Assembly: GCA_022826665.1 (NCBI GenBank)
Contig: JAJDUK010000046.1
Location: forward strand, 1-45,966
Reading direction: 5' to 3'
DNA: 45,966 nucleotides
Source of the DNA: Alphaproteobacteria bacterium
GTDB lineage: Bacteria > Pseudomonadota > Alphaproteobacteria > UBA828
Shown: piece after piece, positions 1-45,966 of the stretch
How positions within the stretch are numbered: position 1 is the first letter of the stretch
Layout: each line of letters opens with the position of its first letter
Program-made: the position numbers and the translations under genes
Notes under the pieces: model-generated
Seen by the model: only the letters and a program-made list of their open reading frames with translations
What the model was told of the DNA's origin: nothing
Databases searched by the model: none

Positions 1-2
1 AG

Positions 3-116
3 GGCGGAATGCGCTGGACCGTCAACGGCGCCAACGCCATCATCGCCCTGCGCTGCGCCGTCGAGAGCAATCGCTTCGACGACTTCTGGGAGCGTCGCGC
101 CGGTGCAAACGCGTGA
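3..116 (+). pseudogene. C-terminal end of a transposase (ISKra4-like), cut by window edge
   Basis: An open frame enters from the left edge and stops with TGA at 114-116. The 37 visible residues include GMRWTVNGANAIIALR and then DDFWERRA. This resembles the C-terminal tail of ISKra4-type transposases, where a GMRW...GA..A...LR block precedes a terminal (E/D)(D/E)FW. That family call is from memory. The frame may be an intact gene or a remnant, because the catalytic core lies outside the window. It is followed by 125 bases without an obvious terminal inverted repeat before dnaE. Confidence 0.55.
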
Positions 117-241
117 ATCTCACAAATGCGACGTGCACCCCTGTCCCGCCGTCCCCGCATGGCCGCAGCGCGTGACCGCGGCGGCGCCCTGTGGCATCTA
201 TCGGTTGTTCGCGTCTTCCATCGATTCGCTAGGGCCCTGCC

Positions 242-3200
242 ATGAGCCACGCAGATTTCGTCCATCTCAGGGTCCGCACCGCCTATTCGCTGCTGGAGGG
301 CGCGATCCGGCTCGACGAGCTGGTCGAGACCTGCCGCGACTGGCGGATGCCTGCCTGCGCCATCGCCGATCGCGGCAACATGTTCGGCGCCCTGGCCTTT
401 TCGGAGGCCTGCAGCGGGGCCGGCGTGCAGCCGATCGTCGGCTGCGACCTCGCGATCGGCACGCGCACGGAGCAACCCGGCCAGCAGAGCCGTGAGGCAT
501 CGTGGCTCCTGCTGCTCGCCCAGGACGAGACCGGCTACCGAAACCTGACCGCGCTGACCAGCGACGCCTACCTGCAGGACGGCGCCGGCGGGCAGCCTCT
601 CGTCACCCTGGACGAGCTGGCGACGCGGGCGGGGGGTCTGCTCGCGCTCACGGGCGGCCCTGCCGGACCGGTCGGGCGTCTCCTCATCGACGGCCAAGTC
701 AAGGCCGCGCACGCGCTGCTGGTACGGCTCGGCGAGATCTTTCCCGGCCGGCTCTATGTCGAGCTCATGCGCCACGGCTTGCCGGAGGAGGAGCAGATCG
801 AGGCGCAGCTGATCGCGCTCGCCGACGAGCTCGACCTGCCGCTGGTCGCGACCAACGACGCCTACTTCCTGCGCGAAGAAACATACGAGGCCCATGACGC
901 ACTCCTCTGCATCGCCCAGAACAGCCACGTCGAGGACGAGAACCGGCGCCGGCTCACGCCGCAGCACCGCTTCCGCCCGGCCGACGAGATGCGCGCCCTG
1001 TTCGCCGACCTGCCCGAGGCCGTCGACAACACCCTGGTCGTCGCCCGGCGCTGCGCCGTCATGGCGCCGACGCGGAAGCCGATCCTGCCGGTCTTCCCCA
1101 CCGCCGGCGAGGCGAGCGAGGCCGATGCGCTGCGCACTCAGGCCGAGGAGGGGCTGGAGCGCCGCCTCGCCGCGCAGGTCTACAGCACGGACATGGACGA
1201 TGCGGCACGCGAGGCAGCGGCGGCGCCCTATCGCGAACGGCTCGCTTACGAGCTCGGCGTCATCATCGAGATGCAGTTCGCGGGCTACTTCCTCATCGTC
1301 GCCGACATCGTGCGCTGGGCGCGAGGCGAGGGGATTCCGGTCGGCCCCGGCCGGGGTTCGGGCGCGGGCTCCGTGGTGGCCTGGTCGCTCACCATCACCG
1401 ATCTCGACCCGCTCCGCTTTGGCCTCCTGTTCGAGCGCTTTCTAAACCCCGAGCGCGTGTCGATGCCTGACTTCGACATCGACTTCTGCCCCGAGCGCCG
1501 CGACGAGGTCATCGACTACGTCTGCCGGCGCTACGGCAAGGACCGCGTCGCCCAGATCATCACCTTCGGCAAGCTGCAGGCCCGCGCGGTGCTGCGCGAT
1601 GTCGGCCGCGTGCTCGGCCTCGGCTACGGCCGCGTCGACCGGCTCTGCAAGCTGGTTCCCTACAACCCCGCCAACCCGGTGACCTTGCAGCAGGCGCTGG
1701 ACAACGAGCCCCGGCTCAAGGCCGAGCGCGACGACGACGCGACCGTCGCGCGGCTGATCGAGATTTCGCTCCAGCTCGAAGGGCTGTACCGGCACGCCTC
1801 GACCCACGCCGCAGGCATCGTGATCGGCGACCGGCCGCTCAGCGAGCTGGTGCCGCTTTATCGCGATCCGCGCTCCGAGATGCCGGCGACCCAGTTCTCG
1901 ATGAAGTACGCCGAGATGTCCGGGCTCGTGAAGTTCGACCTGCTCGGCCTCAAGACCCTCACGGTGCTCGATCATGCGAGTGCAATGCTGCACGAGGCCG
2001 GTGTCGAGATCGATATCGACGCGCTCCCGCTCGACGATCGGAAGACCTACGAGATGCTGGGCAGCGGCGCCGCCATGGGGGTGTTCCAGTTGGAGAGCGC
2101 GGGCATGAGGGACGCACTGCGCAGCCTCAAGCCCGATAGCATCGAGGACATCATTGCCCTCGTCGCGCTCTACCGCCCAGGCCCGATGGACAACATTCCC
2201 CGCTACATCGCCTGCAAGCACGGCAAGGAGAAGCCCGACTACCTGCACCCTATGCTGACCGGCCTGCTGGAGGAGACTTTTGGCGTCATCATCTACCAGG
2301 AGCAGGTGATGGAGATCGCCAAGGTTCTCGCCGGCTACAGCCTGGGCTCCGCCGACCTGCTGCGCCGCGCCATGGGTAAGAAGATCAAGGCGGAGATGGA
2401 CGCGCAGCGGGAGACCTTCGTGAACGGCGCCCTTGCCAACGAGGTCGCCCGCAACGATGCGACACGTATCTTCGAATTGGTAGCCAAGTTCGCCGGCTAC
2501 GGCTTCAACAAGTCCCACGCAGCGGCCTACGCGCTAGTCGCCTACCAGACCGCGTACCTCAAGGCCAACCACCCGGTCGAGTTCATGGCGGCTTCCATGA
2601 GCCTGGAGATCAACAACACCGACCGGCTGGAATTGTTCCGCCGGGAGCTTGAACGGCTCGGGATTCCCCTGCTGCCGCCCGACATCAACGCCTCGCGGGC
2701 GACCTTCTCAGTCGAGAGCCAGGCGGACGGCACCAAGGCAATCCGCTACGCGCTCGGCGCGATCAGGAACGTCGGCGTGCAGGCGATGACGGCGCTGGCC
2801 GATGAGCGGGCAGCCAACGGGCCGTTTGCCGATCCCTTCGATTTCGCCGGCCGGGTCGATCCGCATCAGATCAACCGCCGGCAGATCGAGAACCTGGCCA
2901 AGGCCGGCGCCTTCGACAGCCTTACGTCGAACCGCAAGCAGATGGCGGACGGTGCCGAGGTGCTTCTCGCCTATTCGGGACAGGCCAAGCTATCGCGTTC
3001 GCAGGCCTCGCTCTTCGACGAGTCCGACGCGTCGCTCGCGCCCAGGCCGCGCCTGCCGGAGCAGGAGGACTGGGACCAGAACGAGAAGCTGGCGGCGGAG
3101 CACGAGGCGGTCGGCTTCTATCTCTCCGCCCATCCCCTCGATTCCTACGAGGACGCGCTGAAGGGCCTCTCGGTCACGCCTGCCGCCGAGGTGGCGCAGC

Positions 3201-3715
3201 AGGTGGCGCGAGGCATCACGCGCTTCCGCTTGGCTGGGATGGTGCTGAACGTCAGGGAGCGCGGGCCGGGCTCGCGGCGCTACGCCTTCATCCAGCTTTC
3301 CGACCCGAGCGGCAGCTTCGAGGTGGCCGCTTTCCGCGAGACCTACGGCGAGGGCCGCGACGTGCTGGAGCCCGGCAAGCCGTTGCTGGTGACCGCGCAG
3401 GCCCGCATCGAGGGCGAGGAGGTCAAGCTCTCCGCTCAGAGTTTCGACGATCTGGATGCCCGACTCGCGCGCAATCTCACCGGCCTCGCGGTGCATGTGA
3501 ACGACCCGGATGCGGTGACGCCGCTCGGTGACCTTCTTGCAAACCAGCGGCAGGGCAGCGGCCGCATCGTGCTCTTCGTCGAGACCGACGGGGAGGGCAC
3601 GGTCGAGATCGAGTTGCCCGAGGCCTACGCGCTCGCCCCCGCTCTCAGGAACGAGATCGGCGCGCTCACCGGGGTCACGACCGTCCAGGAACTTCCGGCG
3701 GCACGGGCAGGCTAA
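242..3715 (+). CDS. dnaE: DNA polymerase III subunit alpha (replicative polymerase)
   Basis: Catalytic subunit of the replicative C-family polymerase, 1157 aa, the usual length for DnaE1. The PHP domain is at the N terminus (about 1-270). The palm carries the glycine-rich GPGRGSGAGS loop and the catalytic aspartates in PDFDIDF (D412, D414), with a third in KFDLLGL (D566). Finger and tau/beta-binding regions follow, and an OB fold (FRLAGMVLNVRERG...FIQLSD) lies near 995-1040. The PHP motif reads HLRVRTAYS; the metal-binding His pair of active PHP exonucleases is replaced by Arg, so proofreading should rest on a separate DnaQ. The ATG at 242 has no clear Shine-Dalgarno, but the MSHADFVHLR start matches the family. 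rpsB lies downstream on the same strand. Confidence 0.97.
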   Translation: MSHADFVHLRVRTAYSLLEGAIRLDELVETCRDWRMPACAIADRGNMFGALAFSEACSGAGVQPIVGCDLAIGTRTEQPGQQSREASWLLLLAQDETGYRNLTALTSDAYLQDGAGGQPLVTLDELATRAGGLLALTGGPAGPVGRLLIDGQVKAAHALLVRLGEIFPGRLYVELMRHGLPEEEQIEAQLIALADELDLPLVATNDAYFLREETYEAHDALLCIAQNSHVEDENRRRLTPQHRFRPADEMRALFADLPEAVDNTLVVARRCAVMAPTRKPILPVFPTAGEASEADALRTQAEEGLERRLAAQVYSTDMDDAAREAAAAPYRERLAYELGVIIEMQFAGYFLIVADIVRWARGEGIPVGPGRGSGAGSVVAWSLTITDLDPLRFGLLFERFLNPERVSMPDFDIDFCPERRDEVIDYVCRRYGKDRVAQIITFGKLQARAVLRDVGRVLGLGYGRVDRLCKLVPYNPANPVTLQQALDNEPRLKAERDDDATVARLIEISLQLEGLYRHASTHAAGIVIGDRPLSELVPLYRDPRSEMPATQFSMKYAEMSGLVKFDLLGLKTLTVLDHASAMLHEAGVEIDIDALPLDDRKTYEMLGSGAAMGVFQLESAGMRDALRSLKPDSIEDIIALVALYRPGPMDNIPRYIACKHGKEKPDYLHPMLTGLLEETFGVIIYQEQVMEIAKVLAGYSLGSADLLRRAMGKKIKAEMDAQRETFVNGALANEVARNDATRIFELVAKFAGYGFNKSHAAAYALVAYQTAYLKANHPVEFMAASMSLEINNTDRLELFRRELERLGIPLLPPDINASRATFSVESQADGTKAIRYALGAIRNVGVQAMTALADERAANGPFADPFDFAGRVDPHQINRRQIENLAKAGAFDSLTSNRKQMADGAEVLLAYSGQAKLSRSQASLFDESDASLAPRPRLPEQEDWDQNEKLAAEHEAVGFYLSAHPLDSYEDALKGLSVTPAAEVAQQVARGITRFRLAGMVLNVRERGPGSRRYAFIQLSDPSGSFEVAAFRETYGEGRDVLEPGKPLLVTAQARIEGEEVKLSAQSFDDLDARLARNLTGLAVHVNDPDAVTPLGDLLANQRQGSGRIVLFVETDGEGTVEIELPEAYALAPALRNEIGALTGVTTVQELPAARAG

Positions 3716-3730
3716 AGGCTGGCTCAGGCC

Positions 3731-3759
3731 TTGCGCGCCGGGGGCGCCGGCGCTATCAA
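3731..3759 (+). promoter_or_regulatory. Candidate promoter for rpsB
   Basis: TTGCGC at 3731-3736 and TATCAA at 3754-3759 are separated by 17 bases in the dnaE-rpsB gap. This resembles the alphaproteobacterial housekeeping sigma pattern (cTTG...gcTAT). It would start a leader of roughly 115 bases before rpsB. Call by eye only. Confidence 0.45.
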
Positions 3760-3799
3760 GCGCCCACCTGCGTAGAGTAGGAATTCACACGCGGAAGAC

Positions 3800-3847
3800 G
3801 GCACCCCGGACGGGCGTGCCGATCCGGTGCCCGGCTAAGCCGGGGCA
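3800..3847 (+). promoter_or_regulatory. Structured 5' leader of rpsB
   Basis: Two adjacent stem-loops can be drawn. One pairs GGCAC (3800-3804) with GTGCC (3816-3820). The other pairs TGCCCGGC (3828-3835) with GCCGGGGCA (3839-3847), with one bulged G and a TAA loop. Leaders of rpsB-tsf operons are often autoregulated by S2; whether this one binds S2 is inference. Confidence 0.3.
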
Positions 3848-3883
3848 TGATCCGCGGAGGAAGAACCGGAGAAAGGACGGCCA

Positions 3884-4864
3884 ATGGCATTGCCAGAGTT
3901 CACCATGCGCCAGCTTCTCGAAGCCGGCGTGCATTTCGGGCACCAGACTAGGCGTTGGAACCCGAAGATGCGCCCCTATCTGTTTGGCGCGCGCAACGGC
4001 GTTCACGTTATCGATCTCGAGCAGACGGTGCCCCTACTTCACCAGGCGCTGGTGTCACTGCGCGACGTGGCCGCCGGCGGCGGGCGCATCCTCTTCGTCG
4101 GCACCAAGCGGCAGGCCTCGCGCCCGATCGCGGAGACCGCCAAGCGTTGCGGCCAGTACTACGTCAACCACCGCTGGCTGGGCGGCATGCTGACCAACTG
4201 GAAGGCGATCTCGGGCTCGATCAAGACCCTCGCCGACCTCGAAGCGACGCTGGCCGACGAGTCCGCGGGCCTGACCAAAAAGGAAATGCTGCAGTTGGTC
4301 CGGCGCCGCAACAAGCTCGACCTCGCGCTCGGCGGCATCCGCGACATGGGCGGCGTGCCGGACATGCTCGTGGTCATCGACACCAACAAGGAAGACATCG
4401 CGATCCTGGAGGCGCGCAAGCTCGGCATCCCGGTGGTCGCGATCATCGACAGCAATTGCGATCCCGACCTCATCACCCACCCGGTTCCCGGCAACGACGA
4501 CGCGATCCGCGCGATCAACCTCTATTGCGACCTGTTCGCCCGCGCGGTCATCGACGGCCTGCAGGAAGAGCTTGCCGCCTCCGGTGCCGACATTGGCGCT
4601 GCCGAGGAAGGGCTGGCGGAGGATCTGCCGCCGGCCGATGCGGACACGGCGGCCGAGGCACCCGCCGAGGCGGCCGCGGAGCCCGAGAAGTCACCGGCCG
4701 ATGGCGATACGGCGCCGGAAGCCCCTGCGGATACCGCCGCAACGCCGGAGGCGGCCGAGGCATCGGACGCGCCGGCTACGCCGGAAGCTCCAGAAGCGGC
4801 TCAGGCGGCCGAAGCGACCGCAGCGCCGGAAGGCGGAGAGGCAGAGCAGGCGGCAGGCGCGTGA
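3884..4864 (+). CDS. rpsB: 30S ribosomal protein S2
   Basis: Ribosomal protein S2 of the small subunit. The N terminus ([32 protein letters not shown]) and the central [12 protein letters not shown] and [22 protein letters not shown] blocks are diagnostic. The protein is 326 aa, longer than the roughly 240 aa of E. coli S2. The extra length is an Ala/Glu/Pro-rich low-complexity tail from about residue 245 to the end, a type of extension common in alphaproteobacterial S2. A Shine-Dalgarno-like AGAAAGGA precedes the ATG. It is followed 29 bases later by tsf, as in most bacteria. Confidence 0.97.
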
Positions 4865-4893
4865 TCGCGCCGCGCATTCAGGAGTAGCGAACG

Positions 4894-5820
4894 ATGGCTC
4901 AGATCACGGCCGCGCTGGTCAAGCAACTGCGCGACAAGACCGGCGCCGGCATGATGGATTGCAAGAAGGCGCTGACCGAGACCGACGGCGAGCTTGAGGC
5001 GGCGGTCGACTGGCTGCGCAAGAGCGGCCTCGCCCAGGCCCAGCGCAAGGCGGGCCGCACCGCAGCCGAAGGGCTGATCGGGCTGGCGACGGCGCCGGGC
5101 AAGGCAGCGATGGTCGAGATCAACGCCGAGACCGACTTCGTCGCCCGCAACGGTGACTTTCAGGCGGTGGTGCGCGAGGTCGCGACGTTGGCGCTGGATT
5201 GCGGCGGCGATATCGAGCGCCTGTCTGCCGCGTCCTATCCGGGGACCGGCCGCACGGTCGCCGAGGAGATCACCAATCTCGTCGCCACCATCGGCGAGAA
5301 CATTCAGCTGCGGCGGACGGCGGTCCTCTCCGCGCCGGTGGGCGCCGTCGGCGACTACATCCACATGCCGGCAACGCCGGGGCTGGGCCGGCTCGGCGTG
5401 ATCGTCGCGGTCGAATCGGACGCGTCTGCCGAGAGCCTCGCTCGTCCCGCCCACGAGTTCGCCATGCACATCGCGGCTGCCAGCCCGCACGCGGTGTCGC
5501 GCGACTCGCTCGATCAGGCGATGGTCGAGCGCGAGCGCGCGGTGCTCGCGGAACAGGCCCGCGCCGAAGGCAAGCCCGAGAAGATCATCGAGAAGATGAT
5601 CGAGGGCAGGCTGCGCAAGTTCTTCGAGGAGGTCGTGCTGCTCGAGCAGACCTGGATCCTCGATGGCGAGAGCCGGGTGAAGGCGGTGCTGGAGCGGCTT
5701 ACCGCCGAGCTTGGTACCTCGATCTCCGTGAGCGGCTTCGTCCGCTACCAGCTGGGAGAGGGGATCGAGCGGGAGAGCAAGGACTTCGCCGCCGAGGTCG
5801 CCGAGCAGCTCGGTTCTTGA
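4894..5820 (+). CDS. tsf: Translation elongation factor Ts
   Basis: Nucleotide exchange factor that recharges EF-Tu with GTP. The N-terminal UBA-like domain ([29 protein letters not shown]) and the EF-Tu-contacting TDFVARN motif near residue 80 are clear. At 308 aa it has the normal length. AGGAG lies 8-12 bases before the ATG. It sits between rpsB and pyrH in the conserved translation/cell-envelope operon. Confidence 0.97.
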
Positions 5821-5848
5821 ATATCAGCCTTCAGCCCCGGAGCCGGCG

Positions 5849-6568
5849 ATGACCGCTTCTCCCCGCTTCAAGCGCATTCTCCTGAAGATATCCGGCGAGG
5901 CGCTGCGGGGAGACGAACCCTACGGCATCAATGGCGACGCGGTGGATCGGCTCGCGGGTGAGATCGCCGAGGTCCACGAGAGGGGCGTCGAGGTCTGCGC
6001 CGTCGTCGGCGGTGGCAACATCTTTCGCGGCTCTTCCCACGAGGCCGCCGGCATGGAACGCGCCACCGCCGATTACATCGGCATGCTGGCCACGGTGATG
6101 AACGCGGTCGCCATGCAGCATGCGCTGGAGCGCATGGGCAAGGCCACGCGGGTGCTCTCTGCGCTGCCCATCGCGCCGGTCTGCGAGCCCTACATTCGCC
6201 GGCGCGGGCAGCGCCATCTGGAGAAGGGGCGAATCGTGCTCTTCGCCGGCGGCACCGGCAATCCCTTCTTCACCACCGACACCGCCGCGGCGCTGCGGGC
6301 GGCGGAGATGGGCTGCGACGCCCTGCTCAAGGGCACCAAGGTTGACGGAGTCTACGCCGCCGATCCCGAGGTCGACGCCGCCGCGACGCGCTTCGAGCGG
6401 CTCTCCTACATGGACGTGCTCTCCAAGGACCTGAAGGCCATGGACGCGTCGGCGATCTCGCTGGCGCGGGAAAACGACATTCCGATTGTGGTATTCTCCA
6501 TTCAGAAGAAGGGCGGGCTCGCCGCCGTGCTGGACGGGAACGGACCCTTCACCGTCATCTCTGACTAG
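5849..6568 (+). CDS. pyrH: UMP kinase
   Basis: Phosphorylates UMP to UDP with ATP; amino-acid kinase fold, hexameric in the family. Visible motifs are [13 protein letters not shown] at the N terminus, [10 protein letters not shown] for phosphate binding, [17 protein letters not shown], and [12 protein letters not shown]. Length of 239 aa matches the family. The gene begins 28 bases after tsf and ends 10 bases before frr, so it is very probably co-transcribed. Confidence 0.97.
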
Positions 6569-6578
6569 GGCTGCCGCG

Positions 6579-7136
6579 ATGGCCGATCCTGATCTCGACG
6601 ACCTGGAACGCCGGATGAACGGCGCCGTCGAGGCGCTTCGGAAGGAGTTAGGTGGCCTCCGCACCGGGCGGGCGTCTCTGAGCCTGCTGGAGCCCATCGT
6701 GGTCGAAGCCTACGAGACGGAGATGCCCCTCAACCAGGTCGCGACCATCAATGTCCCCGAGCCCCGCATGCTCTCGGTCCAGGTCTGGGACAAGACCCAG
6801 GTGAAGGCCGTCGAAAAAGCGATCCGCTCCTCTGATCTCGGGCTCAATCCGATCGTGGACGGCCAGTCGCTCCGTATCCCGATCCCGGAGCTGAACGAGG
6901 AACGCCGCCACGAACTCGCCAAAGTTGCCGGCAAGTATGCGGAGCAGGCCAAGGTGGCGGTGCGCAACGTCCGGCGCGACGGCATGGATCAGCTCAAGAA
7001 GATGGAGCGCGCAGGCGAGCTCGGCGAGGACGAATCGCGGCTGTGGGCGGGCGAAATTCAGGAGATGACGGACGGGTTCGTCAAGAAGATGACCGAGATG
7101 TTCGAGGCCAAGGAACAGGAGATTTTGCAGGTCTGA
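6579..7136 (+). CDS. frr: Ribosome recycling factor
   Basis: Splits post-termination ribosomes together with EF-G. The 185-aa product has the full family length, with [13 protein letters not shown], the [16 protein letters not shown] block, and the long helical C-terminal arm ([17 protein letters not shown]). The frame is open further upstream into pyrH, but the ATG at 6579 gives the expected N terminus ([23 protein letters not shown]), so that start is used. The stop codon lies 2 bases before the uppS ATG. Confidence 0.96.
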
Positions 7137-7138
7137 AC

Positions 7139-7873
7139 ATGGCGCTCGCGCGGTCATTCGCCGACCGGCAGGATTCCGGCCTGCACGTCGGCATCATTCT
7201 GGACGGAAACGGACGCTGGGCACGGGCACGGGGCTTGCCGAGAGCGGCAGGGCACCGGCGCGGCGCCGAGGTCGTGAAGAGAATCCTGCGGGGCTGCCCC
7301 GACCGCGGCATCCGCTACCTCACCATCTACGCGTTCTCGTCTGAGAACTGGAAGCGGCCCGAGGGCGAGGTCGCGGACCTCATGGGGCTGTTGCGGCTCT
7401 ACTTGCGCCGCGAGGTCGCCGACCTGCATACGAATGGGGTCCAGATTGCCTTCATCGGCGACCGCTCGCGGCTGAGCAGGGAGATCAACGCCCTCATCGA
7501 CGAGGCCGAGGAGAGCACCCGGCACAATGCCACGATCACTCTCACCGTCGCGGTCAACTACGGCGGGCGGCAGGAGATCGTGGATTCGGTGCGCCGGATC
7601 GCCGAGCAGGTCCGCGACGGTGCGCTCGATACGGACCAGATTTCCGAGGAGACGGTCCAGCGCCACCTCCAGACCCGAGACCTGCCGGACCTCGATCTGG
7701 TGATCCGCACCAGCGGCGAGCAGCGCCTCAGCAATTTCCTGCTGTGGCAGTCGGCCTATACCGAGCTGGTTTTCGTGCCGACGCTCTGGCCCGACTTTAC
7801 CCTGGAGCACCTCGATCAGGCGATCGGCGAGTTCCAGCGCCGCGAGCGGCGCTACGGCGGTGCCCGGGGCTAG
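7139..7873 (+). CDS. uppS: Isoprenyl transferase (undecaprenyl diphosphate synthase)
   Basis: cis-Prenyltransferase that extends farnesyl diphosphate with isopentenyl diphosphate to the C55 carrier used for cell-wall and glycan export. The 244-aa product shows IILDGNGRWARARG (catalytic Asp, diphosphate binding), AGHRRGAE, the FSSENWKRP loop, VNYGGRQEIVD and RTSGEQRLSNFLLWQSAYTE. The start is set at 7139, directly after the frr stop, because the longer open frame upstream overlaps frr and shows no family sequence. In most alphaproteobacteria cdsA, dxr and rseP follow; here an amidase follows. Confidence 0.95.
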   Translation: MALARSFADRQDSGLHVGIILDGNGRWARARGLPRAAGHRRGAEVVKRILRGCPDRGIRYLTIYAFSSENWKRPEGEVADLMGLLRLYLRREVADLHTNGVQIAFIGDRSRLSREINALIDEAEESTRHNATITLTVAVNYGGRQEIVDSVRRIAEQVRDGALDTDQISEETVQRHLQTRDLPDLDLVIRTSGEQRLSNFLLWQSAYTELVFVPTLWPDFTLEHLDQAIGEFQRRERRYGGARG

Positions 7874-7914
7874 CTGGCGGGCCGAGGCAACGCGGTAGGG
7901 CCGGGAGATAGAGA

Positions 7915-9336
7915 ATGGCCTTGTCCGCGCGAGAACTCTGCACCCTGACCGCCACCGAGGCGATTGCCGGGTTCAAGGCCGGCGCGCTCTCGCCGGTCGC
8001 GCTCATGGAAGCGACGCTGGCGCGGATCGACGCCGTCAACCCCGCGCTCAACGCCTTCACCGAGGTTCATGCCGAGCGCGCCCTCGACCAGGCCCGCGCG
8101 GCAGAGGCCGCCTACGCACGCGGGGAGGCGCGGCCTCTGGAAGGCATTCCGGTCGCGATCAAGGACTTTCACCCGGTCGCGGGCGAGCTCACGACCTTCG
8201 GCTCCAAGGCGTTCGCTGACCACAGGCCCGAGCGCTCCGCGCCCACCGTCACCCGCCTGCTCGATGCCGGCGGCATCATGCACGCGCGCACGACCACGCC
8301 GGAGTTCGCCTACGCGCCAATCACCGCGAGCCCGCTCTGGGGCGTCACCCGCAACCCCTGGAGCCTGGAGCACGCCCCCGGCGGCTCGTCGGGCGGAGCC
8401 GGCGCAGCGCTCGCGGCCGGCATGACGGTGCTGGCGGACGGCACCGATGCCGGCGGCTCCGTCCGCATTCCGGCCGCGGCCTGCCACATCGTGGGCTACA
8501 AGCCGCCCTTCGGGCGCAATCCGCTGGACCGGGACCACCCCATCGAATCGCTGCTCCACTACGGGCCGATGACGCGTAGCGTCGGCGACGCCGCGCTGAT
8601 GCAGAACGTGATGTCGGGCGCGCACGGGGACGACATGTGCTCGCTCAAGGAGCGGATCGTGCTGCCCGAAAGCTATCCGCCGATCGAGGGCTGGACGGTC
8701 GGTTTTTCGATGGACCTCGGCATGTTCGAAATAGATCCCGAGGTGGCCCGCAACACCGAAGCCGCGGTGGAGGTGTTTCGCCGCCTCGGCTGCACCATCC
8801 GCGAGGTGGCGCCGGACTGGGCCGGGTTCGACCTGCCGCATCCCTACCTCCGCTATTGGGAGGGCATGGCGGCGTCGAGCCTCGGCGGCATGGTCGACGA
8901 GTGGCGCGACGAGATGGACCCCTACATGGTCGGCATCATCGAGAACGGCCGCGCGCACTCGGCGGGAACGCTCTACCGCTGCAACATCGTGCGGGGCGCG
9001 ATGTACCGCTCGCTGGCGCCGATCCTGGAGGCGTGCGACGTGCTGGTCTGTCCGTCGCTCGCCGTGCCGACGGTGGCGGCGGAGCACGATTGCGGCGACG
9101 AGGATTTCCGGGTCAACGGCAAGCCGGTTCACGCCTATCTCGGCTGGAACCTCTGCTACCCCTTCAACATGGTGAGCCAATGCCCGGTGATCGCGGTGCC
9201 GAGCGGACTTTCGTCCGACGGCCTGCCCACCGGCATTCAGATCGTCGGGCGGACCTACGACGATCTCAGCGTCTTCCAGGCCGCGGCGGCCTACGAGGTG
9301 GCCAATCCCTGGCGGGACGTGTTGCCGCCACTCTGA
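7915..9336 (+). CDS. Amidase signature enzyme
   Basis: Amide-bond hydrolase of the amidase-signature family, 473 aa. The Ser-cisSer-Lys triad can be placed: K83 in VAIKDF, S158 in GGSSGG and S182 in GGSVRIPA. The 75- and 24-residue spacings are those of fatty acid amide hydrolase. The C-terminal half carries the usual NLCYPFNMVSQCPVIAVPSG block. Substrate cannot be told. No GatB or GatC lies nearby, so it is unlikely to be the tRNA amidotransferase GatA. The ATG at 7915 is preceded by GGGAGATAGAG. It is 41 bases after uppS and 47 bases before an aminotransferase on the same strand. Confidence 0.9.
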   Translation: MALSARELCTLTATEAIAGFKAGALSPVALMEATLARIDAVNPALNAFTEVHAERALDQARAAEAAYARGEARPLEGIPVAIKDFHPVAGELTTFGSKAFADHRPERSAPTVTRLLDAGGIMHARTTTPEFAYAPITASPLWGVTRNPWSLEHAPGGSSGGAGAALAAGMTVLADGTDAGGSVRIPAAACHIVGYKPPFGRNPLDRDHPIESLLHYGPMTRSVGDAALMQNVMSGAHGDDMCSLKERIVLPESYPPIEGWTVGFSMDLGMFEIDPEVARNTEAAVEVFRRLGCTIREVAPDWAGFDLPHPYLRYWEGMAASSLGGMVDEWRDEMDPYMVGIIENGRAHSAGTLYRCNIVRGAMYRSLAPILEACDVLVCPSLAVPTVAAEHDCGDEDFRVNGKPVHAYLGWNLCYPFNMVSQCPVIAVPSGLSSDGLPTGIQIVGRTYDDLSVFQAAAAYEVANPWRDVLPPL

Positions 9337-9383
9337 CCCGCCGCTCGCACACGCACGGCGAACATCGAAGCCGGGATCGAGCC

Positions 9384-10703
9384 ATGGCCGACGATCTGTT
9401 GACCCGCGACGCGCGCACCATCGCTGATATCGAGCGGATTCGTTTCTTCCCGGCGACCACCGTGGGGGGCGAGGGCTCCTACGTGATCGAGGAGGGCGGC
9501 CGGCGCGTGCTCGACTTCAGCGCGTCGTGGGGCGCGGCCTGCCTGGGCTACGGCCACCCGGCGCTGGCCGAAGCGGTTAGCGAGGCAGTGCGCAACATGG
9601 GTGCGGTCAGCCTCGCCTCGTGCGCGGTCGGGCACGCGGTCGGGCTGGCCGAGGATCTGTTGGCACGCCTGCCCGACGATCGCGAGCGGCGGGTCTGGTT
9701 CGGCCATGCCGGCTCGGACGCCAACGACGCCGTCGTTCGCCTGCTGGAGGCGGCGACGCCGCGCCGCGGCATCCTCTCCTTCGTCGGCGCCTATCACGGC
9801 GGCAGCGCCGCCTCGATGTCGGTCTCGGGCCACAGCTCCCAGAGCCACGCGCCGGCGAGGGACGGCCTCGCGCGGCTGGTTTATCCCGACCCGTACCGCC
9901 CGCAGTTCACGCCCGATCTGGTCGAAGGCGCGCTTGCCGACCTCGACCGTCGCTTCGAGAGCGAGCTTCAGCCCGACGAGATCGCCGCCGTCTTCATCGA
10001 GCCGATCCAGTCGGACGGCGGCCTCATCGTGCCGCCCGCCGGCTTCCTCAAGGGGCTGGAGGAGCGCTGCCGCGCCCACGGCATCCTGATCGTCGTGGAC
10101 GAAGTCAAGGTCGGGATGGGGCGCACCGGCCTTTTCCATGCCTTCGAGGCCGAGGGCCTGAGCCCGGACATCGTGGTCTACGGCAAGGGGCTCGGCGGCG
10201 GGCTGCCGATCTCCGCCGTGATCGGCCCGGCCGAGTTGATGAACCTGCAACCCGCCTTCGCCATCATGACGGCCGCCGGCAACCCGGTCTGCGCCGCTGC
10301 CGGCCGCGCCGTCCTGCGCACCATCGAGGAGGAAGACTTGATGGCGAGGGCCGCGCTCAGGGGCGAGCACCTGCTAGCGGGGCTGGCCCGGCTCGCCCAG
10401 CGCCATGCGCTGATCGGCCATGTGCGCGGGCGCGGCCTCACCTGCGGCGTCGAGCTTGTGCGCGACCCGGTGAGCAAGGAGCCCGCAAGCGGTGAAACGG
10501 CGAAGGTCGCCTTCCGCGCGCATCAGCTCGGGCTGATCTTCTATTACGTCGGGATGGAATCGAACGTGCTCGAACTCACCCCGCCGCTGACCATCTCCGA
10601 AGACGAGATCGACGAGGGACTGGCCATCCTCGACCAAGCGCTGGAGGACGTGGCGGCGGGCCGAGTCTCAGACGAAGACGTCGCCGCCTTCGCCGGGTGG
10701 TAG
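9384..10703 (+). CDS. Class III aminotransferase (PLP-dependent)
   Basis: PLP enzyme of the omega-amino acid/GABA/diaminobutyrate aminotransferase group, 439 aa. Motifs are SLASCAVGHAVGLAE near the N terminus, SFVGAYHGGS, FIEPIQSDGG, VDEVKVGMGRTG and the PLP Schiff-base lysine K268 in YGKGLGGGLPISA. The frame is open far upstream inside the amidase, but ATG 9384 gives the natural N terminus. Its position behind the amidase suggests that an amine released by amide hydrolysis is transaminated; this is inference, and the substrate is unknown. A strong terminator follows directly. Confidence 0.9.
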   Translation: MADDLLTRDARTIADIERIRFFPATTVGGEGSYVIEEGGRRVLDFSASWGAACLGYGHPALAEAVSEAVRNMGAVSLASCAVGHAVGLAEDLLARLPDDRERRVWFGHAGSDANDAVVRLLEAATPRRGILSFVGAYHGGSAASMSVSGHSSQSHAPARDGLARLVYPDPYRPQFTPDLVEGALADLDRRFESELQPDEIAAVFIEPIQSDGGLIVPPAGFLKGLEERCRAHGILIVVDEVKVGMGRTGLFHAFEAEGLSPDIVVYGKGLGGGLPISAVIGPAELMNLQPAFAIMTAAGNPVCAAAGRAVLRTIEEEDLMARAALRGEHLLAGLARLAQRHALIGHVRGRGLTCGVELVRDPVSKEPASGETAKVAFRAHQLGLIFYYVGMESNVLELTPPLTISEDEIDEGLAILDQALEDVAAGRVSDEDVAAFAGW

Positions 10704-10733
10704 CGGCCCCGCGCATGGCGCGGGGCCGCCTTT
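10703..10733. terminator. Bidirectional terminator between convergent genes
   Basis: A perfect 12-bp GC-rich stem (10703-10714 with 10718-10729) has a 3-base ATG loop and is followed by CCTTT. It lies in the 36 bases between the stop of the aminotransferase (+) and the stop of dctP (-), the expected place for a terminator shared by both. The T-run is short on the plus side. Confidence 0.8.
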
Positions 10734-10739
10734 CGCGGA

Positions 10740-11783
10740 TCAACCGTAACGGTAGGGGCGTCCTGCCCTCTCCATGTCCGCGTTGTACTGCTTGAAGACC
10801 TCGACCACCTTGGCCTTGGTCTCGGATTCGGCCGCGATCTCGTCCCAGAACGTGCGCGCGGCTGCCTCCACTTGCGCCCATTCGTCGTCCGGGATCGAGG
10901 TCAGCTGCATCTTGGTGCCGTGCACGCGCAGGCTGGCCTCGCCGCCCCAGTACCACCACTGTCGATAGTAGTGGGACTGATCGCAGATGACGCGCAGGAG
11001 CGTCTGCAGGTCTTCGGGAACCTCGTTCCAGCGCTCCATGTTGGCGTAGAAGTGGCCGATCCACGCGCCTGAGATGTTGTTGGTGAGGAAGTAGTTGGTC
11101 ACGTCGGCCCAGCCCACCGTGTAGTCCTCGGTAATGCCGGACCAGGCGACGCCGTCGAGCTCGCCGGTCTGCACCGCGACCTCGATGTCCTCCCACGGCA
11201 ACGTCACCGGGACCACGCCGAACTGGGTCAGGAAGCGCCCGGCGGTGGGGAAGGTGAAGACCCGCTTGCCTTCCAGGTCGGCGAGCGAGTGGATCGGGTC
11301 CTTGGTCGCGAAGTGGCAGGGGTCCCAGGCGCCCGCCGAGATGTGTTTGACGCCGACCTTCTCGTATTCCGCGCCCCAGATCTCGTTGAGGCCGTATTGG
11401 TTGAAGAGCACGGGCACGTCGAGCGAGTAGCGCGATGCGAACGGGAAGTAACCGCCGAAGACGGTAACCTCGGTCGGCGAGGCCATGGAGTCGTCGTCGG
11501 ACTGCACCGCATCGATGGTGCCGCGCTGCATGGCGCGGAAGAGCTCGCCCGTCGGCACGATCTGATCGGAGAAGAACAGCTCGATCTGCATGCGCTCGCC
11601 CGCGATCTTGTTGAACATTTCGATCGCGGGTACCACCACGTGTTCGGCCAGGGCGGGGCCGGCATAGGTCTGCATCCGCCAGGTGATCTGTGCCTGCGCA
11701 ACCGAAGGTTTCACGATGGCAGCGGCAGCGGCTGCGGCCGGAACGGCAGCGGCAGCCTTGAGAAGATTACGCCGTGTTGTCAT
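10740..11783 (-). CDS. dctP: TRAP transporter substrate-binding protein, DctP family
   Basis: Periplasmic receptor of a TRAP transporter, 347 aa. The N terminus TTRRNLLKAAAA followed by an Ala-rich stretch ending near AQAQ is a Tat-type signal peptide with the twin arginine. The mature part has the family pattern: ITWRMQTYAGPA at the start, then QIELFFSDQIVPTGELFRAMQRGTIDAV and ADLEGKRVF. AAGGAG lies 8 bases before ATG 11783, which decides the start; the longer open frame upstream is only a shadow of dctM. Subfamily sequence suggests organic acids (keto or carboxylic acids), but the ligand is not determinable. Confidence 0.93.
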   Translation of the reverse strand: MTTRRNLLKAAAAVPAAAAAAAIVKPSVAQAQITWRMQTYAGPALAEHVVVPAIEMFNKIAGERMQIELFFSDQIVPTGELFRAMQRGTIDAVQSDDDSMASPTEVTVFGGYFPFASRYSLDVPVLFNQYGLNEIWGAEYEKVGVKHISAGAWDPCHFATKDPIHSLADLEGKRVFTFPTAGRFLTQFGVVPVTLPWEDIEVAVQTGELDGVAWSGITEDYTVGWADVTNYFLTNNISGAWIGHFYANMERWNEVPEDLQTLLRVICDQSHYYRQWWYWGGEASLRVHGTKMQLTSIPDDEWAQVEAAARTFWDEIAAESETKAKVVEVFKQYNADMERAGRPYRYG

Positions 11784-11830
11784 GGATCTTTCTCCTTCCA
11801 GGTTGATGTGACAGTGAACCGGGTTATCGA

Positions 11831-13156
11831 TCAGTTGCCGTAAACGTAAGCCGGGAACCACAGGGCGATTTCCGGGAAGATCATAATGATGGCAAGTGCA
11901 ACGATCATCACGCCCACGAAGGGAATGATTGATCGATAAATGTCGCGCAACGTGATTTCGGGCGGGGCCATGGCCCGCATCAGGAACAGGTTGTAGCCGA
12001 AAGGCGGAGTCATATACGCGATCTGCGTGGTGATGGTGTAGAGGATGCCGTACCAGATCAGGTTGAAGCCCAGCGCGTCGACCAGCGGCACGTAAAGAGG
12101 CGCCACGATCACCAGCATTGCCGTGTCGTCGAGGAATGTTCCCATCACAAGGAACGAGAGCTGCATGAGAATGAGGACCATCCAGGGCGAGAGCCCCATC
12201 TGCTCGGTGAACAGGTTCTCGATCGCGTGCGCGGCCCCGAGCCCGTCGAACACCGAGCCGAAGGCCAATGCCGCCATGATGATCCACATGAACATGCAGG
12301 TGATGCGGAGCGTGTTGCGCACCGAGTTCTCGAAGACCTGCCGGGTCATGCGGCGCCTGACCACAGCGGCGAGGAAGGCGGCGAGCGCGCCGATGGCCGA
12401 CGATTCGACGAGCGAGGTCGAGCCGGTGACGAAGGGCACGATCATCACCGCATAGATGAACAGCGGCAGGAGGCCGGCGCGGAGGAGCCTTAGCTTTTCG
12501 ACTCGGGGAATGTCGCGGTCCGCCTTGGGAAGAACCGGACCGAGGTTCGGCGTGATCCGGCAGCGCAGCCAGATATAGAGGACGAAGAGCGCGGCCATCA
12601 TCAGTCCGGGGAAGAGACCCGCGAGCCAGAGCTGCCCCACGGGCTGGCGCGCAATCATCGCGTAGAGCACGAGCACCACGGATGGGGGCACAAGGATGCC
12701 AAGCGAGCTTCCGGCCTGAATGACCCCCGTGACCATGCGTTTGTCGTAGTTGCGCCTGAGCAGCTCCGGCAGCGCGATGGTGGCACCGATAGCCATGCCC
12801 GCGACGCTCAGTCCGTTCATCGCCGAGACCAGCACCATGAGGCCGATAGTGCCCATGGCGAGCCCGCCGGCCATACCGCCGGTCCAGACGTGGAACATGC
12901 GGTAAAGGTCGTCCGCGATTCTCGATTCCGAGAGGACGTAGCCCATGAAAATGAACATCGGCAGCGTGAGCAGCGGATACCATTTCATGAGCTTCATGGC
13001 GGCGGAGAAGCCCAGGTCGAAACCGCCGCGATCGCCCCAGAGCAGGAGCGCGGACAGAACGGCGACGAAACCGATGGCGGCGAAGACGCGCTGGCCGGTT
13101 GCCAGCATGAGCATCATCAGCGCGAACATCAGGACGGTGATGAGCTCGTAGGACAT
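11831..13156 (-). CDS. dctM: TRAP transporter large permease, DctM family
   Basis: Large membrane subunit (441 aa, about 12 hydrophobic segments) that couples sodium entry to uptake of the ligand delivered by DctP. Typical stretches are MFIFMGYVLSESRIADDLY near residue 75, IQAGSSLGILVPPSVVLVLYA, GTFLDDTAMLVIVAPL and the C-terminal ITTQIAYMTPPFGYNLF. The chosen ATG overlaps the stop of dctQ (ATGA), which implies translational coupling and excludes the longer upstream frame. dctP follows after a 47-base gap that contains its own Shine-Dalgarno. Confidence 0.94.
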   Translation of the reverse strand: MSYELITVLMFALMMLMLATGQRVFAAIGFVAVLSALLLWGDRGGFDLGFSAAMKLMKWYPLLTLPMFIFMGYVLSESRIADDLYRMFHVWTGGMAGGLAMGTIGLMVLVSAMNGLSVAGMAIGATIALPELLRRNYDKRMVTGVIQAGSSLGILVPPSVVLVLYAMIARQPVGQLWLAGLFPGLMMAALFVLYIWLRCRITPNLGPVLPKADRDIPRVEKLRLLRAGLLPLFIYAVMIVPFVTGSTSLVESSAIGALAAFLAAVVRRRMTRQVFENSVRNTLRITCMFMWIIMAALAFGSVFDGLGAAHAIENLFTEQMGLSPWMVLILMQLSFLVMGTFLDDTAMLVIVAPLYVPLVDALGFNLIWYGILYTITTQIAYMTPPFGYNLFLMRAMAPPEITLRDIYRSIIPFVGVMIVALAIIMIFPEIALWFPAYVYGN

Positions 13157-13665
13157 CAGAAACTCTCGCGCCGAAGCCGCAAGATGTCCTTGAAGAACTC
13201 GGAAACCGCCTGAAAAACCATCAAGACGATGCCGGTGACCATGACCACCTTGATCGGCCAAAGATAGGGCCGCCAGGCGCTGGGGCTTCGCTCACCGCCG
13301 TACTGAAAGCTGTAAATCGTGGAGTCGATTCCGCCCCAGAGAAGAACCGCTAGATAGAAGAGCAGAAAGAACACCGTGAAGACGTCGAACCACGCCTTGC
13401 GGCGCGCGGACCACGAACCATAGAACAGGTCCATCCGCACGTTCGCGTCCGTTTGAACCGCGTAGGGACCGCCCAGAATGTAATAGCCCACCATCGCGAA
13501 TTGGGCCATTTCGAGCGTCCAAAGCGATGGATTGAAAAACGTCTTAGAGAGCGACGACCACAGCAGGATCGCCATGATCGCGAACATGCCGTACATGATG
13601 ACCCGCCCGACACGACGGTTGACCGTGTCCACGACCAGAATGTAGCCGCGCATCGCGCCGGTCAC
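13156..13665 (-). CDS. dctQ: TRAP transporter small permease, DctQ family
   Basis: Small membrane subunit, 169 aa with four transmembrane segments: about MYGMFAIMAILLWSSL, MAQFAMVGYYILGGPYA, WFDVFTVFFLLFYLAVLLWGG and PIKVVMVTGIVLMVFQAV. The Asp-rich DANVRMDLF stretch after the second helix fits the family. The frame opens at 13680, but a GGAGGT box (13672-13677) sits exactly 6 bases before GTG 13665, so the GTG is preferred as start. The stop overlaps the dctM start. The gene lies 57 bases downstream of the flavin oxidoreductase gene on the same strand. Confidence 0.9.
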   Translation of the reverse strand: MTGAMRGYILVVDTVNRRVGRVIMYGMFAIMAILLWSSLSKTFFNPSLWTLEMAQFAMVGYYILGGPYAVQTDANVRMDLFYGSWSARRKAWFDVFTVFFLLFYLAVLLWGGIDSTIYSFQYGGERSPSAWRPYLWPIKVVMVTGIVLMVFQAVSEFFKDILRLRRESF

Positions 13666-13722
13666 GCCCGCACCTCCCACAATGGAACGCTCGGACTCTC
13701 GTGCAGCGGCACGACGACCCTC

Positions 13723-14718
13723 TCAGCGCGGGGCGCAGGCCCTGATGGTGGCCTCGGCCATCTCCTTGGCGTTGGGGCCGCCGGCCATGGGCGCGATCAT
13801 CGGCAGGTCGATGCCCGAGGCGCGATAGGCCTCGATCCGCTCGCGACAGCGTTCGGGCGTGCCGGCGATGCAGACCGCGTCGATATGCGCGTCGCTCACC
13901 GCCCGGGTCGCCGCCTCGCGCTCGCCGCGCCCCCATAGCTCGGCAATCGTCGCGGCTTCCTCGCCGAAGCCCTGGTCCTGTGCCATCCGGTTGTAGCGGG
14001 GGAAGAAGCCCGTATACATGGCGACGCCGGGCCGCAGCGCATCGTAGGCGTCGGCGGGATCATCGGCGGCTGCGGTCGGGATCAGTGTGGTGACGTCGAC
14101 CGCGCCGGGGTCGCGCCCCGCCGCCTCGGCGCCGGCGGCGATGTAGTCGCGCGCCTCCGCGCCGACATCGAGCGTGGTGCGCGTGAGGATCAGGCCGTCG
14201 GCTTCCTCACCGCATATCCCGATCATCTTGGGAAACACCGCCGCGTAATAGATGGGCAGGCTGGGGCGGAAGGGCTGAAACCAGAGCTCGTAGTTCTCGA
14301 TGGTGACGGTCTCGCCCTGGTAGGAGACCTGGCCGTCCCGCAGCAGGCGGCGCACGACCTCGGCGGTCTCCCGCACTCGGGTCACCGGCTTGCTGTAGAC
14401 GAGGCCGTGCTCGGGCTCGACCTGGACCTTGTGGCTGGAGCCGAGGCCGAGAATGAACCGGCCCTCGGAAAGCTGATCGACCACCGCCGCCGACATCGCG
14501 ATGGTGGGCGCCGAGCGCACGAAGACGCTGGAGATGCAGGTGCCGAGCTTGACCCGGCTGGTCTGCGCCGCGACCGCCGAGAGCACCGCGAATTGGTCGC
14601 CGCCGTGCCCCTCCGCCATCCAGACCGAATCATAGCCGAGTGATTCGGCGAGTTGCGCGCACTCGACGGTTTCGGACGCGTTCAACCCAGCCGAGAACGC
14701 GACTCCCACTCTGCTCAT
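13723..14718 (-). CDS. LLM-class (luciferase-like) flavin oxidoreductase
   Basis: Member of the bacterial luciferase-like superfamily that uses FMN or F420, 331 aa. Family features are the N-terminal GVAFSAGLNASETVECAQLAE strand-helix, SVWMAEGHGGDQF, LGTCISSVFVRSAP, FILGLGSSHKVQVE, and IAGTPERCRERIEAYRASG towards the end. The sequence resembles the F420-dependent methylene-tetrahydromethanopterin-reductase-like branch; cofactor choice cannot be settled here. GGGGAG lies 7 bases before ATG 14718. It is the first gene of the apparent LLM-dctQ-dctM-dctP operon, so it probably acts on the compound imported by the TRAP system (inference). It is divergent from the amidohydrolase gene, with 145 bases between them. 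Confidence 0.88.
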   Translation of the reverse strand: MSRVGVAFSAGLNASETVECAQLAESLGYDSVWMAEGHGGDQFAVLSAVAAQTSRVKLGTCISSVFVRSAPTIAMSAAVVDQLSEGRFILGLGSSHKVQVEPEHGLVYSKPVTRVRETAEVVRRLLRDGQVSYQGETVTIENYELWFQPFRPSLPIYYAAVFPKMIGICGEEADGLILTRTTLDVGAEARDYIAAGAEAAGRDPGAVDVTTLIPTAAADDPADAYDALRPGVAMYTGFFPRYNRMAQDQGFGEEAATIAELWGRGEREAATRAVSDAHIDAVCIAGTPERCRERIEAYRASGIDLPMIAPMAGGPNAKEMAEATIRACAPR

Positions 14719-14863
14719 GCCCTGTCTCCCCGGCTATTCGGTTGCCTCACGCTGCCGCTGATCGTACAGAGGGCGAAGGGCGATTCCAAACCCGCCTCCA
14801 TGCGTGGGCCGGCCCCGTTGGGCGAGGCACCGGGGAGTGCGGGAGCGCGGGGAGGGCAGTGAC

Positions 14864-16264
14864 ATGGGCGGATATCTGATCACCGGCGGGCGGCTGCTTG
14901 ACGCCACCGGCGCGTCACCGCAGGACGGCGTTTCGGTGCTGGTGGAGGACAACCGCATCCGCAAGATCGGTCCGGACCGGGAGGTTGCGGCCGCAGCCGA
15001 GACCCTGGGCGGCTACCGGACCATCGATGCCGCTGGGCACACCGTCATGCCGGGCATGATCGACGCCCACTGCCATATCTCCTACGGCGACATCCTCTCG
15101 TTCGAGGAGCTCGACCTCTACGCAGGCGTGGAGTACCGCACCCTGCGCGCCGCCAACAACGCGCGCAAGGTGCTGCGCGCCGGCGTCACCGCGTTTTCCG
15201 ATCCGGGGTCTACGTGGAACATCTCGGTCGCGGTCCGCGACGCGATCAACGCCGGCCTGATCGAGGGGCCGCGCATGGCCTCGGCCGGGCGCTACATCAC
15301 CACCTTCAACGCGATCGGCTCGCCCTGGCCGTCGTGGATGGAGCACCCCAAGTCGTCGTTCGCCGTGCTCTGCAACACGCGCGAGGAGATGGTCACGGAG
15401 GCACGCCGCGAGATCAAGGACGGCGTCGACATCGTGAAGGTGGCCGGCGACGGCGACGTGCTCACCGGCGAAGCCGAGCTTGCCGGCAGCATCGGGCTCG
15501 ACGACCTGCGCGCCATCGCCGAGGTCACGCACAGGCTCGGCAAGGTCTGCACCATCCATGCGCGCTCGGGCCGCGCGGCGGCCGATGCCATCCGCGCCGG
15601 CTTCGACTGGATCATCCACGGCTCCTACATGTCCGAGGACGATCTGGACGTGCTCTTCCGCAACCCGACGCCGCTGATCCCCACCTTCTCGCTGCTGGCG
15701 AACACCCTCGAATGGGGCCCCGATCTCGGCTGTTCCGACTTCATCCTCGACGCCTACAAGGATGAGGTCGAGCGCCTTGCCAACGTCGTCTCCCGTGCCC
15801 ATGCCGAGGGAATCACCATCATCGCCGGCACCGACAGCGGCCAGGGCTCCGTGCCCTATGGCGAGTGGCACGCCCGCGAGATGGAGCACTTGATGACCTA
15901 TGGCGGCCTGAGCGCCATGGAGGCGATCCGCGCGGGTACCGCCAGCGCGGCGCTGACGCTCGGCATGGAGGACGAGATCGGCACCCTGGAGGAGGGCAAG
16001 CTCGCCGACATCCTGGTGGTGGACGGCGACCCGCTCGCCGACATTACCGTGCTGCAGGACAGGGAGCGCCTCGCGGTCGTGATGAAGGACGGCGCGGTTG
16101 TCGACACAGAGGCGCCGATCCCCGAGCCCGCGCGCTACAACTGGGAAAAGCCCATGCTCTACTGGGAGGATCCGCGGATGCCGACCCAGAGCTTCGTGCG
16201 CGAGCACGCGACCAGAAAGCCGCGCTGGATGCAGCAGGAGCGCCGCCTCGACGCGGCGGAGTAG
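14864..16264 (+). CDS. Metal-dependent amidohydrolase (imidazolonepropionase-like)
   Basis: Zinc hydrolase of the amidohydrolase superfamily, 466 aa. The N-terminal composite domain (ITGGRLLDATG, VSVLVEDNRIRKIG) leads into the metal site H69-x-H71 in DAHCHIS. GVTAFSDPGS, a His in TIHARSG, IHGSYMS, and D324 in AGTDSGQGS follow. The C terminus shows the usual GTLEEGKLADILVVDGDPLADI block. GGAGGG lies 8 bases before ATG 14864, so the shorter start is used. Substrate unknown; cyclic amides, dipeptides or carbamates are possible. It is divergent from the TRAP/LLM operon and convergent with the secreted phosphodiesterase gene, 15 bases away. Confidence 0.9.
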   Translation: MGGYLITGGRLLDATGASPQDGVSVLVEDNRIRKIGPDREVAAAAETLGGYRTIDAAGHTVMPGMIDAHCHISYGDILSFEELDLYAGVEYRTLRAANNARKVLRAGVTAFSDPGSTWNISVAVRDAINAGLIEGPRMASAGRYITTFNAIGSPWPSWMEHPKSSFAVLCNTREEMVTEARREIKDGVDIVKVAGDGDVLTGEAELAGSIGLDDLRAIAEVTHRLGKVCTIHARSGRAAADAIRAGFDWIIHGSYMSEDDLDVLFRNPTPLIPTFSLLANTLEWGPDLGCSDFILDAYKDEVERLANVVSRAHAEGITIIAGTDSGQGSVPYGEWHAREMEHLMTYGGLSAMEAIRAGTASAALTLGMEDEIGTLEEGKLADILVVDGDPLADITVLQDRERLAVVMKDGAVVDTEAPIPEPARYNWEKPMLYWEDPRMPTQSFVREHATRKPRWMQQERRLDAAE

Positions 16265-16279
16265 GGGAGCGCGCGCGCC

Positions 16280-17452
16280 TTAGCGCCGCATGGTCGGGGC
16301 CGAGCCCGGCGGGAATTTGGGCACCGGGCAGTCGGGCGGCTCGGCGGCATCGTCGCGGTAGTCGAAATAGCCCCACACGGCCCAGTGGTCCGAGAGATCG
16401 CAGTAGCCTTGCCCGCGCACGGCTGAGAGCAGCGTGCGATCCTCGAAGTCGAAGAGGCTGCGGAAGACCATCGGGCAGTTGTGGTGGTAGCGCGGCTCGC
16501 GCCAGCCCTTCTTGGCCAGCACGTAGTCGACATAGCCGTTGCCGCGCCGCGCCCAGTCGCTACGCGACTCGCGGGTGAAGCGGTGCCCTCGAAACGACGG
16601 CTCCAGGACGCCAAGTGGCTCGTCGTCGAGCAGGCTCTCGAACGCGTGGCTGAGCACGTTGAAGTCGCCGCCGACGATGATCGGCTCCGAGCGCGGAATC
16701 CCCGAGTGCTCCTCCAGGAACCGTTGGATGGCGCGGAACTGCGCTGCCTTTGCCGTGCGCTGCTCCCTGCTCCAGCCGAACTGCGCGTGCGTGCCGATGA
16801 CGTGGTAGCGCGCGCTGCCCTTGTCGATGCGGGCATAGACGAAGCCCTTGGCGGCATTGCAGTCGGGCTCTACGCAATCGGCGTAGACCCACTCCTTGGC
16901 GGCACCGATGGGATGCCTGCTGGCGATGAGCACGCCGCCGTCTTCGCCGAACCAGGTGTCGCCCTCGCCCCCGCGCGGCGCGTCCTCGGTGAGAGCCTGT
17001 TCGTAGACCGCGCCTTTCTCGCAGCTTGAGGCGGCGCGGCAGGCGGTGCCCAGGATGCGGGTCGCATAGCGAAACCCCTGCGCCCTCAGCCCCGCGAGAA
17101 GGGTCGCACGCGCGCCGTCGTCGTAGGCCTCCGACAGGATGATCACGTCGTAGGGGGCGAGGAAGCGCGGGATGAGGGCGGCCCGCTCCTCCTGCGCGAG
17201 AGCGAAGCGCTCACCCATGAAGGGAATGTTGCGGACGTGCGAGGGCAGCAGATAGACGTTGTAGGCGAGGACGCTGAGCACGTCGTCGGAGGCCGCCGGC
17301 TCTGGCAGGTGGTTGATGCCCGGCCCCTCGCATTGGCGCTCGGCCGCGGTCCCACTGGCCGGCGCCAGCGTCAGCGCAGCGGCGAACATGAGCGCTGCGA
17401 TGGCAAGCGCTGCCGTGCCGGCGCCACGTATCGGAGTGCGGCCTGCGATCAC
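16280..17452 (-). CDS. Secreted endonuclease/exonuclease/phosphatase-fold phosphodiesterase (sphingomyelinase-like)
   Basis: DNase I-like fold hydrolase, 390 aa, with an N-terminal signal sequence (hydrophobic stretch about residues 12-36 ending at GTAAE). Motifs are LAYNVYLLP, DVIILSEAYDDGAR (catalytic Glu), VIGTHAQ, IIVGGDFNVLSH (Asp-x-Asn) and SDHWAVWG (final Asp-His). The arrangement is that of neutral sphingomyelinase/phospholipase C-type members, and the several Cys residues suit an exported enzyme. The GTG start overlaps the TonB-dependent receptor stop by 4 bases, so the two are translationally coupled. Hydrolysis of phospholipid head groups or organophosphates outside the cytoplasm, with uptake by the receptor, is inference. 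Confidence 0.82.
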   Translation of the reverse strand: MIAGRTPIRGAGTAALAIAALMFAAALTLAPASGTAAERQCEGPGINHLPEPAASDDVLSVLAYNVYLLPSHVRNIPFMGERFALAQEERAALIPRFLAPYDVIILSEAYDDGARATLLAGLRAQGFRYATRILGTACRAASSCEKGAVYEQALTEDAPRGGEGDTWFGEDGGVLIASRHPIGAAKEWVYADCVEPDCNAAKGFVYARIDKGSARYHVIGTHAQFGWSREQRTAKAAQFRAIQRFLEEHSGIPRSEPIIVGGDFNVLSHAFESLLDDEPLGVLEPSFRGHRFTRESRSDWARRGNGYVDYVLAKKGWREPRYHHNCPMVFRSLFDFEDRTLLSAVRGQGYCDLSDHWAVWGYFDYRDDAAEPPDCPVPKFPPGSAPTMRR

Positions 17453-19929
17453 CAGACCTTCTTGACGGTCACGAAGAACGTCCGCCCGCGAATCGAATCC
17501 AGGCTCTCGTCCGGATCCTCGGGAATCTCAGGGTTGATCGACGGTTCGGCGTCGAAGACGTTGAAAATGCCGCCCATTAACTCGACGCCATCGAACTCGT
17601 AAGGGTTGCGCCAGCGCACGGACACGTCGTGGCCCACCCACGAGCCGAAGCGGCCGACACTCCCTCTGTAGCCGGTTGTCCCGTAGACGCTCCACTGCGC
17701 CGTGACCTTGCCCCGCGTGCCGCTCAGCGTGACGTGGAGGCGGTTACGGGCAAAGTCGTCCGGCCCCACGAAGTCGAGGGCGCGCTCTTCGTAGTCCTGT
17801 ACATGAGACCAGCGGGCGTCGAGGTCGAAATTCGCCCAATCGGCCGACCACGCCATGTGGGCATGGACGTTGAGGCCCGAAATGTCGACCTCGCCGTCGC
17901 CGAGGATCGGCTTTTCTATTCTTGTGATCAGCCCCGGAGTGCCCGGAACGAGCGGCGGCGCGCGGTGGATGACGTTGCCCGGCGGCAATGTCCCGTGTTC
18001 GTGCTCGTAGTCGATGATGTCCTGCGCGCCGACGACCGTCAGCAGCTTGGAAAGCTTGGTCCAATACCAGTCGGCGCTCACCGAAACGGGGCCGAGCTTG
18101 GTGACGATTCCCGCGCCGTAGCTCTCGCCCCGATCCGGCTCAAGGTCGGGGTTCCCGAAGTTGACCGCCTCCACCTGGTAGCGCCGCTCCGTCGCGTGAT
18201 CGTAGATGCGGGGAACCGACGTGACGCGTGCCGTGTGCAGGCCGCCCAGGTACGGGGCCCTGTCGGCCATGCTCCAATTGCCCCGGAGCGCGAAGTCCGG
18301 GCTCAGCTCGAAGACCGTTTCCATTTGCGCTGCGGTGGTCGCGCCGACGTCGTCATGGTCGCTGTAGCGCCCGGCAAGACCGACGTCCCAGATCCGGTGG
18401 AGCGGGAGCGAAACCTCCAGGAATGGCGAGACGCTGTCGCGTTCGCCGGCAAAGCTGACGCCGAAAGAGCCGATGACGTCGCTCTGCTCCTTGATCACGT
18501 CCCCGGCACCACTGACGTACGTCGTGAGCCATTCACGGCTCTCGCGAACCCACTCCGCTCCCGCCGCCCAGCCGATGGGCCGGCCGCCGATGGTAAAGCT
18601 CGATCCATCGAGCGCGACCCGCGCCTCGCTGCGCCTCGTGAGGTTATCGACGAAGCGGATGACACCCGTGTCCCGGACTACCTCGAGATGACCGGGATCC
18701 GTGGATAGCGGGTTGCGGAGGTCGTAGCTGCCGGCTGCTATAGCCTCCAGAATCGCGGGTTCGTGCACGAAGGTTCCGCCCTGCAAAATGTCGTCGTTCG
18801 AGAACGAGCGCAGGTGCGCGTCGTAGCGGATATCGTCCGTGAGGCCCCCTTCGACGCCGAGCGTGATGTCATGCTCTTGCGCCGTCCAGCGCCAGACGCG
18901 ATCGCCGTGGCTCACAAAGCGGTGGAGGACGAAACCACCACCGCCGGGCAGGGGGAGCCTGTCGGGCAACGGGGCCATGTATAGGCTTGTGTAGTCACTG
19001 TCGGCCACGCGCGCATCGAGATAGACCGACAGGTCTTGGCCGACCGGGTAATCCCCCATGAGGAAGGCGGTTTCCCGTTGCCGCCGTTCCCAGTTCCACT
19101 CGATGTTGCCGTAAGCGAACCCGCATCCCTCGCCAGGGATGCCGTAGGGTTCCGAAAGAGGGCCCGTGTACTGGCTGCCCTCGCAGGGGCCGAGCGAGCG
19201 GGCAACCGGCCCCTGTTCGGTGAAGACGAAGGCCGTATTGCCGGCCACCGAGACGCCGTGCGCGTCGTCGAAGGAGCCGCCGGGAGTCCACGAGGCGCGG
19301 CTGTAGGCGCGATCGACCGAGCGAACCTCGTTGCGGTTGAAGACATCCGCCCCGACGATCAGGTGTCCCGCGCCGATGCTGCCGCCCCATAGCGCGGAGG
19401 CAACACCTGCCTCACCGCCGGAGTCTCGTGGACTTTCGCCGTGAGCCTGGGCCTCGACTCCCTCGAAGCCGCTCCTCAGCACGATGTTGATCGCGCCGGA
19501 GATGGCTTGAGCCCCATGAATGGCAACCGCGCTGGAGCTGAGAATTTCGATACGCTCGATGGCCGATATGGGCAGCGCATCCAGATCAAAGTACGAGTCT
19601 GAAATTCGCCGGCCGTTGATCAGGATCGCGGCACGAAGACCCCCGAGCTTTAGGGGGCGGTGCAGGCCGAAGTAATTGAAGTCATCCCGGCTACGCAGGA
19701 GGTCCCAGACGTTGCGCATGGCGGAGAGGGCAATGTCGTCTCGGTCGATCACGGTAACGGGCCGCAAATTGCCCACCGGTACGCTCGAAATCAGGCTGCC
19801 CACGGAGGTGTCCGCGCCGGCGTCGCCGCCTTGCGCCGGATTCGTTAGTGCCGCCGCCATGAAGACCGCGACGAACGAGATTGCGAGGTGGCGCCGCCGG
19901 GGTGGCGTGAAGCGGCGTGAGCGGCTCAT
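17449..19929 (-). CDS. TonB-dependent outer-membrane receptor
   Basis: Outer-membrane beta-barrel transporter powered by TonB, 826 aa from ATG 19929. The signal peptide has a basic start (SRSRRFTPPRRRHLA) and hydrophobic core FVAVFMAAAL. The plug domain shows VTVIDRDDI, AAILINGRRISDS, LPISAIERIEILSSSAVAIHG, and SGAINIVLRSGFEG. The remainder is the 22-strand barrel with the terminal strand GRTFFVTVKKVW, ending in an aromatic residue as expected. Another start at 19986 is open, but its GGGGAG box is only 3 bases away. No ligand can be inferred from sequence. Coupled to the downstream secreted phosphodiesterase. Confidence 0.9.
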   Translation of the reverse strand: MSRSRRFTPPRRRHLAISFVAVFMAAALTNPAQGGDAGADTSVGSLISSVPVGNLRPVTVIDRDDIALSAMRNVWDLLRSRDDFNYFGLHRPLKLGGLRAAILINGRRISDSYFDLDALPISAIERIEILSSSAVAIHGAQAISGAINIVLRSGFEGVEAQAHGESPRDSGGEAGVASALWGGSIGAGHLIVGADVFNRNEVRSVDRAYSRASWTPGGSFDDAHGVSVAGNTAFVFTEQGPVARSLGPCEGSQYTGPLSEPYGIPGEGCGFAYGNIEWNWERRQRETAFLMGDYPVGQDLSVYLDARVADSDYTSLYMAPLPDRLPLPGGGGFVLHRFVSHGDRVWRWTAQEHDITLGVEGGLTDDIRYDAHLRSFSNDDILQGGTFVHEPAILEAIAAGSYDLRNPLSTDPGHLEVVRDTGVIRFVDNLTRRSEARVALDGSSFTIGGRPIGWAAGAEWVRESREWLTTYVSGAGDVIKEQSDVIGSFGVSFAGERDSVSPFLEVSLPLHRIWDVGLAGRYSDHDDVGATTAAQMETVFELSPDFALRGNWSMADRAPYLGGLHTARVTSVPRIYDHATERRYQVEAVNFGNPDLEPDRGESYGAGIVTKLGPVSVSADWYWTKLSKLLTVVGAQDIIDYEHEHGTLPPGNVIHRAPPLVPGTPGLITRIEKPILGDGEVDISGLNVHAHMAWSADWANFDLDARWSHVQDYEERALDFVGPDDFARNRLHVTLSGTRGKVTAQWSVYGTTGYRGSVGRFGSWVGHDVSVRWRNPYEFDGVELMGGIFNVFDAEPSINPEIPEDPDESLDSIRGRTFFVTVKKVW

Positions 19930-20181
19930 CGGGCGTTTCGGAGTGATCTTCGTGCGGTTGCCGCACGCATAGTCGCGATGGTGCATATGCTCCCCGTCCG
20001 ACACTTGAATTTCCCACTCAATGGCCCTGTCCCATCGGGCGGGCAAGCGTCCGTCAATCGTTGCGAAGGCACAAGAGCCATCTCGTCCAACCATGTCGCC
20101 CTATCATCTCGTCCCACGATGGCAGGCGGCGGGGCCGTGCTGCTATGGTCAGGCCCTCATGCAGAAGCAGAGGAAAAGGGT

Positions 20182-20988
20182 GTGGCGGACACGGAAGCCT
20201 GGCGCGATTTTCTTCCCCTGGCTCATCGGCTGGCCGATGCCTCGGGTGCGGTCATTCTGCGCTATTTCCGGCAATCGCTTGCGATCGAGGACAAGGACCA
20301 CATCGCGGGCTACTCGCCGGTCACGGCGGCTGATCGCGAAGCCGAGGCCGCGATCCGCGCACTGATCAACGAGAGTTGCCCCGACCACGGCATCCTCGGC
20401 GAGGAGCACGGGCACGAGCGCCCCGATGCCCGCTTCACATGGGTTATCGACCCCATCGACGGCACCAAGGCGTTCATCTCCGGCATGACGACCTGGGGCA
20501 CCCTGATTGCGCTGCAGGACCGCGGCCGAGGCATCATCGGCGTGCTGGACCAGCCCTTTCTGCGCGAGCGATTCGTCGGCCACGGCGAAGGCGCCTATCT
20601 CGGCGACCGCCAGCTCGCCGTGCGCTCGTGCCCCGATCTGAGCGGGGCTACTCTCTACGCCACCGAGCCCAACATGTTCACGCCGGCCGAGCTTGCCGCG
20701 TTCGATGCGCTTGCCGCGCGGGTGCGGCTCCGCCGCTTCGGCGCCGATTGCTACGCCTACGGGATGCTCGCCGCCGGCTTCGTCGATCTTGTGGTCGAGG
20801 CGAGCATGAACCCGTGGGACATCGCCGCGTTGATTCCCATCGTCGAAGGCGCCGGCGGCATCGTGACCTCGTGGAATGGCGGCCCGGTCGGCGCCGACGG
20901 CCAGGTGCTGGCGGTGGGCGACCGCCGGCTGCACACGCCCGCGCTCGAAATTCTCGCGCCTGCCGCCGCCAGCGTGGAGCGCTCTTGA
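20182..20988 (+). CDS. hisN: Inositol-monophosphatase-family phosphatase, HisN-like (histidinol-phosphatase type)
   Basis: Mg-dependent phosphatase, 268 aa. The metal-binding motifs are GEEHGHE (about residue 70), WVIDPIDGTKAFI (about 86-98) and WDIAALIPIVEGAGG near 212. The TKAFISGMTTWGTLIAL version is typical of the HisN histidinol-phosphatase subgroup rather than SuhB or CysQ, so histidine biosynthesis is the likely role; assignment by sequence pattern only. The open frame starts further upstream, but AGGAAAAGGG directly precedes GTG 20182, and translation from there gives the family-length N terminus. It is divergent from the receptor gene, with 252 bases between starts. Confidence 0.82.
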   Translation: MADTEAWRDFLPLAHRLADASGAVILRYFRQSLAIEDKDHIAGYSPVTAADREAEAAIRALINESCPDHGILGEEHGHERPDARFTWVIDPIDGTKAFISGMTTWGTLIALQDRGRGIIGVLDQPFLRERFVGHGEGAYLGDRQLAVRSCPDLSGATLYATEPNMFTPAELAAFDALAARVRLRRFGADCYAYGMLAAGFVDLVVEASMNPWDIAALIPIVEGAGGIVTSWNGGPVGADGQVLAVGDRRLHTPALEILAPAAASVERS

Positions 20989-21062
20989 GCATTTCCGCGC
21001 GGCCGTTGCGCGTATTCCGCCCCACTCGTGTTTCGTAGGGCATCTCACAATACGTTCTGTCG

Positions 21063-21335
21063 ATGAAGTTTGCGCACCGAGGTTTGCGGCGGCTCTACAT
21101 ACGGGGCGATGCGAGGCAACTCGATCCCCGATTGGTACCCCGAATTCGGCGCGTGCTGCTCTTGTTGGACGAAGCTACGGAAACACATCACTTGGACCTG
21201 CCAGGATTCCGGCTGCATTCGCTGAAAGGCGACCGTGCTGGCCAATGGAGCGTGTCTGTGACAGCGAACTGGCGTATCGTATTCCGCATCGCTGATGGCG
21301 AAGCGGTCGACGTGGACTTGGTCGACTATCACTGA
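21063..21335 (+). CDS. higB: Type II toxin, RelE/HigB superfamily
   Basis: Small basic protein (90 aa) with the RelE/ParE-like fold signature of HigB-1 or 'killer' toxins: KFAHRGLRRLY at the start, HLDLPGFRLHSLKG in the middle and WSVSVTANWRIVFRIADGEA at the end, where the Arg before FRI is the usual catalytic position of these mRNA interferases. It lies 15 bases before the antitoxin gene; toxin first is the HigBA order. Ribosome-dependent mRNA cleavage is known for the family and inferred here. Confidence 0.9.
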   Translation: MKFAHRGLRRLYIRGDARQLDPRLVPRIRRVLLLLDEATETHHLDLPGFRLHSLKGDRAGQWSVSVTANWRIVFRIADGEAVDVDLVDYH

Positions 21336-21350
21336 GGAAGGAACCGGCGA

Positions 21351-21605
21351 ATGGCGATGTACGATCCGCCTCATCCCGGTGAGATCATCCGCGATGCCGT
21401 GCGCGCCGAGGGCTGGACGATAGCGGAAGCCGCTGCTCGCCTCGGTGTCACGCGGAACACACTGTCCCGCGTGTTGAACGGCAAGGCCGGCGTGTCGCCA
21501 CGCATGGCACTGGCTCTGGAACGGATCGGTTGGAGCGACGCCGGACATTGGGTGCGGATGCAGGGCGCCTACGACCTGGCGCAAGCCCGCGCGTCGGCAG
21601 CCTGA
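21351..21605 (+). CDS. higA: HigA-type antitoxin, HTH XRE family
   Basis: Antitoxin and autorepressor of the upstream HigB-like toxin, 84 aa. It begins with the HigA hallmark YDPPHPGEIIRD, and the helix-turn-helix follows (TIAEAAARLGVTRNTLSRVLNGKAGVSPRMALALERI). GAAGGAA sits 6 to 9 bases before the ATG, giving independent strong translation. Such proteins bind a palindrome in front of the operon; no clear palindrome was found in the 74 bases before higB. Confidence 0.92.
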   Translation: MAMYDPPHPGEIIRDAVRAEGWTIAEAAARLGVTRNTLSRVLNGKAGVSPRMALALERIGWSDAGHWVRMQGAYDLAQARASAA

Positions 21606-21706
21606 CGATAGCTCTCATCTCGCGCTGCGATATCACGGTCGGCGGCTCTGCTCCGACTCTGCGTGAAATCGGGCGACCGTCTTCGGTGCGCTGCTAGGAA
21701 GCAATT

Positions 21707-22561
21707 GTGGCTCGCGGTACCGACATGCACGGAAAGGTCTGCATCGTCACGGGCGCGAACTCGGGGATCGGCAGGGTAACGGCCATCGACCTCGCAGGGC
21801 GGGGCGCGACGGTCGTGCTCGTCTGCCGCAACCACGCCAGCGGCTCCGCCGTGGTGGAGGAGATTGGGCGGCGCGGCGATGATGCGGCGCTGCTCATCGC
21901 TGACCTCGCGTCTCAGCGTCAGGTGCGCGAGGTCGCGGCCGCCTTCCTGAAGCGGTTCGATCGCCTCGACGTGCTGATCAACAACGCCGGCGTCGCCGGC
22001 TGGGGCACCAGGCTCGTGACCGAAGACGGGCTGGAGGCGACCTTCGCGGTGAACCACCTGGCACCCTTCCTGCTGACCTACCTTCTGCTCGACACGCTCA
22101 AGGCGAGCGCGCCGTCGCGTGTGGTGACCGTGAGCTCCGCAGCGCACAAGAGCTTCACCCTCGACCTGGACGATTTGCAGGGCGAGCGCCGCTATTCCGG
22201 CTTCGGCGCCTACGGCCGCTCCAAGCTCGCAAACATCCTCTTCACCCATGAGCTGTCGCGCCGGCTGGAGGGCACCGGCGTCACCGCCAACTGCCTGCAC
22301 CCCGGCGTCGTCGCAACGGGTATCTTCCGCAACATTCCGCGCTGGATGCGCTTCATCCTGACCAGCCCGCTCGTGCTCACTCCCGAGCGCGGCGCGGACA
22401 CGATGATTTATCTCGCCACCGCGCCCGAGCTTGCCGAGGTGAGCGGGCAGTACTTCGTGAAACGCAAGCCCGTGCGCTCGTCGCGCGCCTCACGCGATAC
22501 GGAGACCGCGCGGCGCCTGTGGTGGGCGAGCGAGGTGCTGACGGCGGCGAGCGACACGTAG
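21707..22561 (+). CDS. Short-chain dehydrogenase/reductase (retinol dehydrogenase-like)
   Basis: NAD(P)-dependent oxidoreductase, 284 aa. The Rossmann motif TGANSGIG is near residue 15, then NNAGVAG, the Ser of VVTVSSAAHKS and the catalytic YGRSK. The sequence resembles the RDH/WW-domain oxidoreductase branch of SDRs (TNCLHPGVVATGI). Start is GTG 21707 with TAGGAAG 6 bases upstream; an ATG follows at codon 7. Substrate unknown. It begins 101 bases after higA and is not obviously part of a defined pathway. Confidence 0.88.
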   Translation: MARGTDMHGKVCIVTGANSGIGRVTAIDLAGRGATVVLVCRNHASGSAVVEEIGRRGDDAALLIADLASQRQVREVAAAFLKRFDRLDVLINNAGVAGWGTRLVTEDGLEATFAVNHLAPFLLTYLLLDTLKASAPSRVVTVSSAAHKSFTLDLDDLQGERRYSGFGAYGRSKLANILFTHELSRRLEGTGVTANCLHPGVVATGIFRNIPRWMRFILTSPLVLTPERGADTMIYLATAPELAEVSGQYFVKRKPVRSSRASRDTETARRLWWASEVLTAASDT

Positions 22562-22622
22562 CCGAGACGCCGGCGTGCTACGCTCTCGCAACGGCCAGAT
22601 GCAGCAGTGAAGCGAGGCAAGG

Positions 22623-23636
22623 TTGGAAGCGAAAGGGCAGGGGCCGTTCGTGGTCGAATGCACGCGCGGTCCGGCGGTGGAGAGCCGGCATCTGGTGGAT
22701 GCGGCGGTGGTCGATCCCGCCGGGCGTCTCGTGCAGGGCTGGGGCGAGACCGAAGCGGTGGTCTATCCGCGCTCGGCCATCAAGTCGGTGCAGGTCCTGC
22801 CGCTGCTCGAGAGCGGCGCCGCCGAGCGTTATGCGGTGAGCGACGAGGAGGTCGCGCTCGCCTGCTCGTCGCACAACGGCCAGCCGGCCCATGTCGCCGT
22901 CGTTCGCAACTGGCTCGCACGCGCCGGGCTCAGCGAGGACGACCTCGAATGCGGCCCGCACCTGCCTTACCACACGCCCACCGCCCACGCCTGCGTGCGC
23001 GCCGGCGAGAGCGGAGAGGCGGTCCATAACATGTGCTCGGGCAAGCACAGCGCCTTCCTGGTAACGGCGCAGGCGCAGGGCGAGCCGACGCAGGGCTACA
23101 TCGCACGCGACCATCCGGTGCAGCAGCGGGTCTCGGCCGCCATCGCCGCGCTCTCCGGCTGCGATCTCGACCGGGCGCCGTGGGCCACCGACGGCTGCAG
23201 CATCCCGACCATCGGCCTGCCTCTCTCCGGGCTCGCGCGGGCCGCGGCCAACACCGCGGATCCCTCCCGTCTCGCCGAGGGGCGCCGGGCAGCGATTGCA
23301 CGGGTGCGCCGCGCGGTCGCAGGGCATCCTTTCATGGTCGCAGGCGACGGCCGGGCCTGCACCCGCATCATCGAAACGGCGGGCGAGCGCGTGCTGGTCA
23401 AGTTCGGCGCGGAAGGGGTGTTCTACGCGGCGCTCTACGAAAGCGGCCTCGGGCTCGCGCTGAAGGTGCGCGATGGCGCGACTCGCGCTGCCGATGCCGC
23501 GATCGCGGCCATGCTCGACCGTCTCGGTGTTCTCGACGACCGGGACCGGGAGGCGCTGGCCGATATGCTGGACAAGCCCCTGCGGAATTGGGCGGGCCGC
23601 CTCGTCGGCGCCGTCCGCCCCGCGCAGGACGCATAA
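22623..23636 (+). CDS. Asparaginase, Rhizobium etli AnsA-type (class 3)
   Basis: Hydrolyses L-asparagine to aspartate and ammonia; 337 aa, matching this family, which is unrelated to E. coli AnsB. The two diagnostic motifs are present: SSHNGQPAHV (about residue 79) and CSGKHSAFL (about 138), which carry the Cys-Lys/Ser site of the family. The TTG start at 22623 has GAGG 5 bases upstream and no in-frame ATG is nearby. The next gene follows after 22 bases, so the two are probably co-transcribed. Confidence 0.86.
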   Translation: MEAKGQGPFVVECTRGPAVESRHLVDAAVVDPAGRLVQGWGETEAVVYPRSAIKSVQVLPLLESGAAERYAVSDEEVALACSSHNGQPAHVAVVRNWLARAGLSEDDLECGPHLPYHTPTAHACVRAGESGEAVHNMCSGKHSAFLVTAQAQGEPTQGYIARDHPVQQRVSAAIAALSGCDLDRAPWATDGCSIPTIGLPLSGLARAAANTADPSRLAEGRRAAIARVRRAVAGHPFMVAGDGRACTRIIETAGERVLVKFGAEGVFYAALYESGLGLALKVRDGATRAADAAIAAMLDRLGVLDDRDREALADMLDKPLRNWAGRLVGAVRPAQDA

Positions 23637-23658
23637 CCGTTAGGGAAGAGGAGACGAC

Positions 23659-24408
23659 ATGCTCAGGCTTTCCGATTTCGCGGGCCGGGTGCTGCGCGAG
23701 GACGATCTCGACGATCTGGGCCGGCCCACCGGGGAGGTGATCGAAGAGGCGATCGACGCGGGCCGCACGGACGAAGCCAAGACCCTCGCGCGCAACCTGA
23801 TCCACGAGTGGAAGGGTCTGCACGATCTCTACTGCGACTGGGTTTGGGACTTGCTGACCAAGATCGGCCGCAAGTTCGGCGAGGGCGAGGTCTACGCCAT
23901 GCTGCGCGCCACCCAGGAGACCTGGATGATGAGGCGGACCTGGAAGGGCTTCCGCAGGATGACCGTCGAGCGCCAGGTCACGCTCACCGCCGAGATGATG
24001 CGCGCCCACCGCTGCGGCCCCCGGCAGGAGGGCGACATCGAGGTACTGGAGGACTCGGAGCGCTACACCATCGTCATGGATCCCTGCGGCAGCGGCGGGC
24101 GCATGCGGCGCGGCGATCCGATGGACAAGACCCCCTCGCGCCTCGGTCCGCCCTATAACTTCGGCGCGACGCAGGAGGCGCACTGGTGGAGCTGGGGCCG
24201 CAAAGACGTGCCCTATTACTGCGTTCATTGCGCGCTCAACGAGATTCTGCCGATCGAGTGGGGCGGCTCGCCGCTCTGGGTCACCGACTTCGACCCCGAT
24301 CATTCCAAGCCCTGCCGCTGGCACTTCTACAAGAAGCCCGAGTTGATCCCGGCGGAATACTGGACCCGCCTCGGCAAGGAGAAACCCGCGCAATTCGATG
24401 ACGCCTGA
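23659..24408 (+). CDS. Unknown protein co-transcribed with asparaginase
   Basis: Product of 249 aa, not recognised with certainty. It starts at ATG 23659 with AGAGGAG about 6 bases before. The N-terminal half is helical and rich in acidic and Trp residues (HEWKGLHDLYCDWVWDLL). The C-terminal half has a Cys/His pattern: MDPCGSGGRMRRGD, then PYYCVHCALNE, then KPCRWHFYKKPE. This layout faintly recalls the small-molecule-binding fold of amino-thiazoline carboxylate hydrolase-like proteins, a guess only. No signal peptide or membrane segment. High-GC codon use like its neighbours, so resident rather than recently acquired. Confidence 0.8.
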   Translation: MLRLSDFAGRVLREDDLDDLGRPTGEVIEEAIDAGRTDEAKTLARNLIHEWKGLHDLYCDWVWDLLTKIGRKFGEGEVYAMLRATQETWMMRRTWKGFRRMTVERQVTLTAEMMRAHRCGPRQEGDIEVLEDSERYTIVMDPCGSGGRMRRGDPMDKTPSRLGPPYNFGATQEAHWWSWGRKDVPYYCVHCALNEILPIEWGGSPLWVTDFDPDHSKPCRWHFYKKPELIPAEYWTRLGKEKPAQFDDA

Positions 24409-24439
24409 CGGGCGCGGCGGGGCTGGAACATGAAGAGAG

Positions 24440-24456
24440 CCGGGCCGAAGGCCCGG
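24440..24456. repeat. Intergenic hairpin
   Basis: CCGGGCC (24440-24446) and GGCCCGG (24450-24456) form a perfect 7-bp stem with a GAA loop, 31 bases after the unknown gene's stop. There is no T-run, so it may be a factor-dependent terminator or just a stabilising 3' end. The rest of this 167-base gap is GAGCG-rich with no gene. Confidence 0.4.
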
Positions 24457-24575
24457 ACGGCGTGACTGCGCCGCGCGCGCCGAGCGCACGATCGAGCGGA
24501 GCGAGCGCCCGGCGCCTGAGGGATACAAAAGGATTCAAATTGGACTAAACTAGGAACATCGGGTCAAGAACGACC

Positions 24576-25073
24576 GTGGTGTTCATGTCCGTTTCCGTCT
24601 CCGAATCCGCGCCGTCTCAGCTCGCGCTCGACCTCGCGCGGCCCTGTATCGCCGAGGGCCGGGCGGAGGGGCTGGCCCGTGGCGTCTGCCGGCTGCTCGA
24701 CGAGATGGGGATTTGTCCGCTCGTCGAAGTGCCGCTCGGCACGGGCCGGCGGGCGGACGTGCTGGCGCAGGATGGCAAGGGCCGCTTCGTCATCGTCGAG
24801 ATCAAGAGCGGGCTCGCCGACTTCCGTGCCGACACCAAGTGGCAGGACTATCGAAACCATTGCGACCGACTCTACTTCGCGGTGGGCGACGCGTTTCCGC
24901 TCGACGTGCTGCCGGATAGCGTGGGAGTCATCGTCGCCGACCGCTTCGGCGCCGAGATCAGGCGCGAGGCGCCGCTCCAGCCCATGGCCCAGGGTCTGCG
25001 CCGCAAGCAGGCAATCCGCTTCGGCCGCGTCGCCGCTCACCGGCTCCGCTTCTTCCACGAGGAGCCGGGCTAA
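24576..25073 (+). CDS. mmcB: MmcB-family DNA repair nuclease-like protein
   Basis: Protein of 165 aa with a PD-(D/E)xK nuclease core: RRADVLA (Asp) and FVIVEIKSGLADFRAD (Glu-x-Lys), followed by KWQDYRNHCDRLYFAVG. This matches the alphaproteobacterial MmcB family, named from a damage-inducible gene of Caulobacter. The start is uncertain: tandem GTG codons at 24576/24579 and ATG 24585 are all possible, and no good Shine-Dalgarno decides. It is convergent with the ABC permease gene. Confidence 0.82.
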   Translation: MVFMSVSVSESAPSQLALDLARPCIAEGRAEGLARGVCRLLDEMGICPLVEVPLGTGRRADVLAQDGKGRFVIVEIKSGLADFRADTKWQDYRNHCDRLYFAVGDAFPLDVLPDSVGVIVADRFGAEIRREAPLQPMAQGLRRKQAIRFGRVAAHRLRFFHEEPG

Positions 25074-25158
25074 ACGGTCGCGCCTGAGCCCGACATGGGG
25101 CTCGCCACGTCCGGCGGCGACATGGCGCGGTGTATCGGACTTTGAGTTCGAGCGCCGG

Positions 25159-26157
25159 TCAGGTCAGCCCCTGCTCCTTCCGCCCGCGCACGAGCTGCGA
25201 GAGGGACACGGCCAGGATCAGCGCTGCACCGTTGAACATGTTTTGCACGAACGTGTCGACGCCCAGGAAGTTGAGCCCGGTGATCCCGGTCACCAGGAAG
25301 AACACCGCGATGATCGAGCCCAGCGGGTTGAACCGTCCGGGAACGATGCTCGTCGCGCCGAGGAACGCGGCGGCAAAGGCCGGGAGCAGGAAGGTGAGGC
25401 CTGAGAGCGGGTCGGCGCCGCCCGTCGTGCCCACGTTGATGATGCCGGCGAGCGTGGCGATGACGCTGGATGCCACGAGAGCAACGCCGCGGACGCGTAC
25501 CACGCTGATACCCGAAAGGCGGGCGACTTCGCGTCCGCGGCCCACGAACAGGAGGCGCCGGCCGATGGGCGTGAACTCGAAGACGTACCAGATGATCACA
25601 CCCAGAGCCATCGCGTAGTAGAAGGCCAGCGGAATATCGAAGAGACGATTGACGATGACCCAGTCGATCAGGCCAGGGGACACGCCGCTCAGCGTTTGCG
25701 AGCTGCTGATCCAGAGGATGAGCCCCTGGATGACCGACGCCGTGCCAAGGGTCACGATCAAGGAATGTATTCGGAAGAAGATAATGAAGAATGCATTGAG
25801 GAAGCCGACGATCAGCCCCATGGCCAGGCACGCCAGAACGGCCTGCCATAGCGGCAAGCCCATCTTGGCGTTCAGGACGGCGAGAATCATCGCCGAGAAG
25901 GTCAGAACGGCGGCGACCGAAACGTCGAAGTCGCCCGCCGTGAGCGGGATGATCAGGCCCAGGGTCAGCACGACCAGAACGGCCTGGGAGCCGAATATGA
26001 TGGACGAGAAGGTGGGCCATTGGAGAAAGGATGACGGGGCCACGAAGGCGAAAACCACGATCAACGCGATCCAGGCCAGGATCAGCGCGTACTTTTCCAG
26101 CACGAGAAGCCAATCGACACCCTTCTCCTTGGCAGATACCTCGGTCCCTTCAGCCAT
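25159..26157 (-). CDS. ABC transporter permease, RbsC family
   Basis: Membrane subunit of a sugar-type ABC importer, 332 aa with 8-10 hydrophobic segments. Typical stretches are LTLGLIIPLTAGDFDVSVAA, FRIHSLIVTLGTASVIQG, the coupling-helix region FTPIGRRLLFVGRGREVARLSGI, and GGADPLSGLTFLLPAFAAAFLG. GGAGCAGGT lies before ATG 26157; the longer open frame is inside the ATPase gene and is discarded. Its start overlaps the end of the ATPase gene by 8 bases. Confidence 0.93.
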   Translation of the reverse strand: MAEGTEVSAKEKGVDWLLVLEKYALILAWIALIVVFAFVAPSSFLQWPTFSSIIFGSQAVLVVLTLGLIIPLTAGDFDVSVAAVLTFSAMILAVLNAKMGLPLWQAVLACLAMGLIVGFLNAFFIIFFRIHSLIVTLGTASVIQGLILWISSSQTLSGVSPGLIDWVIVNRLFDIPLAFYYAMALGVIIWYVFEFTPIGRRLLFVGRGREVARLSGISVVRVRGVALVASSVIATLAGIINVGTTGGADPLSGLTFLLPAFAAAFLGATSIVPGRFNPLGSIIAVFFLVTGITGLNFLGVDTFVQNMFNGAALILAVSLSQLVRGRKEQGLT

Positions 26158-27781
26158 GTACCTGCTCCGTTGAGTGACCCGTCGTGCCGGCTTCTCCCTG
26201 ATTGCCCAATGCCAGACTGAGGACCGTCTGCTCGGCGATGCGGTCCTTGGTGACATCGCTGCCGACGAGCTCTCGAACCACCCGGCCGCGCGCAAAAATC
26301 AGCACGCGATCGCAGATCGCCGCGAGTTGTCCGTAGTCGGTACTGGCGCAGATGACCGCCGCACCCTGCTCCGCCACGTCGCGGATTGCCTCGAAGACCT
26401 GCTGCCGGGCGCCAACGTCCACGCCCTGGGTCGGCTCGTCCAGCAGCATGAGGGACGGGCTCGTCTGCATCCACTTGGCGAGCAGCACCTTCTGCTGGTT
26501 GCCGCCGGAGAGAGACTCGAGTTCCCTCTCCGGCACGTTGGGCCGCACGTCGAATTCCCTGCCCAGCTCGGACGTCCTGCGCCGCATCGCACGACGCTTC
26601 AGGCCGGTCAGGCCGTGGAATGAAGAGAGGACGGGAAGGGTGATGTTGTCGATGAGCGTCAGGTCGCCAACGCCCGCCGACCCGAGACGGTCGCCGGGAA
26701 GCAGCGCAATGCCTCCCTCCATCGCCCGCTGCGGCGAAATGTCATGCAGATCGTATGACTTGTCGTGGATCTTGAGCGTGCCCGATACGGCCCGCGAAGC
26801 GCCAAACAACAGGTATGGCACCTCGTCGAAACCGGAGCCGATCAAACCGGTCAGGCCGAGAACTTCGCCGGGATGCAAATCCGCGGAGAGATCGACGACG
26901 GTGCCGCCGGTCAGGCCGCTCACGGCCACATCGACTTCCGCCCCGCGCAGGTCGTGCGCTTTGGCCTGGAACGCCTCGATGCGGCGTCCGATGATCAACT
27001 CCACGAAGTCGGCGTACAAAGCGTTTGCCGTTTCGAGGGTCCCGGCAACGCGGCCGTCACGCAGAATGGTGGCGCGGTCGGTGATTTCGAGAACCTCGTC
27101 GACATCGTGCGAGACGAAGATGACGCTCGCACCCTCGTCGACAATGCCACGCACCAGCCCGAAGAGCTGGCTGACTCCTTCCTTCGGCAGGAACGGCGTG
27201 GGCTCGTCGAGAAAGAGGATGCCCGGCGTGTCATGCGCCGCGCGTTCGCCGCGGATGTCGTCGAAGGCGCGAACGATCGCGAGGAGCGCGCGCTCAACCT
27301 GTGGCAGATCTTCCACCTTGGCCGACGGGTCCAGGTCGAGGTCGAAGCGCGCGAAGACCTCTCTGGCACGTTGCCGTTCCCGCGCCCAATTGATGTAGGC
27401 GCCCGCGCGCGTCGCAAGCTCGCTGAGCATCAGGTTTTCAAGCACGGTCAGGCTGGGCATGAGACCGAGATGCTGGTGCACGAAGGCAAGACCCAGCCCG
27501 CGAAATTGGCCGGGCGCCAGAGGCAATGGAACGGGGCGCCCGAAGACTTGCAAGGTCGCCCCGGTGTCCGGGGCATGAAAGCCGGCAAGAATCTTGATCA
27601 GAGTTGACTTGCCCGAGCCGTTTTGGCCCAGGAGCCCGTGAACTTCGCGTGGGGCAACCGTGAAGGCGACATCGCTGAGCGCCTTCTCGCCGCCGAATGT
27701 CTTGGAAACGTGCTCCGCAAACAGAGCGGGGGCGCTGGTGTCCGGCGCCCCCGTCCCGAGATCGGAGTGACTGCTACTCAA
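26150..27781 (-). CDS. ABC transporter ATP-binding protein, two-domain sugar type (RbsA/MglA-like)
   Basis: Two fused ABC domains, 543 aa. The first has Walker A GQNGSGKST (52-60), Walker B ILFLDEPT and a switch His (VSHD), but its signature is degenerate (LPQVERALL rather than LSxGQ). The second has signature LSGGNQQKVLLAKW and LMLLDEPTQGVDVG but lacks a proper Walker A, the usual asymmetry of RbsA-type subunits. No ATG fits between the SBP stop and the conserved part; TTG 27781 overlaps the SBP stop (TTGAGTAG) and is taken as a coupled start. An ATG at 27856 is open but overlaps the SBP gene by 83 bases. Confidence 0.88.
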   Translation of the reverse strand: MSSSHSDLGTGAPDTSAPALFAEHVSKTFGGEKALSDVAFTVAPREVHGLLGQNGSGKSTLIKILAGFHAPDTGATLQVFGRPVPLPLAPGQFRGLGLAFVHQHLGLMPSLTVLENLMLSELATRAGAYINWARERQRAREVFARFDLDLDPSAKVEDLPQVERALLAIVRAFDDIRGERAAHDTPGILFLDEPTPFLPKEGVSQLFGLVRGIVDEGASVIFVSHDVDEVLEITDRATILRDGRVAGTLETANALYADFVELIIGRRIEAFQAKAHDLRGAEVDVAVSGLTGGTVVDLSADLHPGEVLGLTGLIGSGFDEVPYLLFGASRAVSGTLKIHDKSYDLHDISPQRAMEGGIALLPGDRLGSAGVGDLTLIDNITLPVLSSFHGLTGLKRRAMRRRTSELGREFDVRPNVPERELESLSGGNQQKVLLAKWMQTSPSLMLLDEPTQGVDVGARQQVFEAIRDVAEQGAAVICASTDYGQLAAICDRVLIFARGRVVRELVGSDVTKDRIAEQTVLSLALGNQGEAGTTGHSTEQVHG

Positions 27782-28895
27782 GGCCCCACAGCGTGCGGAA
27801 GCCGGAGACGTGCACGTCGCCGTAACCGCGGTCGTAGTCCGCCGGGGTGCCGGCATCGTTCGCGTTGCTGCTGTCGAAAATATAGAAGGGTACGTTCAGC
27901 TCGGCCGGCTCGGCCAACCCGCACAGCGTTCGCATGTGCGAATCGAGGATGCCGCGTGCAATCCAGCCGAGCGACTCGCCGACATCCATCTCCACCTGCC
28001 CTTGCTGGATCAGGTCGATGACGAAGGGCGTGCCGTTGAACGTCGCGATGTTGACCTGCCCCGTCTTGCCGGCCACGCGGACGGCCGGCACGACGAACTG
28101 CGACATCGAGTCGTAGATCGGTATGAGGTAGTTGACGTCCGGGTTCGCGAGCAGCGCCGACTGGACGCTGGGCTGAATCTTGGTCGCCCACTCGGGAACC
28201 GGCGCATTGATGTAGGCCACTTCCTTACAGTCCGGACAATTCGCCTGGAGCGTGTCGCGGATACCCTGGACGAACGGCGCCGTCGGAACGATCTCGTCAG
28301 AACCGATGATGACGACGTTGGCCTTGCCGTCGGTCTGACTGATGGCCCAGTTCGCGAGGATTTGACCGACCTTGTAGAAGCTCAGCGGCACGGCGCCGTC
28401 GACACTCTCGTGCGGCGTCTGGGTCAGGTCATAGAAGTGCGATGTCTTGACGACGATACCGGCGCCCGTCGCTGCCTGGATTTGCGGCACGATCACGCTG
28501 GGATCGACGCCGCCGAGGAGATCGATCAGGTCGAAGCCTTCGTTGATCGCGAAGTTGATGCCCTGCACCCATTGCGACGGTTGCGCCTGGTTCTCCCATT
28601 CCGTCACCTCGACGCCGGCTTCGTTTCCGGCTTCGATCATTGCCAGGGCGATGTTCTTGGTGAACGGGTTCGCGCTGGAGACAGGGATGGTCAGGACGCG
28701 CTTTCCGGCTGCGCAGGACTTCGCGTCGAATGCGGGTCCCGGGGCGGAAAACACCGGTTTGGCGCGGTGTTCCTCGATCATTTGACGAGCGGCGTCCAGG
28801 CCCTGGGCCTGGGCTCCACTCAGCAGAGCCGTCACAGCGACAGCGGCGACGGCGCCCACGGCAGCGGCCGTGGTCTTGGCATAGACTCGCTTCAT
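27774..28895 (-). CDS. Sugar-type ABC transporter periplasmic substrate-binding protein
   Basis: Type 1 periplasmic binding protein (RbsB-like), 373 aa. The signal peptide is KRVYAKTTAAAVGAVAAVAV, ending near AQAQ. The mature protein has RVLTIPVSSANPFTKNIALAM, the hinge-flanking DLIDLLGGVDPSVIVPQIQAA and NVVIIGSDEIV. A CPDC pair may form a disulfide. GGGAGG lies 7 bases before ATG 28895. First gene of the binding protein-ATPase-permease operon. Ligand unknown; the neighbours give no sugar-specific catabolic gene. Confidence 0.92.
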   Translation of the reverse strand: MKRVYAKTTAAAVGAVAAVAVTALLSGAQAQGLDAARQMIEEHRAKPVFSAPGPAFDAKSCAAGKRVLTIPVSSANPFTKNIALAMIEAGNEAGVEVTEWENQAQPSQWVQGINFAINEGFDLIDLLGGVDPSVIVPQIQAATGAGIVVKTSHFYDLTQTPHESVDGAVPLSFYKVGQILANWAISQTDGKANVVIIGSDEIVPTAPFVQGIRDTLQANCPDCKEVAYINAPVPEWATKIQPSVQSALLANPDVNYLIPIYDSMSQFVVPAVRVAGKTGQVNIATFNGTPFVIDLIQQGQVEMDVGESLGWIARGILDSHMRTLCGLAEPAELNVPFYIFDSSNANDAGTPADYDRGYGDVHVSGFRTLWGLE

Positions 28896-28933
28896 TTGAA
28901 GCCTCCCTTGATGCGCCCTTGGTGGGTCGTTAT

Positions 28934-28952
28934 CGGCCGGCATTGCCGACCG
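28934..28952. promoter_or_regulatory. Operator-like palindrome upstream of the ABC importer operon
   Basis: CGGCCGGCA and TGCCGACCG face each other around one central T: a 9+1+9 inverted repeat with one mismatch, 38 bases upstream of the binding-protein start. The place and size suit a repressor site (LacI- or GntR-like), but no regulator gene is adjacent. Confidence 0.35.
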
Positions 28953-29073
28953 CTGTCCACAATCTACCACTTGCCGGAATCACGAAGCTACCCGGACCAC
29001 CGGACTTGCGGCCATCGGGCCTGCTGGCGTCCCGCCCTGGGGAGGGGTTCGCGTTCCAGTCAGGCTAGAGCGT

Positions 29074-29196
29074 GTCCGTCTTCGACGGACGCGCGAAAGG
29101 CCGCGACTGCGGCGCCCTCGCGGAGGCGCCGGCCGTAGGCCGGCTGCCGTGAGCGAAAAGTTGTTGGAGCGTTTCCGTGCAAAACGGAGACGCTCC
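29074..29196. repeat. Cluster of four stem-loops upstream of tRNA-Gln
   Basis: Within 123 bases: (1) GTCCGTC/GACGGAC, 29074-29090; (2) GGCGCCCTC/GAGGCGCC with a bulged C, 29111-29130; (3) GCCGGCC/GGCCGGC with loop GTA, 29128-29144; (4) a 13-bp stem at 29166-29196 with one G-T pair and loop GCAAA. Hairpins 1 and 4 both begin with GAGCGT.TCCGT, so they may be copies of one REP-like unit. This fills most of the 350-base gap between the ABC operon and the tRNA. Confidence 0.6.
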
Positions 29197-29246
29197 AAGC
29201 CCGTCGCTTCCGCACCGCTTCGCGCCGTGGTAAAAGCCGCCCCGCC

Positions 29247-29320
29247 TGGGGCGTAGCCAAGCGGTAAGGCAACGGGTTTTGGTCCCGTGATCCCAGGTTC
29301 GAATCCTGGCGCCCCAGCCA
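29247..29320 (+). tRNA. tRNA-Gln (anticodon TTG)
   Basis: Cloverleaf fits fully. Acceptor TGGGGCG pairs with CGCCCCA, the discriminator is G and CCA is encoded (29318-29320). The D arm carries AGCGGTAAGGC. The anticodon stem is ACGGG/CCCGT with loop TTTTGGT and anticodon TTG at 29279-29281. The T arm is CCAGGTTCGAATCCTGG. The U1-A72 pair at the acceptor end is typical of bacterial tRNA-Gln. Lies 53 bases upstream of purB. Confidence 0.95.
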
Positions 29321-29372
29321 AGCCCTGCCGCCGGCACCTGAGGAGAGGGTCGATCCCCCGCCGCGATATCCC

Positions 29373-30692
29373 ATGATCCCGCGCTACTCACGCCCGGAGA
29401 TGGCCGCGGTCTGGGCGCCCGAATCCAAGTTCGCCATCTGGCTGGAGATCGAGCGTCATGCGCTCGACGCGTTGGTCGCGCTCGGGCAGGCGCCGCAGTC
29501 GGCAGCGGACGCGCTCGCGCGCGCCATCGAGGAGCATCCGGCGGCGCTGATCGATCCCGCGAAGATCGACGCGATCGAGCGCGAGACCCGCCACGACGTG
29601 ATCGCCTTCCTCACCAACCTCGCGAACCACGTGGGGCCGGAGGCGCGCTTCATCCACCAGGGGCTCACGTCCTCCGATGTTCTCGACACTTGCTTTGCGG
29701 TGCAGCTCGATCGCGCCGGCGCCTTGTTGGCAGACGGCGTCGATGCCGTGGCCGCGGCATTGGAGCGCCGCGCCTTCGAACACAAGGGCACGCTCTGCGT
29801 CGGCCGCAGCCACGGCATTCACGCCGAGCCCACGAGCTTCGGGCTCAAGCTCGCAGGCCACTACGCCGAGTTTGCGAGGGCAGAAGAACGGCTGCAGGCA
29901 GCGCGGCGCGAAATCGCGACCTGCGCCATCTCGGGGCCGGTCGGCACATTCGCGAGCGTCGATCCTTCGGTCGAGGCGCATGTGGCTGGGCAGATGGGGC
30001 TCACGCCGGAGCCGGTCTCGACCCAGGTGATCCCGCGCGATCGCCACGCCATGTATTTCGCGGTGCTTGGCGTCATCGCCGGCGCGATCGAGCGGCTCGC
30101 GGTGGAGATCAGGCACCTGCAGCGAAGCGAGGTGGGGGAGGCGGCCGAGGCCTTCGGCAAGGGCCAGAAGGGCTCCTCGGCCATGCCCCACAAGAAGAAC
30201 CCGATCCTGACCGAGAACCTGACAGGCCTCGCCCGCATCGTGCGCGCGGCCGTGGTGCCGGCGCTGGAGAACATCGCGCTCTGGCACGAGCGAGACATCA
30301 GCCACTCGGCGGTCGAGCGCGTGTTCGCGCCGGATGCGACCATCGCGCTGGACTTCGCGCTGACTCGGCTCGCCGGCGTCGTGGACGGCCTCGTGGTCGA
30401 TGAGGCGGCGATGCGGCGCAATCTGGAGAGCCGGGGCGGGCTGGTCTACAGCCAGCGCGTGCTGCTGGCGCTGATCGAGCGCGGCATGTCGCGTGAAGAA
30501 GCTTATTTTATGGTTCAAGAAATCGCGCTAACGATTTGGGAAAGAGGGGGAAGTTTCGAGGCCGCGCTCGCGGCGGACGAGCGGGTCGCGGCCATGCTCG
30601 ACCGCGCGGAACTCGCCGCGCTGTTCGCCCCCGAGCCGTACCTGAAGCACGTCGATACCATCTTCGCCCGCGTGTTCGGGCGGACGGAATGA
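29373..30692 (+). CDS. purB: Adenylosuccinate lyase
   Basis: Cleaves SAICAR and adenylosuccinate in purine synthesis, releasing fumarate. The 439-aa product begins with the family start IPRYSRPEMAAVW. It carries RETRHDVIAFL, HQGLTSSDVLDT, the catalytic His in GRSHGIHAEPT and the flexible signature loop SSAMPHKKNP (about residues 269-278). Normal length and intact throughout. It sits alone behind tRNA-Gln; the next gene, an SDR, starts 30 bases later. Confidence 0.97.
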   Translation: MIPRYSRPEMAAVWAPESKFAIWLEIERHALDALVALGQAPQSAADALARAIEEHPAALIDPAKIDAIERETRHDVIAFLTNLANHVGPEARFIHQGLTSSDVLDTCFAVQLDRAGALLADGVDAVAAALERRAFEHKGTLCVGRSHGIHAEPTSFGLKLAGHYAEFARAEERLQAARREIATCAISGPVGTFASVDPSVEAHVAGQMGLTPEPVSTQVIPRDRHAMYFAVLGVIAGAIERLAVEIRHLQRSEVGEAAEAFGKGQKGSSAMPHKKNPILTENLTGLARIVRAAVVPALENIALWHERDISHSAVERVFAPDATIALDFALTRLAGVVDGLVVDEAAMRRNLESRGGLVYSQRVLLALIERGMSREEAYFMVQEIALTIWERGGSFEAALAADERVAAMLDRAELAALFAPEPYLKHVDTIFARVFGRTE

Positions 30693-30722
30693 ACGACCGA
30701 CAATGAAAGGGAGTGGACGGTC

Positions 30723-31469
30723 ATGATCGAGATGCAGGACCACATCGCCGTAATTACCGGTGCCGGCAGCGGCTTCGGCGAGGCTAGCGCGTTCAGGCTC
30801 GCGCGGGAGGGGATGCCGATCTTCTGCCAGGACATCAACGAGGAGAACGCCCAGCGCACGGCCGCCAAGATCCGGGAAGGCAACGGCCGGGCCGAGGCGA
30901 TCGGCGGCGATGTCGCGAGCGAGTCCGACGTGAAGGCGATGTTCGCGGCCTGCCGCAACGCATTCGGCGACTGCACGCTGCTCTTTGCCAATGCCGGCTA
31001 CGCCCAGCTGTCGCCGTTCGTGGAGATGAAAACGGAGGACTTCGACCGCATGGTGGCGGTGCTTCTGCGCGGAGTCTTCCTCTGCGACCGCGAGGCACTC
31101 GGCCCGATGCTGGAGAAGGGCGAGGGCGTGATCATCAACACCGCGTCACAGCTCGGCCACAAGGGTGCCAATGAAATGGCCCATTACGCGGCTGCGAAGG
31201 CCGGCGTGATCGGCCTCACCAAGTCGCTCGCGTTGGAGGTCTCGAGTCGCGGCGTGCGGGTCAACGCCATCGGCCCCGGCCCCTGCAACACCCCGATCCT
31301 CAACGACATCTCCAAGGAGTGGCAGCAGGCAAAGGCCGCCGAGTTGCCGCTCGGGCGCTTCGGCGAGGCGTGGGAGATCGCCGAGACCGTGGCCTTCCTC
31401 GCCGGCCCCGGCGGGGCCATCTACGTCGGCCAGACCCTCGGCCCCAACTCGGGCGACGTGATGCTGTGA
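30723..31469 (+). CDS. Short-chain dehydrogenase/reductase (3-oxoacyl-ACP reductase-like)
   Basis: Classical SDR of 248 aa with NAD(P)-binding TGAGSGFG (about 14-21), FANAGYAQ, the Ser of NTASQLGHKG and the catalytic YAAAK. The C-terminal block VNAIGPGPCNTP and the final GGAIYVGQTLGPNSGDVML resemble FabG-like dehydrogenases. Substrate unknown. GGGAGTGG precedes the ATG. Close spacing to purB suggests co-transcription, without a functional link. Confidence 0.9.
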   Translation: MIEMQDHIAVITGAGSGFGEASAFRLAREGMPIFCQDINEENAQRTAAKIREGNGRAEAIGGDVASESDVKAMFAACRNAFGDCTLLFANAGYAQLSPFVEMKTEDFDRMVAVLLRGVFLCDREALGPMLEKGEGVIINTASQLGHKGANEMAHYAAAKAGVIGLTKSLALEVSSRGVRVNAIGPGPCNTPILNDISKEWQQAKAAELPLGRFGEAWEIAETVAFLAGPGGAIYVGQTLGPNSGDVML

Positions 31470-31485
31470 GCGCGGCGCTCCCGCT

Positions 31486-31659
31486 TTACGCGCCGTCGCC
31501 CTCCCGATCCGGCGGCGGCGCGGCGGCCTTCCGTTCGCTTTTCTGGCGCTTGCGCCGGCGCAGGTTTTCCCGGAGCGCGGCGGCGAGCCGGGCCTCCCGC
31601 TCCGGCCGCTTGCCCGCGCCGGAAGCGGCCGGTTCGCCCTTTCGACGGTCGCTCGCCAT
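31486..31659 (-). CDS. Small basic protein, conserved-looking
   Basis: A 57-aa frame rich in Arg and Lys: ASDRRKGEPAASGAGKRPE, then REARLAAALRENLRRRKRQK. The REARLAAALRxNLxRRK stretch matches short unnamed proteins I recall from many alphaproteobacteria, often drawn as one amphipathic basic helix; that memory is the main support. It lies on the minus strand between an SDR (+) and metY (+), running into the SDR 3' end. An upstream ATG at 31674 would add five residues. Function unknown. Confidence 0.5.
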   Translation of the reverse strand: MASDRRKGEPAASGAGKRPEREARLAAALRENLRRRKRQKSERKAAAPPPDREGDGA

Positions 31660-31742
31660 GCCACTTGCCAACATAGCACGGATGGCAGAGCCTCGCGGCG
31701 CGCGGCGATCCGCCGGGCGGCATGGTACCGGGAGAGAGGGCG

Positions 31743-33050
31743 ATGGCTGATCCACTGGCCTTCAAGCGCGACACGCTGAGCCTGCACGCGGGCCAGAAGC
31801 CGGACCCCACGACCGGCGCGCGCGCCGTGCCGATATACCAGACCACCTCCTACGTCTTCGACGATACCGAGCAGGCAGCCTCGCTCTTCAATCTCGAACG
31901 CGCCGGCCACATCTACACGCGCATCTCGAACCCGACGGTCGCGGTGCTGGAGGAGCGGGTCGCTGCGCTGGAAGGGGGCGTCGGCGCGGTCTGCACGGCG
32001 AGCGGGCAGGCGGGGCTCCATCTTGCGGTCGCGACCCTGATGGATGCCGGCGGGCACATCGTCTCCTCCGCGTCGATCTACGGCGGCAGCCACAACCTCT
32101 TCACCCACACCCTGCCGCGCTTCGGGATCGAAACGACGTTCGTCCATCCCCGCGACACCGAGGGGTTCCGCACGGCGATCCGGCCGGAGACGCGGCTCGT
32201 CTTCGGCGAGACGCTGGGCAACCCCGGCCTGGAGATCATGGACATGCCGGCGGTCGCTGCCATCGCCCACGAGGCCGGCATTCCCCTGATGATCGACAGC
32301 ACCTTCGCCACGCCCTGCCTCTGCCGCCCGATCGAGCACGGCTGCGACATCGTCATGCACTCGGCGACCAAGTTCTTGGGCGGGCACGGGGTCGCCATCG
32401 GCGGCGTCATCGTCGACGCCGGCAAATTCGACTGGGAGGCCTCGGGCAAGTTCCCGACGCTCACCGAGCCCTATCTCGGCTATCACGGCATCGACTTCGC
32501 CGAGGAGTTCGGGCCGGCGGCCTTCATCGCCCGCGCGCGCGCCGAGGGCTTGCGGGACTTCGGGGCGTGCATGAGCCCGACCAACGCGTTTCACATCCTC
32601 CAGGGCGTCGAAAGCCTGCCGGTCCGCATGGCGCGGCACGTCGAGAACGCGCGCAAGATCGTGGCCTTCCTAGACGGGCACGATGCCGTCACGTGGGTGA
32701 GCTACCCGGAATTGCCGTCGCATCCCGACCACGAGCGCGCGAAGACCCTGCTGCCGCAGGGCTCTGGCGCCATCTTCTGCTTCGGCGTGAAGGGCGGCCG
32801 CGAGGCGGGGCGCGCCTTCATCGAGGCGGTGGAGCTGCTCTCGCACCTCGCCAACGTGGGCGACGCCAAGAGCCTCGTAATCCATCCCGCCAGCACCACT
32901 CATCAGCAGATGGATGCCGCGGCGCTGGAGGCCGCAGGCGTGGGCGAGGACATGGTGCGGCTTTCCATCGGGCTGGAAGATCCGGAAGACCTGATTGCCG
33001 ATCTCGAACGCGGCCTCCGCGCGGCCGCGCGCGCCGCGAAGGGCCGCTAG
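31743..33050 (+). CDS. metY: O-acetylhomoserine sulfhydrylase / aminocarboxypropyltransferase
   Basis: PLP-dependent Cys/Met metabolism enzyme that forms homocysteine from O-acetylhomoserine and sulfide. The 435-aa product shows TLSLHAGQKPDPTTGARAVP, YQTTSYVF, YTRISNPT (phosphate binding), the PLP lysine K210 in HSATKFLGGHG, and LVIHPASTTHQQ. The insertion pattern and length are those of MetY rather than the shorter MetB/MetC. GGGAGAGAGG precedes ATG 31743. An alpha/beta hydrolase gene starts 2 bases after its stop. Confidence 0.93.
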   Translation: MADPLAFKRDTLSLHAGQKPDPTTGARAVPIYQTTSYVFDDTEQAASLFNLERAGHIYTRISNPTVAVLEERVAALEGGVGAVCTASGQAGLHLAVATLMDAGGHIVSSASIYGGSHNLFTHTLPRFGIETTFVHPRDTEGFRTAIRPETRLVFGETLGNPGLEIMDMPAVAAIAHEAGIPLMIDSTFATPCLCRPIEHGCDIVMHSATKFLGGHGVAIGGVIVDAGKFDWEASGKFPTLTEPYLGYHGIDFAEEFGPAAFIARARAEGLRDFGACMSPTNAFHILQGVESLPVRMARHVENARKIVAFLDGHDAVTWVSYPELPSHPDHERAKTLLPQGSGAIFCFGVKGGREAGRAFIEAVELLSHLANVGDAKSLVIHPASTTHQQMDAAALEAAGVGEDMVRLSIGLEDPEDLIADLERGLRAAARAAKGR

Positions 33051-33052
33051 CC

Positions 33053-33847
33053 GTGGATATCAGGGTCGACGGCGCGCTGGCCTTCGCCGCCACCGGCGGC
33101 CGGGCATTCGATCCCAGCCTGCCGGTGACCGTGTTCGTGCACGGCGCCGCCTTCGATCATACGGTCTGGAAGCTGCAGGCGCGCTACTTCGCCTGGAACG
33201 GCGGTAGCGTGCTGGCGGTGGATCTGCCCGGCCACGGCCGCTCGGAAGGGCCGCCGTGCCCCACCATACCCGCGATGGCGGACTGGCTCGTGGCGCTCAT
33301 GGATGCGGCGGAAGTCGGCGAGGCCAATCTCGTGGGCCACAGCATGGGCGCCCTGGTGGCGATGGATGCTGCGGCGCGCCACGGCGGGCGAGTGCGCAAG
33401 CTCGCGCTGCTCGGGGCGGCGCCCGCGATCCCGGTCAACGACCTTCTGCTCGGCCGTTCGGCCGAGGACGATCACCACGCGCTGGAGCTGCTCACCGGCT
33501 GGGGCTATGGGCGGCGCGCGCACTACGGCGTCCACAAGATGCCGGGGATCTGGATGACCGGCGGGGGCCTGCGCACTCTTGAGCGCGCGGCGCCCGGCGT
33601 GCTGCACAACGACCTGGTCGCAACCAACGCTTACGAGGACGGCGAGGCGGCCGCCGCGGCGGTCGCCTGCCCGACGCTGGTGGTGATTGGCGCGCGCGAC
33701 CTGATGACGCCGGCGAAGCGCGGCCGTGCGCTCGCCGGAATGCTGCCCGATGCGACCACGGTGGTGATTCCGCAAGCTGGCCACATCATGCTCGACGAGG
33801 AGCCCGACGCGACCCTCGACGCGCTCAAGGATTTTTTGGTCGATTGA
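33053..33847 (+). CDS. Alpha/beta-fold hydrolase
   Basis: Hydrolase of 264 aa with the canonical triad S97 (GHSMGA), D216 (IGARDLMTP) and H244 (PQAGHIM), plus the oxyanion motif VFVHGAAFDHTVW and DLPGHGRS. The GTG start 2 bases after metY implies coupled translation. A link to homoserine or methionine metabolism is suggested by position only; the enzyme could be an esterase or an acyl-homoserine lactone-type hydrolase. Confidence 0.88.
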   Translation: MDIRVDGALAFAATGGRAFDPSLPVTVFVHGAAFDHTVWKLQARYFAWNGGSVLAVDLPGHGRSEGPPCPTIPAMADWLVALMDAAEVGEANLVGHSMGALVAMDAAARHGGRVRKLALLGAAPAIPVNDLLLGRSAEDDHHALELLTGWGYGRRAHYGVHKMPGIWMTGGGLRTLERAAPGVLHNDLVATNAYEDGEAAAAAVACPTLVVIGARDLMTPAKRGRALAGMLPDATTVVIPQAGHIMLDEEPDATLDALKDFLVD

Positions 33848-33877
33848 TTGCCGCCACCCTCGCCGGCGGCGTGGTTG

Positions 33878-34567
33878 CTACGCTACGAGCCGGTAGCCGC
33901 CGCCCTCGGTAATCAGCAGGCGGGGATCGGAGGGCTCGTCCTCGATCTTTTGGCGCAACCGGTAGATGTGGGTCTCCAGCGTGTGGGTGGCGACGTTGGC
34001 GTTGTAGCCCCACACCTCGCTCAGCAGCACGTCGCGGGCGATCACCCGGTCGCGCGCGCGGTAGAGGTACTTGAGGATCGCGGCTTCCTTCTCCGTCAGG
34101 CGAATCTTGCCTTTGCCGTCGGGCTTAAGCAGGAGCTTCGACGCGGGCTTGAAGGTGAACTCGCCGATGGTGAAGGTCGCGTCCTCGCTGTGCTCGTGCT
34201 GGCGCAGCTGGGCGCGGATGCGGGCGAGCAGGGCGCCGAGGCGGAAGGGCTTGGTGACGTAGTCGTTGGCGCCGGAATCGAGGCCGAGGATGGTGTCCGC
34301 CTCGCTGTCGGCCGCGGTCAGCATGATGATCGGCACCGCGATACCGCTGCGCCGCATGAGCTTGCAGAGCTCCCGGCCGTCCATGTCGGGCAGGCCGAGA
34401 TCAAGCAGGATGAGGTCGAAGCGGCCGCTCTTGACCGCGTCGAGGGCCGCGCGCCCGGTCCCGGCCTCGCTCGCCGAAAACTCCTCGTACATGTGCAGCT
34501 GCTCGGCGAGGGACTGACGCAGCGCCTGGTCGTCGTCAACGATCAGAATGTTCTTCTGGGCGCTCAC
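33878..34567 (-). CDS. OmpR/PhoB-family response regulator, orphan
   Basis: DNA-binding regulator of 229 aa. The receiver domain has acidic D11-D13, phosphoacceptor D56 (LILLDLGLP), T84 and K106 (YVTKPF). The C-terminal winged helix shows KIRLTEKEAAILKYLYR, VWGYNANVATHTLETHIYRLRQKIE and the final GGGYRL. No histidine kinase gene lies in the window. The start ATG 34567 fits the SAQKNILIVDDD N terminus. It marks the end of the high-GC backbone; sequence beyond it has lower GC and mobile genes. Confidence 0.93.
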   Translation of the reverse strand: MSAQKNILIVDDDQALRQSLAEQLHMYEEFSASEAGTGRAALDAVKSGRFDLILLDLGLPDMDGRELCKLMRRSGIAVPIIMLTAADSEADTILGLDSGANDYVTKPFRLGALLARIRAQLRQHEHSEDATFTIGEFTFKPASKLLLKPDGKGKIRLTEKEAAILKYLYRARDRVIARDVLLSEVWGYNANVATHTLETHIYRLRQKIEDEPSDPRLLITEGGGYRLVA

Positions 34568-34630
34568 GCTAGCGCCACCTCGGCGGCCGGAATGGTGGAG
34601 CCAGGGGGAATTGGTTGGTCGTCATAATGC

Positions 34631-34658
34631 ATTGTATTCATTGGATAATGTATTGGAA
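34631..34658 (-). promoter_or_regulatory. Candidate promoter of the response regulator gene
   Basis: On the minus strand TTCCAA (34658-34653) and TACAAT (34636-34631) are 16 bases apart, in a sharply AT-rich patch 64 bases upstream of the response regulator start. The -10 is good, the -35 poor. Confidence 0.3.
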
Positions 34659-35310
34659 CCTATAGGCTTCCCCACATCCATCCCATCACCGCGACCGAGA
34701 ACATGACGGAACTCGTGCGTCGAGCCGACACTATAACATGAGAGCGGACTCGTCATTCATGTGCAACGAGACCGGCGACATGACTGGTCAGGATCAGCGC
34801 CTCGACTACCACGAGTCCCAGGCCACGGGCTCTTGGGGAGCGCATCGCCGAACTGGTGGAGGGGTGTCGGCATAGGTAGGGGTTTGACGTCCGGCTCAGC
34901 AACGGCCGGGCAAGATACCGGAATCGAGCCTGTGCCAAGATGCTCCGCTATCTGGATGCCGGGTTTCAGGGCCGATGGCGAATAGCGGGAACGGGCAAGC
35001 GGACGAGCCGCACTGGGCTGGCAGCGGTTCGGCACAGAGAGAAGCTGCGCGGCTGGAAACCACCGAGCAGTGTCCCATGAAGCCAAGCGCGAGGGCATCG
35101 GAGAGCCTTGCGATGATAATCCTGCTCCCTCACTTGATGGCGCGCGAAAGCGGGCTATTCTCGCGCGTTGGCCACAAGGGAGCACGTGCACTCGATCCGC
35201 TGACTGCTGGGTGCTGCTGGCCACGGCGGGTACATGACGTGTAGCCCGCGACGTGCGGCGAAGCCAAGAAGTGGCGCCGAGCGAGGCCTCTAGTGCGCGA
35301 GAGGGAATCC
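34659..35310. other. Gene-poor stretch at island edge
   Basis: About 650 bases between the regulator promoter region and the DUF262 gene. Several short frames exist on both strands, but none has a Shine-Dalgarno plus protein-like composition, and no product was recognised. One short frame around 34836-34873 (LLGERIAELVEGC) could be a gene scrap. This is a natural place for the left junction of the island, but no direct repeat or integrase was found. Confidence 0.5.
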
Positions 35311-37173
35311 ATGGATAGCGGACAACCGCCGTTTACGACGAACCCCATACTGCTGAAGAGCCTGTTGGCTCAGGTGGGGCAAGGTGCTCTACAGCTTCCA
35401 GACTTCCAACGCGGATGGGTGTGGGATGATGAGCGAATCAAGGGACTCATCGCCAGCATTTCAAAGGGATTTCCGATCGGCGCAGTGATGACGCTGGCCA
35501 CGAACGGCCACGTCGCGTTTAGGGCGCGACCCATCGAAGGAGCAGAGGAGACCGCTGCAGGGAAAGCACCAACCGACTATCTGCTGGATGGGCAGCAGCG
35601 CCTTACCTCGCTCTACCAAGCACTGCAACATCCCGGGCCTGTGGCGACCCAGACGACACAGGGGCGGCCGATCAAGCGTCGCTACTACATCGACATGCGG
35701 GCGGCGCTGGAGGCAGATCGCGATCGCGAGGAGGCGATCATCAGCGTTACCGAAGACGGGCGACAATACGGCGCATTCGGGCGCGAGATTGTAATCGACC
35801 TTAGCACGCGCGACCACGAGTACGAACAACATGCGATTCCGACCGAGCGGCTGTGCGACGAAGGCATGTGGGTCATCGAGTACATCGGGCACTGGGAAGG
35901 ACGGGAGGACCATCCAGACGGTAGCGCGGCGAATCTCGTCATGCGCTTCAAAGCCGAAATCATGAATCAGTTCGCCCTGTACCAACTCCCGGTGATCGGT
36001 CTGGCTGCGGGGACACCGCCCGAAGCGGTCTGCACGGTGTTCGAGAAAGTAAACATGGGCGGCGTGACGCTGACCACGTTCGAGCTCGTGACCGCGATGT
36101 TCGCCGGCCACGGCTTCAAGCTGCGTGAGGATTGGGACTCGCGTCGCAGGCAACTGCAGGATCAGTTTGATGTACTTCGAGGAATTGGAGGTGAGCAATT
36201 CCTGCAGACAGTGACCCTTCTGGCAACCCAGGCGGCTAAGCGACAGGCGCAAGCTGCAGGAGTTCCTCCAGAACGCGTGCCGGGGGTGAAGTGCAAAAAA
36301 CACGATGTGCTGAGGCTCCAAGTGAGCGAGTACGAGGAGTGGGCTGATCTCGTGCAGATTGGCTACGAAGAGGCAGCGAAATTTCTCCACCGGCAGTTCG
36401 TGTTTACGCACAACAACGTTCCTTACGGCACTCAACTCGTTCCGCTGGCAGGTCTGTTCGTGGAGCTGAGCACACAAGAGTTGCACAGCGCGAAAGCCCG
36501 CGAGCGCCTGGAGCAGTGGTATTGGTGTGGCGTGTTGGGCGAGCGCTACAGCACAGGCACCGAAACGCAATATGCGGTCGATCTGGAAGAGGTCGCTACA
36601 TTCGTGCGCACCGGAGAATCGCCAAGGATCGTCCGCGAAGCGAGCTTCAATCCGGAACGACTGATCAGTATGACGACGCGAAACAGCGCTGCCTACAAGG
36701 GCATGTTCGCGCTTCAAATGAAACGTGGTGGACGAGACTGGATGACGGGAGAGGCGCTTACTCAGATGACGTTGGAGAACGAGAACATCGATATTCACCA
36801 CGTATTCCCAATAAATTACTGCGAGAAGCGAGAGGAGCCGATCCCCTACTGGCTGTACCAATCCGTAGTGAATAAGGCGCCCATTGACGCGAGAACGAAT
36901 CGGAGCATCGGCGGACGTGCGCCGTCGAGCTACGTGCCCAATCTGAAGGAACGAGCGGGAGAGCGCCTGGAACCGATTTTGGAAAGCTACGGAATCGACG
37001 TTCAGAAGTTGGAAAGGGACCAGTTCGCACAGTTCTTCGTGGCACGAGGCAAAAAGATGCTGGAGTGGATCGCAGGTGAGATGGGAAAACGGACGGACGC
37101 AGATGTTGGAGCGCTTGAGAACGCAGTAAGAAACGTGAGAGATCCCGTCGATCCATTTATCGACGGCGCATGA
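35311..37173 (+). CDS. DUF262 / HNH (GmrSD-like) putative restriction protein
   Basis: Full-length protein of 620 aa. The N-terminal DUF262 domain has LPDFQRGWVWDDERIKGLI (about 28), DGQQR at 93-97 and VNMGGVTLTTFELVTAMF. The C-terminal DUF1524-like HNH nuclease region has DIHHVFP (H496, H497) and NKAPIDARTNRSIGG. In GmrSD, DUF262 (GmrS) binds and hydrolyses NTP and DUF1524 (GmrD) cuts glucosylated or otherwise modified phage DNA; fused forms act as type IV restriction enzymes. GAGGGA lies 4 bases before ATG 35311, preferred over GTG 35293. Lower GC and more varied codons than the backbone suggest transfer. Seven codons after its stop, in the same frame, comes a transposase remnant. Confidence 0.87.
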   Translation: MDSGQPPFTTNPILLKSLLAQVGQGALQLPDFQRGWVWDDERIKGLIASISKGFPIGAVMTLATNGHVAFRARPIEGAEETAAGKAPTDYLLDGQQRLTSLYQALQHPGPVATQTTQGRPIKRRYYIDMRAALEADRDREEAIISVTEDGRQYGAFGREIVIDLSTRDHEYEQHAIPTERLCDEGMWVIEYIGHWEGREDHPDGSAANLVMRFKAEIMNQFALYQLPVIGLAAGTPPEAVCTVFEKVNMGGVTLTTFELVTAMFAGHGFKLREDWDSRRRQLQDQFDVLRGIGGEQFLQTVTLLATQAAKRQAQAAGVPPERVPGVKCKKHDVLRLQVSEYEEWADLVQIGYEEAAKFLHRQFVFTHNNVPYGTQLVPLAGLFVELSTQELHSAKARERLEQWYWCGVLGERYSTGTETQYAVDLEEVATFVRTGESPRIVREASFNPERLISMTTRNSAAYKGMFALQMKRGGRDWMTGEALTQMTLENENIDIHHVFPINYCEKREEPIPYWLYQSVVNKAPIDARTNRSIGGRAPSSYVPNLKERAGERLEPILESYGIDVQKLERDQFAQFFVARGKKMLEWIAGEMGKRTDADVGALENAVRNVRDPVDPFIDGA

Positions 37174-37191
37174 CGACGTGCGGTATCGTCG

Positions 37192-37845
37192 ATGCGCTTT
37201 TTTTGTAGCGAATTCGGGGTCAGCCAGAAGTCGGCTTGGTTCGCTTTGCATCGTTTGCGCAAGGCGGGGGAGAATCGCCAGGTCATGTTTTCCGGACCGG
37301 TCGAGGTCGACGAGAGCTATATGAGACGGGAGGAAGCGAAAGAAGCATGCGAGCAAGATGCTCAACGCGGGGGCGAGGGCGTGGTCGGCAAGACCGTCGT
37401 GGAAGGCATGAAGGAGCGGGAGACCAACGAGATCCGGGCCGAAGTGGTGAGCGCCACCAAGCGGACGACGCTGCAAGTGTTTCTCATGGAGCATGCTGCC
37501 CCTGATGCTGTCGTGTACACCGAAGGGGTGGCGGCCTACCGGGGAATCGCCCGCACCCATGGGACCGCGCGGTACAGCGTCGGCGAATATACTTGTGATC
37601 AAGCGCACACCAATGGGCTGGCATCGTTATGGGCGCTCATGAAGCGCGGCTATGTTGACATCTACCGCAAGACGTCGCCGAGGCACTTGGGTCAGTGCGT
37701 TAAGAAGCTCCAGTGCTGCCACAACGTCCGTGAGAAAGACATCTTGGAGCGGATGGAGGCGATCATGACAGGCATGAGTTTAAAACGATTGCTGTATCGG
37801 GAATGGATCGCTGACAACGGTCTCCCGTGCGGTGCGCGGTCGTGA
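37192..37845 (+). pseudogene. IS1595-family transposase, N-terminally truncated and degenerate
   Basis: A 217-aa frame clearly of IS1595 type: VSQKSAWFALHRLRKAGE (helix-turn-helix end), GPVEVDESY (first Asp), VVYTEGVAAYRGI, HSVGEYxxxQAHTNG counterpart at SVGEYTCDQAHTNG, then KRGYVDIYRK and HNVRE. Complete family members are near 300 aa with an N-terminal zinc ribbon, absent here because the DUF262 stop lies only 18 bases before the ATG. The second catalytic Asp, normally YTD, is Glu (YTE), and the conserved GxESFW is GLASLW. It is therefore probably inactive. No terminal inverted repeats were seen. The TGA overlaps the GTG of the next gene. Confidence 0.8.
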
Positions 37846-40412
37846 GCGGGGAAGAAGCGGCTTTCCTGCACTGCCCTATTCGTGGGCAATTGCGGACCCC
37901 GCAACGTGCCGCCGACGGACTGACGTTCACCGAAGAGAAGCGCCGAATAGACGCTATCAGGTTTCTTCTGCAAAAGGACTACCCAGGGGGGCACTTCGGG
38001 ATAGAGACCAGAATCCTCAAATTAGGCAATGATGGTCGGAATTCCATGCGTGCCGACTTTTCCGTGTACCAAGAGCCATGGTCGAAAGTGTCCAAGTGGC
38101 CCGATCAAGAACGACTAGCTGGGACAGTGGTAGTAGGAGAAGTCAAGCGCGAGAATGCGGACAAGAAATCCGCAATCGACACGCAACTCAAACCGGCACT
38201 GTCACTGCTTCCCGACATGAATGCACTCGGCGTGTACTGGGATGATCTGGAGCAACGGTTCTTTTTTCGCGAAATGGCAGGGTCTCTCGCGACGATACGT
38301 GAAGCCCCCATCAGCAAGATACCAAGGTGGATGGAAGGCGTCGGGCCCACATTCCTGACGTTTTCCGACTTGGCTCCCTCAGCCGATCTCTCTAGCACCT
38401 TCGACAAGATGGAGGATTGCCTACATCCCTATGTAACCGACAAGACACGACGGTACGCTATTTTGTTTCAACTTTTGCTGGCGAAAATATGGGACGAGAT
38501 TACGCACTCGAATTATCCCAACGGCCAGCTTGACATTCAGGACTTCAACGCTATGCCCGTGAGCGATGGGGATGTTCTGACCCGCATGGATGCATCTCTG
38601 CAGAAGGCGGTCGGTCACTACAACAGATTTCTTCCCGTCTCGGTAGATTCGTCGTTCTGCTCTCTGAACCCGGAAGCGCTCCGGCGTCTTTCTCAACTGA
38701 TCGCGCCAGTCAACATACTAGACTCGAAACAGAAGGTTATACAGTCATTTTACATGAGATTCGCCAAAGACCTCTACAAGTGGGATTTGGCGCAATATTT
38801 CACGCCGCACGAGGTCGTCGACTTCATCGTGAGCACAACGAATCCGCAAATGGAGCAAGTATGTGATCCCGCCTGCGGCAGCGCGGACTTTCTGGTCAGC
38901 GCGCTTCGCTCTATGCCGATATCTCCCGGCAAGGCCGTCGAGTTTTTGACCGGAGTGGACAACAGCCCCCAAGCGGTCCAAGTGAGCGTTCTCAACATGA
39001 TGCTTCAAGGCGACGGTAAGACGGCGATACAGGAGGCTGACAGTTTAAAGAACCATCCGACGACGGAGAGGACGTACGACGTAGTGCTGTGCAATCCGCC
39101 GTTTGGGACGAAGATAGTGGAGAAACGGTGGGAGATTCTGCGCAATTTCGATATGGGTTACGTCTGGGGGCAAGAGGATGATGGGCGCTTCCGAAAATCG
39201 GACAGCGTGAGAAAGCACCAGCAAACCGGCATACTGTTCGCAGAACTATGCGTGAAGTTGGCACGGCCGGGGGGTCGAGTCGGGATCATTATGCCGAACG
39301 GCTATCTGGGAAACTCGAGCAATGAATACGTAGCGCTTCGGGAATGGTTGCTGCGCCATGCCCGGGTGGTAGCTGTGGTCGCTTTTCCCAGGTTCACCTT
39401 CAAAAAATCTGGTGCGGACGTAAGTGCTTCAGTTGTGGTACTCGAACGCCGGCAATCACCGCTTGCCGCCGTAACTGACAGCGAGGAATACCCAATTTTC
39501 TTCGGTGTAATCGAATCGGTGGGTTGGAGGGCCGGTGACAAGACGGCCAAACCCGTGTACATCAGGGATAAGGACACCGGGAAAGTCCTGCTAGATGACA
39601 GTAACAATCCCATTCTTGATAGCGATTTCGATAAAGTGCTAGATGAATACCGAAGATCAGCTGTTGCCGATCTCTATCCTTGGATACTCGCGGGGCGGGA
39701 GCGGGTCGAAAGCGCCCAAGCGAGTACAACGACGCTCAAGAAGATTATTTATAGCCGAGGCATGATTCTCGATCCGAAACGTTACTGCTCGAAGTACCTA
39801 GTGTTGCGGAACGAGTTGTTGCAGGGGGATCACTTCACGATTGGGGATGTTCTGGAAGAGGTCGAGCGAGAGAAGTTCGAGGCAACAGACTCTGCGGTGT
39901 ACCGTTACGTGGAAATCGAAGATGTCCGTCGCGGCTCTTACGACTTCAAGGAATTGAGAGGCTGGCAACTGCCGGGTAGGGCAAAGCTCATAGCGAATGC
40001 CAGGGATGTATTCATAGCCCATATATGGAGTTGCGCTGGCAAGTGGTTTGTGGTTCCCGACGATGTCGGGCAAGAGAGGCTAGTCGTGACCAACGGTTGT
40101 ACACGGTTTAGAATAAAGTTGGACGGAGAAGCGATGCTTCCCGAGCTCGTGGCCGGGTTATGTTCGGAACTGTTTTCGGTGCAGCTGCGGGCCCTAGCGA
40201 CGGGTTCGGACGGACTGGCCCAAGTGGCACCCGACGACATCCTCGGTGTCGTGATCCCAAGAGTTCAATGCGGCGCTGAACGAAGACAACTGTCTGCACT
40301 CGTGGCCGATTTACTTGGAGGCAGTGTCAATTTCAGCCATGCGGTCAGGTCGGCGGTTTCCTCTGAGTGGCCGCAGCCGCCAGAGAGAAAGAGCCATTGC
40401 GCGTTGGTTTAG
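37842..40412 (+). CDS. Single-chain restriction-modification protein: nuclease + N6-adenine methylase + target recognition (type IIG-like)
   Basis: 856-aa protein in three parts. Residues about 10-130 resemble HsdR N-terminal nuclease: CPIRGQL, RADFSVY (Asp) and VVVGEVKREN (Glu-x-Lys). About 290-560 is an HsdM-like methylase: AQYFTPHEVVDFIV, motif I DPACGSADFL from D342 and motif IV NPPFG from N418. The last 240 residues resemble an HsdS/TRD (FTIGDVLEEVE, YRYVEIEDVRRG, RDVFIAHIW, LVVTNGCTRFRI). There is no helicase motor, so it is type IIG-like rather than type I. Motif I has Ala-Asp where Gly-x is usual (GSGxFL). GTG 37842 overlaps the preceding TGA; GTG 37827 is also open. Confidence 0.85.
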   Translation: MSGEEAAFLHCPIRGQLRTPQRAADGLTFTEEKRRIDAIRFLLQKDYPGGHFGIETRILKLGNDGRNSMRADFSVYQEPWSKVSKWPDQERLAGTVVVGEVKRENADKKSAIDTQLKPALSLLPDMNALGVYWDDLEQRFFFREMAGSLATIREAPISKIPRWMEGVGPTFLTFSDLAPSADLSSTFDKMEDCLHPYVTDKTRRYAILFQLLLAKIWDEITHSNYPNGQLDIQDFNAMPVSDGDVLTRMDASLQKAVGHYNRFLPVSVDSSFCSLNPEALRRLSQLIAPVNILDSKQKVIQSFYMRFAKDLYKWDLAQYFTPHEVVDFIVSTTNPQMEQVCDPACGSADFLVSALRSMPISPGKAVEFLTGVDNSPQAVQVSVLNMMLQGDGKTAIQEADSLKNHPTTERTYDVVLCNPPFGTKIVEKRWEILRNFDMGYVWGQEDDGRFRKSDSVRKHQQTGILFAELCVKLARPGGRVGIIMPNGYLGNSSNEYVALREWLLRHARVVAVVAFPRFTFKKSGADVSASVVVLERRQSPLAAVTDSEEYPIFFGVIESVGWRAGDKTAKPVYIRDKDTGKVLLDDSNNPILDSDFDKVLDEYRRSAVADLYPWILAGRERVESAQASTTTLKKIIYSRGMILDPKRYCSKYLVLRNELLQGDHFTIGDVLEEVEREKFEATDSAVYRYVEIEDVRRGSYDFKELRGWQLPGRAKLIANARDVFIAHIWSCAGKWFVVPDDVGQERLVVTNGCTRFRIKLDGEAMLPELVAGLCSELFSVQLRALATGSDGLAQVAPDDILGVVIPRVQCGAERRQLSALVADLLGGSVNFSHAVRSAVSSEWPQPPERKSHCALV

Positions 40413-40954
40413 GGCAGAGCAGGCAGATATGACCGCCAAGTCCAAGCGCCCCATTTGCCGCCCCGCCTGCATCCCTGAATCCCACGACGTGTTGATGCAC
40501 ACGGGGGCTATCAGTCGAGCAAGGCAGAGCATGAGGAGGAAGTCTACATGCAGGGTAGTTCCGAGAGGCATCATTCTGTCCGTTCCGTTTTGTCAAAAGC
40601 GCATAGATGGTTATGGGCGCCGTGTGCCTCTCCGATATAGCTCCCAATCCGAATATGAGATTAGGCCACGGCTTTCAGTGAAGCCGCTTCGGTCGGGGCA
40701 AATTGTCCCAGTGAGTTGACCGTGCCTCCGACGGATGTGAGGATGAACCATCCAATGAACGCGGACGGGACAGCGTCAACTAACCGCATATGCAAGGCAA
40801 ATCGCTGGAGGTGGGGGTGCGATGGCCCACGCGAGAGCATGACACACTCTGCCGACGAAAGCTGGCACGCTAAGCCTAGCCTCCTTTTCCGCTCTCACCG
40901 GGCAACGCGGCGGCGGTTCAACGGCAAGAGGTCGAAACTAATCGAGACTTTTCT
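40413..40954. other. Intergenic stretch between R-M gene and KwaA-like gene
   Basis: About 540 bases. Short frames on both strands give Arg/Ser-rich products without recognisable sequence. One (40716-40958, 80 aa) ends in TGA overlapping the GTG of the KwaA-like gene but has no Shine-Dalgarno and reads like non-coding DNA. A weak promoter for kwaA is possible at TTGTCA 40590-40595 with TATGGG 40612-40617 (16 apart). Confidence 0.5.
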
Positions 40955-41476
40955 GTGAGCAGACTCGCTAAACTCTTTTTAGCAATCACCGCCTTTGCGC
41001 CGGCTCTGCTGACCTACGCGGCCATATCGGCTATCAATTGTGATTATTGGCACGCCGCTGCATTCGTGGCTGGCTGTGTTCTATTGGTTCTCATTTGCGT
41101 CTGCCTTCTCTGCTTCGCCAAGAGCAGCCTACAATCTAGAACCTACTGCACCGCCACCGTCGAAACCGCTGATGGCGATGTCTTCGGCCTTCTCCTAGTC
41201 TACCTGTTACCTCTGATTACGCGAGACTTGTCGACTTACAATTGGCTCGCGTGGGTAATAGTGACATTCGTATTTTGTCTGGTGGTTTCGACCAGCTATG
41301 GTTACCACTTCAATCCGTTGCTGGTCTTCCTCCGCTATCACTTCTACAAAGTCACAGAAACAGACGGTTTGCCACACGTACTCATAACAAGACGGCGCAT
41401 TTACAAGACAGGCGAAACGCTGGAAGTCGCCCGTTTGGCCGAGTACGTGCTGATCGAGAAGAAGGTACCTGGCTAG
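40955..41476 (+). CDS. KwaA-like four-helix membrane protein (Kiwa anti-phage system)
   Basis: 173-aa membrane protein with four hydrophobic segments, about 6-27, 33-54, 75-89 and 97-116. A cytosolic tail carries YGYHFNPLLVFLRYHFYKV (115-132) and LITRRRIYKTGE. Four helices followed by the YHFNPLL...FHFYxV block is the pattern I associate with KwaA, the membrane sensor of Kiwa; recognition is from memory. The neighbouring DUF4868 protein strongly supports it. Start is GTG 40955 with only a weak GAG upstream. Its TAG (41474-41476) shares the CTAG with the stop of the opposing gene. In Kiwa, KwaA detects phage attachment and holds KwaB at the membrane. Confidence 0.65.
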   Translation: MSRLAKLFLAITAFAPALLTYAAISAINCDYWHAAAFVAGCVLLVLICVCLLCFAKSSLQSRTYCTATVETADGDVFGLLLVYLLPLITRDLSTYNWLAWVIVTFVFCLVVSTSYGYHFNPLLVFLRYHFYKVTETDGLPHVLITRRRIYKTGETLEVARLAEYVLIEKKVPG

Positions 41477-42339
41477 GTTACTGGCCGTCTCGAGTTCGTG
41501 ATGAACGCCTCGCCAGATATGGGCCCAACATACCGGCCGTCGTTGAGGAAACGCATGAGTTCCGTGATGGCGCCGCTGGTACTGGGAACCACGATCTTGC
41601 CATTTTGTACCACGATCGACAGTCTTGTTCCAGTGGACGCAGTCTGCAACGTCTGGGCCGTGTGACTTCGCAGAGCCTCGCTCCTCGCAATAGACGCCAA
41701 GTATTTCCTTGCGTTTCGGCTGGTGTTGTTTACAAAGTCGTCGACATCAGCAATCTCAAACAGGTTCGCATAGTCAACCGCGAAAGTTCTTACCTCCCCA
41801 TCCGTGGCTGCGCTGAAGATAGCTGAAGTGTCGATTACACGGCCGAGACTGTAGAGACTACGGAACTTGATCAGGCCGCCCTCCACAATACATACTAGTT
41901 TGTTGTCCAATCGGAATGCGGACGCCTCTAACCGAGTGTACGTACCGGCTTCGAAGAGCAAGGAAACCAGCCAAGGCCTGTTGAGCGATTGGCTGGGAGC
42001 AAAAGATTGGACAAGTATTCGCTCCGTTCCTCCATCGTCGGTCTTCATAGCGAGACCGCGGACTTCGTTCAGATCGCTGGTGTCTACTGGTTCCAGGGCT
42101 GTGCTGGCCACCTGCAAGATGTCTCCGAACACGGAGATGTCAGGGGGAATGGACGTCGTTGCGATTTCGTCGCCGTCGTTCAACCAGTTCTCATCGAAGG
42201 GCCGTTCCTCGCCCTCGCGGAATGACGCTTCCTGTCTGAGGAAGGCATCGGCTACGTCGTTCTGTGCGGAAGCGCTGAGCGGCACCTCCTTGACCGAGAG
42301 GTCTTGCTTCTGGCCGCAAAGCGCTAACAGCAGCGACAC
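41473..42339 (-). CDS. KwaB-like DUF4868 protein (Kiwa anti-phage system)
   Basis: 288-aa soluble protein. The core at about 125-195 fits DUF4868 as found in KwaB: VSLLFEAGTYTRLEASAFRL, then IVEGGLIKFRSL, DTSAIFSAATDGEVRTFA and ANLFEIA. The N terminus (SLLLALCGQKQDLSVKEVPLS) reads as a first beta-strand of the same family, so the protein seems complete. GTG 42339 has GGAGG (42346-42350) exactly 6 bases upstream. KwaB is the DNA-binding effector that stops late phage replication. Here the gene runs against the KwaA-like gene, whereas known loci are kwaA-kwaB operons. A short leader frame with its own strong ribosome site overlaps the start. Confidence 0.68.
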   Translation of the reverse strand: MSLLLALCGQKQDLSVKEVPLSASAQNDVADAFLRQEASFREGEERPFDENWLNDGDEIATTSIPPDISVFGDILQVASTALEPVDTSDLNEVRGLAMKTDDGGTERILVQSFAPSQSLNRPWLVSLLFEAGTYTRLEASAFRLDNKLVCIVEGGLIKFRSLYSLGRVIDTSAIFSAATDGEVRTFAVDYANLFEIADVDDFVNNTSRNARKYLASIARSEALRSHTAQTLQTASTGTRLSIVVQNGKIVVPSTSGAITELMRFLNDGRYVGPISGEAFITNSRRPVT

Positions 42340-42413
42340 AACCAGCCTCCGTTGGCCTGGCCGCTTAGAGATCGGCGTGGCCGCGCTTTGGCGGTTTTCA
42401 TCAGTCTAGCCAT
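42324..42413 (-). CDS. Short upstream frame overlapping the KwaB-like start
   Basis: 29 codons starting ATG 42413, with GGAG 6 bases upstream (42420-42423), giving MARLMKTAKARPRRSLSGQ and ending at TAG 42324-42326, 16 bases inside the KwaB-like gene in another frame. It may be a leader peptide that couples or tunes translation of the downstream gene. Alternatively it marks a frameshifted older N terminus. Too short to judge coding by composition. Confidence 0.35.
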   Translation of the reverse strand: MARLMKTAKARPRRSLSGQANGGWLCRCC

Positions 42414-42841
42414 GCAAGTCTCCTTGCCCACACATTGTGCGGCTCGGGAAAGTCGTCACGGCCGCCCTGTATATTCCTAGGACGACGGAACTTATCTGGA
42501 TAGCCTAAGGCGTATGGTCAAGCTCGGTTTGGGGGATTAGGACACTACAGTTCCGGCTTAGTTGTACTCGCAACGGTGTTGTTCATAACGCATGCGGGCG
42601 GAACCAAGCAGGACTCGGCGGGAAGGGCAGGGTTCAGCCTCAGGCGGGTCGAAGGTGTGTGAGTTCGTCCTTACTGGTAGGTTTCAGCCAACTAGTCTAT
42701 CGGTCGATACAGCGTGATTCAACGGCATCAGCACACTGGCCTCCTCTCGATATTGCCTGAGGAGGCTGAGGTCCGCAAGGTTGGCTCGTTGTATGCGGTG
42801 ACGGAGAAGGTAATTCCGATTGCCTTGTCTGATGTTGCCAA
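42414..42841. other. Divergent intergenic region between KwaB-like and ATPase genes
   Basis: About 430 bases with no credible gene on either strand, AT-richer than the backbone. It must hold the promoter of the KwaB-like gene (minus strand); none stood out. Confidence 0.5.
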
Positions 42842-42870
42842 TTGACAGGGTTACGACTTCCAATTATCAT
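42842..42870 (+). promoter_or_regulatory. Near-consensus sigma70 promoter of the DUF4143 ATPase gene
   Basis: TTGACA (42842-42847) and TATCAT (42865-42870) are separated by exactly 17 bases. The -35 is perfect and the -10 has one mismatch. The ATG of the ATPase is 39 bases beyond the -10 end. Confidence 0.75.
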
Positions 42871-42909
42871 TCTCCATTATTCCAATCGACAGAGAAGTTG
42901 TGAGGCGTC

Positions 42910-44130
42910 ATGTACGAGCGGTTCGTAGGGCGGCGGACAGAGGAAGCCCTGTCAGATACCCCAGTGGTGCTGATCGTGGGGCCGCGCCGGGCAGGCAAGA
43001 CAACGCTCGCTCGCATGATAGGCGACGCAGGAAGAAACTACATCACACTGGACGATGAGACGGTACTAGAAGCTGCACGGTCCGATCCAACGGGCTTCGT
43101 TCGCGGTTTGGATTGGGCCACGATTGATGAAATTCAGCGGGTACCCGAGCTGTTGCTCGCAATCAAGAGGACCGTGGACGAGGACTATCGCCCTGGCCGC
43201 TTCTTGCTGACAGGATCCGCCAACGTGATGACCCTGCCCAGGGTCGCAGACAGCCTGGCAGGCAGGATCGAGACAATCCGAATGCTGCCGCTGGCTCGCG
43301 CCGAAATAGCAGGCAGGGCGCCGGTCTTCCTAGAACGGCTGTTCGAGGGGAAGCTGCAGGACAGTCAAGATGCGGTAATCGGTGACGACCTGATCCGGTT
43401 GGTGCTGCTAGGGGGATATCCAGAGGCCATCGGGCGCGCGACCGAGCGGCGGCGCCTAAATTGGGCACGATCCTATCTGGCTTCGGTCTTATCCCGCGAT
43501 CTAAGGGAGATCGGGGAAATCGAGAAGCTGACCGAACTCCCGAAATTCGTCCGGCTCCTGGCGGAACACTCGGGGAAGCTGGTCAATTACTCGAAACTCG
43601 GCTCTGGCATCGATGTCAGCCACAAGACGGGACAGCGCTATGTAGCGCTGTTGGAACAGGTGTTCCTCGTCTCGACATTGCAGCCTTGGTACACGAACGC
43701 ACTGAAGCGCATCGCCAAGACGCCCAAGCTGCATTTTCTAGACTCCGGTTTGCTCGCCGCAGCGCGGGGCCTGAGCTTCGACCGCGTTAAGGCTAACCGT
43801 GGCGAGTTAGGTGCGGTCCTGGAGAGCTTTGTGTACTCAGAAGTGCTGAAGCTCATGACTGCCTCAGACCAGCAACTGACGGCCTACCATTTCCGCGACC
43901 AGCTCATGCACGAGGTTGACATCGTCCTGGAGCGCGACGACGGAATAATCGTGGGGATCGAAGTCAAGGCATCCGCGACGGTCAAATCCAGTGATTTCGC
44001 CGGGCTGCGGACTATGGCCGAGGCCTGCGGTGAGCGCTTCGGCTATGGAGTCGTGCTTCACGACAGCGCGGATTTCGTGCCATTCGGGGATAGAATGGCG
44101 GCGGTGCCGGTATCGTGTCTGTGGGGGTGA
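42910..44130 (+). CDS. AAA ATPase with DUF4143 domain
   Basis: 406-aa ATPase. Walker A is GPRRAGKT (24-31), Walker B is in WATIDEIQRVPELL and sensor LTGSAN follows. The C-terminal DUF4143 region holds RDLREIG, LGSGIDVSHKTGQRYVALLEQVFLV and the PD-(D/E)xK-like end HEVDIVLER..GIVVGIEVKAS-type stretch (E-x-K in GIEVKAS). Such proteins are frequent in genomic islands and some defence loci, but their role is not well established. GTGAGGCG lies before ATG 42910. No partner gene is coupled to it. Confidence 0.88.
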   Translation: MYERFVGRRTEEALSDTPVVLIVGPRRAGKTTLARMIGDAGRNYITLDDETVLEAARSDPTGFVRGLDWATIDEIQRVPELLLAIKRTVDEDYRPGRFLLTGSANVMTLPRVADSLAGRIETIRMLPLARAEIAGRAPVFLERLFEGKLQDSQDAVIGDDLIRLVLLGGYPEAIGRATERRRLNWARSYLASVLSRDLREIGEIEKLTELPKFVRLLAEHSGKLVNYSKLGSGIDVSHKTGQRYVALLEQVFLVSTLQPWYTNALKRIAKTPKLHFLDSGLLAAARGLSFDRVKANRGELGAVLESFVYSEVLKLMTASDQQLTAYHFRDQLMHEVDIVLERDDGIIVGIEVKASATVKSSDFAGLRTMAEACGERFGYGVVLHDSADFVPFGDRMAAVPVSCLWG

Positions 44131-44177
44131 GAAGGTCGACGGAAGTCTGCCGAGCCTGCTAGATGTGTGAGTGAAGA

Positions 44178-45966
44178 CTACATACTCAGGCCCCGACTCC
44201 TGCGGAGGTGCCTGCCGCGCCTGAGCTCGCGTTGCTCGGCTTTCTCGCGTAGCTCCCTGAGCTTCTCGCGGTCGTCGAGAACATGGGCGAAGCCTTGCTC
44301 CTGCTTGGGCGTCGGGGCGGGCCGGGGCTGTTGCGCCTTCGGCTTCTTGACGCGTGTGCGGTTCTCGTCGAGCCGGTTGTGCAGCTGCTCCACCGTGAGC
44401 CGCGCGCGGGCCTTGCCGATGGTCATCGCCTCGAGCCAGGCACCGTACCTTTCATCGTTGGAGAGGACGGCCTTTCCGGTGGCTGCCAGCATCTCTGCGG
44501 CTTCGCGCCATTCGGGCCATACGTCGAGACGGGCAACGGGAAGGCCGTGCTCGCCGGATTGACGCTCGAGAGCCTTGTACGCCTCGACATGACGCTCTGC
44601 AGCGGCCAGATACGCCTCGGCAGTCTCGCGCGCTACGGTCTCGTCGTCATGATACTCGAGAAGCTCGCCCAGCACGCTGCGCACACGCTCGGACAGGCCG
44701 GGATGATCGGCGAGCGCGCGGACACGTCGGATCAATGCGTCGTACCCGTCCATCAGCAGCAGCGGCAGATCGGGTTTTTCGGAGCGCGCGACGAGGTCGT
44801 TCCAGTCTCTCTTCAGTTCCTGGAAACGCGTGCGCCAGTCGGGATGGGCATCCCGGTCCGGGTCGGTGGCGACCTCCTCTGCGGGCCGGGACGGAGCGAG
44901 CGATTCGGGAGCGGGCGCGGCGGCGAGCTCGGCAGTCCCGGTCGCGATGGCCTCGACGATCCCGGCCTCTTCATGCGGTGCAGCGTGAGACACCTTGGCC
45001 TTGACGGACCGCAGATGCCTGCCGGCACGTAAATGGACTTCCCCAAGCGCGGCAAGCTCGCGCCCGCCGATGCCGGCGCGCTCGGCCAGCAGGCGCTTGA
45101 ACGCCTGCGGCGTGGCACGGAACATTCTTGCCTGCTTCATCAGCGCACCGTGGCGATCGAGGGTCTCTCGGAAGGCCGGGCTCAACGCCACCGCGTCGCC
45201 CTCGTCGCGGGTCCGCTCCCGCAGCTCGTCCCAGGCGGCCAGAACCTCCGTGCGCTCCGCTGCGAACGCGTCCACCGCCGCACCAAAGCGCCAGCCGTTG
45301 ACCGCGTGGCGGATCTCCTGGGCGATGCGCGCCAGCGCGTTGTCGTTCGCCGCCGCGTTGCCAGCCTCTTCATGCGTCAGGGACGAGGCGTCGCGCCAGA
45401 GCTCTCGAGCGTCCTCGCGCGCATCCCGCCACGCGCCGTCCGAGACGTAGTCGAGCGCCGCCTCCTTGGGCTGGGAGCGCGACCAGCGCTCGGCCAGATA
45501 CGCCCGGACGTCGCTGTCGAGCACCGGCCGCTCCGCCTCGTCCTCGGGCCGGTGCTCGGCGATATCAAAGGCGAGAGGGGACCTGTTCACGTAGATTTCG
45601 AGCGCTTCCCGGTGCCGGGTCGCGGCGGGATAGATCGTCTCGCGCGCCGGCCTGTCGTCCACCAGCAGGAAGGCGCTATCCACCGTGAGGCCCTGGGCCG
45701 AAGCGATGGTCATGGCGTAGCCGTAGTCGAGGCGGATGTTGTCGTGCCAGTCGCGGATCTCGTCGTGGCGGAACGCGACGCGCCTGCCGTCGTCGGTCCG
45801 CGCGGTGATGTGGACGGAATACTCAGGCTCGGAAGCGCCGCTGTCCGGCTCCGGCGTGCGCCCGCCGGCTTGCCGGTTCCGGGCCTTGCGCGACACCGCC
45901 GCGTCTTCGGCGCGCTTCACTTCGAGGTCCTCGACGGTGACCACGGTGCCGTTGAAGAGCTGCTTC
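44178..45966 (-). CDS. Conjugative relaxase/helicase, C-terminal part (MobF/TraA type), 5' end beyond window
   Basis: The frame enters from the right edge and stops at 44178. The first visible residues (KQLFNGTVVTVEDL) belong to the helicase NG.xG motif. LDYGYAMTIASAQGLTVDSAFLL is helicase motif V-VI of superfamily 1 as in TraA/TrwC relaxase-helicases, ending TRHREALEIYV. The next 480 residues are helical and charged (RHGALMKQARMFRATPQAFKRLL, RAGIGGRELAALGEVHLRAGRHLR), typical of long alphaproteobacterial relaxase tails. The N-terminal relaxase domain is not in the window. GC is high again here, unlike the defence genes next to it. Confidence 0.8.
   Translation of the reverse strand, partial: KQLFNGTVVTVEDLEVKRAEDAAVSRKARNRQAGGRTPEPDSGASEPEYSVHITARTDDGRRVAFRHDEIRDWHDNIRLDYGYAMTIASAQGLTVDSAFLLVDDRPARETIYPAATRHREALEIYVNRSPLAFDIAEHRPEDEAERPVLDSDVRAYLAERWSRSQPKEAALDYVSDGAWRDAREDARELWRDASSLTHEEAGNAAANDNALARIAQEIRHAVNGWRFGAAVDAFAAERTEVLAAWDELRERTRDEGDAVALSPAFRETLDRHGALMKQARMFRATPQAFKRLLAERAGIGGRELAALGEVHLRAGRHLRSVKAKVSHAAPHEEAGIVEAIATGTAELAAAPAPESLAPSRPAEEVATDPDRDAHPDWRTRFQELKRDWNDLVARSEKPDLPLLLMDGYDALIRRVRALADHPGLSERVRSVLGELLEYHDDETVARETAEAYLAAAERHVEAYKALERQSGEHGLPVARLDVWPEWREAAEMLAATGKAVLSNDERYGAWLEAMTIGKARARLTVEQLHNRLDENRTRVKKPKAQQPRPAPTPKQEQGFAHVLDDREKLRELREKAEQRELRRGRHLRRSRGLSM

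What the first reader, a model, noticed from the sequence alone, without database searches (positions are those of the whole stretch)
35311..40412. DUF262 protein, dead IS1595 transposase and R-M-S protein packed as one coupled run
Three frames in one direction have an 18-base gap and then a 4-base GTGA overlap. The middle one is an IS1595-type transposase without its zinc ribbon and with changed catalytic residues, yet its frame is open for 217 codons with no terminal repeats. Either an insertion sequence decayed between two defence genes, or a domesticated transposase-like protein is part of the system.
Basis: partly seen in the sequence, partly recalled or inferred. Interest (0 to 1): 0.6.

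Follow-up and report, generated by a model that had tools for sequence, protein, structure and literature searches.

The report
Transposon relic with restriction-modification cargo
The three-gene 'defence run' is two unrelated things: an intact DUF262 nuclease-type gene, and next to it the broken remains of a small IS1595-type transposon whose probable cargo gene, a one-piece restriction-modification enzyme that starts on the transposase stop codon, is still intact.

Summary
The anatomy is as described: DUF262 gene (35311-37173), 18-base gap, a 217-codon IS1595-type transposase frame lacking its first ~110 codons, a GTGA overlap, then an R-M-S gene (37842-40412). It is not a three-gene system. 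Eleven DUF262 relatives (37-42% identity) lack the other two genes, and 14 R-M-S relatives (29-45%) lack both partners. The transposase has lost 43% of the columns invariant in 14 relatives (others at most 14%), two catalytic-motif acidic residues, and its frame over 37322-37378, where two compensating frameshifts are inferred. The new finding comes from 40 related loci. Twenty are complete elements with GGGRATTATATAC ends, 16 with exact 8-bp target duplications, and all carry 1.1-3.3 kb of cargo after the transposase. In 11 of 36 types the cargo starts exactly on the transposase stop codon. About half of the complete elements carry restriction-modification-type genes. So the GTGA 'coupling' is this element group's own layout, and the R-M-S gene is most likely cargo of a 5'-truncated, dead IS1595 transporter. 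DUF262 is an unrelated island neighbour. Weak points: the candidate right end (40633-40645) is degenerate, and no intact element with this cargo was found.

The parts
35311..37173 (+). DUF262 (GmrSD_N) gene, 620 aa, with DGQQR and a C-terminal HHVFP motif; intact; unrelated neighbour, not part of the element
   Evidence: Pfam PF03235 E 8e-27; relatives aligned to the same C-terminal point
37174..37191 (+). Gap of 18 bases; IS1595 homology already runs through its last ~12 bases (A-V-S-S before ATG)
37192..37845 (+). 5'-truncated, decayed IS1595 transposase (DDE part only, 217 aa); the native C-terminus is kept
37322..37378 (+). Out-of-frame stretch inside the transposase, between two inferred compensating frameshifts (limits approximate)
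37842..37845 (+). GTGA: start codon of R-M-S on the transposase stop codon, the same position as the cargo start in 11 of 36 relative element types
37842..40412 (+). R-M-S gene: nuclease-like N-terminus (D72, E100, K102), N6-adenine methylase (DPACG, NPPF), C-terminal target-recognition region; 856 aa, apparently intact; probable cargo of the element
40633..40645 (-). Candidate degenerate right terminal inverted repeat (GGGAGCTATATCG)
   Evidence: second best of ~92,000 positions and best in the required orientation, but below every genuine end

Best explanation
The stretch from 37174 to about 40645 is the remnant of an IS1595-family 'transporter' insertion sequence whose cargo is a single-gene restriction-modification enzyme. 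In intact relatives the order is left inverted repeat, transposase, cargo (often starting on the transposase stop codon, so that both can be translated from one message), right inverted repeat. Here the left repeat and the zinc-ribbon part of the transposase were lost, leaving the DDE part abutting the stop codon of an unrelated DUF262 gene. The transposase then decayed, so the element can no longer move itself. The R-M-S gene keeps its catalytic motifs and probably still methylates and cuts DNA, now expressed by read-through from upstream. Shown: gene order, truncation, decay, layout and cargo of relatives, independence of the DUF262 and R-M-S families. Inferred: that this R-M-S gene came in as cargo, the right end, the read-through expression, and that R-M-S is active.
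For: Twenty complete relatives with inverted ends, 16 with exact 8-bp target duplications, all with 1.1-3.3 kb of cargo after the transposase. Cargo starts at exactly -1 on the transposase stop in 11 of 36 types; the junction reads CGGTCATGAGC in L130 and CGGTCGTGAGC in the window. Cargo is often R-M: BglII, XcyI, SacI, GIY-YIG, HNH and HsdM/HsdS types; L148 carries an HsdM-type methylase plus HsdS at the -1 position. The R-M-S N-terminus is complete from the GTG, compared with relatives. The best right-oriented end-like site in the window lies 221 bases after R-M-S, 2.8 kb from the transposase stop. Decay of the transposase.
Against: The candidate right end scores below all 34 genuine ends. 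No intact element with an R-M-S homologue was found; R-M-S relatives have no IS1595 ends or transposase near them. No target duplication can be tested, because the left end is gone.
Confidence: 0.7

Rival explanations
1. An ordinary IS1595 element inserted between (or into the flank of) two existing defence genes and decayed; its right end was deleted by chance exactly down to its stop codon, which became joined to the R-M-S start.
For: Transposase decay and truncation; R-M-S relatives stand alone in other genomes; the right end is weak.
Against: The deletion would have to end exactly where cargo genes of relatives begin, leave a complete R-M-S N-terminus, and reproduce the CGGTCRTGAGC junction. 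All 20 complete relatives carry cargo, none is a bare IS.
Confidence: 0.2
2. The fragment no longer transposes, but its frame is kept open by selection as a translational leader that feeds ribosomes into R-M-S (compatible with the best explanation as a later stage).
For: No stop in 217 codons despite damage that neutrally would leave it stop-free with a chance of only 0.05-0.11; the frame is restored after a shifted stretch; the start-on-stop overlap is kept.
Against: The probability is not extreme; no population data or dN/dS are possible with relatives at 45% identity at best.
Confidence: 0.25
3. A domesticated transposase-like protein is a working part of a DUF262/transposase/R-M-S defence system.
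For: Open frame for 217 codons and tight packing; most changes at invariant sites outside the frameshift zone are mild.
Against: No genome found keeps the trio or any pair of it. A shifted stretch follows directly after the first catalytic Asp, and no relative shares the truncation point together with the altered motifs.
Confidence: 0.04

Closest known systems
IS1595-family transporter IS (tIS) with passenger genes (Siguier, Gagnevin and Chandler 2009, as cited in PMC11891212)
   Same: Transposase family, 8-bp target duplications and inverted ends in the relatives, passenger genes downstream of the transposase
   Different: This copy is truncated and dead; its probable cargo is a one-chain R-M enzyme. 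The review text that I could read names transcription regulators as the example for IS1595
R-M systems moved by IS or transposons (PMC3031569; PMC4176335)
   Same: R-M genes carried by mobile DNA, with possible stabilisation of the carrier by R-M addiction
   Different: The IS-flanked cases described in PMC3031569 are composite (IS copies on both sides); here one small element has the cargo start codon on the transposase stop
Type IIG/IIB single-chain restriction-modification enzymes (BpuSI, BsaXI)
   Same: Order nuclease-methylase-specificity in one chain; best fold matches of the model
   Different: Low sequence identity (12-17% structural alignment) and low TM-scores; cleavage pattern and recognition site unknown
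GmrSD / DUF262 single-chain defence nucleases
   Same: GmrSD_N domain with DGQQR and a C-terminal HHVFP motif
   Different: A neighbour only; no evidence that it works with R-M-S

Membership tests
IS1595-family element | IS1595/ISXO2-type DDE transposase | tested here: met
   Pfam E 7e-22; NCBIfam 96.5 bits against a cut-off of 75
IS1595-family element | N-terminal zinc ribbon and intact catalytic residues | tested here: not met
   First ~110 codons missing; TDE to TEG and NGIES to NGLAS: a remnant, not a functional member
IS1595-family element | Terminal inverted repeats and 8-bp target duplication | tested here: inconclusive
   Left end absent, right end only a degenerate candidate at 40633-40645; both features are met in relatives
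Transporter IS with cargo | Gene directly after, or overlapping, the transposase stop, inside the element | tested here: inconclusive
   The overlap is at the conserved -1 position, but the element boundary after R-M-S is not proven
Type IIG-like R-M-S enzyme | PD-(D/E)xK-type nuclease residues, N6-adenine methylase motifs and a specificity domain in one chain | tested here: met
   D72, E100, K102, DPACG and NPPF conserved in all relatives; fold matches BsaXI and BpuSI
Type IIG-like R-M-S enzyme | Cleavage and methylation activity at a defined site | not testable with these tools
   Needs expression or a methylome
MADS (methylation-associated defence, MAD2) | MAD2 model above its curated cut-off | tested here: not met
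   186.6 bits against a cut-off of 720
Three-gene DUF262/transposase/R-M-S defence system | Recurrent co-occurrence of the genes in other genomes | tested here: not met
   0 of 11 close DUF262 loci and 0 of 14 R-M-S loci

The most novel reading that the evidence does not exclude
A lineage of IS1595 elements works as a very small carrier of restriction-modification systems. It links R-M translation to its transposase by a start-on-stop overlap, so that the mobile element and the addictive R-M cargo are expressed together. The window shows an end stage, where the R-M gene has outlived a dead carrier and the dead transposase frame is kept open only as its translational leader.
Probability: 0.3. 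Interest if true: 0.7.

Novelty: new variant of a known kind. Interest (0 to 1): 0.45.

Why it matters
It replaces a supposed three-part defence operon by a simple and testable history, and points to a compact way in which restriction-modification genes move: as start-on-stop-coupled cargo of IS1595 elements only 2-4 kb long. R-M systems are known on transposons, but here relatives of one transposase carry several unrelated R-M types. That makes it a useful system for asking whether R-M addiction stabilises insertion sequences. It is also a caution: gene overlap inside a defence island does not prove a joint function.

Tried and rejected
1) The trio as a conserved system: rejected. 2) DUF262 + R-M-S as a pair: none found; DUF262 relatives sit beside DISARM genes, toxin-antitoxin genes and others. 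3) MADS membership of R-M-S: far below the cut-off. 4) A left end upstream of DUF262: no convincing repeat. 5) Target duplication of the bases next to the candidate right end (AATCCGAA): no second copy upstream. 6) R-M-S relatives inside IS1595 elements: no bracketing ends in L079-L091 or pTET3. 7) DNA-level relatives of the fragment on plasmids: none; one distant viral-contig hit. 8) The first genome-contig scan with R-M-S alone found nothing; the alignment-based scan found 13 loci. 10) The neutral simulation could not decide between chance and a frame kept open. 11) GC by codon position was uninformative for decay. 12) One script ran into its time limit and was rewritten.

Full report
OBSERVATION. 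All coordinates hold: DUF262/GmrSD_N 35311-37173, an 18-base gap, IS1595-type transposase 37192-37845, GTGA overlap, N6-methylase R-M-S 37842-40412. The R-M-S start is best placed at GTG 37842, since relatives begin about 8-11 residues before the 'CP(I/V)RG' motif. The run lies in a low-GC island (53-60% against mostly 64-71% on the left side) with a Kiwa pair and an AAA/DUF4143 (PDC-S01) gene downstream.

THE TRANSPOSASE IS A TRUNCATED, DECAYED COPY. Relatives are ~310-340 aa; the window copy begins at their residue ~110, within about nine bases of the DUF262 stop, and ends at their native C-terminus. Against 14 relatives it changes 18 of 42 otherwise invariant columns, while each relative left out in turn changes at most 7 of 49. 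With 33 relatives it is 9 of 22, the next worst 5 of 27, median 0. The TDE motif reads TEG and NGIES reads NGLAS. The second change alone is not proof of death: L050/L121 also has NGIAS. Just after the first catalytic Asp, 37322-37378 is out of frame. The +1-frame peptide scores 22.1 against relatives, the actual one 10.5; only 3 of 300 shuffles reach the former. Two compensating frameshifts are therefore inferred. Under neutral change giving the same damage, a stop-free frame has a chance of about 0.05-0.11, so the open frame is mildly surprising and not proof of selection.

THE TRIO IS NOT A SYSTEM. DUF262 relatives at 37-42% identity (L040-L045, L069-L073) are complete to the same C-terminal point and have neither the transposase nor an R-M-S homologue of this family beside them; two have an unrelated or distant N6-methylase some kilobases away. 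One stands directly after DISARM drmA, a DUF1998 gene and drmC. R-M-S relatives at 41-45% over the full length from Sphingomonas, Tabrizicola, Trinickia, Pseudidiomarina, Muribaculaceae and others (L079-L088), and more distant ones (L089-L091, pTET3 L010), have neither DUF262 nor transposase in the flanks held, 6 kb for most and less where contigs end. Sampled genomes of the same phylum gave no other close match.

WHAT THE TRANSPOSASE BELONGS TO. I fetched long stretches around 40 transposase relatives. Twenty are complete elements with inverted ends, consensus GGGAATTATATAC, the left one 13-85 bp before the transposase frame. Sixteen have a perfect 8-bp target duplication (e.g. TATAATTT in L113, AAAGTTTT in L124 of this same genome, AATTTTAA in L136). 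The right end lies 1.1-3.3 kb after the transposase stop in all of them, so every one carries cargo. In 11 of 36 distinct types a frame of 100 codons or more starts exactly at -1 on the transposase stop (ATGA, once GTGA), among them L130 with CGGTCATGAGC; the window reads CGGTCGTGAGC. By Pfam the cargo includes N6/N4 methylase + BglII (L136, five copies in one genome), C5 methylase + GIY-YIG (L135), methylase + HNH (L121), methylase-HNH fusions (L126, L129, and by sequence L130 and L150), XcyI (L143), GIY-YIG alone (L123), D12 methylase + SacI (L149, ends not found), and an HsdM-type methylase followed by HsdS (L148). Ten of the 20 complete elements carry a recognisable R-M-type gene. The remainder carry other or unknown genes.

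BEST READING. The GTGA overlap is the inherited junction of an IS1595 transporter element and its R-M cargo; the DUF262 gene is a neighbour onto which the truncated end abuts. R-M-S is a one-chain enzyme: nuclease-type residues D72/E100/K102, the SAM motif and catalytic NPPF are conserved through the relatives. The AlphaFold model (mean pLDDT 76, pTM 0.54, weak around residues 311-400) matches BsaXI (type IIB) and BpuSI (type IIG) among its best hits. The right end should follow R-M-S. Scored with 34 genuine ends, 40633-40645 is the second best of ~92,000 positions and the best in the required orientation, but lies below every genuine end, so it is only a candidate.

WHAT REMAINS INFERRED. No intact element with this particular cargo was found, and the right end is weak; the rival (independent IS plus an exact deletion to its stop codon) keeps about 0.2. 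Whether the dead frame is kept open as a leader for R-M-S translation cannot be decided from sequence. Activity and expression of R-M-S are not shown.

KNOWN OR NEW. Transporter IS with passenger genes, including IS1595 members, are known (Siguier 2009 as cited in PMC11891212; PMC9330008), and R-M systems on transposons and in IS-flanked units are known (PMC3031569; PMC4176335). In the papers I could search I found no report of R-M systems as habitual cargo of IS1595 elements, but Siguier 2009 was not read and Furuta 2010 is not held, so this part of the novelty is uncertain.

Noticed in passing
window 40955-42339: A Kiwa pair (KwaA 40955-41476 +, KwaB 41473-42339 -) is convergent with a 4-base tail overlap; from my own knowledge Kiwa genes are usually co-directional.
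   Followed up: no
window 42910-44130: AAA_14 + DUF4143 gene matching the candidate defence model PDC-S01 (E 1e-163).
   Followed up: no
L119, L120, L129, L130, L131 (directly after the transposase stop): A recurrent ~140-aa cargo protein of unknown family ('NWVxARAxCT...WN.dtl.CDL.IDG') starts on the transposase stop codon, in two cases followed by a methylase-HNH fusion; no Pfam match for the two tested.
   Followed up: partly
L119, L120, L148, L151 near the right end of the element: A recurrent small frame of ~50-70 aa (e.g. MNDKPVRREVRVKPDDYEPTEAEMNEPIRI...ARVVKDPDA) lies close before the right end, so it may be a conserved element gene.
   Followed up: no
L136-L140 (G684): Five copies in one genome of an IS1595 element with a methylase + BglII-type endonuclease as cargo; one copy has a shortened endonuclease region, so the family looks recently active.
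   Followed up: partly
L044, L041, L042: DUF262 relatives follow DISARM drmC directly (L044, Nostoc) or a ~727-aa HTH-domain gene (L041, L042), which suggests that this DUF262 family is a frequent add-on in defence islands.
   Followed up: partly
L124, L125 (G000 contigs C21 and C100): Two other complete IS1595 elements with perfect 8-bp duplications in the window's own genome; their cargo is not R-M (lipoprotein-like and unknown).
   Followed up: partly
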